From the NCBI RefSeq assembly GCF_026151205.1, contig NC_087077.1, positions 19,465,975 to 19,529,974 of the forward strand: 64,000 nucleotides of DNA, given 5' to 3'. A model generated the notes under the pieces. It made no database searches. It was not told the origin of the DNA and was given only the letters and a program-made list of their open reading frames with translations. This document shows positions 1 to 64,000 of this stretch, in pieces (positions within the stretch are counted from its first letter, which is position 1; every line of letters starts with the position of its first letter). The position numbers and the translations under genes are program-made. The stretch comes from Bolinopsis microptera. Lineage: Eukaryota; Ctenophora; Tentaculata; Lobata; Bolinopsidae.

Positions 1-191
1 CTCGATTCAACATAAGAAATTCGAAAGAAGTTATTGCAATGCTTTTTGTGGAGATATGATATAAACTGTGCCTTCAATAATTAAATCTTTGCCGGGAATT
101 ATTTCCCCGAAAAGTCGTGGACACTGGTAACCGATAATTTTCCGCAAGGGTTGCCAGAGTATTATGAGGACAGACTGAGAGTAACCTCACT
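1..191. other. non-coding, nothing recognised
   Basis: AT-rich sequence with no exon-like stretch, RNA gene or repeat that I can identify. It abuts the inverted-repeat element that follows. Confidence 0.4.
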
Positions 192-404
192 CCTCAGACT
201 GGCTGGCGGGAAGAAAAAATTATAATACAATACTACCTTGGCTGTTGAGTGCTACTACTATACGGGCGATAATGCCCGACGCTTTAGCGGAGGGCGAGCC
301 CGGCACGATAACTTAGCGAAGGTATTATTTGTTATAATTTTTCCCGTTCTGGATGAAACAATGTGATACATGCGCTGATACAATTCCCTCCAGCCAGTCT
401 GAGG
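192..404. mobile_element. small inverted-repeat element (MITE/foldback-like)
   Basis: The ends are a 15-bp inverted repeat, CCTCAGACTGGCTGG at 192 and its complement ending at 404. A second inner pair follows: AAAAAATTATAATACAATACT near 215 is mirrored by the stretch around 325-345. No coding capacity is visible. No convincing target-site duplication was found, so the superfamily is not assigned. The end sequence recurs in part near 33545 (CTCCAGCCAGTCTCA). Confidence 0.5.
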
Positions 405-872
405 TGACTAATTACATATTATAATTATATATTATACGAGTCAAACCACTGATTAAAGATGACATAATATGATACCCAAAATTAATGGGTTCTCCAACAG
501 AGAGGACAAACAATTAAATACATGACAATACCTTGGAATAATCTTAATTGCAATACGAATTCATAAAACAATGCGGGGGACTGAGATTATTATTTGTAGC
601 CTTTCGATTTGATTGACAGGCCAGCACTGGTGGCATAGATTAAAATATTCCACAGAAATCCTCTTTTGTTGGACTCGAAAGCTCCGTATACTCACTCTGA
701 TATAAAATAATTCAACGTCCAATGATTATAACTCTTAGAAGATCTATACAGTGAAAGAGTGAAGATATGATGTAATCTCGAAACATGAATACTATTTAAG
801 TGGTTGCCGGCTTAGTAGTTAGTACAAGGACATGATATTAATAAGGCAGCCTCATCTATCATCATGAATTTG
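405..872. other. non-coding stretch
   Basis: No feature is recognised. One minus-strand open stretch with an acceptor- and donor-like flank occurs near 520-580, but its phase does not fit the neighbouring exon, so it is not called. Confidence 0.3.
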
Positions 873-1005
873 AAATTATGTCATCTTTTACCAATTATTA
901 CCAATTATTACCAGACACCAGTAACCGTAAGGGCTTTGTCTCTAAATAAAATGATGAGCGTGTTTAACTAGAGCCTTGGGCGTCTGGTAAAAGATGACAT
1001 AATTT
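873..1005. mobile_element. 133-bp MITE with 21-bp terminal inverted repeats
   Basis: AAATTATGTCATCTTTTACC at 873 is matched by its complement ending at 1005; the 21-bp arms are perfect. The interior starts with a short ATTATTACCA duplication. No ORF. A fragment of the same end (AAAGATGACATAAT) occurs near 455, which suggests a family. Confidence 0.55.
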
Positions 1006-1085
1006 AAAATAATGCAATGAAATGGATATGTAATCCAGCTTGAGCTGTAAGGATAAGCAAGCTAATAGTTATGTATAGCTATGTA

Positions 1086-1203
1086 ATACCTAGAGCAAGA
1101 AAGGGATAAGAGCACACAGGAGCCCACAGAAATAGTGGTAATAGTATGAAATACCTAGAGCAAGAAAGGGATCAGAGCACACAGGAGCCCACAGGAATAG
1201 TGG
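1086..1203 (-). repeat. two-copy 65-bp tandem duplication of an exon end and its splice donor
   Basis: Copies start at 1086 and 1151 (period 65 bp). Each holds the 3' end of the exon called at 1155-1266 plus its GT donor, on the minus strand. Reading past the exon-proximal donor, the frame stays open through the second copy and then meets TAG exactly at the distal donor. Only the proximal donor therefore gives a readable junction. Confidence 0.7.
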
Positions 1204-1266
1204 CAAGGAGGCGGTATCTTGGTGGATCAGCGTGTAATTATCCGGATATACCAGCACTGTTCCCAG
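1155..1266 (-). CDS. internal exon of VPS13/Vps62-like gene
   Basis: The minus strand has a strong acceptor (TTCTTATTTCAG) before 1266 and a donor (CTCTAG then GTATTT) after 1155. The exon is 112 nt and opens in one frame for 37 codons, including YPDNYTLIHQD and LFLWAPVCSDPFLALG. This W-x-P ... F/Y-x-x-LG spacing is typical of the repeated modules in VPS13 adaptor-binding and Vps62/DUF946 proteins. The 5' phase is 0, while the exon upstream in the transcript (4698-4815) ends in phase 2. A small exon may therefore be missing between them, or a different donor is used. The 3' phase is 1. Membership in the same gene rests on strand, position and motif type. Confidence 0.6.
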
Positions 1267-2183
1267 CTGAAATAAGAAGATCTGTTAGAAGGGTCTTGTG
1301 AAATCTGTTAGATTTAGAAGTGTCTTGTGGAAACATAGACCAAAATATTGCGTTCTGAGCAGGGATCCTTCCCAAAAATACATATAAACTTTAAAGTCAC
1401 ATTGCATATGTGTTGAGCTGGCTATGGTAGACCTGATACCGGGAACTCTGAAACAACAAGTATGATTCTATGATATTTGAACTACTTAATAGTGAAGCTG
1501 GTAACATACTTTCCCTGAGAGAAGATATGTGGTGTGTGTAGAGTCTGGTGCAGTCAAATAGGATCCTGTCCTGTAAAACTGTGCTGATCTGGGGAATGCT
1601 GACATTAGTTAAATAAAAAATATCATTAAATTCTCTTCAATTACCAGAACCAACTGACCATACAATTTCTCCTTCAGTTTCAATTCTTAGGATGAAAAAG
1701 ACCATAAATTATGAACCAAAGACATATAAAAAAGCCTCTTGAATTGCTTGAGATACTACCATTCACAATATCCTTCCAATCCTTCCAATTGTTCGAATTG
1801 TTCGAGATATTCTAATTTCTCGAATATTTCGATATGATTGAATTTTCAAATTTTTCGAGGTGATCAAATTGTTCGTGGTGTTGGAATGGTTAAATTGTTT
1901 ACTATTTTATTCGTGAGTGGTAGCGATGTTGGAATGGTTAAATTGTTTACTATTTTATTCGCGAGACTTCCATAGTAGTACTAGTATGTAGCAGGCAATT
2001 GCCTAACCGCTAAACTCTCCTTTAAAGGCCTGATGGAAGTAAAGGTCTAACAACTAGAAATACGATTGAATATTTAAATAGTAATCATAGTTCATGATTA
2101 TACGGTAAAATAGTTTCACAAAATTAAACTGGGAGTTCGGGGACAAAATGTAAGATATTTCCAGATTGTAAGATATTTCCAGA
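1267..2183. other. probable intron with a 34-bp direct duplication
   Basis: No coding exon is identified. GTTGGAATGGTTAAATTGTT starts at 1880 and again at 1928 (34-bp matches 48 bp apart). The 1750-1900 stretch is rich in short TTCGAA-like palindromic runs. A minus-strand acceptor-like TCTTCTCTCAG near 1515 opens a short frame but no convincing exon follows. Confidence 0.35.
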
Positions 2184-4737
2184 AACTTACCTGACGTCTG
2201 AAAGTTTAGAAGAGTAAACAGCAACTTTGCTTACCTGACGTCTGCAAGTTTAGAAGAGTAAATAGCAACTTTGCTTACCTGACGTCTGCAAGTTTAGAGG
2301 AGTAAATAGCAACTTTGCTTACCTGACGTCTGCAAGTTTAGAAGAGTAAATAGCAACTTTGCTTACCTGACGTCTGCAAGTTTAGAAGAGTAAATAACAA
2401 CTTTGCTTACCTGACGTCTGCAAGTTTAGAAGAGTAAATAGCAACTTTGCTTACCTGACGTCTGCAAGTTTAGAAGAGTAAATAGCAACTTTGCTTACCT
2501 GATGTCTGCAAGTTTAGAAGAGTGAATAGCAACTTTGCTTACCTGACGTCTGCAAGTTTAGAAGAGTAAATAGCAACTTTGCTTACCTGACGTCTGCAAG
2601 TTTAGAAGAGTAAATAGCAACTTTGCTTACCTGATGTCTGCAAGTTTAGAAGAGTGAATAGCAACTTTGCTTACCTGATGTCTGCAAGTTTAGAAGAGTG
2701 AATAGCAACTTTGCTTACCTGACGTCTGCAAGTTTAGAAGAGTGAATAGCAACTTTGCTTACCTGACGTCTGCAAGTTTAGAAGAGTGAATAGCAACTTT
2801 GCTTACCTGACGTATGCAAGTTTAGAAGAGTAAATAGCAACTTTGCTTACCTGACGTCTGCAAGCTTAGAAGAGTAAATAGCAACTTTGCTTACCTGACG
2901 TCTGCAAGTTTAGAAGAGTAAATAGCAACTTTGCTTACCTGACGTCTGCAAGTTTAGAAGAGTAAATAGCAACTTTGCTTACCTGACGTCTGAAAGTTTA
3001 GAAGAGTAAATAGCAACTTTGCTTACCTGACGTCTGCTAGTTTAGAAGAGTAAATAGCAACTTTGCTTACCTGACGTCTGCAAGTTTAGAAGAGTAAATA
3101 GCAACTTTGCTTACCTGACGTCTGCAAGTTTAGAAGAGTAAATAGCAACTTTGCTTACCTGACGTCTGCAAGTTTAGAAGAGTAAATAGCAACCTCGCTT
3201 ACCTGACGTCTGGAAGTTTAGAAGAGTAAATAGCAACTTTGCTTACCTGACGTCTGCAAGTTTAGAAGAGTAAATAGCAACTTTGCTTACCTGACGTCTG
3301 CAAGTTTAGAAGAGTAAATAGCAACTTTGCTTACCTGACGTCTGCAAGTTTAGAAGAGTAAATAGCAACCTTGCTTACCTGACGTCTGGAAGTTTAGAAG
3401 AGTAAATAGCAACTTTGCTTACCTGACGTCTCAAGTTTAGAAGAGTAAATAGCAACTTTGCTTACCTGACGTCTGCAAGTTTAGAGGAGTAAATAGCAAC
3501 TTTGCTTACCTGACGTCTGCAAGTTTAGAAGAGTAAATAGCAACTGTGCTTACCTGACGTCTGCAAGTTTAGAAGAGTAAATAGCAACTTTGCTTACCTG
3601 ACGTCTGCAAGTTTAGAAGAGTAAATAGCAACTTTGCTTACCTGACGTCTGCAAGTTTAGAAGAGTAAATAGCAACTTTGCTTACCTGACGTCTGCAAGT
3701 TTAGAAGAGTAAACAGCAACTTTGCTTACCTGAGGTCTGCAAGTTTAGAAGAGTAAATAGCAACTTTGCTTACCTGACGTCTGCAAGTTTAGAAGAGTAA
3801 ATAGCAACTTTGCTTACCTGAAGTCTGCAAGTTTAGAAGAGTAAATAGCAACTTTGCTTACCTGACGTCTGCAAGTTTAGAAGAGTAAATAGCAACTTTG
3901 CTTACCTGACGTCTGCAAGTTTAGAAGAGTAAATAGCAACTTTGCTTACCTGACGTCTGCAAGTTTAGAAGAGTAAATAGCAACTTTGCTTACCTGACGT
4001 CTGCAAGTTTAGAAGAGTAAATAGCAACTTTGCTTACCTGAAGTCTGCAAGTTTAGAAGAGTAAACAGCAACTTTGCTTACCTGACGTCTGCAAGTTTAG
4101 AAGAGTAAATAGCAACTTTGCTTACCTGACGTCTGCAAGTTTAGAAGAGTAAATAGCAACTGTGCTTACCTGACGTCTGCACGTTTAGAAGAGTAAATAG
4201 CAACTTTGCTTACCTGACGTCTGCAAGTTTAGAAGAGTAAATAGCAACTTTGCTTACCTGACGTCTGCAAGTTTAGAAGAGTAAATAGCAACTTTGCTTA
4301 CCTGACGTCTGCAAGTTTAGAAGAGTAAATAGCAACTGTGCTTACCTGACGTCTGCAAGTTTAGAAGAGTAAATAGCAACTGTGCTTACCTGATGTCTGC
4401 AAGTTTAGAAGAGTAAATAGCAACTTTGCTTACCTGATGTCTGCAAGTTTAGAGGAGTAAATAGCAACTGTGCTTACCTGACGTCTGCACGTTTAGAAGA
4501 GTAAATAGCAACTTTGCTTACCTGACGTCTGCAAGTTTAGAAGAGTAAATAGCAACTTTGCTTACCTGACGTCTGCAAGTTTAGAAGAGTAAATAGCAAC
4601 TTGGCTTACCTGATGTCTCCAAGTTTAGAAGAGTAAATAGCAACTTTGCTTACCTGACGTCTGCACGTTTAGAAGAGTAAATAGCAACTTTGCTTACCTG
4701 ACGTCTGCAAGTTTAGAAGAGTAAATAGCAACTTTGC
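2184..4737 (-). repeat. 44-bp minisatellite, ~58 copies, made of an exon end plus splice donor
   Basis: On the plus strand the unit begins GCTTACCTGACGTCTGCAAG and continues TTTAGAAGAGTAAATAGCAACTTT in the next 24 nt. On the minus strand it is the last 38 nt of the exon at 4698-4815, encoding KVAIYSSKLADVR, followed by GTAAGC. Copies are highly homogeneous. Changes fall mostly in ACGTC (ATGTC, AGGTC, AAGTC), in GCAAG and in the CTTTG junction. The donor core CTTACCTGA looks unchanged in essentially every copy I read. In the coding frame each unit reads GTC AGG TAA, so a stop lies across every donor. The array sits directly downstream of the exon in the transcript. Confidence 0.9.
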
Positions 4738-4815
4738 TGCCCGTCTCTTTCCAGATGAGACTTCCGGGACCAACTTCTTTAACTTTTATACCTTCTTCTA
4801 CAACGGCTTCCTCGT
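4698..4815 (-). CDS. internal exon of VPS13/Vps62-like gene; source of the 44-bp array
   Basis: The minus-strand acceptor is TTTCACTACTAG before 4815 and the donor is GACGTCAG then GTAAGC at 4697-4696. The 118-nt exon starts with two bases completing a codon (G+AC, Asp, with the exon at 6212-6282) and reads EEAVVEEGIKVKEVGPGS, LIWKETGSKVAIY, SSKLADV, ending in phase 2. The P-x-S-L-I-W-K-E-T-G-S pattern suits the start of a VPS13/Vps62-type module. The last 38 exonic bases and the donor form the first unit of the downstream array. Phase agreement with the upstream exon is the main support; the family is inferred from motif spacing only. Confidence 0.7.
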
Positions 4816-4825
4816 CTAGTAGTGA

Positions 4826-5115
4826 AAGAAAATACAGTAAAAATATCATAACCAGGTTCACACCCTGGCTCTATAATATGACTTGTTTCAATTCCAAATA
4901 AGTAGAGGGTTGAAATTTTTAAAATTTAATTTTTCATTTCAAATATTCGATTGATCATGTCTTATTCAAAAAGAAAATACAGTAAAAATATCATAACCAG
5001 GTTCACACCCTGGCTCTATAATATGACTTGTTTCAATTCCAAATAAGTAGAGGGTTGAAATTTTTAAAATTTAATTTTTCATTTCAAATATTCGATTGAT
5101 CATGTCTTATTCATA
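4826..5115. repeat. 145-bp direct tandem duplication
   Basis: Two near-identical copies, 4826-4970 and 4971-5115, both starting AAGAAAATACAGTAAAAATA. They lie in the intron next to the acceptor of the exon at 4698-4815; the proximal copy contains part of its pyrimidine tract. The near-perfect identity implies a recent event. Confidence 0.85.
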
Positions 5116-5173
5116 AACTAATAAATAGCACTGACTCATTTTTATAAAACTTATGTTTCAACTCATCTCCAGG

Positions 5174-5186
5174 CCCCCCCCCCCCC
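5174..5186. repeat. poly-C run
   Basis: 13 consecutive C residues within an intron. Confidence 0.9.
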
Positions 5187-5395
5187 TTCACTCACCAGGA
5201 CCAGGGTTTGCAACTGTAAGAAACTCAGTGTTCAGTACCCACACAGGGAACATATGTCTCCTGTACTTAATGTCTAATATAAAGTGTTGAGCACTGAGTC
5301 CCCCTGATCTGTCCTCCCCTTCTGCTGATATCAAGTCTAGGTGACCTCTGGGAGGTTAGATATTACATAGTGTATTAAATAGTCCTTGGCATGTT

Positions 5396-5578
5396 GTAAA
5401 ATATGTGTAAAATATGTGTAGAATGTGTGTAAAATATGTGTTATAGAAGGTGTGTAGAATATGTGTAGAATATGTGTAGAATATGTGTAGAATGTGTGTA
5501 GAATATATGTAGAATATGTGTAGAATATGTGTAGAATATGTGTAGAATGTGTGTAAAATATGTGTAGAATATGTGTAA
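5396..5578. repeat. 11-bp minisatellite (TGTAGAATATG)
   Basis: About 16 degenerate copies of TGTAGAATATG/TGTAAAATATG. The minus-strand translation (Tyr-Thr-His-Ile-Leu repeats) is a by-product of the repeat, not a gene. Confidence 0.8.
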
Positions 5579-6211
5579 GGTGGTACCCGGTACCCAGTAC
5601 CCAGGTTATACGTAAAAAGTGTGGTAGATTCTTGCGTAACCTCGACAGGTTAACAGAATATAATTTCATAAAGTTCAAGTTTTCGAAGGTTTTCTAAATA
5701 ACCACAAAACTATAATATTAGTATAACCCGTCTTCCTAATAACCCGTCTGCCTAATAATATTTGATATACGTTTACCTGTTGTAAATGCTAGTAGTTTTA
5801 TCGTTCCACAAGGTCGTCACTTTACCTCGAACTACGAAGGACTTTCTCACACATCTTGTGGAATATACTGTTATTTCAGGTTGCAGGGGAAGTGAATAAT
5901 ATCAGATCATGTAGTAGGATTGTAGGAAATCCAGGAAAACGTCCAACTTTTGCTGGATTTTCTGCTTTGTCAGCTTACAAAAATTTCATTGAATAACTGG
6001 ATTACCATTTTACCGCCAGCAATTAACTATATTCTAAATCATCTTAAAACTGTTTCGATCATTGATAGATTTTTTATTAACCAAGAGCTGGAAATTTCAG
6101 AGATAGAAGTTCACGCAGCTAATACACCACGCAGCTAATACACCAGCTAATACACCCGTGTCCTGTAATCTGTATTGTGTATATACCATCGGGATACAGG
6201 TATTGATTTAC
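5579..6211. other. intron of the VPS13-like gene, nothing recognised
   Basis: AT-rich. Short direct repeats are present, such as TAACCCGTCT(T/G)CCTAATAA at 5726-5756 and the small ACACCACGCAGCTAATAC duplications at 6115-6150. No exon is supported. Confidence 0.4.
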
Positions 6212-6282
6212 CTCCCTGCGGTGAGACACCACTTCCCTCCATCGCCATGTTTGAAGCTCTCTCATCAACTGTTAGTGTTCTA
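6212..6282 (-). CDS. 71-nt internal exon of VPS13/Vps62-like gene
   Basis: The minus-strand acceptor is ACTTCCCTCTGAAG before 6282 and the donor is CAGGGAG then GTAAATC. One base completes the codon begun by the exon at 6771-7056 (AG+T, Ser). The exon then reads RTLTVDERASNMAMEGSGVS and PQG, leaving G in phase 1. The next exon (4698-4815) starts with two bases (AC), giving Asp. Fitting both neighbours in phase is strong support for so short an exon. The segment is probably a linker between two repeat modules. The opposite strand also has a short open frame here with weak splice-like flanks, which I rejected. Confidence 0.6.
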
Positions 6283-6770
6283 CTTCAGAGGGAAGTAAGA
6301 TATCTTATATTTTACAATTGTTATTATTCCTGTATAACTAATAGATTTTCTAATCGTGTAAAAATCGTGTATTATATTTACTTGTAGTTACCAATTAGGT
6401 TATAGTACCTGTAATTAATTACTTGATTACCTGTAACTGCTCAGATCAGGTTTATCTTGGTAGCCCCTCCCGAGAACCATTCCCAAACATCTGTAACCGT
6501 AGGGGGCTAGAAGTTTGTAAACAGAGATCTGAACACCACTGGTACTGCCCTTGTTAGACCACACTCTGGTACAGGACACGGGGGCTGCTAAGTCTCCTGA
6601 ACTGAGGAGAGAACCACGTGATGCCCATATAAGGAGAACTGATGCTGTGTGGTTTAGGCTTCATTCCGCTTTAGAATGGATGAAGATTTTCAGGTCAAAA
6701 ATAATTGGGACCATGTTTGATGCAGGATCGTGAGCAAATTATCATGGAAAAAGTAAATAAATGAAATTAC
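6283..6770. other. intron of the VPS13-like gene
   Basis: Contains a single inverted copy of the unit that is tandemly amplified at 9031-10269 (see 6610-6637). A 60-codon plus-strand open frame overlaps it but has no recognisable domain and is not called. Confidence 0.4.
6610..6637 (-). repeat. solo copy of the 31-bp CACGTG repeat unit, inverted
   Basis: The complement of this 28-bp stretch (beginning TCTCCTTATATGGGCATCAC) is identical to the first unit of the array at 9031, 2.4 kb away and in the opposite orientation. It includes the palindrome CACGTG. Confidence 0.75.
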
Positions 6771-7056
6771 CTTACAGACTTTACAAGTAAAGCCGATCTA
6801 AGAGGTGGCCCAGTACCTTCAGTGATCGTATCACCTAGGAGATAATACCCCGAGGAAGGGACGACACCAGAGTTACCAGGGTTAGCAGGGTTACCAGAGT
6901 TACCAGAGTTACCAGAGTTACCAGGGTTACCAGAGTTACCAGAGTTAGCAGGGTTACCAGGCTTCCACAGACTCACACTCTGGTTACTTCCCTCTCCCGC
7001 ACTACTCCACCACTGCTCGTACTTACTCGTCTGTGTGAACTCTAGCACACATTCGC
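6771..7056 (-). CDS. exon of VPS13/Vps62-like gene with a Gly-Asn-Ser repeat insert
   Basis: The minus-strand acceptor is ATCTTTCTCAG before 7056 and the donor is TGTAAG then GTAATTTC. The 286-nt exon starts with two bases and ends in phase 2. It reads ECVLEFTQTSKYEQWWSSAG, then SVSLWKPG, about 29 residues of GNP/ANS/GNSG repeats, then VVPSSGYYLLGDTITEGTG and PPLRSALLVKSV. The SLWKP ... GYYLLGD ... PP order matches VPS13 adaptor-binding/Vps62 (DUF946) modules, where W-x-P-x-P-x-G-Y-x-x-L-G-D is normally contiguous. Here a 9-bp coding repeat separates W-K-P from G-Y. The upstream exon should end in phase 1 and was not found before 11 kb. The family call is from memory of motif spacing. Confidence 0.65.
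6871..6960 (-). repeat. 9-bp coding minisatellite (GTTACCAGA)
   Basis: About ten copies of GTTACCAGA/GTTACCAGG/GTTAGCAGG inside the exon above. On the minus strand they encode Gly-Asn-Ser / Gly-Asn-Pro / Ala-Asn-Ser triplets. The 9-bp period preserves the frame, so length changes would be tolerated. Confidence 0.8.
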
Positions 7057-7164
7057 CTGAGAAAGATTAAAGATGCACAACGTCGCCAATAATGTTAAAT
7101 GCGTTTCGTAACCGTAAGGTACAGGATCGGAAAGTTTATTTCGTGTTTCGATCCTGGGGTCTTC

Positions 7165-7458
7165 TTACCTGGGCCTGGGGACCTCAGGCTATTATATTTA
7201 TGTTCATAATCATAGAGCCGAATAGAGATTCGGCGGAATGACAGGCTGAGCGCAGCCCAGTAAGGGTCTTAGGGTCTTCCAGCTTGACTTTCACTCTTTG
7301 TGCTGCACAGTACAGTAGCTTCACCTTAGTTGTTACTGGGCGGCGCTCAGCCTGTCATTCCGCCGAATCTTTATGTTTTAAACATAAAGATTCGGCGGAA
7401 TGACAGGCTGAGCGCCGCCCATTGTTTATGAACATAATAGCCTGGGGTCCCCAGGTAA
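7165..7458. mobile_element. nested foldback element with a perfect 42-bp hairpin
   Basis: Outer inverted ends: TTACCTGGG...GGGGACCTCAGG from 7165 against ...CCTGGGGTCCCCAGGTAA ending at 7458, continued inward by CTATTAT and ATGTTCATAA blocks. Inside, GATTCGGCGGAATGACAGGC occurs three times: at about 7230 direct, 7337-7378 inverted and 7380-7421 direct. The last two form a perfect 42-bp hairpin with a 1-nt spacer. No ORF. Confidence 0.7.
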
Positions 7459-7684
7459 CTTAGTTGATGACATGACAGGATCAGTGTGCTTTGTATAAAT
7501 TTGTAATTGTTACACAGCGCTTGAGACATACTTGCGTGCTTAACCTTTATCGCAAGAAATACGTAATTGGAAAAAAATTTTGCATACAATTTTGTTGAAT
7601 ACTGCAACTGCAATATGGGACAGTAAAAATTACTTTTTGGAATTTTGAAATACGGCGGTTTTTCGACCTGACCTGTTTTTTTAA

Positions 7685-7717
<33 letters not shown>
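7685..7717. repeat. 33-nt poly-G run
   Basis: Uninterrupted G tract in the left arm of the surrounding element. Its length should be treated as approximate because of sequencing and assembly error in homopolymers. Confidence 0.9.
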
Positions 7718-7719
<2 letters not shown>

Positions 7720-8448
7720 CCCCCTGATTTTTTTGTGAAACTTGTTTTGGCGGCCAAATTCTGAAAAATGCCCGGCAAATTTTGGAATTTGGCCGCCAAA
7801 TGTTTTTAAAGGCCTAACTCAAAATTCTGTCCCAAAACTTAAGGTCGAAATGCGATTCTACGTTGATTCTGAAAATGTCATGTAAAAATATCGAACCCCT
7901 ATTGAGTTCTATTGTTTTGAGCGAAGTCAGTTTTGCAAATATCGCGAACTGAGATATGCTATGGGCAACTTTGTTCATTTTTTGCGATAATTTGAACACA
8001 AAATCCACAGTTAGGTAGATATTGAGCTGATATTCATAGAGAATGTGTAGTATAGGCTTACCTTCCATATAAAGTTGGTTTCATTCAAAAATATTGATAT
8101 TTGATCAATTTATGGGCCAAAATCGATCAAAATTGGTGCGTATGCCCAAATATGGTCATATGGTTTTTGGCTCATAACTCAGCCAATTTTTGTCCAATCC
8201 TGATGAAAATTCATATACGGGTTCAAGGGACCACTAGCTACAAGTAGAGCACCTAAAATCTGGGTTTTGGGCATGTTCAGGGTATTTGGCTAAATTGGGC
8301 CTAATTTGGACAAAGTATGGGCGTGGCTGCCCCGCGGGCACCGTTTAGCGGTTGGGGTCCGGGACCCCCTCAAAAGTTCGGTCACCGGTCTTAGTTTGTT
8401 GGTCAACTGCTATCTCGAAAACAAGTTTCACAAAAAAATCAGGGTGAA

Positions 8449-8470
8449 CCCCCCCCCCCCCCCCCCCCCC
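8449..8470. repeat. 22-nt poly-C run
   Basis: Counterpart of the G-run in the right arm of the same element. Confidence 0.9.
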
Positions 8471-8474
8471 TTAA

Positions 8475-9030
8475 ACGTATTGAATTTGAACAACGATGAA
8501 CGTCGCTTTTTTTACTCCGTCGATTAAAGTTAAACGTGTCGCAAGTCTTTAGTATAGTAGACTCCTGACGAATATAGAGTATTGTGTAATGATTTTTATA
8601 TTAAATATTACCTCATTCCCCTAGTGAGTAAGTGGCACTGGCAGTCGATTGTATATTAAAGTATTAAAGGGTTTTAGGCGCTTTAAACTGACGGTTAATG
8701 ACTAATGAGGTAATCATATAATGTCAAGGGGTTAGGAGAATGACTGGTGAACGCATTAAACGTTCAGACAAATATTAATTAGAGCAAATTATACATGTCA
8801 AATATTAAACTTACATGAGTGAAGAAGAATTGAGAAAACCAAAAGGATTTGTTTTACCATAATTTTTCAGCACTTTATAAAAAACTCGCTGTAAAATCGT
8901 GAAAAAAGGAATGTACACTGTGGGAATTACATATCATGTAGAGTGAGACTAAAAGGAAATGATCAATTACGTAGTGTAAAATCAAGAGCAGATGTGATGT
9001 AATTTGTTGTAATTAGTTTAAATATACACA
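8475..9030. other. non-coding stretch
   Basis: No gene recognised. An 11-bp inverted pair (ATTACCTCATT near 8608, AATGAGGTAAT near 8704) is the only structure noted. Confidence 0.35.
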
Positions 9031-10269
9031 TCTCCTTATATGGGCATCACGTGGTTCTATATTCCCTTATATGGGCATCACGTGGTTCTATATTCCCTTA
9101 TATGGGCATCACGTGGTTCTATATTCTCTTATATGGGCATCACGTGGTTCTATATTCTCTCATATGGGCATCACGTGGTTCTATATTCCCTTATATGGGC
9201 ATCACGTGGTTCTATATTCTCTTATATGGGCATCACGTGGTTCTATATTCTCTTATATGGTCATCACGTGGTTCTATATTCTCTTATATGGGCATCACGT
9301 GGTTCTATATTCTCTTATATGGGCATCACGTGGTTCTATATTCTCTTATATGGGCATCACGTGGTTCTATATTCTCTTATATGGGCATCACGTGGTTCTA
9401 TATTCTCTTATATGGGCATCACGTGGTTCTATATTCTCTTATATGGGCATCACGTGGTTCTATATTCTCTTATATGGGAATTGGGCATCACGTGGTTCTA
9501 TATTCTCTTATATGGGCATCACGTGGTTCTATATTCCCTTATATGGGCATCGCGTGGTTCTATATTCTCTTATATGGGCATCACGTGGTTCTATATTCTC
9601 TTATATGGGCATCACGTGATTCTATATTCCCTTATATGGGCATCACGTGGTTCTATATTCTCTTATATGGGCATCACGTGGTTCTATATTCCCTTATATG
9701 GGCATCACGTGGTTCTATACTCCCTTATATGGGCATCAAGTGGTTCTATATTCTCTTATATGGGCATCACGTGGTTCTATATTCTCTTATATGGGCATCA
9801 CGTGGTTCTATATTCTCTTATATGGGCATCACGTGGTTCTATATTCTCTTATATAATGGGCATCACGTGGTTCTATATTCTCTTATATGGGCATCACGTG
9901 GTTCTATATTCTCTTATATATGGGCATCACGTGGTTCTATATTCTCTTATATGGGCATCACGTGGTTCTATATTCTCTTATATGGGCATCACGTGGTTCT
10001 ATATTCTCTTATATGGGCATCACGTGGTTCTATATTCTCTTATATATGGGCATCACGTGGTTCTATATTCTCTTATATGGGCATCACGTGGTTCTATATT
10101 CCCTTATATGGGCATCACGTGGTTCTATATTCCCTTATATGGGCATCACGTGGTTCTATATTCTCTTATATGGGCATCACGTGATTCTATATTCTCTTAT
10201 ATATGGGCATCACGTGGTTCTATATTCTCTTATATGGGCATCACGTGGTTCTATATTCCCTTATATGGG
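9031..10269 (+). repeat. 31-bp minisatellite, ~40 copies, CACGTG in each unit
   Basis: The unit is TATGGGCATCACGTGGTTCT followed by ATATTCTCTTA. Variants have ATTCCC for ATTCTC and occasional inserts (GGGAATTGGG at 9477, TATAATGGG at 9853, TATATGGG at 9920, 10043 and 10200). The unit has no stop in any forward frame. As 31 is not a multiple of 3, all three frames read the same 31-residue repeat (MGITWFYILLYGHHVVLYSL...), giving spurious ORFs up to 413 codons. There are no splice or start signals of a gene, and the insertions shift frame. I treat it as non-coding. Confidence 0.9.
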
Positions 10270-10822
10270 AATGTGACGTAGAAAATGAAGAAGAGAACAA
10301 GAGGTTAAAAAATCTGAAGATATCGAAACATACCCACAAAATCATTTGAACACATTATCAACATTTCTTAAAAAGTCTTATCTAAAACCAAGAAATCGAC
10401 AGTTTAATAAAATAACATCCCTCAAATAGCAAATAATATCAATTCAAATAAAATAACTTAACAAAATCTGATCTCTATAAATTCCCCGAGAAAAGTCCTA
10501 AGAAAACACGTCATTGTAATAAATCATTTAATTAGAAACAATATCGAGCTTTGGTAAACAATAATGGTGTAAATCTGCTTATAGTTTCAACGTTACGATA
10601 GAGACGATCCGCGGCTCCGTGGGAAGCCAAAACATTTCGGACCAAATTATTACCAGGCCTGATATATTCAAGAGAGAAATTCTTGCACAAATAATTGGTT
10701 GTTACCCCCGATTAATTTGGCAACATAATTCATTATCAGCGTGTTCCAAGCAAATATATTTAGATTTTCTAAATTGGTCTGAAGTTTACTTCAAAACCTT
10801 ACCACGGCTAGTCATAAACTAA
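10270..10822. other. non-coding stretch
   Basis: AT-rich. A 67-codon plus-strand open frame (10619-10822) has no recognisable motif and no supporting signals. Confidence 0.35.
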
Positions 10823-10999
10823 CTGTAACCAAGATGTAATTAGATCGGACGCAGAAATTAGATCGAACGCAGGAATTAGATCAAACGCCGGCGCGAGATA
10901 TATGTATATATAAATACATTGAAAGCCGCGCCGGCGTTTGATCTAATTCCTGCGTTCGATCTAATTTCTGCGTTCGATCAAATTAAATCTTGGTTACAG
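10823..10999. mobile_element. 177-bp foldback element with 73-bp arms
   Basis: CTGTAACCAAGATGTAATTA at 10823 is mirrored by the complement ending at 10999. The arms are 73 nt with three mismatches and a 31-nt AT-rich loop. Each arm carries a short tandem motif of the type AATTAGATCGAACGCAGG, repeated three times with drift. No ORF and no clear target duplication. Confidence 0.7.
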
Positions 11000-11132
11000 G
11001 GTCAATTTAACATTAAGGGTCAATTTAATTCAAATATACAATAAAACAGAAAATTGATGACTATGAAGACATGAAGTGTTCATATTGAAGACTATGGAGT
11101 GTTTATATTGAAGACTATGGAGTGTTTATGGG

Positions 11133-11270
11133 TTATTTAACTTTGTTAGTCACATCTACAGTCACAACTTTGGTCACCATTTTGTACACGGGCGAGAGTT
11201 TACATTCTTTGTGAAATTCCTCAGCAGACTCGACGGTTTTCAGTTCTTCTCCCCACTCAGCAATAGCGCT
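11133..11270 (-). CDS. NRDC: terminal coding exon of nardilysin-like gene
   Basis: The minus-strand acceptor TTTATTAACAG precedes 11270. The exon opens in phase 0 and reads SAIAEWGEELKTVESAEEFH, KECKLSPVYKMVTK, VVTVDVTNKVK, then TAA at 11135-11133. The amphipathic E-F-H-K-x-C-x-L-S-P stretch corresponds to the final helix segment near the C-terminus of M16A peptidases. No canonical AATAAA is visible in the next ~130 nt on the minus strand. A short GAAGACTATGGAGTGTT duplication lies just downstream (11073-11125). Confidence 0.85.
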   Translation of the reverse strand, partial: SAIAEWGEELKTVESAEEFHKECKLSPVYKMVTKVVTVDVTNKVK

Positions 11271-11345
11271 CTGTTAATAAATTTAATTAGAATATGTTAC
11301 TCCGATCAGATGGAATACCATAAAATAGTAGACAGCTAGAGTCTA

Positions 11346-12248
11346 GACGTACCTTAGTTCCCAAAAATTTGTGTGCCATTATATTGAGCACAATTTATTT
11401 GAGCCCGAAAAATTTGGGCAGAAAATTTGAACTCATTTGGGCGACCGAAAATTTGGGCACAAATTCTTCGAAAAATTAACGATTTTCCACTAAAATTTCA
11501 GTTAGATATTTGCCTTAGTTCATTATTATTCCTTATTATTCCAGTCATTTTGCTTTCAATTTTAAGCATGTAGGTGGTAGTCTGAGTTGTTTCGCATTAT
11601 GAAATTTACGATCTGCCCATTAACTACTAAAAAATACAGTGATGATGGCACAGTACAAAATGATAAATATACAATAGTGATATTAGAAGGTTCTATTTTT
11701 CTAATTTTCTTCCAAACCTTTCGACCATCTGGTGAGGCGTCATAATGATAATTGTATGTGAAAGGGGTATGATAAGATAGGCTGAGTGTAAGTAGACTAA
11801 ACTGTCTGATTGAGAGACTAAATATCACTATTGTATATCTATCATTTTGATAGATGATGATCTATCAAACTAAGCGGCACATACGCTTAGCTTTGGGGGA
11901 AACAAAGGTGTACATAATTGTGTGTAGCGAACTACTGTAAACCCGGACCAAAGGTCAAGTCTAATTTTAATTAACCAGACATATGCACCATCACATTCTT
12001 TGAACTACAGTTACGTGGAATGCTTGTTGCTTAGAAAACTAAAATTTCAAATATTATTTCACTTAGATATGAAGAAAAAGCCATCTTTCTATAGATTTCA
12101 GGGCCACAGGCCAAATGCCAAAAGTTTGGTAAGCAAAAAATTTAGCAGACGGAAAAGATTTATGCAATTAATTTGGTCTGCAAAAAATTTGGGCGAGAGG
12201 CCCGCTCAAATTTTTTGTCGCCCAAATTTTTGGGAATTAAGGTATGTC
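11346..12248. mobile_element. 903-bp TIR element with TA target duplication (Tc1/mariner-like, non-autonomous)
   Basis: GACGTACCTTAGTTCCCAAA at 11346 matches the complement of the right end (GACATACCTTAATTCCCAAA...), with two mismatches over 25 bp. TA flanks both sides (11344-11345 and 12249-12250). Sub-terminal AAATTTGGGC blocks recur in both orientations. The two short open frames inside (88 and 83 codons) resemble no transposase. It lies in the last intron of the nardilysin-like gene. Confidence 0.7.
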
Positions 12249-12358
12249 TAACGAGGTCGAAGAGAGACGCTTTAAGAAGATGTGTTTTAACTTTTGTGTC
12301 CATCGCATCAGTTCCATTGACAAAATGCATATCATCATCACAAACTGATTAATTCAAA

Positions 12359-12447
12359 TGTGGCAACTGGCAACTGGCCAATATGGCAACTGGCCAATGT
12401 GGCAACTGGCCAATATGGCAACTGGCCAATGTGGCAACTGGCCAAAA
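12359..12447. repeat. 16-bp minisatellite (GGCCAATATGGCAACT)
   Basis: About five copies alternating GGCCAATATGGCAACT and GGCCAATGTGGCAACT. The array begins a few bases inside the intron, right at the donor of the exon at 12453-12593. Confidence 0.85.
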
Positions 12448-12452
12448 CCCAC

Positions 12453-12593
12453 CTTGGAAAGGAGCGTCATGTTAGGAACACTGCTGTCTGTTTTGGGTGC
12501 AGAGGTCTCACTAGCACTGGACTCGTCATCACTCTCATCTCCATCCTTGTTCTCATCCGATGTAGAGGAGGTGCCCTTAGGGTTACCTTCAAC
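12453..12593 (-). CDS. NRDC: exon of nardilysin-like gene, acidic Ser-rich segment
   Basis: The minus-strand acceptor CAAAAAAATCAG precedes 12593 and the donor is TCCAAG then GTGGGT. The 141-nt exon is 47 codons, phase 0/0. It reads VEGNPKGTSSTSDENKDGDE, SDDESSASETSAPKTDSS, VPNMTLLSK. Mammalian nardilysin also carries an acidic, Ser-rich insert at this point, after L-S-V-x-V, which helps separate it from insulin-degrading enzyme. The segment is low complexity and probably a disordered surface loop. Confidence 0.85.
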
Positions 12594-13094
12594 CTGATTT
12601 TTTTGATTTGAAACTTTTACAAATAGTACATATACAATACAGCAAAGATAAATTAAAATAAACGACATCACATCATGAGGTATTATGCTGTGTAAAAGTC
12701 GTAGACCATATTGTAGAAATACTAAAAGCATGGGTAAGTGGTACAAGTTCTGGGGGAATTAGGGAAGTAGAGGTAAGCTATAAATTAAGCTATAAAGTAA
12801 GCTATAAATTAAGCTATTAAGTTCAAGAAGAAGGGAAAAAATCAAGATTCAAGGGGCTGAGAGTTAGATTTAACAAGACGGTAATATTTTGAATTTTCGG
12901 AACTTTGATTTTTACAGAAATGGTGTTTAGTTATCTGTTCTATTGAATAGCTCTGGGAACGAGTCTGCCAATAACAAGACTCGATCAAAAGTATGATAAC
13001 TGACTGTTTCCCAGCTCTACAAGGTAATTTTACACCACGTGACATGAATTCACACCACGCAGGGTTTATGTGAAGTAAACAAGAAGGTTGTTAC
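12594..13094. other. intron
   Basis: Contains a short AAGCTATAAA(T/G)TAAGCTAT repeat at 12775-12818 and otherwise nothing recognised. Confidence 0.5.
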
Positions 13095-13214
13095 CTGAAC
13101 ACTAAGTTTTCTGACGTTTCTAAAGAAAAGATTGTAGCAGAAGCTGATCATCTCACCTTTCGTCAACTTCTTCATTACCTCCGCCACCCTCTGGTCTCTG
13201 TCAAAAATGTATTC
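13095..13214 (-). CDS. NRDC: exon of nardilysin-like gene
   Basis: The minus-strand acceptor is AATTCCCAG before 13214 and the donor is GTTCAG then GTAACA. It has 40 codons, phase 0/0: EYIFDRDQRVAEVMKKLTKG, EMISFCYNLFFRNVRKLSVQ. The Y-x-F-D-R and final K-L-S-V motifs align with the QQYLFDR ... KMLSVHV region of nardilysin. Confidence 0.9.
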
Positions 13215-14481
13215 CTGGGAATTAGCCAATTAGACAGAGGTTCAGTTGATCTAGCAATCAGTCTGCCAGTCAGTCTGTCAGTACTGTAACCAGTAACAAT
13301 TCACAACACTGTGTTTGGTGCCAACATTTCAGCAAGTCTAATTAAATTGCAATACCAATATAAACTGTATTAATAAAGTCTCCATATAAAGTCTTATCTC
13401 ACTTTGATGAATCTGATCCCTACAAAAATAGTAGTTAACGTTGGCTCGCGTTCAGGGCGCCCGTATCTATATAATTTCATGACATTTGATGAAATGAGCC
13501 TTATCGTTTCTTCACCTAACACTGGGGGAGGGGGGGGGGGCAATCAAACAAATAAATATTTCTAATACCATACTGTAACAGACTCTGAAATATTGCTAAT
13601 CGCTAATTATTTCATCATAACTCAAGTTTTAGCTATTTATAAGCCTTAAAAACAGCGATGCCCATTGATGCCCATGCCCATAATACCAAAAGTTGAGGAA
13701 TAAATGAGCAATGCCCCCCCCCCCCCCCCCCCCCCCCACATCACGAAGACCTTAACTATGCAGTAGATACGTTCATAATCCAGTATGTTGCCTTCAGTTT
13801 GGGCCTCAATCTTTCTCCTATGCTCTTATACTCTACGCAGAATGAGAAAATTATCCGTTTGCAATGATAGAATTATGGCCGCAAAACTTTGGTAATTGAA
13901 TTTTAACATAATGATTATTTCATAGTCTGTCACAAATATCTGAGGACATGGAGAAGGTATAGTAGTAGTAGTATGGGAGTAGTATATTATAGTCTGTCAA
14001 TACTTATTTATAGTGGTACTCCTCTGTACACGTGTAAGTACATTTCTGAACCCGACTTAAGTGCGTTTTTGTAATTAAGTCTCAAACTTGAAACAAAATA
14101 AATTAACTTTGGGAAATACATAAGTTGAGTTTCAGAAACACTTTTACGAATTCTACTTAAGTCGACCATATACTTAAGTGCCACTTAAACGTTTTTTCGG
14201 AAAGGACCCCCTGGACCACGATACTTAAGACAATGAGAATGAAAAGTAATGTTTTAGGAATGTTGCAAGGACTTTAGAAATTAATATTATTTTAGAAATT
14301 AATATCATTTTAGAAATTAAATCTTATTTTAGGCGGTCTATTATACCGCCTAAGATCTCTGTCGTTCTTTAACTGTCGTTTAATAACAGTCGCTATTCTT
14401 ATGATACATATAAAACACTTACATCAATCTTATTGCTACATCTATGATTATGATAATCTTATGACACCGTGTGTAGGATAC
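13215..14481. other. intron with paired G- and C-runs
   Basis: Holds a G-rich tract at 13524-13540 and a 24-nt C-run at 13714-13737, plus a short TTTTAGAAATTAATAT triplication at 14274-14325. A TCTTATTTTAGGCGGTCTAT / TATACCGCCTAAGAT short palindrome is at 14322-14356. No coding exon is expected, because the flanking exons join in frame. Confidence 0.5.
13714..13737. repeat. 24-nt poly-C run
   Basis: Uninterrupted C tract about 175 bp from a G-rich tract (13524-13540). The flanks AGCAATG / GCAATCA hint at a degraded inverted pair like that at 7681-8474, but the arms are not convincing. Confidence 0.85.
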
Positions 14482-14600
14482 CTGTATGAGGATTTCAGCC
14501 CACATGAGATTTATCTCATCATCCATTGCAAGGGTGGGGCTGACTTTATCTTTTATCATCTCCGAAATTCTGTCCTCAAAACTCTTCTCATCCATCGCAT
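14482..14600 (-). CDS. NRDC: exon of nardilysin-like gene
   Basis: The minus-strand acceptor is TATTTTTACAG before 14600 and the donor is ATACAG then GTATCC. Two bases (AT) complete Asn with the preceding exon. It then reads AMDEKSFEDRISEMIKDKVS, PTLAMDDEINLMWAEILIQ and ends in phase 0. This corresponds to the LTEEAFNTQVTALIKLKE ... NWNEVVTQQ helical region of nardilysin. Confidence 0.88.
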
Positions 14601-15020
14601 CTGTAAAAATACAGTTGAAAATACATAACGTTAGTGATAATCGATTTTATTAAGTTCGAAGTGCATGCAGTCTTACAAAGTGTTTTCCATTTATTAAAGT
14701 CTTTTGGTTGAAAGGGGAGAACAATTTATCAGTGGAAAAGTAGATAAGTTTCTTGATACTTGACGAAATACATGGGTTATCTGACCACGCACAAGCACCA
14801 ATGACTATCGTCCATAATGACCGTTTTCAGGGAAATTATCGGTAAATCATAAATGTTTGCAAAAAGACATTTTTTGTTCACTCTTTTCAGCGATTATACA
14901 CTATATACAAATTTGCTTTTAGCGCTTACATTCTTTTGCTTGTATCATTTATTTAATTCTTCTTATATCATAAAGAATCTAATGATTATCTTATACTACA
15001 GATATATTATTAAAACTAAC
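14601..15020. other. intron, nothing recognised
   Basis: AT-rich; no repeat or exon. Confidence 0.5.
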
Positions 15021-15163
15021 TCAAGTATTGAGTGAACCAAGATAGGAAGGTCTCCAGGTAGATGTTAGCTTCTTTAGCGCTAAACTTGTTCGCTTGTGTG
15101 TGGACCGCTAGAGAGAATCCTGTCATTCCAAAAGTCAGATGATTTTCCAGCTCCACACTGTAC
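15021..15163 (-). CDS. NRDC: exon of nardilysin-like gene
   Basis: The minus-strand acceptor CATTCCTATTAG precedes 15163 and the donor is TACTTGA then GTTAGT. One base completes Gly (GG+G). The exon then reads YSVELENHLTFGMTGFSLAV, HTQANKFSAKEANIYLETFL, SWFTQYL and ends in phase 1. The first residue is the Tyr of the R-x-x-x-x-x-G-Y motif; the equivalent Tyr in insulin-degrading enzyme contacts substrate. M-T-G-F-S-L-A-V-H-T-Q-A fits nardilysin's L-G-F-S-V-T-V-G-T-Q-A better than insulin-degrading enzyme. Confidence 0.9.
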
Positions 15164-15463
15164 CTAATAGGAATGATCGATGAATAATCCAGGGAGGTTG
15201 TGTAAAAAAGAAGTAATTAGTAACTGCAGTTAGCGACGGTATTATAGTAGGTACAAGTACGTTACTCCTCAGTGCGCTGCCAGCGTTTTACAAAGTCCAA
15301 CGCGCATACACATAGTGGTGACAATGGAAAAAGTTAACTTTCAGCAATGCGCGCTACAAAACCTAAAATATTGGCGTGTGACGGTTGCCAACATTACATG
15401 TAGCCCATTAAAAACTGTGGTTACTGATGAGCAATGATTTTAAGCTCTTAATTCTTAGCTTAC
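15164..15463. other. intron
   Basis: About 300 bp; no feature seen. Confidence 0.5.
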
Positions 15464-15516
15464 CCCATCTGCAATCTTGTTCGCAGCTGATTGAAGAAGG
15501 GTTCAGTCATAAGGCC
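15464..15516 (-). CDS. NRDC: 53-nt exon of nardilysin-like gene
   Basis: The minus-strand acceptor is ATTTTTTTTCAG before 15516 and the donor is CAGATGGG then GTAAGC. It starts in phase 0 and reads GLMTEPFFNQLRTRLQM plus the first two bases of Gly. This is the conserved M-x-E-P-x-F-x-x-L-R-T-x-x-x-L-G core of M16A C-terminal halves, and the Arg is one of the conserved substrate-contacting residues. Confidence 0.9.
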
Positions 15517-15651
15517 CTGAAAAAAAATGTTGGAATAAAATACTTGGAGTAAACTTGAATCATCAAAAAGCTTCAGAAATGAGCAATCAACACCTATTTC
15601 CACTACCAACAGAAAAGCAAACAAGCAAAAACTCGGAAGTTTAGATCAAAC

Positions 15652-15780
15652 CTCCAAAACTGCAAGAATAACACCGTCCCTGAAGGACACAACATCGTGC
15701 TGATAGTAGTTAACTACAACTGTGTTAACATCCTCTGGATTGTTGTTCTTTATCCTGTGCACGTGTCTTCCTAACGGGAA
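15652..15780 (-). CDS. NRDC: exon of nardilysin-like gene
   Basis: The minus-strand acceptor ATATCCACAG precedes 15780 and the donor is TTGGAG then GTTTGA. 43 codons, phase 0/0: FPLGRHVHRIKNNNPEDVNT, VVVNYYQHDVVSFRDGVILA, VLE. The L-x-x-G-x-H-x-x-x-x-x-N and V-x-V-Y-Y-Q blocks match the nardilysin LPSGHHLCKVKALN ... VTVYYQ stretch. Confidence 0.9.
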
Positions 15781-16271
15781 CTGTGGATATTGTTATCAGC
15801 TAAGTAACAGTATAAATAAGAACATTTTATAGTTTAAACTTAACATTATTGTAGAATTCATAATAATAATCTAGCTTATTAGTTGTTAGTGTCTGGCAGG
15901 TCAGCTGGTTTTATTGATAAGTTATTCAAAATGTGATTTTTCAACTGATTAGCTTCTCATATTTTGGTTGGTGAGCTCGTGAGGGTGTGTGGGCCAAACG
16001 ACCACCCCGCTACCCCCGCTACCCCCGCTCAGTGGCGTAACGAAAGGCCCCGTGTGGGACAATTTCGAAAAACTTAACTACGGTACTAGCAAAACTGCGT
16101 GTTTTGCTCTAGAATCGAGTGCTCAAGGGTGGGTTTGAGAAACACTTAAAACCTCTGTGTAATTTGATGTGAAGTATGTTTGAGATGTATCCACATTTTC
16201 ACGCCAAATCAATGAACCCCTGGCACTGCTTGTTAATGCTTAACGCCTGTCTCTCATTTGCAACAATCTGT

Positions 16272-16346
16272 TAAAATATTTGTCGAAAATGCTTAAAAAT
16301 CTCCGATTTTTAAGTGGTCTTTAAGCACTTTTGTCAGAAAACGGTA
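16272..16346 (+). repeat. dispersed repeat family 1, copy 1
   Basis: Contains ATGCTTAAAAATCTCCGATT and TTTAAGCACTTTTGTCAGAA, ending near AACGGTAG. Related copies lie at 30736-30818 (inverted) and 32971-33050. The AAAAATC / GATTTTT core is a short imperfect palindrome. Confidence 0.55.
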
Positions 16347-17106
16347 GTTATATTGTTGCACCTAGAGTTTATTGCAAGTTCCATTGTCGCACAATTAAAT
16401 TGGTAAACAGTAAGAATTCAATTAATCAAGATGTGTGGATAACGCGATTTTGAAGCAAAATTGTGCAGTTTTGATGCATCCGTTCCAAATTCCCCTGAGT
16501 CAGTCGAGGAAGCTCTCGCTAAATGTACCCACAACCAGCCTCTGAAAGTTGACTCTTTTAGAGCAATAAATAATTTGTAAACGAAAAGTTGTCAATCTAA
16601 TCTTTCTAAGAGCGTTAATGGAATCATTTGATTTACTCTGATGAAACCAGTGCGATTAAAACTGTCTTGTAATTTGCTGAGAATCCTCTCACTCAGTTTT
16701 CAGTTTTATGATAGATATCTACTAGCATAGTCGTCGTTCTCAACCATTTAACCAATTTTTGCATATGTTATGTTAAAGGAAATGACACGTGTCGTTCAGT
16801 GTCGTCACACTATTTTCAGAGGAAATGATTAAGGGGAAGTCACTTGCCGGGGAAGTGGTAAACTGACTAGCTAAACAGTTTAGTTCAGTTATACTGATGT
16901 AATACTGATGTTATTTTATTGCGCTTAATGTATTTCTCTAGTTTTGTAACGTTTTCAGTTTGTCCTCAGGCCACGGAGATAAGATAGTATATTCTCCAAT
17001 TTATAGGGACAAAAGGCCATACTGATGTAGAAATTGGAGGACGTGCATGATAACATTGTCTAGAATGAATCTATGTGTAGCTAACGTACGTTATTTTATC
17101 TGAAAC

Positions 17107-17494
17107 AGTGAAACTTGTTTTCGTGATAGTAGTTGGCCAACAAACTAAAACCCGTGACCGAACCTTTTAGGAGTCCTGGACCCAAACTGCCCACCTGTGC
17201 CTGCGGTGCAGCAATTCCCATATTTGGTCCATTCTTGGCCAAATCACCTCAATATGCCCAAAACCCAGATTTTGATCCGGAATCGACAAAAAATTAGTTA
17301 AGAGCAAAAAGCCGTATGCTCATATTTGGGAATACGCACCAAATTTGATAGATTTCTGCCCATAAATTGGTCAAATATCAATATTTTTAAATGACACTAA
17401 CTTCATATGAAAGGTAAGCCTAAATTACAAGACCGCCAAAAATAACAAAATTGCCCATATCTCAGCTTGCGATTTTCGCTAAATTGTCTTCACT
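17107..17494 (-). mobile_element. diverged partial copy (B) of the G-run inverted-repeat element
   Basis: Runs antiparallel to 7960-8425: shared blocks include AAACTTGTTTTCG, CCAACAAACTAA, TGACCGAAC, CCCAAAACCCAGATTTT, ATTGGTCAAATATCAATATT and AAAGGTAAGCCTA. It lacks the long G/C runs of copy A. It is bounded on the right by the palindrome at 17495. Confidence 0.55.
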
Positions 17495-17577
17495 GAAAAG
17501 CCTAAGGCTTTTACATTATTTAATATTTTCATATAGTGATATGAAAATATTAAATAATGTAAAATCCTTAGGCTTTC
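17495..17577. repeat. imperfect inverted repeat, ~40-bp arms
   Basis: Left arm 17495-17534 (from GAAAAGCCTAAGGCTTTTAC) and right arm 17539-17577, with a 4-nt loop, one mismatch and one indel. The stem is AT-rich with an AAGCCTAAGG terminus. It may be a separate small foldback or the end of the neighbouring element. Confidence 0.65.
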
Positions 17578-18031
17578 ATGTTTAGGATAAGTGTAGAATT
17601 GCACTTTGCACTCCTAACATAACTGCATAATATCATAATGTACCTCTTGATTCAAAGATCAAAAATATCAAATTTCTATTAGGACACTCACTTAGGAAGA
17701 AAGGGGGTAATTCCGATTATGATTTTAGTAATTTAAATTATGATCTATCATCACGTGTGATATTAATCCCCTAATGATATGCTTGTTGTGGACATTTTAT
17801 TTTTTATTACACTATTTGTCTTTATAATTGAAGAATGGAACTAACAAACATTATCCAGAGCATTAGTACAAATCCTCTAGGAACATAAATATGAAATATA
17901 ATTAGTTATACAGTATACACCAAATATTGCGAGAAACATCATCAGATGAGGCTAACGTTACATACACATACATGCTACATGAAGAGGTCTCCTCCTAGTC
18001 GTTGGAGTGGCCTGCATCACACACATCTCTT

Positions 18032-19740
18032 CTACGGCGTAACATGTTTGATGTTCCTCCATTCCACTCGCTTTAGAGCCAACTGTTTTACTGCATATCT
18101 GCTGATGTTATCGACACCTGTAAATTCAGCTGCATCCTCGAGTACACAGGCCATCCAGCCTTTGCGGGGTCGTCCTCTCAGTCTCTTTCCATAGTTTGGT
18201 TTCCAATCCAGTAAGAAATTGGGGAACCGCGTCTCTGGCATTCTGACAACTTAACATGTCCGTACCACCTTAGTCTAGCCGCACCGATGAAAGTTTCGAT
18301 AGACTTAATTCCAGCACGCCTGAGAACTTCTTCATTGGAGACATGGAAGTACCACTTTATCTTCAAGATTCTTCTCAGGGAGGTCAGATGGAAGACATCA
18401 AACCGTTTCATCTGCTTCTTTGTTGTGTTCCACACTTCAGCTCCATATAACAGAATAGTAATAACAGCAGCCTTGTAGATACGGATCTTGGTGGGCGTTC
18501 TTATAGTTCGACTGTTCCATATCTTCCAAAGCTGATGGAACGCACCATTAGCACGCTGGATCCTGATGTCAAGATCTCGGTCAATGGTACCATCCCCACT
18601 GATGTTGGCACCAAGATAAACAAAGTTGCTGACCTGTTCAACAGGTTCTCCCTGCACTGTTAGCTTTATACTGTCTCTTTCGGTGTTAGGTCGCTGGGAC
18701 GCACACTTGCTGATCGCCATGCATTGTGTCTTTTTAGCGTTGATCTTCAACCCAGCATAAGAGGTGTAATAAGCTATAAGATCAGTGGACTCTTGCAGCC
18801 CTTCTTCAGTATTGTCCATCACTGCCAGATCATCAGCGTAGTCACTATCCATGATAACTTTTTCATCTGCACCCTTTAGTTCCTTTTGCAGTACAGCACC
18901 ATGACTGATTGCCTTGTGAACCTCGGCCAAAAAGATTCCAAAGTTCAGACAGAAATTAAATACAGGAGGGCCCTGGATATCACCCGGTCCAGTGCCCGAA
19001 TTAATAGAGAACCAATCAGACATTTCACCATTAACCCTGACAGCACTCATGGTTCCGTTGAAGTATGCCTGAAAGATTCTAACATATTTCTCAGGAAGTC
19101 CATAGTGTCTCATGCTTGACCAAATAAACTCTCTTCTGATGGAATCAAACGCTGCCTTAAAATCAATGAAATTAACATAAAGTGGAATGTTAAACTCAAT
19201 GCAGTTGTGAATAATGGTGCGGATGGAATAAATCTGATCAATACATGAGCGGTTCCGTCTGAACCCACACTGATTTTCCCTAAGAAGATACTCCATTCCA
19301 ACATCCAGCCTCTTAAGAAGAACCATTTGAAGAACCTTAGAAGACGTTGCCCTAAGAGTTATACCCCTATTATTGCAGCAGTATGAGGTGTCTCCCTTCT
19401 TTCCGATAACCACTATAACACCTTTAAGCCAATCCTCAGGGATCACCTCTTCCTCCCATACCAGGGACAAAAGGAAATCGCGGCATGTACGGGATCGCGA
19501 TTTTTCCCATTATTTGCGACAAATTTTATGTATAGTTTAATGTATAGCCTGTTAAATTTCGCGGTATCGCGATTTTTTGCCAAAATAATCGCGAAATCCT
19601 TTTGTCCCTGTCCCATACCTTTTTAAACAGTAGCTCTAGTTGGCCAACAAGAGCACTTCCACCATACTTAAGTTGTTCATTAGTTATCTCATCAACCCCT
19701 GCACTTTTGCAGTTCTTCAGTTTCTTTAGAGCATAACTAA
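18032..19740 (-). pseudogene. reverse transcriptase pseudogene of the LINE
   Basis: The longest intact part is 18178-19470. It is broken upstream by the 149-bp MITE at 19462-19610; the frame resumes at once on the other side (KKVW / EEEVIPEDW). It is broken downstream by a frameshift near 18245. The catalytic Asp of motif A and the YADD motif are retained, but the ORF is interrupted and lacks an N-terminus, so it should be inactive. Confidence 0.85.
19462..19610. mobile_element. 149-bp hAT-like MITE nested in the LINE
   Basis: Terminal inverted repeats start CAGGGACAAAAGGA and extend 21 bp with two mismatches. An 8-bp direct duplication, TCCCATAC, flanks it (19454-19461 and 19611-19618). CAGGG ends plus 8-bp target duplications are typical of hAT transposons. 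Removing the element and one duplication restores the reading frame of the host LINE, fixing the insertion order. Internal GCGATTTTT / AAATCGCG blocks are also inverted. Confidence 0.88.
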
Positions 19741-19755
19741 TCTCATCTCTAACGT

Positions 19756-21284
19756 TACATAAGATTACTTTATTGTATTATATCGTTTGTTTTGTAATTA
19801 TGAAACAATAATACGTGATATTTCTTATTATTTCATATATTTCTTATTATTTCATATTATTTCTTATTATTTCATAACGCCCCCTCAGTTAAGGCGCAAG
19901 ATGACAGTTAGTGTAAATAGCACTGTCTCCTTCTGCCAACTAGCGCTAGTTAGCACTACGAAATTGGGGTTTGCGGGATTTTTCGTAAACTGACATAGAT
20001 AGCGTTCTCTGGCGCAGGATAACTGATGTTTACTAGCACTAGCTACTTACTAGCACTAGCTTAACTAATATGGTCGCCTTTCATCCGCGAAGTGTTTACG
20101 TTTTTGACGTCGCGTGATTCGTGGAATCGGGACTACGAGCCATACATAGCTATAGACTTATTAATTACGAATTTAATTTCGTGTTATCGCTAGAGGGTGT
20201 TCACAATTACAATTTAATATGATCGTATAAAAGGTTGTGTTATGTATGGCTGAATAACGGTAGCTAGCTGTCACGTTTATCGCAAAAGGACCACAATCCC
20301 ATCCCACATGTTATCATGATCAGAATATGCTCGATAATGGAAGTAGCAGTAACAAATACCACCTGTCCAGTAGATATTTTAAATTTGCATCGGCACATTT
20401 TCTGTCAAATCAAATCTGTCGGCCTTCAGGTAAAATAATAACTCCGAGGGAGACGACCCGCACCCATGTTATATGCGTTATCAAAACCTTCCTCATGTTT
20501 TTTCTTGATAGTCATATTTCTGTGGTTTCGCTGTTACAGGCGTGGTGAAGTTAAGGGGCACAGATATTGATCAAATAGGGCTTTTTTGTTAATGAAATTG
20601 CTTTCTTGGTGGGTTTTCCTGAACCCCGGACAATCTATTATATATGTGATGGTACCTTTACTGTTTACCTGTATTTTACTATTGGACCACCCAAACCTAC
20701 AATATTTATGCACCGTTTCGCATCAATGTGTGAATATTTGAGGCATGCTACTGGCAACCCTCCCATATTCACGCAAGTAAGAGACATTTCTACCCTATGG
20801 GAAATAGAGCACCCCTTTAATATTGTGATATTCTGATAGGATATGCGTTGTTTCATCCGCCCATTAATAAAGATTAAAGACCTTTCCCGTTTCCAACCAA
20901 AACCTTTAACTCAATAATAAGGGCACTATAAATAGTAGCAATAGTAGCAGTAGTACTATAGTAAATATTATAGCACTATAATACATAATAACCAAAGTGT
21001 CCTTACTCCTTAATCTGTAAGTTTTGTCTTTGTTTTTAATAATTTTCGCAATTAGAGTCCTAATAATTGAACTATTAGAGTCTTTGCTTCAAAATTTGGT
21101 GAGATATTATAATAATATACTCTTATCATTGTTTATACTGACATCAAAATATTTAAGTAAGTATGATAAGAATAGCGAGAGCTCTTATTGATGTGCAAGC
21201 TATTACATGATATATGTCGCATATTCTATTATAGCTATTATATGATATATTTTAATACTTTCAACACTACTATATAACAAATAA
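19756..21284. other. intronic, nothing recognised
   Basis: Contains TTTCTTATTATTTCATA triplication at 19820-19876 and short ACTAGCAC repeats near 20030-20055. Open frames of 60-76 codons here carry no motif. Confidence 0.35.
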
Positions 21285-21344
21285 TTTGAGGAAACGATGT
21301 AACAGAGTCGATATATTTTAATGTTGCCATGGGGTGGCAAGTCC
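21285..21344 (+). repeat. dispersed repeat family 2, copy 1
   Basis: A 60-bp stretch (TTTGAGGAAACGATGTAACA through CCATGGGGTGGCAAGTCC) is repeated, inverted and nearly identical, at 30908-30967. Confidence 0.7.
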
Positions 21345-21865
21345 CCATACATCGCAGTCCGGTAGTTTCATTGCGTCTTAATATGTCGCATATTCTGTCG
21401 TAATATTATTCAGTAGTACTTCTAATTGCTGTCATTAGCCCTAACTCCCTAATCTATTGCGTTAATTTATATTGTTTGTACAGCTGTTAGGAAAAACTCG
21501 GGCTTCACCTCTAACTTGAAGTGTGTTGTCTGTGAGGACAGTTCGAGTTATTTGTAGATAATTGCAGGTCATAATCAGACATTGTCTCAACAATATTCAC
21601 AGTGATTTTCAATTTCATTAGCTTAATAATAATATAAAGCCACACGATTTTAGGAATTTGAATTCCATAAAGCCATAAAACATAACTTTTCTTTTTAGCA
21701 GATTTTACGATAGTTTGTAGATAAGTGCTTTGGACGTTGCCATTTTAAAGCTTACATTTTTGATATGAGTTTCAATTCATCAAGTTTAACTGTTTAGTTA
21801 CTGTTTATTCATTCTGTTACTGTTTATTCATGAAACTGTCCACTGGGCCATTAGTGATGTTGAAC

Positions 21866-21904
21866 ACGTGACAGCACGTGACAACACGTGACAACACGTG
21901 ACAG
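21866..21904. repeat. short CACGTGACA repeat
   Basis: Four CACGTG palindromes (E-box core) spaced 11 bp apart, as CACGTGACAGCACGTGACAA units. Confidence 0.8.
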
Positions 21905-22417
21905 CAATTAAACGCGTTAAGTCGCTAATTCATTCATTAAGCGGGTTAGCCCATCCTTTGATCCTTCCGGTCACAATCGGATGGCAATATTGAAGTGGTA
22001 ATTTAGATAGATTTAATTAAGATATTCAATAAAATTTAAATATTTATTTCATGCTTGATGCTTAGTACAGAACAATTACTTACTTGAATTGATGCAGAAT
22101 TATCTCAGTCTAGTGGCAGATTTTCAGTTCTAACGTCGACAGTGCGTCATTACCGTGACGTCACTGTGCGTCATTACCAAGTTGCTTAATTTAAAACAAT
22201 ACGAGAAATTGGTTCTGTTGTACGGATAATATATCCTTCCACTTCTCAGGACTGATTTAAATGACCTTTTTGAACACAAACAAGAAAACAAACACTAACT
22301 CTCAATTGCAAGGATCACCATGAAAGTAAACAGTTTGTAGTTGAGATATAAACATCAAGCGGCTTCACCCCACGATCATTTCACTCGACTAAAGCTGTTT
22401 TAAAATACTTTTCATTG

Positions 22418-22546
22418 TGGCCACGTGACACGTCACATGACACGTTACCGTATTGTCACGTGACACGTTACTGTATTGTCACGTGACACGTTACCGTATT
22501 GTCACGTGACACGTTACCGTATTGTCACGTGACACGTTACCGTATT
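22418..22546. repeat. 23-bp minisatellite (GTCACGTGACACGTTACCGT + ATT)
   Basis: Five to six copies, each with the 8-bp palindrome GTCACGTG/TCACGTGA. It shares the CACGTG core with the arrays at 21866 and 9031 although the units are otherwise different. Confidence 0.85.
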
Positions 22547-22762
22547 GTGTTTTCCACTATTAGACCTTTTCCGTGGCGTCTTTATTTGTTCCACATGTAC
22601 CTAAAATTCATTTCATTCTATTGTCACCGAGTCTACTTTATCAATATTAGTCTGTAAAACTGTCTTTGAATATCCGCCCAATCCGTGCTTGTCTTAAACA
22701 CTGTAGTAATGCAGTCCAGGCATTGTTCAGTTTTGTAAATTTCGTCGTGAATTGTTGAACCA

Positions 22763-22892
22763 GCTTTATCATCGTATGTTGGACATATGATTTCGCCAGT
22801 AAATGTTGGACAATATGATTTCATATTGCTTTATCATCGTATGTTGGACATATGATTTCATATATGTTGGACAATATGATTTCGCCAGTAAA
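22763..22892. repeat. 65-bp tandem duplication, rearranged
   Basis: GCTTTATCATCGTATGTTGG begins at 22763 and 22828. Within each copy, ATGTTGGACA(A)TATGATTTC itself occurs twice. Confidence 0.75.
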
Positions 22893-23140
22893 TACTGTTC
22901 TCACTCGAGTCTATTTACAAAAAACTTAATATTTAGTTTCGTCAGTTTTAACATAAGACTCTAAAACGCGGGACGACTTAAGCGAAACTGTATTGAGTGC
23001 AAAAATTATAAATTACTTAGGTGCTTATTTTTAAAGTCTTGTAAAGATAACTTAAGTTAAAAACCACCGAATCTTAAGAAATTACGCTATATTACAAGTG
23101 AAACTAAGTTAAAAGTGAACTTTACCTTATAAACGCGCCA

Positions 23141-23190
23141 AAGTGAAAGTGAAACTAAGCTAAAAGTGAAAGTGAAACTAAGTTAAAAGT
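23141..23190. repeat. GTGAAAGTGAAACTAAG repeat flanking an exon (left)
   Basis: Copies of AAAGTGAAACTAAG(C/T)TAAAAGTGA lie immediately after the donor of the exon at 23194-23358. The same sequence recurs on the other side of that exon at 23384-23415. Confidence 0.75.
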
Positions 23191-23193
23191 TAC

Positions 23194-23358
23194 CTTGTAA
23201 ACTCTCTCCTGTCTGAACTGGTCCTCCTTCATAACATCCTTGGTAAGTCCGAGTTTCTTACTAAAACACTTTATGTAGTCCTCAACTTCCTGTGACGTCA
23301 TATTGCCACTGCAGAACACTTCCAGGTAGAAACCTCCCATACTTCCTATCTCGTGGTG
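23194..23358 (-). CDS. NRDC: exon of nardilysin-like gene
   Basis: The minus-strand acceptor CTTTCTCTCAG precedes 23358 and the donor is GTTTACAAG then GTAACT. 55 codons, phase 0/0: HHEIGSMGGFYLEVFCSGNM, TSQEVEDYIKCFSKKLGLTK, DVMKEDQFRQERVYK. The E-V-x-x-x-G-N-x-T-x-x-E-x-x-x-Y/F block corresponds to nardilysin's FVEGLVQGNVTSTES ... F-x-x-Y-V. The exon sits between two direct copies of the GTGAAAGTGAAACTAAG repeat. Confidence 0.9.
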
Positions 23359-23383
23359 CTGAGAGAAAGAGCGGTTTACCTTA

Positions 23384-23415
23384 TAGTGAAAGTGAAACTA
23401 AGCTAAAAGTGAAAG
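23384..23415. repeat. GTGAAAGTGAAACTAAG repeat flanking an exon (right)
   Basis: GTGAAAGTGAAACTAAGCTA and following bases are identical to part of 23141-23170, about 240 bp away across the exon. Confidence 0.7.
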
Positions 23416-24099
23416 GATTACACAGGATTTACACAGGATTAGAATTAGGATTGGTGTGCTTGGTGTATTTTAATAGTTTTCATTACTTTTGTTATTTAAA
23501 TCTAATTTTACTTTTGTAAGTTGCAAATATGTGACAATGAAAAGATCGTTCGTCTTGAAAATTGTGAAGATTGAAAGCAGGGTATTATCTTTGAAACAAC
23601 AGTTTGAAGTATAAGTTTTGGTGAAGAATTATCAATGAAAATGACTCTGTCACATGGCACACGTACTCCGACAAAATCGCAATGATCTCGGATTAAACCA
23701 TCTCCATGACAACGAACGGTATTAGTTACATCGCACAGTTACGATTACCGTTAGCTGAAATCGGACAAGTCAGTCTATGAGACTGTTTGACTTGATTTTA
23801 TTGATCTAGCAGACCATTTGCTTTCATTTCCGGGCCCCTCTTTGTTTGCAATCAATGACCAGCACATGTACGCAAGGTTTAGATCTCATTAATCCTGAAA
23901 GCTTAGTGACTAAATTAAAAGGAAGGTTCTAAGTGGAGGTGTTTGTAAGCACTTATATTGATATATGAGATTAACGTGAAGGTTTATCAATACTCCTCGC
24001 TTCTCAGTTATCAGCTTCTAGGATTAACTTTACCACCTCATAAATGACCCCGTACTGTTTTCAGCGGTTGGGTCTGAACTTCAGATCCTGAAAGCTGTA
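23416..24099. other. intron, nothing recognised
   Basis: No exon is expected, because the flanking exons are contiguous in protein; no repeat was noted. Confidence 0.4.
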
Positions 24100-24229
24100 C
24101 AGTAAAACCCCCATTTACCGCGCCCCATTTACCGCGCCCCATTTACCGCAAATCCCAATTTACCGCAAATCCCAATTTACCACGACTGTTTCCGTTCCCC
24201 AAACTCCGTGGTAAATCAGGGTTTCACTG
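24100..24229. mobile_element. 130-bp MITE with CAGTAAAACCCC / GGGTTTCACTG ends and TA duplication
   Basis: Ends CAGTAAAACCCCCATTTACC and GGTAAATCAGGGTTTCACTG form an inverted repeat flanked by TA (24098-24099, 24230-24231). The left part carries two small tandem amplifications (CATTTACCGCGCC and CAAATCCCAATTTACCG). The TA duplication and CAGT ends suit the pogo/Tigger or Tc1-mariner group. A shorter relative lies at 40058-40126. Confidence 0.75.
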
Positions 24230-24755
24230 TATATTGTATGTAAATTGTATATTTCATATTTATACGATCAATATTTTCGTTGGTTTCAAATTAATAATTT
24301 GTTCGTGGAAGGGATATATTTTTGACGCAGTACAGATCTTCCCCCTCAACTTTGTGACATCCATGAAAAAGTATGTGTTATTTTAGTGACATTACGCCTG
24401 CATCTGTTCAATAGACACTTTACAATTAAAAACAGGGTAACGACCAGAGCAAATTGTAATTTCCAGCTGAATACGGGGCTGTCTTAAATTAATTGAAGAT
24501 CTGAAGTGACGCTTGAAATTGGACCCACCTGAGTCCAGTCTATCATTGAGCACTAGCTTGAAATACTTGAGCATTAGCTTGGCGGTGACTGGTGAACAAG
24601 AAGTTACGTAGTTTTCAGGTCTTCATGATCACCATCAATCTTAAGATTCACCACTGGATTATATTGGGGCGACTGCGGCTTAATACCATCATAACTGACT
24701 TATCGACTTCATACTTAACATCAGCTAACGCTCCCCACAATTGAACATTAGCTAC

Positions 24756-24810
24756 AGACTAACGGACTAACAGACTAACAGACTAACGGACTAACGGACT
24801 AACGGACTAA
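24756..24810. repeat. 10-bp repeat (GACTAACGGA)
   Basis: Five to six copies of GACTAACGGA / GACTAACAGA. Confidence 0.85.
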
Positions 24811-24887
24811 GTCATAGTGACTATTATTTAGTGGTTATAAGAGTAGCAGCTGATGGCAGGTCTTTATATTGTTAGCGATATAATAAA

Positions 24888-25232
24888 GGAAACCTCTCTT
24901 CAGTTGTTACACCTCTCTTCAGTTGTTACGCTTCTCTTCAGTTGTTACGCTTTCTTCAGTTGTTACGCCTCTCTTCAGTTGTTACGCCTCTCTTCAGTTG
25001 TTACGCCTCTCTTCAGTTGTTACGCTTCTCTTCAGTTGTTACGCTTCTCTTCAGTTGTTACGCCTCTCTTCAGTTGCTACGCTTCTCTTCAGTTGTTACG
25101 CTTCTCTTCAGGTGTTACGCTTTCTTTAGTTGTTACGCCTCTCTTCAGTTGTTACGCTTCTCTTCAGTTGTTACACCTCTCTTCAGTTGTTACGCCTCTT
25201 TTCAGTTGTTACGCCTCTCTTCAGTTGTTACA
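24888..25232 (+). repeat. 19-bp minisatellite (CTCTTCAGTTGTTACGCCT)
   Basis: About 18 copies with variants GCTTCTCTTCAG, GCTTTCTTCAG and GCCTCTTTTCAG. Each unit has a pyrimidine tract ending in CAG on the plus strand, resembling a 3' splice site. The open frames are repeat by-products. Confidence 0.88.
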
Positions 25233-26441
25233 GTTTCCCAACTTGTTATATCATGTTGGATTGACAGTAAGCTTATTAAACTTGTTGTCGGTTTATTCCT
25301 AGTTGAGAACTATCAAAGTTTGACAGTTAAGTATAGTTAAGTACTTTTGGCATTACCTGGTCGAGATCATACAAGTTGTTCTGGTGCGGAACGTTTGAAG
25401 CATGATAACAGGTTCTACAAGATATTCTCATGGACGTGCGTATATTGATTAAATGTTTATAATTTATAAACGCCTCTTATAGTCATAGTGATAATAATGG
25501 GTGCTCTCTGTACAAGATGCCTTGTTTCAAGACTCACATTGAACCAATTTTTTCAGTCTATTCTCGCCTACCAGTACCACTTGAGAATTCAGCACGATTT
25601 AAAGATAAACGGCCTGTAAGTTGTAACTTTCTTTGATGTTTTGATATTGTAGAGACTTTAATCTAAGGCGCTGAGACTATTATAATATATAATATACATT
25701 ATATGCATATTAATATATATTATATTATCAAGAATAAAACTTTTGATAAAATATGTTCTTCATAGTCACGTCATTTAAATTCTGGGAATTGATTTTTGGT
25801 TACAATTAAATGCGCATTTGATTTTAGAGCATCGTTACATCACTTTAACCAGGAAACCACCTCCGAGTTTGCCTAGAGGTCGTTACAGGGAGAGAGGGAG
25901 AGTATTATTGACTTTGTTTGGTTGTGTGTGTTGTTGCATATCTGTTCTCATCTATAAATATCCTGCAACGACGACCTATAAATATCATAGCTCTCACGTG
26001 GTATAAAATGCTAGACGACCCGGAGTTGATCCCTGAGTTGGTTTATTGAGGTTTTATTGGTTTAAATCCGTCAGATATACTAGCAGAGCTACCTATTTTA
26101 GCTTGATCCCTGAGGTTCTCCGTAAAGACTGTCTGAGACATGTTGCTGGTTGTTTGATGAATATTATTCCGGTTCATGACATTAACGAATGAGCAGAAAT
26201 GTGATTTGATTCAGACGTTTTATTTTTACCAGCGTTAAATCCACCATTTCGTTGAGGGAATAATTTGCCGTATATCTTTTGCATTAAACTTGTAATTTTA
26301 AAACAAATTTGAGAAACGTTGGTTCTAGATAAAAACTGAGCTATTTACTATTAACTGTTACCCCGATACCGTAATGCAAGTAGAAAGATTCCGAAGGGGG
26401 CACCATTTGTTTTGACAGGTTGCATATTTTAAAAGTGTTAC
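25233..26441. other. intron
   Basis: No exon of the minus-strand gene is expected. A plus-strand pair of splice-like segments (25557-25615 and ~25828) was considered and rejected. AT-rich TATAATATAT stretch near 25680-25730. Confidence 0.4.
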
Positions 26442-26588
26442 CTTGATGTCCTCCGCAGTTATTTGATCCATAGCATCAGCCATCTCCTCGCAAGTGATGT
26501 GAGTCTTTCTGAGGAAGGTGTGACGTATGTCTTCAGCACACTTCTTGGGTTTCAGCTTGTTCATTCGTAGCTTCTTTACGATTGAGTC
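26442..26588 (-). CDS. NRDC: exon of nardilysin-like gene
   Basis: The minus-strand acceptor CTCGTCCAG precedes 26588 and the donor is GACATCAAG then GTAACA. 49 codons, phase 0/0: DSIVKKLRMNKLKPKKCAED, IRHTFLRKTHITCEEMADAM, DQITAEDIK. It matches the ITEQLKKTYFNILIKPETLAKD ... L-x-x-L-S-L-E-S-L region of nardilysin, a helical stretch of the C-terminal half. Confidence 0.9.
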
Positions 26589-26599
26589 CTGGACGAGAA

Positions 26600-26771
26600 G
26601 TTTTTATAGTTTTATAGTTTTACAGTTTAGAATTTTACAGTTTCATCGTTTTGATTTTTATAATTTAGAGTTTTATAGTTTAGAGAGTTTCATAGTTTAG
26701 AGTTTCATAGTTTAGAGTTTCATAGTTTACAGTTTTATAGTTTAGAGTTTCATAGTTTAGAGTTTCATAGT
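26600..26771. repeat. 15-bp minisatellite (TTTAGAGTTTCATAG)
   Basis: About ten degenerate copies of TTTAGAGTTTCATAG / TTTTATAGTTTACAG beside the acceptor of the preceding exon. Confidence 0.8.
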
Positions 26772-27348
26772 GAGCACAACTTAGAGCAGTTCGACATCGT
26801 TTAAAGTCATGATAATACTGATCCTATCATTGACGAGCTATGAAGTAATCATTCGACCTCATCAATGCTGACCTTGTCAGTGACGAGTTATGAAGAAATC
26901 AATGAAGACCTCATTAATTTCCTCGTTCCACGAAGATATTCCTCATGTAACTGGATCCCAGGATCCCTTCTCGAAGAATTGGACCTACTCACGTGTAAAT
27001 GTGACAAATAACCCCAAATAATCACCCAGATTGAAACGAGCCAAAATTTGAGAGATTTTCCTTAAATATCTCAGCCAACTAATCAGCAGATTTTGGGGTT
27101 TGGTAACGTGCTTAGACCAATCAAACACTGCCTAGATGTTCATGTGACAAACTATCGCAGTAGCAGTCGCTACGGTTACCCGGGTTTATTATATCAGGGT
27201 TAGTACGTACCAAAACGGGTATTTACTTTGAGTAGACGAATTTCACTGAGGTGTGTTCACTCAATTTCAAACCATCAATCCTCTACAGTTTGTTTGTTGC
27301 ACGTACGGTGCCGGTAGTTCTTATGACCAATCTGCAGTTGGTCATTAG
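26772..27348. other. intron
   Basis: Contains a rough direct duplication with GACCTCAT(C/T)AAT and TGACGAG(C/T)TATGAAG(T/A)AATCA at 26828-26920; otherwise nothing. Confidence 0.4.
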
Positions 27349-27457
27349 AACTCCCAGAAATTAGAACTCCCAGAAATTAGAACTCCCAGAAATTAGAACT
27401 CCCAGAAATTAGAACTCCCAGAAATTAGAACTCCCAGAAATTAGAACTCCCAGAAAT
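27349..27457. repeat. 16-bp minisatellite (AATTAGAACTCCCAGA)
   Basis: Seven nearly perfect copies. Confidence 0.9.
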
Positions 27458-27689
27458 AATTTCATTTTTTCAGCCAACACGCCTTGCTGCGATTATTTCC
27501 CAGAGTCAGGCACTGTCTTATTATAATATGTAAGTGAAGTGTGGGTTGAACAGGGAATACATTTCCATCAAACTTAGTCTACAACTGTCGCCTAATGTCT
27601 AAAGCGTCTGGGGATAATAATAAATGCCAAGCAACACAGACGTTCTAGGTTATCACCAATTCAGACAGACGGCATACCCAGCAATCAGT

Positions 27690-27728
27690 GTGTTTTAGTG
27701 TGTATTAGTGTGTATTAGTGTGTATTAA
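27690..27728. repeat. 10-bp repeat (TGTGTATTAG)
   Basis: Four copies of TGTGTTTTAG/TGTGTATTAG. Confidence 0.8.
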
Positions 27729-28687
27729 TATTATGTGGGCGGTGGCTGGTAGTATTAGCTAGACACGCTGTTAACAGCTATTAATAGCTCCACTATTTCA
27801 GTAACCATTACTAATTAACACATCAAATATTTGCGACAGCAGCCCCGAAGTCGGCTAGAGCCAACTAGTCGGGGTAATGATGTGATACCCCGGCTCGTTT
27901 TCACTTTGTATTTTCGGAAGTTGATACCCCATAGTAGATTCTAGACTTTTTTGGAGAGGTAATTAACGTGCAGTCAAACTAAGGACTTAACCGGAATGGT
28001 TCTTGTTGTCTGATAGCATTTCTGTACTTAGAAATAATTTTCCTTTCACAAAACTGAGTTTTCCTTTTTACCGTTTCTTGAGATGCCTTTCTTGGATAGT
28101 TCGTACTCACTGTGGCCTCCAGATATCAGGTACGTTAGATTCATAAAGTTATTATCATCACGATTATTTTGATTATCATGATAGTTATTATTATGATTAT
28201 CAAATATCATGGCTATGATAGTTTTTTAGAGAAGTAATAAATGTGCAGTCAAACTAATTTTAATATTATGATAGTTATTATTATGATTATTAAATCATTG
28301 TGACAGTTTTGCTATCTGTTAAATCATGGCTTCTCGCCTTTATTTTTCTGAATATAATAACATAGCCACCAACAACGGAGCTGTTTCTTTATTCTCACTA
28401 TCACAGTTTCATCGTAAGGTGTGTCTGATAAGTGCCTCTAATTACTCCCATAGCTACCGTCATAGCTACCGTCAAAATATCTGGTAAAAGGCTTCTAATG
28501 GCTTAAATATAGCCTATAAATAGACTATAATATTTTCTGATAAAGAAAGAATCAGATTTAAAGATTTCAGCTGATCCTTTCCTTAATCTTAACATCTTTA
28601 TTTGCTGTCTGATATAATGTTCTCAATTAAACGTATTTATTTGTCAGCAATTTGAAGAAGACACATACAGTGTGGTACTGGTAACGT
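27729..28687. other. intron, nothing coding recognised
   Basis: Includes a partial duplication (AGAGAGGTAATTAACGTGCAGTCAAACTAA-type at 27953 and 28230) and TTATTATGATTATCAAA repeats at 28180-28290. No gene. Confidence 0.35.
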
Positions 28688-28915
28688 TAACTTAATAACT
28701 TAATAACTTAATAACTTAATAACTTAATAACTTAATAACTTAATAACTTAATAACTTAATAACTTAATAACTTAATAACTTAATAACTTAATAACTTAAC
28801 TTGGTAAATTTTAAACGTTAACTTAATAACTTAATAACTTAATAGCTTAACGTTACTCGAATAACTTAACGTTAACTTAATAACTTAACGTTAACTTAAT
28901 AACTTAAGATTAATC
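28688..28915. repeat. 9-bp minisatellite (TTAATAACT)
   Basis: More than 13 uninterrupted copies at 28690-28800, then a looser section mixed with AACGTTAACTTAATAAC. It directly precedes the truncated LINE. Confidence 0.9.
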
Positions 28916-28934
28916 TTATATAAGATTAATTAAA

Positions 28935-29614
28935 AAGATCTTGGAGTCGATGTTACTCCTAAGCTAAGTTGGAATAGTCAGTGCGACAGAATTTATACTA
29001 AGGCCTGCCAACAACTTGGTATGGTCAGAAGAGATGGCCATATTGTCATTGATCAGAAACGTCGCCGGGCGCTTTACCTCTCCCTGGTTCGTAGCCAATT
29101 CGAAAATTGTTCCATAATCTGGCGCCCTTGTAATAAATCACTTAGTGATAAATTAGAAAGTCTCCAAAAGAGAGCTATTAAATGGATTCTGTCTGAAGAG
29201 GGCCGCAGTTATCCACCTGAGCAATATGTCAAAAAGTGCAAGCTTGTCGACATTCTCCCTTTGTCTCAAAAGTTTGACTTGAATGATCTTATTTTTTTCC
29301 ACAAAGTTCTTAACAATTTAATTCCTGTATCGCTGCCTCACTATCTCTCTTTATATCAGGGCACTTCTCGACTAAGACGTTGCCACCTCGACAGTCTGTC
29401 TATTGTGTCATCAATTTTACCTAAGTTAAGTCAGAATTCACACACCACATGTACCTCAAATAGCCCACTGGCAAAATCATTTTTCTACAGAACCCATATA
29501 CTGTGGAATGGACTCCCTTTACAGGTAAGACAGATTGTGTCTACTAGTCTTTTCAAAGCTGAGGTCACTAAGCATCTATGGAAATATTTATTGGATAGTG
29601 AAACAACAGTCTAG
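28935..29614 (+). pseudogene. C-terminal fragment of a LINE reverse-transcriptase ORF
   Basis: One open frame of about 227 codons running from KDLGVDVTPKLSWNS to the stop; the first in-frame ATG is at 29021 but is not a true start. No internal stop is present, so the copy is fairly young. It lacks all catalytic motifs. Confidence 0.8.
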
Positions 29615-30034
29615 CCTAGTCTCTTTGCTCCCCATATTATTATTATTTTTGTTTTATTAATTTTTTTATCTACCTTCCTATACTTTCAACATCATATCAC
29701 ACTTCACCCGCACACCTTCTCACACATTAATGACCATTTCAGACCTGTATCTAATGTATCTGGAATTTGACGTATTGAAATACAAATTTTGACTATATAT
29801 CCACAGTTATTCACCATGGATTTGTTTGTTATTAAATAGTTTTTCATAAATTTTTGGATTTAGATTAATTCGATGTAATGGGTCCAAGTTACTGCGGACA
29901 TAGTTCACTATGTGTTTACCGTGTTTGGGTGCCCATCATATTTTACAGATGGGGGCGATATTTTGAACGATTCTATTTTATATTCATCTATTGCTGTACT
30001 CTGTAAAATTTGAAAAGTATTTAATAAAAAAAAA
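28935..30034 (+). mobile_element. 5'-truncated non-LTR retrotransposon (CR1/Jockey-like) with A-tail
   Basis: Starts abruptly in KDLGVDVTPKLSWN, the C-terminal part of a reverse transcriptase ORF. It continues through ALYLSLVRSQFENCSIIWRP and LESLQKRAIKWIL, and ends near LWNGLPLQVRQIVSTSLFKA and a TAG at 29614. A ~400-bp 3' untranslated region follows to AATAAAAAAAAAA (30021-30034). The catalytic YxDD part is missing, as expected for 5' truncation. No target duplication was found. The family is inferred from the wording of the C-terminal motif. Confidence 0.8.
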
Positions 30035-30449
30035 ACTGCAAAACATTGAATGGGCGAACCATTCCTATCAGGAAATTTGCTAAATCGTCGAATTAAAAGT
30101 GACGACTCGGCGACTCGAAAACAATAAATAAACGGTTAAATCACAACCACTTCTGAGTAACGTAAAATCGTCTCACGGCTGATAGCGAGTTATTAACCCG
30201 CTAATCGCTATTTACGAGGTGTTTTTATTTACCAGCTACCTTATTACAGTTTAAAACTAGCCAGTATGATTATTAAACTAATTAATGGCATTTCGAGCAG
30301 TCGCAAATGGTTGCCATTTATTTCTTAGTAAACAAAATCTCGCTGGTTCTAAGTCTGCTCCTTAATAAACTCCTTGTCTAGTTTAACATCTTAGAGTAAC
30401 TAAATAAATTCATAGCCTGTAGATAAGGAGACTGATAATGCATATTAAG
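30035..30449. other. intron, nothing recognised
   Basis: Short GGCGACTCGAAAAC-type repetition at 30100-30125 only. Confidence 0.35.
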
Positions 30450-30509
30450 GGGGCAGGGGAGCTGGAGGGGGTAGAGGGGTATGGGTGGGGGAGACCGGGG
30501 CCGGGGGTC
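30450..30509 (+). other. G-rich tract, potential G-quadruplex
   Basis: Ten runs of three or more G within 60 nt (GGGGGCAGGGGAGCTGGAGG, then GGGTAGAGGGGTATGGGTGG and further) in an otherwise AT-rich intron. It fits the usual four-run G-quadruplex pattern. Confidence 0.7.
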
Positions 30510-30735
30510 TTATCATATTAACGCTATTATAACGGTCGGTATTCATCTCAATTCATTATTGTGAATGTCGTTATATTATCTTCAATCTAGGTCGTTCAAT
30601 AAGATCGCAAGTTATGAATATGAATAATGTAACAGGTTGATATGATCGCAGACCACAGACTTCACTAAGTCTGTATTTCTGTGGCAGAGCATGGCAACTT
30701 GACATAATTCTTTATTCCTATGGTCCTTACACCAC

Positions 30736-30818
30736 TAACATTTTCTGACAAAAGGGCTTTAAAAATATCACTTAAAAATCTGAGGTTTTTAAGCATCTTT
30801 GACACATTTGTGACAAAT
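30736..30818 (-). repeat. dispersed repeat family 1, copy 2 (inverted)
   Basis: The complement reads ATGCTTAAAAACCTCAGATT ... AAGCCCTTTTGTCAGAAAAT, matching 16272-16346 and 32971-33050. A few extra bases lie in the middle. Confidence 0.55.
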
Positions 30819-30907
30819 TTTTTATTTTGCATCGAGTCCGCCAACAAATAACACCACTCTAAGCTTCATCATTACGATACAGTAAAACTATTGGACTACG
30901 ATAAATG

Positions 30908-30967
30908 AGGACTTGCCACCCCATGGCAACATTAAAATATATTGACTCTGTTACATCGTTTCCTCAA
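30908..30967 (-). repeat. dispersed repeat family 2, copy 2 (inverted)
   Basis: GGACTTGCCACCCCATGGCA onward is the complement of 21285-21344 with about one mismatch and a small end difference. Confidence 0.7.
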
Positions 30968-31090
30968 AAATGTAATATATTTGTAGTGTTGTAATTAGTT
31001 TAAAACGTTTAACGAATTCAGAATATCAAAAATGGTCTTTCAGCGCATTTTTTAGAAAGCAGCAGACCAGCCGGGCCCGATAAGGACCTT

Positions 31091-31545
31091 ATGGTAACTA
31101 GTAGTGTAACTGTGGTAACTAGTAGTGTAACTATGGTAACTAGTAGTGTAACTATGGTAACTAGTAGTGTAACTATGGTAACTAGTAGTGTAACTATGGT
31201 AACTAGTAGTGTAACTATGGTAACTAGTAGTGTAACTATGGTAACTAGTAGTGTAACTATGGTAACTAGTAGTGTAACTATGGTAACTAGTAGTGTAACT
31301 ATGGTAACTATTAGTGTAACTATGGTAACTATTAGTGTAACTATGGTAACTAGTAGTGTAACTATGGTAACTAGTAGTGTAACTATGGTAACTAGTAGTG
31401 TAACTATGGTAACTAGTAGTGTAACTATGGTAACTAGTAGTGTAACTATGGTAACTAGTAGTGTAACTATGGTAACTGGTAGTGTAACTATGGTAACTAG
31501 TAGTGTAACTATGGTAACTAGTAGTGTTACTATGGTAACAACAAG
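31091..31545. repeat. 21-bp minisatellite (GGTAACTAGTAGTGTAACTAT)
   Basis: About 22 highly uniform copies. The period is a multiple of three and neither strand has a stop. Both strands therefore translate as seven-residue repeats (VTSSVTM on plus; SYHSYTT on minus). I see no gene signals; both ORFs are likely by-products. Confidence 0.92.
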
Positions 31546-31794
31546 GAACCCATGTAAATTGTAAAGTACTAGTAGGAAGTGCTACACCACGTACCAACAC
31601 TACCTGATACCGAGCCTGGGTTTAACTGATATCCAAGGCAATTGTAGGTGTTATACAGGATTAAACAGAACAGCTCTTGCTCTTAGGTTCTTGTATTATT
31701 ACACTGAGCACTTGTAGACTGAGCTGTTCACCCTTGTAATGTTGGTCGACAGCAGACGTAGGATATCTTGTATGTGGTCTAGTTCAGCCTTGTA

Positions 31795-31925
31795 TAGTCT
31801 AGTATAATAGTCTAGTATAGACTAGTATAGTCTAGTATAGTCTAGTATAGTCTAGTATAGACTAGCATAGTCTAGTATAGTACAATATAGTATAGTATAA
31901 TATAGTATAGTATAGACTATAGCCC
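31795..31925. repeat. TAGTCTAGTATAG short repeat tract
   Basis: About ten degenerate TAGTCTAGTATAGAC / TATAGTATAG units, partly self-complementary (CTAG). Confidence 0.8.
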
Positions 31926-32683
31926 ACTATAGTCTAGTAGAAAAATCGTTCATTTCAGTATTTAAATTTAATGTTTCCAAAGAATTTCGACTGAAAGGAA
32001 TACACAATTTTCTGCTTTCTTGGGCTTTCTTGTATTACATACAAGAAAGCAGATATTAGCGATTTAATCCAATCTCCATACCAAGAAACTATCATGATGC
32101 GCGAAATTCTTCATTATTCTGCGATTCAATCTAATCTGTGAGTATTGAACTGGACTCGAATAAATATACAAATATACAAAAGTTTAAAGTTCGCAGCCAT
32201 CTTTTGAATTTGTTCGATGTTAATATTGAACGTTTACGATCTTGTATTGTGAACGCATGTCATGTATTATTACATATCACTATTTTAAGAATCGCAGCAT
32301 GCATATTGTTATAATGGTTTACTGTTTGAATATAAAGCTCGCGCTTGTTAAGTAAGTGTACGTGATATTATGAGCTGTATCTACTTCAAGTGTTCCTTTA
32401 CTTTACGTACGTGCCGTTAATCTTTCATGACACAAATCTTTTCAAGAAATTTCATTTTCTTAGTTTTTTAAATACTTTGCGCCTTTCTATTTTTGGAATT
32501 TGGAGGAAGTTTAAAAGCGGATAATATAATTACTAATCTTTGGTCCATACATATTATAATATTATTATAATTCACTTCTAGCTGTTTAGTCTATTATCAA
32601 TCAGTCACATAACTACAAATTAAACAAAATGGAATATTAAAGAGAATGTTGTAACAAATAGGCGATCAGAACCAGTGACTAAC
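31926..32683. other. intron, nothing coding recognised
   Basis: Contains an inverted pair TTTCTTGTATTACATACAAG near 32025-32046 and nothing else notable. Confidence 0.4.
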
Positions 32684-32822
32684 CTTAACAGCGGTAAAGT
32701 TGAAACTGTTCTCTGAAGCATTGAAGAACTCTTCTAGAGTTGATTTGAAGTACTTGAACATTTTGTCGCTGTAACCATCGTAACAGAGCCTGAACCCTTC
32801 TCGCTCCACTTCTACAGTTGAT
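32684..32822 (-). CDS. NRDC: most 5' confident exon of nardilysin-like gene
   Basis: The donor GCTGTTAAG then GTTAGT follows 32684. The acceptor is most likely AATATTCATAG before 32822, with CAACTGTAG a few bases in as an alternative. One base completes a codon and the exon reads STVEVEREGFRLCYDGYSDK, MFKYFKSTLEEFFNASENSF, NFTAVK, ending in phase 0. It aligns with the G-L-x-I-x-V-K-G-F-N-H-K-L-P-L-L region at the start of the C-terminal half of nardilysin. Confidence 0.85.
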
Positions 32823-32970
32823 CTATGAATATTTGAGGTTCAGGAATTTAATGAGATTTCCCCTCAGTGAATTTGATAATGAAAACTGGGCTGAACTACT
32901 AGGAGGAAAACCATCAGAAACCGTTCAGAAACCACTTTTTGGAACCGCGCCAAAATGTCAATATTTGTCA

Positions 32971-33050
32971 TAAATATTATGTCAAAGGTGGTTAAAAACT
33001 AAGGATTTTTGAGTGGTATTTAAGCCCTTTTGTCAGAAAACGGTAAATCT
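32971..33050 (+). repeat. dispersed repeat family 1, copy 3
   Basis: GTGGTATTTAAGCCCTTTTG and TCAGAAAACGGTA match 16272-16346. The upstream half (AACTAAGGATTTTTGA) is more diverged. Confidence 0.55.
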
Positions 33051-34816
33051 AGGGTTAATACTAATTCCAAGGCTAAAGTTTGACTAGAAGTTAGTGCCAA
33101 AATTTGAACATTTAAGATTCAGGAATCCGATGGGATTGTCATTTAATAACAATTCAAAATAGTGATGAGATATAAGTTATGCGTGATTGTTTGATGAATG
33201 CCTTGAAAGCCAATCCTAACTTATTATGAAATAATAATATATTCTTGTTGAGTAAAGAAGACTGCTGTGTCCACTCGGCCATGATCAACATCTCAACATG
33301 ATCAGGTGACTAATACCCACTAATTGACAAAATACTCAATTAATTGTGAAGGTTGAAATTTAAACCAGAATGTAAGCTTTTATGTTAGGATTAAGGATTA
33401 AATTAGTTGATTGAAAGGTTGCACCAACAAAGCAATGTTAACTTGACGTTAACTTGACGTCGACTGTCACTTATAGGATTTCATAGTAACATTAACAAAT
33501 AAAATACAGGTTTGCTATGCTGTGGGACTACGAAGTACGAACCCCCTCCAGCCAGTCTCAAGCTTGTCGCCTTGATAACCTTGATAGCTCAAATTATTTG
33601 TTAAAAAATGTTGTAGTATTGAAACTAATATTAACTAATGTTGACACTGCTGGTAAGTCCTAAGTAAGACAGTTGAACCCGTACTCTAACTTCACGGCAT
33701 TTTTAACATTACATTCTGGACTGTTCCGATATAGGTCCAACATCTTGTACGTAGGTTATATTATGAAAGTAACGCGTTCTGCAGGAATCTCGTCCATTCT
33801 TTACTCTCGAACTAGAGACTGTCGGCTCTCAACGTTCTGACTCTTATTTGCCTTGTAAGTTCTGGACCTGATTTTTGGTCGGCACTCTTCATTCCATCTT
33901 AATTCCACCACATCTTCATAACCAGCCCCTAGGCCCCCCCCCCTCCTCACTCCTCATTCCCATGTGAGCCAACTGTACAGTGCGTTTCTGTCATCATTAA
34001 AGTTACAGGCTCGTCTGACTTATTACAACTTTACAATGATGTGGTACACAGGGTAGTGTTCCAATAACAGGTTAATTACAGACCCATCTAGACTACAATC
34101 CCCTCACCACTTTAATATTCCCCGCTCCAGCCTACATCTCGAGTGGGAACAGATGGTAGAAAGAGAGGAAGGAGGGATAAAGAGAGACAAGGCTCTCTTG
34201 TACGTAGATAGACAGAGCTCGCATTGTAGGAGTGTCTATAACAGTTCACTGTTCATAACTGTTCATAACAGTTCATAATATGTTGAAGATTCATGTGCTC
34301 ACGTGGCCTTTATAAAACTTCCAGAATAGATCAAGTCTTGATTGGACGTGGTCTTTAAAAGCTGCATAGAATGTTTAATTATATCAAATATTATTATATT
34401 TTAATTCGTTTGCCATATTGTGTTTATCTGAATTGCTGACTAGCACCCTCATACCCTCGTTGTGTTCTAAGGCTGCTAAAACCGCTTGTAACATAGCTGC
34501 CATTGTTCATATTAGTGTTGTAGTAAAACTTACGGCATAAAAAGCAATTCAACCGGCCTTTAGTTTGCCAGTTTTAATTAACTCTTTACAAAGTTTAATA
34601 ATTTGGTGCCAATGGGACAGCAACTTTCAGTCCATTTGTTTCATGTTCCATTATATTATATTAAACTGCCTTTTATTCCTTTAACAGCCTTTAAATAGTC
34701 AGGGACCGGGGTTGCGAATTGCTGTTCAATTTGTGACGACTTGCTTACGCATTACAGTAAAACGTCAATCAACTTATACAGCATTTCAGTACAGTAACAT
34801 TACAGTAAAATTTACA
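33051..34816. other. gene-poor stretch upstream of the last recognised exon
   Basis: One or more exons encoding the preceding ~50 residues of the peptidase should lie between 32822 and the next exon, but none was found here. Short duplications only (GTTAACTTGACGTTAACTTG at 33438; AACAGTTCA repeats at 34241-34276). Confidence 0.35.
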
Positions 34817-34857
34817 GAACCAAGCAGTACATAACGGCGTCAGGTACTGCTTGGTTC
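34817..34857. repeat. 14-bp inverted repeat
   Basis: GAACCAAGCAGTAC and its exact complement, with a 13-nt loop. Confidence 0.75.
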
Positions 34858-36889
34858 AGTTCTGTCTGTTTATTGTTTAATCACAGTATTCACGGCGCTC
34901 ACTAGTATTCTCGTTCCAATACAGTATAAGCGTTCAGTTTGGAGACGTTCTTTTGTCTCTGTATTGTAAGCCGCTTACGGTCTGCTCGCTCCAGGATCAG
35001 CCTCTATTGTACCGTGCAGCTTGGGTTCTAGTTTCTAGACACAATTCCAGAGTTTTATAATTTTAATCTACTTAACTACTCAGTAGTACGACTCTCCTCT
35101 CACTATACCCCTGGTACATTCCTCAATAATGGATTGAATTTAGGTTTCCCATAAAATTGTTGCTATAAGTATAATTGATTAAAATAAAATTTGTTGTTTT
35201 CTTGCTTCTCCACCGTTAGTTTGACCAAGTGTAACCCTTTGAACCGAGAGTTACTCTCCAGACCTAACTACCGATACTCGGATAGTTCAACACAATATAT
35301 ATTCTGTGGTCTCAGATAAGTTATCTTACCAAATAGATATTATGCAACCTTACTAGCAGCCTGCAGCTGCAACTATCGTCAGATTAGCGGTATAAATAGA
35401 ATATGCAGTCCCGGTTAAATTGTTAACGTTTAATACATAAGTACGACACGCCTCTGTCTGAAATAGATTCTATAAATATTTAACAAATAATTTGCTGATC
35501 CATTCATCATATTATTATATGTTGTATAGTCTTAGTTTTAACGATTTGTAAACTGATATTTAAAATCCAATACAATCCGATAAAGTGATAAATACCAGAG
35601 CTGCATTATTGTAAATTACTTATTAAATTGCATGTCTTTAATTTTGAAAGTTACAAACATTGCCTTGTACGACAGTTGGGGGCGTTTTATTCAATTATCT
35701 AAACAATTTCTATTTTGCAGACAGTCTCAGATATTTACGCTATTTTTGGTGTTCTTAATTCCCAGTCTAGAGGCAGTCAGATGATTTGTGATAGTCGGCA
35801 TGTTGTCGGCATGTTGTCGTGTCGGCATGTTGTGTAATTGTGAACTATTCAACTACCTGGTCTCTGCTAAAAGCTCACATCGTGTCTATGTATGAGATGT
35901 ATCTGGTTCACAAATTTGTGCCCTCTATTTCTATAATTATATTTTTACAATTCTCTGTTCGTAGGAAATGTTAGTGTGATTGCTTTGTTATTCCGTATCC
36001 AAGGGATAGAAATTGCCGAAACAATGAAACCCACCCAATGCAATTGCTCAATGATCTGAGTCCAAAGACTGAAATAAATCTTAACGCCAGTTCCACGCGT
36101 GATGGTTGTCTTATATAAGATATGAAGAGAAGTACACTTAATTAAATTCGAAAGTACTTGAAAATTAGTAAAAGAGCTCTTGAAGGTTATAACATCTTTT
36201 TAATAAAGAAGTAGCTGAAATGAGCAGCAGATGTGAGTTGTGGAACTACAATAAGAGTTCTTAGTTATAATACTTAACACTTGATTAACACTGAGTACTT
36301 TCTCACATCTGTACCAGCCCTTTGAAGATCTTAGTTTGATTCTTCTTTATAGCGCTTTCAGAACTCGAATTCTGAATAATTATTATTTCGTTTGCTTTCT
36401 GCACGGTTTTGAATATTCAATACAAGAGAATACAAGGCCAGGTCTCTCCCGAACGTTGGGATGGCCTGAAGTGCTTACCTCCTTTTCAGTAACCCTCTGT
36501 GCCGAGGCACTATACTAGCTATAGGGGGGTTAGTCCTACGAGCCAGAGAGTGTGTATCACCAGCCGAATATTGAATATTCAGGATTGCTATATTCAGGAT
36601 TGCTAAAGTAGTGGATGACCTTGCTGTACGGCAAGTTAAACAAGGATCTGAAACTACTAGGTTCCGTACAGACTCAACTCTGCACCCGTGTCAATATGTT
36701 CATTATATGCAAGCCTCTTGATTTATAATATACTGTGTTCTACTGTAGAATTACTTACTTTGTGTTACTTTATATAGATTCTCTTCTGGACAGTATGAAG
36801 TAAGTCCTCCAATCATTCCTAGTATAGACCTTTTTAAAGAACCAGAAGAGAGTTATTTGTGATGGTTGTTTACCCTTTTGTGGGTGGGG
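34858..36889. other. gene-free stretch
   Basis: No exon, RNA gene or sizeable repeat was recognised. There is a small GTCGGCATGTTGT triplication at 35797-35832 and ATATTCAGGATTGCTA duplication at 36573-36606. Confidence 0.35.
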
Positions 36890-37130
36890 TATCCGGGAAG
36901 CCTTTCAAGAATTTAGCAAGAGAGGATTTTAAGTTTCCAATATATTTATTGAGTTTACTCCCGCGGAGAGTAAGTTCCATGTCTTAGCTGCTACTCCAAA
37001 AGTGTTCTCATAGTAGGTTGAGATCAAATTATTAATTATTAAGATCAAATTGATGATAAACAGAATCTCGTGCTGGCTGTTTAAGTTGACCCAAAACTGG
37101 TCCCGATAGAAAATATTTTGCAACATAAAA
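36890..37130 (-). pseudogene. possible relic of a LINE ORF C-terminus
   Basis: The minus-strand frame reads NTFGVAAKTWNLLSAGVNSI. A frameshift near 36935 is followed by NLKSSLAKFL. This resembles the W-N-x-L-P ... S-I-x-x-F-K-x-x-L ending common in CR1-like LINE proteins. It is short and decayed, so the call is tentative. Confidence 0.35.
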
Positions 37131-37151
37131 ATTACATTTTCTATCTTTAAC

Positions 37152-37230
37152 GGCCAGGTAGCGCAGTTGGTTAGAACGCCTGTCTTACAATCGTTAGGTT
37201 GCGAGTTCGAAACCCACTGACTGCCTGGTC
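37152..37230 (+). promoter_or_regulatory. tRNA-like head with internal pol III A and B boxes
   Basis: A-box-like TAGCGCAGTTGG at 37159 and B-box-like GAGTTCGAAACC at 37204. The would-be anticodon loop CTTACAA would give TAC (Val), but the supporting stem pairs poorly. Confidence 0.6.
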
Positions 37231-37508
37231 GTGGGGTGAGCGTCGTCGACGTTCAGCTAAGGATCATGAGTGGTCTATGCAGCCCCCCGGTCTACTCAGC
37301 CGAATACTCGAGAAATCGGGTGTGAGGGTTAAATGAGGAGCTGCACATTGCAGCAAAGTCTCGGACGAAGAAAGTATGGTACACACTACCTTAACCGTCA
37401 CTGGCCATAAAGATCCTTCGGCTTCCTGTAATTGGCTGGTTGCACTTGTGTAACATTGTGGCTGTTGGAATACACCGAAGTAAAATAAGTGTCTAGATAA
37501 AAAAAAAA
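37152..37508 (+). mobile_element. tRNA-derived SINE
   Basis: The head 37152-37230 folds like a tRNA: a 7-bp acceptor stem GGCCAGG / CCTGGTC, A-box-like TAGCGCAGTTGG and B-box-like GAGTTCGAAACC. An unrelated body of ~265 bp follows (for example GTCTACTCAGCCGAATACTC), then an A-tail at 37499-37508. This head-body-tail order is that of a pol III SINE. No target duplication was seen. The anticodon stem is imperfect, so the head is a relic promoter rather than a functional tRNA. Confidence 0.8.
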
Positions 37509-38024
37509 TGGCTTATTAAAAGATACACTTTTCAACAGGTCAACAATCATTAGCGCCTTTCAAATGAATCATTTAAAATACTCAATCTTTACCGGAAGTT
37601 TTTGTTTCTTTTATTACCTTTGCAATTTAGTCAGGTGGCTGGACCTCTAGAAAATTTGCTATCACAGGCAACAGTTTTGTGTACGACGTTTCTCATTTTA
37701 GCTAAAATCATAATTTGTAGCTTTCTCTAGAAGTAGACTCTAAGGCGTCCCTTGCTAGTGGTTGATTCGTTTTGAAATACGAACCATTATGTGATACAAA
37801 ATTGGTATGTATACAAGCATTGGGGGTCTGGGACTTTAATAGTTTAAGTTTGCATTCTTTATTTATAACCCTTAATTTAAATCGACGATATCACTTTCAG
37901 TAACCAAACCAAAGTTTGCCGCTTATCAAATCTTTGTTTTATAATCACGCCGAAACCCAATGAAATAAAGGAATCATATCGAGCAAAATTATAGATTCAG
38001 CAGTTGTACGTGATGGTTAATGTT
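37509..38024. other. non-coding, nothing recognised
   Basis: No exon or repeat supported. Confidence 0.35.
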
Positions 38025-38330
38025 ATCTCTCCTCCGCAAGCATCTCACTCTGCTAGATATACCCAAATAGCACTGAACAGTCAATTAATCACTCCTCCGC
38101 AAGCAATTTCAGCTCCATCGGCAACAATAAATTACCCATGTTATCTAACCAGATCTAGCAATTTCATGCAAACTGAACTTTGCTAGATCTGGTTAGATAC
38201 CATGGGTAATTTATTGTTTCTGATGAGTTTGTATGAAATTGCTTGCGGAGGAGTGATTAAGATCAGGTTAGATACCATGGCTCCATGGGTAATTTATTGT
38301 TTCTGATGGAGTTTGCATGAAATTGCTGCT
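38025..38330. mobile_element. foldback element with 74-78-bp arms and extra partial copies
   Basis: The left arm 38087-38160 (AATCACTCCTCCGCAAGCAA ...) is mirrored by 38181-38258 with a 20-nt loop. A third partial copy of the right arm (GTTAGATACCATGGCTCCAT ...) follows at 38264-38325. A CTCCTCCGCAAGCA fragment precedes it at 38031. No ORF. Confidence 0.7.
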
Positions 38331-38846
38331 CTAACTGCATGAAAACGTGCAGAGTGGTTACTTATAATAAGCAATTAAGTTGCCTTCTTCAAGGACGAAT
38401 AACATAATATAGATAACTACATCTTTTTTTTTCATTCTTCAATTTTGCCATGAAGCCCTCTGACGTTTTACGTGTCATACCGTCATAGTTAATAACATAA
38501 TTTAATATCTTAAGTTAATTAAAGTACTTAAAAGATCTGTAGTTAATAATTTGATATCTCAATATTTGTAAGGTACAGACATTAGGTCATATCATTAGTA
38601 GCCGGTATAGGTGGTACTGTGGTTACTAGTTACTAGTTACTGTGGTTGCATCATTGTCCTCAAGTATAAGAGCCTGCTAACTTTACATCAGTCATCCGTA
38701 ATATTCTCCGAGTAAGGGTGCGAATAAACGCCTATGAGTACACGATAACTGAACTTAACCCAAATTGGGGTATATATTATCATGTATGTGTGTTTTAATT
38801 TAAGCGTCATTGGATGGAAATTTGCCCTACAATCGGTCAAGTCACG

Positions 38847-39002
38847 CACTTTACTAAGTTGTCAGTTCCATCTACTTGAGTCTGAAGAGTCACGTACCAG
38901 CCCACTTTACTAAGTTGTCAGGTCCATCTACTTGAGTCTGAAGAGTCACGTACCAGCCCACTTTACTAAGTTGTCAGTTCCATCTACTTGAGTCTGAAGA
39001 GT
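38847..39002. repeat. 56-bp tandem repeat, 2.8 copies
   Basis: CACTTTACTAAGTTGTCAGT at 38847, 38903 and 38959, nearly identical. Confidence 0.9.
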
Positions 39003-39084
39003 AATTTCAAAACAATGGTATCCTAATTAGAATTGTAGTTTTAATGGTGCTCGCTGGAATGTTTTTTTGAGGGGTTTCTCGCAT

Positions 39085-39795
39085 ACTTTAACATCTTTTC
39101 TCTTTAGCTTTAGTATTTAGTATGCATTAACATCTTTTCTCTTTAGCATTAGTATTTAGTATGCATTAACATCTTTTCTCTTTAGCATTAGTATGCGTTA
39201 ACATCTTTTCTCTTTAGCTTTAGTATTAGTATGCGTTAACATCTTTTCTCTTTAGCATTAGTATGCGTTAACATCTTTTCTCTTTAGCTTTAGTATTTAG
39301 TATGCGTTAACATCTTTTCTCTTTAGCATTAGTATGCGTTAACATCTTTTCTCTTTAGCTTTAGTATTTAGTATGCGTTAACATCTTTTCTCTTTAGCAT
39401 TAGTATGCGTTTACATCTTTTCTCTTTAGCATTAGTATGCGTTAATATCTTTTCTCTTTAGCATTAGTATGCGTTAATATCTTTTCTCTTTAGCATTAGT
39501 ATGCGTTAATATCTTTTCTCTTTAGCATTAGTATGCGTTAATATCTTTTCTCTTTAGCATTAGTATGCGTTAATATCTTTTCTCTTTAGCATTAGTATGC
39601 GTTAACATCTTTTCTCTTTAGCTTTAGCATTAGTATGCGTTAATATCTTTTCTCTTTAGCTTTAGTATTTAGTATGCCTTAACATCTTTCCTCTTTAGCA
39701 TTAGTATTTAGTATGCGTTAACATCTTTTCTCTTTAGCATTAGTATGCGTTAACATCTTTTCTCTTTAGCATTAGTATTTAGTATGCGTTAATAT
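39085..39795 (+). repeat. ~32-bp minisatellite with TTTTCTCTTTAG, ~20 copies
   Basis: The unit is TTAACATCTTTTCTCTTTAG then CATTAGTATGCG. Length variants carry an additional CTTTAGTATT or TATTTAG. Every unit has a pyrimidine tract ending in TAG on the plus strand, resembling a 3' splice site. A run of TTAATATC variants occupies the middle (39460-39580). Confidence 0.88.
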
Positions 39796-40057
39796 TTTCA
39801 AGACATTGTCCATTTCCGTCGACATCATTTCCAGTATTAGCTTCATATCATTGCTTTTTCTGATTAAGATAAGTTCACAATAACGTTATTTATATTTTAT
39901 TTATTGCTCCTTATAATATTCCTTGCATATTTGTTTCTTTTTCTTATATGTGCATTTTCATTTGGCTTCCTGGGGTCAGCGTCAAGCAGACAAAAGTCAG
40001 GAATTCAGGAACTCGGGGAGAAACTAGTCTGGTCAAGATAGTTGTGGAAACCCTGTA

Positions 40058-40126
40058 TAGTAATACCCCGATTTACCGCGGAGTTTGGGGGAAAGGAAAC
40101 ATTCGCAGTAAATCGGGATTTTACTG
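40058..40126. mobile_element. 69-bp MITE relative of 24100-24229
   Basis: TAGTAATACCCCGATTTACC and GTAAATCGGGATTTTACTG form an inverted repeat with TA on both sides. The GATTTACCGCGGAGTTTGGG core resembles the 24-kb copy. Confidence 0.7.
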
Positions 40127-40193
40127 TATAGTAATATAACAAAATTTGAATCTAAGCATGCTGTTGTGGTTTCTTGTGGCAACAGTTCTAATC

Positions 40194-40335
40194 AAGTTAC
40201 ACATTTGTAGCTCACTACCTTGAACTAACACTGTGAGATACCAGAGAAGATAGAAGCCTTGCTTAAGTTACCCCATTTGTAGCTCACTACCTTAAACTAA
40301 CATTGTGAGATACCAGAGAAGATAGAAGCCTTGCT
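40194..40335. repeat. 71-bp tandem duplication
   Basis: ATTTGTAGCTCACTACCTT(G/A)AACTAACA... starts at 40203 and 40274; copies differ at few positions. Confidence 0.88.
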
Positions 40336-41209
40336 TCACCATGACACAGACCCCCTGGTTGTAGACCCTGATATAGGTAATAACCCTCCAGTTTCCTCAG
40401 TTCATCTTCATACTCAACATCGCTCCCTATAAATAGATCTCGATAGTGCTATCCACGATTCTTCCTGTACTAGATTTCGAGAAGTTGATTATTTTCAATA
40501 TGTTTAGCAGCAAGCACACAATGATTCATAATTATCGTTACAAACATGGTCACACACATGCGAAATAAGCTGTTTGCTGTGACCATGTCGTGTCGATCAC
40601 TCCAGTTTACAACTAATAAGTTAATGTGATATATAAGTAATTAATTAATTGTATAGTATATAAGTTAATAACCACCTCCCATGCAGAGTATATTGCAGAC
40701 TCTTTATTAATCTATCTTATTTTATTAATTAATTGACTGTCAAGTTTATTGCTTGCACGTTATTATTGTTAGCATAATTTTTACTCTGTGTCGTTCGCGT
40801 TTGTCTTGTCCAGTTGGTTAACGTAATCACTTATATATTATGAGAAATTACAAATGTTGACAATGTGAAAATGTGAAAATTATAAATTTAAAAATTATAG
40901 ATTGTGTTTTTTTGTATCTCATTATCCGAGTTTTCTTTCGCAGGCATCACTAAAAAGTCCCAACTCTGAGCAACATTAATTTATCTCAGGCGTCTAACAA
41001 ATTTGACATATTTCATCACTTGATTTGATAGAAACTTAAAATAGTCAGTATTTTTGCGGCACACACTATTAATAAAGTATACTTATAGCATGAGTTCTAT
41101 TTAACTTTTCCAATCTCCGTAAGTTTCAGGAGCCATATTTCTCCTAGATTTTTGTCTAAACTCATATTTAACAAATCCTTAGCCAGATTCGTTGGCAAGA
41201 TCCACTTAC
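40336..41209. other. non-coding, nothing recognised
   Basis: AT-rich, no exon or repeat noted. Confidence 0.35.
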
Positions 41210-41258
41210 CCATAATTATATGGACTGGTACTTGGTTTCCAATAACTTAATACCGAGA
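41210..41258 (-). CDS. candidate 49-nt upstream exon of nardilysin-like gene (weak)
   Basis: The minus strand has an excellent donor (AATTATGG then GTAAGTG) and a fair acceptor (TAGTCTACAG). It reads SVLSYWKPSTSPYNY plus two bases of Gly. The content loosely recalls the L-W-Y-K-x-D-x-x-F-x-x-P block that precedes the C-terminal half in M16A peptidases. It ends in phase 2, as a predecessor of 32684-32822 would need, but ~50 residues would be missing between them. Chance is a real possibility. Confidence 0.25.
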
Positions 41259-41711
41259 CTGTAGACTAGCATACTTACTTCAGCACGTGACAGCTATTCT
41301 GGGATATGATTGGTCGTTGCTGGAGGCTGCTAGAGGGATTGGTTTATGGCTGCCACGTGCCAGAGTATTATGGTCCACCTCTGGTCATGTCTATGGTTTA
41401 TTGAAAGTTATTAAGAGTTATTCAGAGTGGCTGTTATCACATACGTCGAGTTGTTTTACTATAGTACTATAATAACATCTAATAACGTTGTTTAGGCTGT
41501 TTTTACTTTACTTTCTAGCTTCTCAGGCCATATCGTGCAAAATGCCGTTATGTTTAATATCATTATTGGATTGGGTAAAACATATTATTCAGTTTTATAT
41601 GAAGCCCATAGTTAAAGATCAGTTTAATCTCTCTCAGCTCTCTACCTTGCATTCAGATTGTGGTCCAGGAAGGTTTCTTTTTTGAGACACGCAGCGTCAT
41701 ATTTTGTAACA
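41259..41711. other. non-coding flank of the satellite
   Basis: Two plus-strand open frames of 61-65 codons occur here without recognisable motif. CACGTG occurs twice, at about 41283 and 41355. Confidence 0.3.
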
Positions 41712-44700
41712 TTTCAGATGCCAACCTATAATTAGATTATTATTTAGCGTGCTCTCCTTTCAGATGCACATACCAACCTATAATTAGATTATTATTTAGC
41801 GTGCTCTCCTTTTCAGATGCACATACCAACCTATAATTAGATTATTATTTAGCGTGCTCTCCTTTCAGATGCACATACCAACCTATAATTAGATTATTAT
41901 TTAGCGTGCTCTCCTTTTTCAGATGCACATACCAACCTATAATTAGATTATTATTTAGCGTGCTCTCCTTTCAGATGCACATACCAACCTATAATTAGAT
42001 TATTATTTAACGTGCTCTCCTTTTTTCAGATGCGCATACCAACCTATAATTAGATTATTATTTAGCGTGCTCTCCTTTTTCAGATGCGCATACCAACCTA
42101 TAATTAGATTATTATTTAGTGTGCTCTCCTTTTTCAGATGCACATACCAACCTATAATTAGATTATTATTTAGCGTGCTCTCCTTTCAGATGCACATACC
42201 AACCTATAATTAGATTATTATTTAGCGTGCTCTCCTTTCAGATGCACATACCAACCTATAATTAGATTATTATTTAGCGTGCTCTCCTTTCAGATGCACA
42301 TACCAACCTATAATTAGATTATTATTTAGCGTGCTCTCCTTTTCAGATGCACATACCAACCTATAATTAGATTATTATTTAGCGTGCTCTCCTTTCAGAT
42401 GCACATACCAACCTATAATTAGATTATTATTTAGCGTGCTCTCCTTTTCAGATGCACATACCAACCTATAATTAGATTATTATTTAGCGTGCTCTCCTTT
42501 TTCAGATGCACATACCAACCTATAATTAGATTATTATTTAGCGTGCTCTCCTTTTTCAGATGCACATACCAACCTATAATTAGATTATTATTTAGCGTGC
42601 TCTCCTTTCAGATGCACATACCAACCTATAATTAGATTATTATTTAGCGTGCTCTCCTTTCAGATGCACATACCAACCTATAATTAGATTATTATTTAGC
42701 GTGCTCTCCTTTCAGATGCACATACCAACCTATAATTAGATTATTATTTAGCGTGCTCTCCTTTTCAGATGCACATACCAACCTATAATTAGATTATTAT
42801 TTAGCGTGCTCCCCTTTTCAGATGCACATACCAACCTATAATTAGATTATTATTTAGCGTGCTCCCCTTTCAGATGCACATACCAACCTATAATTAGATT
42901 ATTATTTAGCGTGCTCTCCTTTCAGATGCACATACCAACCTATAATTAGATTATTATTTAGCGTGCTCTCCTTTCAGATGCACATACCAACCTATAATTA
43001 GATTATTATTTAGCGTGCTCTCCTTTCAGATGCACATACCAACCTATAATTAGATTATTATTTAGCGTGCTCTCCTTTCAGATGCACATACCAACCTATA
43101 ATTAGATTATTATTTAGCGTGCTCTCCTTTCAGATGCACATACCAACCTATAATTAGATTATTATTTAGCGTGCTCTCCTTTCAGATGCACATACCAACC
43201 TATAATTAGATTATTATTTAGCGTGCTCTCCTTTCAGATGCACATACCAACCTATAATTAGATTATTATTTAGCGTGCTCTCCTTTTCAGATGCACATAC
43301 CAACCTATAATTAGATTATTATTTAGCGTGCTCTCCTTTCAGATGCACATACCAACCTATAATTAGATTATTATTTAGCGTGCTCTCCTTTCAGATGCAC
43401 ATACCAACCTATAATTAGATTATTATTTAGCGTGCTCTCCTTTTCAGGTGCACATACCAACCTATAATTAGATTATTATTTAGCGTGCTCTCATTTCAGA
43501 TGCACATACCAACCTATAATTAGATTATTATTTAGCGTGCTCTCCTTTTCAGATGCACATACCAACCTATAATTAGATTATTATTTAGCGTGCTCTCATT
43601 TCAGGTGCACATACCAACCTATAATTAGATTATTATTTAGCGTGCTCTCATTTCAGATGCACATACCAACCTATAATTAGATTATTATTTAGCGTGCTCT
43701 CCTTTCAGATGCACATACCAACCTATAATTAGATTATTATTTAGCGTGCTCTCATTTCAGGTGCACATACCAACCTATAATTAGATTATTATTTAGCGTG
43801 CTCCCCTTTCAGATGCACATACCAACCTATAATTAGATTATTATTTAGCGTGCTCTCATTTCAGGTGCACATACCAACCTATAATTAGATTATTATTTAG
43901 CGTGCTCCCCTTTCAGATGCACATACCAACCTATAATTAGATTATTATTTAGCGTGCTCTCATTTCAGGTGCACATACCAACCTATAATTAGATTATTAT
44001 TTAGCGTGCTCTCATTTCAGGTGCACATACCAACCTATAATTAGATTATTATTTAGCGTGCTCCCCTTTCAGATGCACATACCAACCTATAATTAGATTA
44101 TTATTTAGCGTGCTCTCATTTCAGGTGCACATACCAACCTATAATTAGATTATTATTTAGCGTGCTCTCCTTTCAGATGCTCATACCAACCTATAATTAG
44201 ATTATTATTTAGCGTGCTCCCCTTTCAGATGCTCATACCAACCTATAATTAGATTATTATTTAGCGTGCTCTCATTTCAGGTGCACATACCAACCTATAA
44301 TTAGATTATTATTTAGCGTGCTCTCCTTTCAGATGCACATACCAACCTATAATTAGATTATTATTTAGCGTGCTCTCATTTCAGATGCACATACCAACCT
44401 ATAATTAGATTATTATTTAGCGTGCTCTCCTTTCAGATGCACATACCAACCTATAATTAGATTATTATTTAGCGTGCTCTCATTTCAGGTGCACATACCA
44501 ACCTATAATTAGATTATTATTTAGCGTGCTCTCCTTTTTCAGATGCACATACCAACCTATAATTAGATTATTATTTAGCGTGCTCTCATTTCAGATGCAC
44601 ATACCAACCTATAATTAGATTATTATTTAGCGTGCTCTCCTTTTCAGATGCACATACCAACCTATAATTAGATTATTATTTAGCGTGCTCTCATTTCAGG

Positions 44701-47700
44701 TGCACATACCAACCTATAATTAGATTATTATTTAGCGTGCTCTCATTTCAGATGCACATACCAACCTATAATTAGATTATTATTTAGCGTGCTCTCATTT
44801 CAGGTGCACATACCAACCTATAATTAGATTATTATTTAGCGTGCTCTCCTTTCAGATGCACATACCAACCTATAATTAGATTATTATTTAGCGTGCTCTC
44901 CTTTCAGGTGCACATACCAACCTATAATTAGATTATTATTTAGCGTGCTCTCATTTCAGGTGCACATACCAACCTATAATTAGATTATTATTTAGCGTGC
45001 TCTCCTTTCAGATGCACATACCAACCTATAATTAGATTATTATTTAGCGTGCTCTCCTTTCAGGTGCACATACCAACCTATAATTAGATTATTATTTAGC
45101 GTGCTCTCCTTTTCAGATGCACATACCAACCTATAATTAGATTATTATTTAGCGTGCTCTCATTTCAGGTGCACATACCAACCTATAATTAGATTATTAT
45201 TTAGCGTGCTCTCCTTTCAGATGCACATACCAACCTATAATTAGATTATTATTTAGCGTGCTCTCCTTTTCAGGTGCACATACCAACCTATAATTAGATT
45301 ATTATTTAGCGTGCTCTCATTTCAGATGCACATACCAACCTATAATTAGATTATTATTTAGCGTGCTCTCCTTTTCAGATGCACATACCAACCTATAATT
45401 AGATTATTATTTAGCGTGCTCTCCTTTTTCAGATGCACATACCAACCTATAATTAGATTATTATTTAGCGTGCTCTCATTTCAGATGCTCATACCAACCT
45501 ATAATTAGATTATTATTTAGCGTGCTCTCATTTCAGATGCTCATACCAACCTATAATTAGATTATTATTTAGCGTGCTCTCCTTTCAGATGCACATACCA
45601 ACCTATAATTAGATTATTATTTAGCGTGCTCTCATTTCAGGTGCACATACCAACCTATAATTAGATTATTATTTAGCGTGCTCTCATTTCAGATGCTCAT
45701 ACCAACCTATAATTAGATTATTATTTAGCGTGCTCTCATTTCAGATGCTCATACCAACCTATAATTAGATTATTATTTAGCGTGCTCTCATTTCAGATGC
45801 TCATACCAACCTATAATTAGATTATTATTTAGCGTGCTCCCCTTTCAGATGCACATACCAACCTATAATTAGATTATTATTTAGCGTGCTCTCCTTTCAG
45901 GTGCACATACCAACCTATAATTAGATTATTATTTAGCGTACTCCCCTTTCAGGTGCACATACCAACCTATAATTAGATTATTATTTAGCGTGCTCCCCTT
46001 TCAGGTGCACATACCAACCTATAATTAGATTATTATTTAGCGTGCTCCCCTTTTTCAGATGCACATACCAACCTATAATTAGATTATTATTTAGCGTGCT
46101 CTCCTTTCAGATGCTCATACCAACCTATAATTAGATTATTATTTAGCGTGCTCTCCTTTCAGGTGCACATACCAACCTATAATTAGATTATTATTTAGCG
46201 TGCTCTCATTTCAGATGCACATACCAACCTATAATTAGATTATTATTTAGCGTGCTCTCCTTTCAGGTGCACATACCAACCTATAATTAGATTATTATTT
46301 AGCGTGCTCCCCTTTCAGATGCACATACCAACCTATAATTAGATTATTATTTAGCGTGCTCTCCTTTCAGGTGCACATACCAACCTATAATTAGATTATT
46401 ATTTAGCGTACTCCCCTTTCAGGTGCACATACCAACCTATAATTAGATTATTATTTAGCGTGCTCCCCTTTCAGGTGCACATACCAACCTATAATTAGAT
46501 TATTATTTAGCGTGCTCCCCTTTTTCAGATGCACATACCAACCTATAATTAGATTATTATTTAGCGTGCTCTCCTTTCAGATGCTCATACCAACCTATAA
46601 TTAGATTATTATTTAGCGTGCTCTCCTTTCAGATGCACATACCAACCTATAATTAGATTATTATTTAGCGTGCTCTCCTTTCAGGTGCACATACCAACCT
46701 ATAATTAGATTATTATTTAGCGTGCTCTCCTTTCAGATGCTCATACCAACCTATAATTAGATTATTATTTAGCGTGCTCTCATTTCAGGTGCACATACCA
46801 ACCTATAATTAGATTATTATTTAGCGTGCTCTCCTTTCAGATGCACATACCAACCTATAATTAGATTATTATTTAGCGTGCTCTCCTTTCAGATGCACAT
46901 ACCAACCTATAATTAGATTATTATTTAGCGTGCTCTCATTTCAGGTGCACATACCAACCTATAATTAGATTATTATTTAGCGTGCTCTCCTTTCAGATGC
47001 TCATACCAACCTATAATTAGATTATTATTTAGCGTGCTCTCATTTCAGGTGCACTTACCAACCTATAATTAGATTATTATTTAGCGTGCTCTCCTTTCAG
47101 ATGCACATACCAACCTATAATTAGATTATTATTTAGCGTGCTCTCCTTTCAGATGCACATACCAACCTATAATTAGATTATTATTTAGCGTGCTCTCCTT
47201 TCAGATGCACATACCAACCTATAATTAGATTATTATTTAGCGTGCTCTCCTTTCAGATGCTCATACCAACCTATAATTAGATTATTATTTAGCGTGCTCT
47301 CATTTCAGATGCACATACCAACCTATAATTAGATTATTATTTAGCGTGCTCTCCTTTCAGATGCACTTACCAACCTATAATTAGATTATTATTTAGCGTG
47401 CTCTCCTTTCAGATGCACATACCAACCTATAATTAGATTATTATTTAGCGTGCTCTCATTTCAGATGCACTTACCAACCTATAATTAGATTATTATTTAG
47501 CGTGCTCTCCTTTCAGATGCACTTACCAACCTATAATTAGATTATTATTTAGCGTGCTCTCCTTTCAGATGCACATACCAACCTATAATTAGATTATTAT
47601 TTAGCGTGCTCTCATTTCAGATGCACTTACCAACCTATAATTAGATTATTATTTAGCGTGCTCTCCTTTCAGATGCACTTACCAACCTATAATTAGATTA

Positions 47701-50700
47701 TTATTTAGCGTGCTCTCATTTCAGATGCACTTACCAACCTATAATTAGATTATTATTTAGCGTGCTCTCCTTTCAGATGCACTTACCAACCTATAATTAG
47801 ATTATTATTTAGCGTGCTCTCCTTTCAGATGCACATACCAACCTATAATTAGATTATTATTTAGCGTGCTCTCATTTCAGATGCACTTACCAACCTATAA
47901 TTAGATTATTATTTAGCGTGCTCTCCTTTCAGATGCACTTACCAACCTATAATTAGATTATTATTTAGCGTGCTCTCATTTCAGATGCACATACCAACCT
48001 ATAATTAGATTATTATTTAGCGTGCTCTCCTTTCAGATGCACTTACCAACCTATAATTAGATTATTATTTAGCGTGCTCTCCTTTCAGATGCACTTACCA
48101 ACCTATAATTAGATTATTATTTAGCGTGCTCTCATTTCAGATGCACATACCAACCTATAATTAGATTATTATTTAGCGTGCTCTCATTTCAGGTGCACTT
48201 ACCAACCTATAATTAGATTATTATTTAGCGTGCTCTCCTTTCAGATGCACATACCAACCTATAATTAGATTATTATTTAGCGTGCTCTCCTTTCAGATGC
48301 ACATACCAACCTATAATTAGATTATTATTTAGCGTGCTCTCATTTCAGATGCACATACCAACCTATAATTAGATTATTATTTAGCGTGCTCTCATTTCAG
48401 GTGCACTTACCAACCTATAATTAGATTATTATTTAGCGTGCTCTCCTTTCAGATGCACATACCAACCTATAATTAGATTATTATTTAGCGTGCTCTCCTT
48501 TTCAGATGCACATACCAACCTATAATTAGATTATTATTTAGCGTGCTCTCCTTTCAGATGCACATACCAACCTATAATTAGATTATTATTTAGCGTGCTC
48601 TCCTTTCAGGTGCACATACCAACCTATAATTAGATTATTATTTAGCGTGCTCTCATTTCAGATGCACTTACCAACCTATAATTAGATTATTATTTAGCGT
48701 GCTCTCCTTTCAGATGCTCATACCAACCTATAATTAGATTATTATTTAGCGTGCTCTCATTTCAGGTGCACATACCAACCTATAATTAGATTATTATTTA
48801 GCGTGCTCTCCTTTCAGGTGCACATACCAACCTATAATTAGATTATTATTTAGCGTGCTCTCCTTTCAGGTGCACATACCAACCTATAATTAGATTATTA
48901 TTTAGCGTGCTCTCCTTTCAGATGCACATACCAACCTATAATTAGATTATTATTTAGCGTGCTCTCCTTTCAGATGCACATACCAACCTATAATTAGATT
49001 ATTATTTAGCGTGCTCTCCTTTCAGATGCTCATACCAACCTATAATTAGATTATTATTTAGCGTGCTCTCCTTTCAGATGCACATACCAACCTATAATTA
49101 GATTATTATTTAGCGTGCTCTCCTTTCAGATGCACATACCAACCTATAATTAGATTATTATTTAGCGTGCTCTCCTTTCAGGTGCACATACCAACCTATA
49201 ATTAGATTATTATTTAGCGTGCTCTCATTTCAGGTGCACTTACCAACCTATAATTAGATTATTATTTAGCGTGCTCTCATTTCAGATGCTCATACCAACC
49301 TATAATTAGATTATTATTTAGCGTGCTCTCATTTCAGATGCACATACCAACCTATAATTAGATTATTATTTAGCGTGCTCTCATTTCAGGTGCACTTACC
49401 AACCTATAATTAGATTATTATTTAGCGTGCTCTCCTTTCAGATGCTCATACCAACCTATAATTAGATTATTATTTAGCGTGCTCTCATTTCAGATGCACA
49501 TACCAACCTATAATTAGATTATTATTTAGCGTGCTCTCCTTTCAGATGCACATACCAACCTATAATTAGATTATTATTTAGCGTGCTCTCCTTTCAGATG
49601 CTCATACCAACCTATAATTAGATTATTATTTAGCGTGCTCTCATTTCAGATGCACATACCAACCTATAATTAGATTATTATTTAGCGTGCTCTCATTTCA
49701 GATGCACATACCAACCTATAATTAGATTATTATTTAGCGTGCTCTCCTTTCAGATGCACATACCAACCTATAATTAGATTATTATTTAGCGTGCTCTCCT
49801 TTCAGATGCTCATACCAACCTATAATTAGATTATTATTTAGCGTGCTCTCCTTTCAGATGCACATACCAACCTATAATTAGATTATTATTTAGCGTGCTC
49901 TCCTTTTCAGATGCACATACCAACCTATAATTAGATTATTATTTAGCGTGCTCTCCTTTCAGATGCACATACCAACCTATAATTAGATTATTATTTAGCG
50001 TGCTCTCATTTCAGGTGCACATACCAACCTATAATTAGATTATTATTTAGCGTGCTCTCCTTTTCAGATGCACATACCAACCTATAATTAGATTATTATT
50101 TAGCGTGCTCTCCTTTCAGATGCACATACCAACCTATAATTAGATTATTATTTAGCGTGCTCTCCTTTCAGATGCACATACCAACCTATAATTAGATTAT
50201 TATTTAGCGTGCTCTCATTTCAGATGCACATACCAACCTATAATTAGATTATTATTTAGCGTGCTCTCCTTTCAGGTGCACATACCAACCTATAATTAGA
50301 TTATTATTTAGCGTGCTCTCCTTTCAGATGCACATACCAACCTATAATTAGATTATTATTTAGCGTGCTCTCCTTTCAGGTGCACATACCAACCTATAAT
50401 TAGATTATTATTTAGCGTGCTCTCATTTCAGATGCACATACCAACCTATAATTAGATTATTATTTAGCGTGCTCTCATTTCAGATGCACATACCAACCTA
50501 TAATTAGATTATTATTTAGCGTGCTCTCCTTTCAGGTGCACATACCAACCTATAATTAGATTATTATTTAGCGTGCTCTCCTTTCAGATGCTCATACCAA
50601 CCTATAATTAGATTATTATTTAGCGTGCTCTCCTTTCAGATGCACATACCAACCTATAATTAGATTATTATTTAGCGTGCTCTCCTTTCAGATGCTCATA

Positions 50701-53700
50701 CCAACCTATAATTAGATTATTATTTAGCGTGCTCTCCTTTCAGGTGCACATACCAACCTATAATTAGATTATTATTTAGCGTGCTCTCCTTTCAGATGCA
50801 CATACCAACCTATAATTAGATTATTATTTAGCGTGCTCTCCTTTCAGATGCACATACCAACCTATAATTAGATTATTATTTAGCGTGCTCTCCTTTCAGA
50901 TGCTCATACCAACCTATAATTAGATTATTATTTAGCGTGCTCTCCTTTCAGATGCACATACCAACCTATAATTAGATTATTATTTAGCGTGCTCTCCTTT
51001 CAGATGCTCATACCAACCTATAATTAGATTATTATTTAGCGTGCTCTCCTTTCAGATGCACATACCAACCTATAATTAGATTATTATTTAGCGTGCTCTC
51101 CTTTTCAGATGCACATACCAACCTATAATTAGATTATTATTTAGCGTGCTCTCCTTTCAGATGCACATACCAACCTATAATTAGATTATTATTTAGCGTG
51201 CTCTCCTTTCAGATGCTCATACCAACCTATAATTAGATTATTATTTAGCGTGCTCTCCTTTTCAGGTGCACATACCAACCTATAATTAGATTATTATTTA
51301 GCGTGCTCTCCTTTTCAGATGCACATACCAACCTATAATTAGATTATTATTTAGCGTGCTCTCCTTTCAGATGCACATACCAACCTATAATTAGATTATT
51401 ATTTAGCGTGCTCTCCTTTCAGGTGCACATACCAACCTATAATTAGATTATTATTTAGCGTTCTCTCATTTCAGATGCACATACCAACCTATAATTAGAT
51501 TATTATTTAGCGTGCTCTCCTTTCAGGTGCACATACCAACCTATAATTAGATTATTATTTAGCGTGCTCTCATTTCAGATGCACATACCAACCTATAATT
51601 AGATTATTATTTAGCGTGCTCTCCTTTCAGGTGCACATACCAACCTATAATTAGATTATTATTTAGCGTGCTCTCCTTTCAGATGCTCATACCAACCTAT
51701 AATTAGATTATTATTTAGCGTGCTCTCCTTTCAGGTGCACATACCAACCTATAATTAGATTATTATTTAGCGTGCTCTCCTTTCAGATGCTCATACCAAC
51801 CTATAATTAGATTATTATTTAGCGTGCTCTCCTTTCAGATGCACATACCAACCTATAATTAGATTATTATTTAGCGTGCTCTCCTTTCAGATGCTCATAC
51901 CAACCTATAATTAGATTATTATTTAGCGTGCTCTCCTTTCAGATGCACATACCAACCTATAATTAGATTATTATTTAGCGTGCTCTCATTTTTCAGATGC
52001 ACATACCAACCTATAATTAGATTATTATTTAGCGTGCTCTCCTTTCAGATGCTCATACCAACCTATAATTAGATTATTATTTAGCGTGCTCTCCTTTCAG
52101 ATGCTCATACCAACCTATAATTAGATTATTATTTAGCGTGCTCTCCTTTCAGATGCACATACCAACCTATAATTAGATTATTATTTAGCGTGCTCCCCTT
52201 TCAGATGCTCACATACCAACCTATAATTAGATTATTATTTAGCGTGCTCTCCTTTCAGATGCTCATACCAACCTATAATTAGATTATTATTTAGCGTGCT
52301 CTCCTTTCAGATGCTCATACCAACCTATAATTAGATTATTATTTAGCGTGCTCTCCTTTCAGATGCTCATACCAACCTATAATTAGATTATTATTTAGCG
52401 TGCTCTCCTTTCAGATGCCATACCAACCTATAATTAGATTATTATTTAGCGTGCTCTCCTTTTCAGATGCACATACCAACCTATAATTAGATTATTATTT
52501 AGCGTGCTCCCCTTTCAGATGCTCATACCAACCTATAATTAGATTATTATTTAGCGTGCTCTCCTTTCAGATGCTCATACCAACCTATAATTAGATTATT
52601 ATTTAGCGTGCTCTCCTTTTCAGATGCACATACCAACCTATAATTAGATTATTATTTAGCGTGCTCTCCTTTCAGATGCACATACCAACCTATAATTAGA
52701 TTATTATTTAGCGTGCTCTCCTTTCAGATGCTCATACCAACCTATAATTAGATTATTATTTAGCGTGCTCCCCTTTCAGATGCTCATACCAACCTATAAT
52801 TAGATTATTATTTAGCGTGCTCTCCATTCAGATGCTCATACCAACCTATAATTAGATTATTATTTAGCGTGCTCTCCTTTCAGATGCTCATACCAACCTA
52901 TAATTAGATTATTATTTAGCGTGCTCTCCTTTTCAGATGCACATACCAACCTATAATTAGATTATTATTTAGCGTGCTCTCCTTTTCAGATGCTCATACC
53001 AACCTATAATTAGATTATTATTTAGCGTGCTCTCCTTTTTCAGATGCACATACCAACCTATAATTAGATTATTATTTAGCGTGCTCTCCTTTCAGATGCT
53101 CATACCAACCTATAATTAGATTATTATTTAGCGTGCTCTCCTTTCAGATGCTCATACCAACCTATAATTAGATTATTATTTAGCGTGCTCTCCTTTCAGA
53201 TGCTCATACCAACCTATAATTAGATTATTATTTAGCGTGCTCTCCTTTCAGATGCACATACCAACCTATAATTAGATTATTATTTAGCGTGCTCTCCTTT
53301 CAGATGCTCATACCAACCTATAATTAGATTATTATTTAGCGTGCTCCCCTTTTTCAGATGCACATACCAACCTATAATTAGATTATTATTTAGCGTGCTC
53401 TCCTTTCAGATGCTCATACCAACCTATAATTAGATTATTATTTAGCGTGCTCTCCTTTCAGATGCTCATACCAACCTATAATTAGATTATTATTTAGCGT
53501 GCTCTCCTTTCAGATGCACATACCAACCTATAATTAGATTATTATTTAGCGTGCTCTCCTTTCAGATGCTCATACCAACCTATAATTAGATTATTATTTA
53601 GCGTGCTCTCCTTTCAGATGCTCATACCAACCTATAATTAGATTATTATTTAGCGTGCTCTCCTTTCAGATGCACATACCAACCTATAATTAGATTATTA

Positions 53701-56700
53701 TTTAGCGTGCTCCCCTTTCAGATGCACATACCAACCTATAATTAGATTATTATTTAGCGTGCTCTCCTTTCAGATGCTCATACCAACCTATAATTAGATT
53801 ATTATTTAGCGTGCTCTCCTTTCAGATGCACATACCAACCTATAATTAGATTATTATTTAGCGTGCTCCCCTTTCAGGTGCTCATACCAACCTATAATTA
53901 GATTATTATTTAGCGTGCTCTCCTTTCAGATGCTCATACCAACCTATAATTAGATTATTATTTAGCGTGCTCCCCTTTCAGGTGCTCATACCAACCTATA
54001 ATTAGATTATTATTTAGCGTGCTCTCCTTTCAGATGCTCATACCAACCTATAATTAGATTATTATTTAGCGTGCTCTCATTTCAGATGCACATACCAACC
54101 TATAATTAGATTATTATTTAGCGTGCTCTCCTTTCAGATGCACATACCAACCTATAATTAGATTATTATTTAGCGTGCTCTCCTTTCAGATGCACATACC
54201 AACCTATAATTAGATTATTATTTAGCGTGCTCTCATTTCAGATGCACATACCAACCTATAATTAGATTATTATTTAGCGTGCTCCCCTTTCAGATGCTCA
54301 TACCAACCTATAATTAGATTATTATTTAGCGTGCTCTCCTTTCAGATGCTCATACCAACCTATAATTAGATTATTATTTAGCGTGCTCTCCTTTCAGATG
54401 CACATACCAACCTATAATTAGATTATTATTTAGCGTGCTCTCCTTTCAGATGCACATACCAACCTATAATTAGATTATTATTTAGCGTGCTCTCCTTTCA
54501 GATGCTCATACCAACCTATAATTAGATTATTATTTAGCGTGCTCCCCTTTCAGATGCTCATACCAACCTATAATTAGATTATTATTTAGCGTGCTCTCCT
54601 TTCAGATGCTCATACCAACCTATAATTAGATTATTATTTAGCGTGCTCTCCTTTCAGATGCTCATACCAACCTATAATTAGATTATTATTTAGCGTGCTC
54701 TCCTTTCAGATGCTCATACCAACCTATAATTAGATTATTATTTAGCGTGCTCCCCTTTCAGATGCTCATACCAACCTATAATTAGATTATTATTTAGCGT
54801 GCTCCCCTTTCAGATGCTCATACCAACCTATAATTAGATTATTATTTAGCGTGCTCTCCTTTCAGATGCTCATACCAACCTATAATTAGATTATTATTTA
54901 GCGTGCTCTCCTTTCAGATGCTCATACCAACCTATAATTAGATTATTATTTAGCGTGCTCTCCTTTCAGATGCTCATACCAACCTATAATTAGATTATTA
55001 TTTAGCGTGCTCCCCTTTCAGATGCTCATACCAACCTATAATTAGATTATTATTTAGCGTGCTCTCCTTTCAGATGCTCATACCAACCTATAATTAGATT
55101 ATTATTTAGCGTGCTCTCCTTTCAGATGCTCATACCAACCTATAATTAGATTATTATTTAGCGTGCTCTCCTTTCAGATGCTCATACCAACCTATAATTA
55201 GATTATTATTTAGCGTGCTCTCCTTTCAGATGCACATACCAACCTATAATTAGATTATTATTTAGCGTGCTCTCCTTTCAGATGCTCATACCAACCTATA
55301 ATTAGATTATTATTTAGCGTGCTCCCCTTTCAGATGCTCATACCAACCTATAATTAGATTATTATTTAGCGTGCTCTCCTTTCAGATGCACATACCAACC
55401 TATAATTAGATTATTATTTAGCGTGCTCTCCTTTCAGATGCACATACCAACCTATAATTAGATTATTATTTAGCGTGCTCTCCTTTCAGATGCACATACC
55501 AACCTATAATTAGATTATTATTTAGCGTGCTCTCCTTTCAGATGCACATACCAACCTATAATTAGATTATTATTTAGCGTGCTCTCCTTTCAGATGCTCA
55601 TACCAACCTATAATTAGATTATTATTTAGCGTGCTCTCCTTTCAGATGCACATACCAACCTATAATTAGATTATTATTTAGCGTGCTCCCCTTTCAGGTG
55701 CTCATACCAACCTATAATTAGATTATTATTTAGCGTGCTCTCCTTTCAGATGCACATACCAACCTATAATTAGATTATTATTTAGCGTGCTCCCCTTTCA
55801 GGTGCTCATACCAACCTATAATTAGATTATTATTTAGCGTGCTCCCCTTTCAGATGCTCATACCAACCTATAATTAGATTATTATTTAGCGTGCTCTCCT
55901 TTCAGATGCACATACCAACCTATAATTAGATTATTATTTAGCGTGCTCCCCTTTCAGGTGCTCATACCAACCTATAATTAGATTATTATTTAGCGTGCTC
56001 TCCTTTCAGATGCACATACCAACCTATAATTAGATTATTATTTAGCGTGCTCCCCTTTCAGATGCTCATACCAACCTATAATTAGATTATTATTTAGCGT
56101 GCTCCCCTTTCAGATGCTCATACCAACCTATAATTAGATTATTATTTAGCGTGCTCTCCTTTCAGATGCACATACCAACCTATAATTAGATTATTATTTA
56201 GCGTGCTCTCCTTTCAGATGCACATACCAACCTATAATTAGATTATTATTTAGCGTGCTCTCCTTTCAGATGCACATACCAACCTATAATTAGATTATTA
56301 TTTAGCGTGCTCTCCTTTCAGATGCTCATACCAACCTATAATTAGATTATTATTTAGCGTGCTCCCCTTTCAGATGCTCATACCAACCTATAATTAGATT
56401 ATTATTTAGCGTGCTCCCCTTTCAGATGCACATACCAACCTATAATTAGATTATTATTTAGCGTGCTCCCCTTTCAGGTGCTCATACCAACCTATAATTA
56501 GATTATTATTTAGCGTGCTCCCCTTTCAGATGCACATACCAACCTATAATTAGATTATTATTTAGCGTGCTCTCCTTTCAGATGCACATACCAACCTATA
56601 ATTAGATTATTATTTAGCGTGCTCTCCTTTCAGATGCACATACCAACCTATAATTAGATTATTATTTAGCGTGCTCTCATTTCAGATGCACTTACCAACC

Positions 56701-59700
56701 TATAATTAGATTATTATTTAGCGTGCTCTCATTTCAGATGCACATACCAACCTATAATTAGATTATTATTTAGCGTGCTCTCATTTCAGATGCACATACC
56801 AACCTATAATTAGATTATTATTTAGCGTGCTCTCATTTCAGATGCACATACCAACCTATAATTAGATTATTATTTAGCGTGCTCTCATTTCAGATGCACA
56901 TACCAACCTATAATTAGATTATTATTTAGCGTGCTCTCCTTTCAGATGCACATACCAACCTATAATTAGATTATTATTTAGCGTGCTCTCCTTTCAGATG
57001 CACATACCAACCTATAATTAGATTATTATTTAGCGTGCTCTCCTTTCAGATGCACATACCAACCTATAATTAGATTATTATTTAGCGTGCTCTCCTTTCA
57101 GATGCTCATACCAACCTATAATTAGATTATTATTTAGCGTGCTCTCCTTTCAGATGCTCATACCAACCTATAATTAGATTATTATTTAGCGTGCTCCCCT
57201 TTTTCAGATGCTCATACCAACCTATAATTAGATTATTATTTAGCGTGCTCTCATTTCAGATGCTCATACCAACCTATAATTAGATTATTATTTAGCGTGC
57301 TCTCCTTTCAGATGCACATACCAACCTATAATTAGATTATTATTTAGCGTGCTCTCCTTTCAGATGCTCATACCAACCTATAATTAGATTATTATTTAGC
57401 GTGCTCTCCTTTCAGATGCTCATACCAACCTATAATTAGATTATTATTTAGCGTGCTCCCCTTTCAGATGCACATACCAACCTATAATTAGATTATTATT
57501 TAGCGTGCTCTCCTTTCAGATGCTCATACCAACCTATAATTAGATTATTATTTAGCGTGCTCCCCTTTTTCAGATGCTCATACCAACCTATAATTAGATT
57601 ATTATTTAGCGTGCTCTCCTTTCAGATGCTCATACCAACCTATAATTAGATTATTATTTAGCGTGCTCTCCTTTCAGATGCTCATACCAACCTATAATTA
57701 GATTATTATTTAGCGTGCTCCCCTTTCAGATGCACATACCAACCTATAATTAGATTATTATTTAGCGTGCTCTCCTTTCAGATGCTCATACCAACCTATA
57801 ATTAGATTATTATTTAGCGTGCTCTCCTTTCAGATGCTCATACCAACCTATAATTAGATTATTATTTAGCGTGCTCCCCTTTCAGATGCACATACCAACC
57901 TATAATTAGATTATTATTTAGCATGCTCCCCTTTCAGATGCACATACCAACCTATAATTAGATTATTATTTAGCGTGCTCCCCTTTCAGATGCTCATACC
58001 AACCTATAATTAGATTATTATTTAGCGTGCTCTCCTTTCAGATGCACATACCAACCTATAATTAGATTATTATTTAGCGTGCTCTCCTTTCAGATGCTCA
58101 TACCAACCTATAATTAGATTATTATTTAGCGTGCTCTCCTTTCAGATGCTCATACCAACCTATAATTAGATTATTATTTAGCGTGCTCTCCTTTCAGATG
58201 CTCATACCAACCTATAATTAGATTATTATTTAGCGTGCTCTCCTTTCAGATGCACATACCAACCTATAATTAGATTATTATTTAGCGTGCTCTCCTTTCA
58301 GATGCTCATACCAACCTATAATTAGATTATTATTTAGCGTGCTCCCCTTTCAGATGCTCATACCAACCTATAATTAGATTATTATTTAGCGTGCTCTCCT
58401 TTCAGATGCTCATACCAACCTATAATTAGATTATTATTTAGCGTGCTCCCCTTTCAGATGCACATACCAACCTATAATTAGATTATTATTTAGCGTGCTC
58501 TCCTTTCAGATGCTCATACCAACCTATAATTAGATTATTATTTAGCGTGCTCCCCTTTCAGATGCACATACCAACCTATAATTAGATTATTATTTAGCGT
58601 GCTCCCCTTTCAGATGCACATACCAACCTATAATTAGATTATTATTTAGCGTGCTCTCCTTTCAGATGCACATACCAACCTATAATTAGATTATTATTTA
58701 GCGTGCTCTCATTTCAGATGCACATACCAACCTATAATTAGATTATTATTTAGCGTGCTCTCCTTTTAGATGCTCATACCAACCTAAAATTAGATTATCA
58801 TTTAGCGTGCTCTCCTTTCAGATGCACATACCAACCTATAATTAGATTATTATTTAGCGTGCTCTCCTTTCAGATGCTCATACCAACCTATAATTAGATT
58901 ATTATTTAGCGTGCTCTCCTTTCAGATGCTCATACCAACCTATAATTAGATTATTATTTAGCGTGCTCTCCTTTTTCAGATGCACATACCAACCTATAAT
59001 TAGATTATTATTTAGCGTGCTCTCATTTCAGGTGCACATACCAACCTATAATTAGATTATTATTTAGCGTGCTCCCCTTTCAGATGCTCATACCAACCTA
59101 TAATTAGATTATTATTTAGCGTGCTCTCCTTTCAGATGCTCATACCAACCTATAATTAGATTATTATTTAGCGTGCTCTCCTTTCAGATGCTCATACCAA
59201 CCTATAATTAGATTATTATTTAGCGTGCTCTCCTTTCAGATGCTCATACCAACCTATAATTAGATTATTATTTAGCGTGCTCTCCTTTCAGATGCTCATA
59301 CCAACCTATAATTAGATTATTATTTAGCGTGCTCCCCTTTCAGATGCACATACCAACCTATAATTAGATTATTATTTAGCGTGCTCCCCTTTCAGATGCT
59401 CATACCAACCTATAATTAGATTATTATTTAGCGTGCTCTCCTTTCAGATGCTCATACCAACCTATAATTAGATTATTATTTAGCGTGCTCCCCTTTCAGA
59501 TGCTCATACCAACCTATAATTAGATTATTATTTAGCGTGCTCTCCTTTCAGATGCTCATACCAACCTATAATTAGATTATTATTTAGCGTGCTCCCCTTT
59601 CAGATGCACATACCAACCTATAATTAGATTATTATTTAGCGTGCTCCCCTTTCAGATGCTCATACCAACCTATAATTAGATTATTATTTAGCGTGCTCTC

Positions 59701-62700
59701 CTTTCAGATGCTCATACCAACCTATAATTAGATTATTATTTAGCGTGCTCCCCTTTCAGATGCTCATACCAACCTATAATTAGATTATTATTTAGCGTGC
59801 TCCCCTTTCAGATGCACATACCAACCTATAATTAGATTATTATTTAGCGTGCTCCCCTTTCAGATGCACATACCAACCTATAATTAGATTATTATTTAGC
59901 GTGCTCTCCTTTTCAGATGCACATACCAACCTATAATTAGATTATTATTTAGCGTGCTCTCATTTCAGATGCTCATACCAACCTATAATTAGATTATTAT
60001 TTAGCGTGCTCTCATTTCAGGTGCACATACCAACCTATAATTAGATTATTATTTAGCGTGCTCCCCTTTCAGATGCACATACCAACCTATAATTAGATTA
60101 TTATTTAGCGTGCTCCCCTTTCAGATGCACATACCAACCTATAATTAGATTATTATTTAGCGTGCTCCCCTTTCAGATGCACATACCAACCTATAATTAG
60201 ATTATTATTTAGCGTGCTCTCCTTTTTCAGATGCACATACCAACCTATAATTAGATTATTATTTAGCGTGCTCTCATTTCAGATGCTCATACCAACCTAT
60301 AATTAGATTATTATTTAGCGTGCTCTCATTTCAGATGCACATACCAACCTATAATTAGATTATTATTTAGCGTGCTCTCCTTTTTCAGATGCACATACCA
60401 ACCTATAATTAGATTATTATTTAGCGTGCTCTCATTTCAGATGCACATACCAACCTATAATTAGATTATTATTTAGCGAGCTCTCCTTTCAGATGCACAT
60501 ACCAACCTATAATTAGATTATTATTTAGCGTGCTCTCATTTCAGATGCACATACCAACCTATAATTAGATTATTATTTAGCGAGCTCTCCTTTCAGATGC
60601 ACATACCAACCTATAATTAGATTATTATTTAGCGTGCTCTCATTTCAGGTGCACATACCAACCTATAATTAGATTATTATTTAGCGTGCTCCCCTTTCAG
60701 ATGCACATACCAACCTATAATTAGATTATTATTTAGCGAGCTCTCCTTTCAGATGCACATACCAACCTATAATTAGATTATTATTTAGCGTGCTCTCATT
60801 TCAGGTGCACATACCAACCTATAATTAGATTATTATTTAGCGTGCTCCCCTTTCAGATGCTCATACCAACCTATAATTAGATTATTATTTAGCGTGCTCT
60901 CCTTTCAGATGCACATACCAACCTATAATTAGATTATTATTTAGCGTGCTCTCCTTTTTCAGATGCTCATACCAACCTATAATTAGATTATTATTTAGCG
61001 TGCTCTCCTTTCAGATGCACATACCAACCTATAATTAGATTATTATTTAGCGTGCTCTCCTTTTTCAGATGCTCATACCAACCTATAATTAGATTATTAT
61101 TTAGCATGCTCTCCTTTCAGATGCACATACCAACCTATAATTAGATTATTATTTAGCGTGCTCCCCTTTCAGATGCACATACCAACCTATAATTAGATTA
61201 TTATTTAGCGTGCTCTCCTTTCAGATGCACATACCAACCTATAATTAGATTATTATTTAGCGTGCTCTCCTTTCAGGTGCACATACCAACCTATAATTAG
61301 ATTATTATTTAGCGTGCTCCCCTTTCAGATGCTCATACCAACCTATAATTAGATTATTATTTAGCGTGCTCTCCTTTCAGATGCACATACCAACCTATAA
61401 TTAGATTATTATTTAGCGTGCTCTCCTTTTTCAGATGCTCATACCAACCTATAATTAGATTATTATTTAGCATGCTCTCCTTTCAGATGCACATACCAAC
61501 CTATAATTAGATTATTATTTAGCGTGCTCCCCTTTCAGATGCACATACCAACCTATAATTAGATTATTATTTAGCGTGCTCTCCTTTCAGATGCACATAC
61601 CAACCTATAATTAGATTATTATTTAGCGTGCTCTCATTTCAGGTGCACATACCAACCTATAATTAGATTATTATTTAGCGTGCTCTCCTTTCAGGTGCAC
61701 ATACCAACCTATAATTAGATTATTATTTAGCGTGCTCTCCTTTTTCAGGTGCACATACCAACCTATAATTAGATTATTATTTAGCGTGCTCCCCTTTCAG
61801 ATGCACATACCAACCTATAATTAGATTATTATTTAGCGTGCTCTCCTTTCAGATGCACATACCAACCTATAATTAGATTATTATTTAGCGTGCTCTCCTT
61901 TCAGATGCACATACCAACCTATAATTAGATTATTATTTAGCGTGCTCTCCTTTTCAGATGCACATACCAACCTATAATTAGATTATTATTTAGCGTGCTC
62001 TCCTTTCAGATGCTCATACCAACCTATAATTAGATTATTATTTAGCGTGCTCTCCTTTTTCAGATGCACATACCAACCTATAATTAGATTATTATTTAGC
62101 GTGCTCTCCTTTCAGATGCTCATACCAACCTATAATTAGATTATTATTTAGCGTGCTCTCCTTTCAGATGCTCATACCAACCTATAATTAGATTATTATT
62201 TAGCGAGCTCTCCTTTCAGATGCTCATACCAACCTATAATTAGATTATTATTTAGCGTGCTCTCCTTTCAGATGCTCATACCAACCTATAATTAGATTAT
62301 TATTTAGCGAGCTCTCCTTTCAGATGCTCATACCAACCTATAATTAGATTATTATTTAGCGTGCTCTCCTTTCAGATGCTCATACCAACCTATAAATTAG
62401 ATTATTATTTAGCGTGCTCTCCTTTCAGGTGCTCATACCAACCTATAATTAGATTATTATTTAGCGTGCTCTCCTTTCAGGTGCACATACCAACCTATAA
62501 TTAGATTATTATTTAGCGTGCTCTCATTTCAGATGCACATACCAACCTATAATTAGATTATTATTTAGCGTGCTCTCCTTTCAGATGCACATACCAACCT
62601 ATAATTAGATTATTATTTAGCGTGCTCCCCTTTTCAGATGCACATACCAACCTATAATTAGATTATTATTTAGCGTGCTCTCCTTTCAGATGCACATACC

Positions 62701-64000
62701 AACCTATAATTAGATTATTATTTAGCGTGCTCTCATTTCAGGTGCACATACCAACCTATAATTAGATTATTATTTAGCGTGCTCCCCTTTCAGATGCACA
62801 TACCAACCTATAATTAGATTATTATTTAGCGTGCTCCCCTTTCAGATGCTCATACCAACCTATAATTAGATTATTATTTAGCGAGCTCTCCTTTCAGATG
62901 CTCATACCAACCTATAATTAGATTATTATTTAGCGTGCTCTCATTTCAGATGCACATACCAACCTATAATTAGATTATTATTTAGCGTGCTCTCCTTTCA
63001 GATGCTCATACCAACCTATAATTAGATTATTATTTAGCGTGCTCCCCTTTCAGATGCTCATACCAACCTATAATTAGATTATTATTTAGCGTGCTCTCCT
63101 TTCAGGTGCTCATACCAACCTATAATTAGATTATTATTTAGCGTGCTCTCCTTTCAGATGCTCATACCAACCTATAATTAGATTATTATTTAGCGTGCTC
63201 TCCTTTCAGATGCACATACCAACCTATAATTAGATTATTATTTAGCGTGCTCTCCTTTCAGATGCTCATACCAACCTATAAATTAGATTATTATTTAGCG
63301 TGCTCTCCTTTCAGATGCACATACCAACCTATAATTAGATTATTATTTAGCGTGCTCTCCTTTCAGATGCACATACCAACCTATAATTAGATTATTATTT
63401 AGCGTGCTCTCCTTTCAGATGCACATACCAACCTATAATTAGATTATTATTTAGCGTGCTCTCCTTTTAGTTGCTCATACCAACCTATAATTAGATTATT
63501 ATTTAGCGTGCTCCCCTTTTTCAGATGCTCATACCAACCTATAATTAGATTATTATTTAGCGTGCTCTCCTTTTAGTTGCACATTCCAACCTATAATTAG
63601 ATTATTATTTAGCGTGCTCTCCTTTTAGTTGCTCATACCAACCTATAATTAGATTATTATTTAGCGTGCTCCCCTTTTTCAGATGCGCATACCAACCTAT
63701 AATTAGATTATTATTTAGCGTGCTCTCCTTTTAGTTGCACATACCAACCTATAATTAGATTATTATTTAGCGTGCTCTCCTTTTCAGATGCACATACCAA
63801 CCTATAATTAGATTATTATTTAGCGTGCTCTCCTTTCAGATGCTCATACCAACCTATAATTAGATTATTATTTAGCGTGCTCCCCTTTTAGTTGCTCATA
63901 CCAACCTATAATTAGATTATTATTTAGCGTGCTCTCCTTTTCAGATGCACATACCAACCTATAATTAGATTATTATTTAGCGTGCTCTCCTTTTCAGATG
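41712..64000 (+). repeat. 52-bp satellite, >22 kb, ~425 copies, runs off the window
   Basis: The unit is ATGCACATACCAACCTATAA, then TTAGATTATTATTTAGCGTG, then CTCTCCTTTCAG. The first unit is partial (lacks CACATAC). The ~35-bp core ACCAACCTATAATTAG ... GCGTGCTC is almost invariant. Variation concentrates in a window: TCTCC/TCTCA/TCCCC, three to six T before CAG, CAG(A/G)TGC, C(A/T)C(A/T)TACC. Every unit has a pyrimidine tract and CAG on plus. All frames are closed. Units with TTTTAGTTGC cluster at 63,465-63,900. Confidence 0.97.

Follow-up and report, generated by a model that had tools for sequence, protein, structure and literature searches.

We analysed a window of 64,000 nucleotides from Bolinopsis microptera (C6:19465975-19529974, in an assembly of 264.65 Mb and 232 contigs), in which a 44-bp minisatellite abuts a candidate coding exon on the minus strand, downstream of a nardilysin-like M16 gene of the same orientation (Table 1). 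The nardilysin-like gene was mapped exon by exon on a 1077-aa relative (P0001; aligned over 77% of the query at 66% identity), which gave a stop-free model of 3213 nt with 22 introns; support for intron 4 is poor, with low site scores and internal copies of a piece of the relative. The last exon lies at 11139-11276 (P0001 residues 1031-1076 of 1077). Because the gene ends with a stop codon at 11135-11133, the 44-bp array lies outside it. The candidate exon is ruled out as a C-terminal exon of this gene, which ends upstream of it, and its phase is incompatible with a splice from the penultimate nardilysin-like exon.

Several other repeats and coding-like segments lie in this region. A 23-bp repeat (11064-11129) directly follows the stop codon, a 16-bp repeat (12368-12445) begins shortly after the penultimate donor, and a satellite with 52-bp units extends over about 24 kb, from 41737 to 64000 and on to C6:19531988, within the 38,217-bp intron 13. 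Exon-like segments at and around C6:19533016-19533281 read like a 7TM receptor on the plus strand, opposite to and inside the large nardilysin-like intron, and open reading frames on the minus strand at 18181-19777 resemble, as judged by eye, the reverse transcriptase of a non-LTR retrotransposon. An Rfam scan of positions 1-41000 at gathering cut-offs returned no match. The start of the window belongs to a segmental duplication that pairs, in pieces, C6:19458296-19468634 with 19577368-19596706.

Table 1. Positions of the array, the exon candidates and related features, counted from the first base of the window (/ marks a splice junction)
Feature	Positions	Strand	Basis or remark
Part of segmental duplication with C6:19593520-19596706, in pieces	9..2660		Genome comparison
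Two AATAAA motifs, first bases 1959 and 1911	1906..1959	-	Downstream of array
58-unit 44-bp minisatellite	2185..4738	-	Unit is 39 exon-like nt plus GTAAG
Unit 58, intron side, ends CAG/GTAAGT	2185..2228	-	Unit list
Exon-proximal donor CAG/GTAAGC	4692..4700	-	Sole array donor avoiding the in-frame TAA at 4694-4696
Candidate coding exon, 118 nt, DEEAVVEEGIKVKEVGPGSLIWKETGSKVAIYSSKLADVR	4698..4815	-	Introns fall within its first and last codons
Acceptor tract of candidate exon, TATTTTCTTTCACTACTAG	4816..4834	-	Sequence
Possible upstream exon, score 25.5	5196..5347	-	Candidate; phase-compatible with 4698-4815

The donor array and the exon candidate

Tandem Repeats Finder (TRF) places the array at 2186-4738 with a period of 44, 58.0 copies and a 97% match, and GGTAAG recurs 58 times on the minus strand at a spacing of 44 bp, with a single exception of 43 bp. 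Twenty-five of the 58 units match the consensus exactly. To the first-pass annotation the donor core had looked unchanged in every copy read, and the full count bears this out, with the core CAGGTAAG intact in 58/58 units; the next base is C in 57 of them and T in the intron-side unit. It had also described about 58 copies of CAG/GTAAGC, of which the number of units stands, but one copy is GTAAGT and only 57 are GTAAGC. The CAG/GTAAGC of these 57 arises because the adjoining unit begins with C. As described earlier, the unit matches the last 38 nt of the exon plus GTAAGC; cutting it as 39 exon nt plus GTAAG is better and closes neatly onto the intron. Since unit 58 runs into TTTCTG, giving CAG/GTAAGT, its GTAAGT is probably the ancestral donor of the array. 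GTAAGT is also nearer to the usual donor consensus, and this intron-side donor might compete with the exon-proximal one. Such a donor array is not a chance pattern.

The proposed frame reads GTC AG/G TAA, so that each later donor brings an immediate in-frame stop; the earlier claim that the exon-proximal donor alone would give a productive junction is thereby confirmed at the level of the reading frame.

The candidate exon itself has a single open frame, a good acceptor and a strong donor exactly at the edge of the array, with a combined splice-plus-codon score (acceptor, donor and codons) of 21.4. The 21 internal nardilysin-like exons score 15.4-35.2, four of the 21 falling below the candidate, in a comparison that favours the nardilysin-like exons because the scoring model was partly trained on them; its codon part was also trained on eight 7TM receptor frames. 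Across 203.9 kb, 66 non-overlapping segments (39 on the minus strand, 27 on the plus strand) reach at least 21.4, the candidate included, and they comprise mapped exons, transposon-like ORFs and simple repeats. The 42-aa peptide of the candidate matched no Pfam family, no PDB sequence and nothing in a plasmid collection, and a search of its own genome returned only itself and one weak array-internal match (E 2.2). Neither the 30 word-sharing candidates among proteins of about 243-772 aa nor the single one among proteins of about 74-236 aa scored. The possible upstream exon had no Pfam match, and we found no convincing downstream partner among the longest 15 of 80 mechanical candidates. A 145-bp tandem duplication, 99% identical, occupies 4825-5117 and ends inside the acceptor tract upstream of the candidate. 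The segment had been taken for a coding exon from the outset. With a score inside the range of mapped exons, and neither a homologue nor an identified partner exon, it is a plausible one.

Splice-site arrays at other genes

The same arrangement occurs close by. In the same segmental duplication, an exon of a plus-strand 7TM receptor ends in ...TTCTTCAG/GTAAA, and this boundary is repeated as a 39-bp array, the copies of which likewise read AG/G TAA. Matches to 7tm_1 lie on both sides of the array (positions 70-122 before it and 146-260 after it), and of the two receptor paralogues, about 97% identical, the one here carries 5 array units and its duplicate 16, all donors intact. The 44-bp array also has a duplicate, which comprises 10 complete units plus another truncated at the breakpoint and lacks the exon. 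Followed from the intron end, both arrays have in common a terminal unit and a marker unit, separated by three units in one and by one in the other. Among 94 arrays with units of at least 15 bp in the 203.9-kb region, only these two have MAGGTRAG in the unit.

Splice sites of the nardilysin-like gene are likewise embedded in repeats. The donor of intron 3 lies inside a 90-bp array of five units. Both sites of intron 5 (C6:19541270-19541920) are duplicated, the donor being repeated once more at a distance of 154 bp, the acceptor forming a 56-bp array of four copies. At intron 7 (C6:19540470-19540870), the donor CACCAG/GTTTAT and the acceptor CACCAG/ sit in copies of one exon piece of about 31 bp, present three times in all; to judge from this layout, intron 7 looks like a case of intron creation by tandem duplication of an AGGT site. 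When 36-nt windows were compared along the gene, local copies were found for 3/22 donors and 3/22 acceptors, which amounts to 6/44 splice-site windows against 113/958 intron tiles and 7/232 exon tiles. Splice sites are thus not enriched among the copied DNA relative to intron. Because the rate of copying at splice-site windows is close to that of intron DNA and exceeds that of exon interiors, we read the copying of splice sites as general tandem duplication that is tolerated there and not as a mechanism aimed at splice sites.

Arrays of this kind also lie beside conserved genes elsewhere in the genome. On C1 we inspected the flanks of eight arrays, namely both from a listing with motif gaps of 25-55 and six of the 12 from a listing with gaps of 31-45, and three of the eight adjoin exons that match known families. 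One matches human GNL2 (residues 292-379, E 2e-38) and has as its donor a 38-bp array that runs from C1:1104951 to beyond 1108700, of which 45 donor units were read. The acceptor of this same exon is tandemly copied too: at L035 601-940 (C1:1104501-1104840), copies of CTCTCTCAG/TGTTGTAAAGTAGCCCCAC stand in tandem upstream of the real exon. The second exon is ADPGK-like (PF04587, E 2.7e-9; no match in PDB), and the third CFAP69-like (PF21049 at E 4e-6, just at the cut-off; PDB 9ijj at E 9e-6). One further array-flanking exon had a Sushi match below the cut-off (18.7 versus 20.7 bits). At L039, L040 and L041 the frame is open up to the donor with no Pfam match, nor did L039 match anything in PDB at an E-value below 0.2; at L042, one of the eight, there is no coding frame beside the array.

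Genome-wide, we counted three successive MAGGTRAG motifs against the reversed pattern as a control. With gaps of 25-55 there were 4817 raw matches (2337+2480) versus 543 reversed (177+366), about nine times as many, and with gaps of 31-45 there were 2328 (805+1523) versus 386 (82+304); raw matches count every triple inside an array, so that long arrays weigh most. Counted by array on C1 with gaps of 31-45, at least 12 donor arrays (listed over 25.92 of 26.2 Mb) compare with two controls (two-sided sign test, p about 0.013). The basic unit falls inside the searched range in four of the 12 listed donor arrays and in both controls, the other eight donor arrays having short or irregular units, multiples of which fall in the range. 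By array, the excess of the donor motif is therefore modest, and for units of the searched size it is not established. Acceptor-motif arrays gave 672 matches versus 115 reversed, but many of the listed arrays appear unrelated to exons, and we base nothing on this difference.

By analogy with these genes, the proposed origin of the 44-bp array from an exon-intron boundary is supported: the architecture that the first-pass annotation had proposed recurs at exons with homology, while the array's own exon is a candidate. Alternatively, 4698-4815 would not be an exon at all, and the array would be an ordinary intergenic minisatellite the unit of which contains CAGGTAAG by chance. That the searches yielded neither homologue nor partner exon, that 66 segments including the candidate reach its score in 203.9 kb, some of them repeats, and that L042 shows an array without a coding frame would all suit this explanation. 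It has to set aside an open frame with a positive codon score, a good acceptor and a strong donor at the array edge, as well as like arrays at homology-supported exons, of which one lies about 7 kb off, and we consider it unlikely.

Past the receptor and nardilysin-like arrays, coding continues in a downstream exon. This bears on a further alternative, in which 4698-4815 would be a terminal exon: the protein would end in ...KLADVR with the TAA at 4696-4694, the array would be 3' UTR with its donors serving as unused U1 sites, and polyadenylation would take place near the AATAAA at 1959 or 1911. The stop codon is indeed in frame at once, two AATAAA motifs follow about 225-275 nt past the array, and the longest 15 of 80 mechanical candidates include no convincing downstream exon. 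Strong donors in a 3' UTR are expected to be spliced or, through U1, to hinder polyadenylation, and here there would be 58 of them. Together with the coding downstream exons of the receptor and nardilysin-like cases, this makes a terminal exon quite improbable.

Donor-core variation and the use of the donors

The earlier proposal that the donor core might be conserved beyond the rest of the unit could be examined column by column. The 58 units have 18 distinct substitutions over 14 columns and none in the eight core columns, for which P is 0.033 by columns and 0.027 by variants if variation is assumed to be uniform; adding the 10 duplicate units gives 20 variants over 15 columns, with P of 0.024 and 0.018. 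Variant-free windows of eight columns make up 3/44 in the 44-bp array, whereas in the non-coding 52-bp satellite their share averages 40% over 13 overlapping subsets, each of at most 58 units; 28 of the 426 satellite units were set aside for excessive divergence. Smaller comparators disagree, with 13/31 free windows in a 31-bp array (12 units) and 1/21 in a 21-bp array (21 units) that lies inside the window. In the duplicate array, where the exon is absent, the core is equally intact, and in the GNL2 array it is altered in two of the first nine units and intact in 36/36 later ones. The invariance is mildly unusual (P about 0.02-0.03) and counts mildly against an inert array. Constraint on the donor core is not established: the evidence for it is weak, the invariance is unremarkable beside the 52-bp satellite, and we dropped it as an argument after that comparison. 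On the earlier proposal, the absence of core variants (P 0.027-0.033) was as expected, but the satellite, the duplicate and GNL2 weaken the case for constraint.

Taken together, the array is probably a junction-spanning tandem duplication, largely neutral, of which the exon-proximal donor is spliced. Beyond the DNA structure of the array, we infer every step of this account. A 44-bp segment comprising the last 39 exon nt and the first 5 intron nt would have been duplicated in tandem and then expanded and homogenized via unequal exchange or slippage, carrying the extra 57 donors along passively. By exon definition, the upstream acceptor would pair with the nearest donor, giving the 118-nt exon; with nearest-donor splicing the extra copies would therefore be intronic and largely neutral. 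If a later donor were used now and then, the exon would be followed directly by TAA, and truncation or loss of those transcripts would result.

A contrasting proposal gives the copies a function, as a copy-number switch or decoy: the donors would either titrate U1 snRNP or control how many transcripts are productive and how many contain a stop, the length of the array tuning expression. Its appeal lies in 58/58 intact cores, in the stop added by every later donor and in the human IFI6 minisatellite, the alternative donors of which are reported to be used (PMC4526556). As set out above, though, core invariance is unremarkable beside the 52-bp satellite, the exon-less duplicate is as intact, the GNL2 array contains mutated donors, and copying at splice sites does not exceed that of intron DNA; in amphioxus, moreover, comparable arrays are reported to leave splicing undisturbed (PMC3087553, PMC3902484). 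We regard a switch or decoy as very improbable. Of the three roles first envisaged, an inert array with an exon-proximal donor fits best, and decoy and switch have little in their favour. Extended to the whole genome, which on this view would convert splice junctions into minisatellites throughout, array length could act as a heritable dial, more donors giving more stop-carrying transcripts or holding more U1 near the junction; if this were true, individuals with different copy numbers would also differ in how strongly they express conserved genes, GNL2 for example. We think this highly unlikely. Largely neutral arrays look instead like a by-product of tandem DNA copying, with which splicing must cope.

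Comparison with known systems

Our literature search, to which most subscription papers were closed, found no report of such arrays in ctenophores. Term searches of the accessible text of the Hormiphora (PMC8527503) and Mnemiopsis (PMC11797021) genome papers likewise returned none, the former calling 13% of its genome tandem repeat.

Minisatellites with multiple splice donors are known from human IFI6 (6-16), described by Turri et al. 1995 (cited in PMC4526556, PMC3618361 and PMC2572611), where two downstream units are reported to be used as donors, giving three mRNAs (PMC4526556). Similarly, the tandem units here carry donor sites, which in our case are predicted; unlike in IFI6, later donors would give an immediate stop, as predicted from the sequence. 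A tandem duplication across a splice boundary has also been proposed to supply ready splice signals in potato RdRp (PMC4974935). Nardilysin-like intron 7 resembles that model as it is reported, whereas the 2185-4738 array adds donors to an existing boundary and creates no new intron.

The closest counterparts are the "mirage" minisatellites of amphioxus, tandem copies of exon-intron boundaries that include 5' or 3' splice sites (PMC3087553, PMC3902484). In the available text of these papers, mirages are described in the globins BflGb6 and BflGb9 (PMC3087553) and in lancelet Adh (Adh3) and TnC, with similar repeats in PGBD5 (PMC3902484). Their units measure 10-72 bp in Adh3 and 150-160 bp in the globins (PMC3087553, PMC3902484), the BflGb6 mirage has 6 versus 3 units in two haplotypes (PMC3087553), and according to these reports they do not interfere with splicing (PMC3087553, PMC3902484). 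Features by which mirages are recognized can be compared one by one. The copies carry AG/GT splice signals, with CAG/GTAAG in all 58 units of the 44-bp array; the unit spans an exon-intron boundary at the 7TM receptor, nardilysin-like, GNL2, ADPGK-like and CFAP69-like genes, while that of the 44-bp array comprises the end of an exon, itself a candidate, and the start of its intron; and copy number is unstable between duplicated loci of one assembly (58 versus 11 units, one of them truncated, in addition to the receptor paralogues).

We therefore file the arrays under the known mirage kind, unusual in their length and in their spread over genes. As minisatellite-like boundary copies of varying number they resemble the amphioxus mirages as reported, from which they differ in reaching at least 58 units, in affecting several unrelated genes and in occurring in a different animal; the amphioxus cases are also backed by RT-PCR, those here by DNA sequence. 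Some arrays of this genome carry tens of donors, and each constitutes a natural experiment, in which dozens of equal-looking donors stand at graded distances from one acceptor-bearing exon. Whether the first, the strongest or the last is chosen bears on exon definition, co-transcriptional commitment and intron gain. In the accounts available from amphioxus, mirage arrays were described gene by gene; here they lie behind several unrelated genes of one genome.
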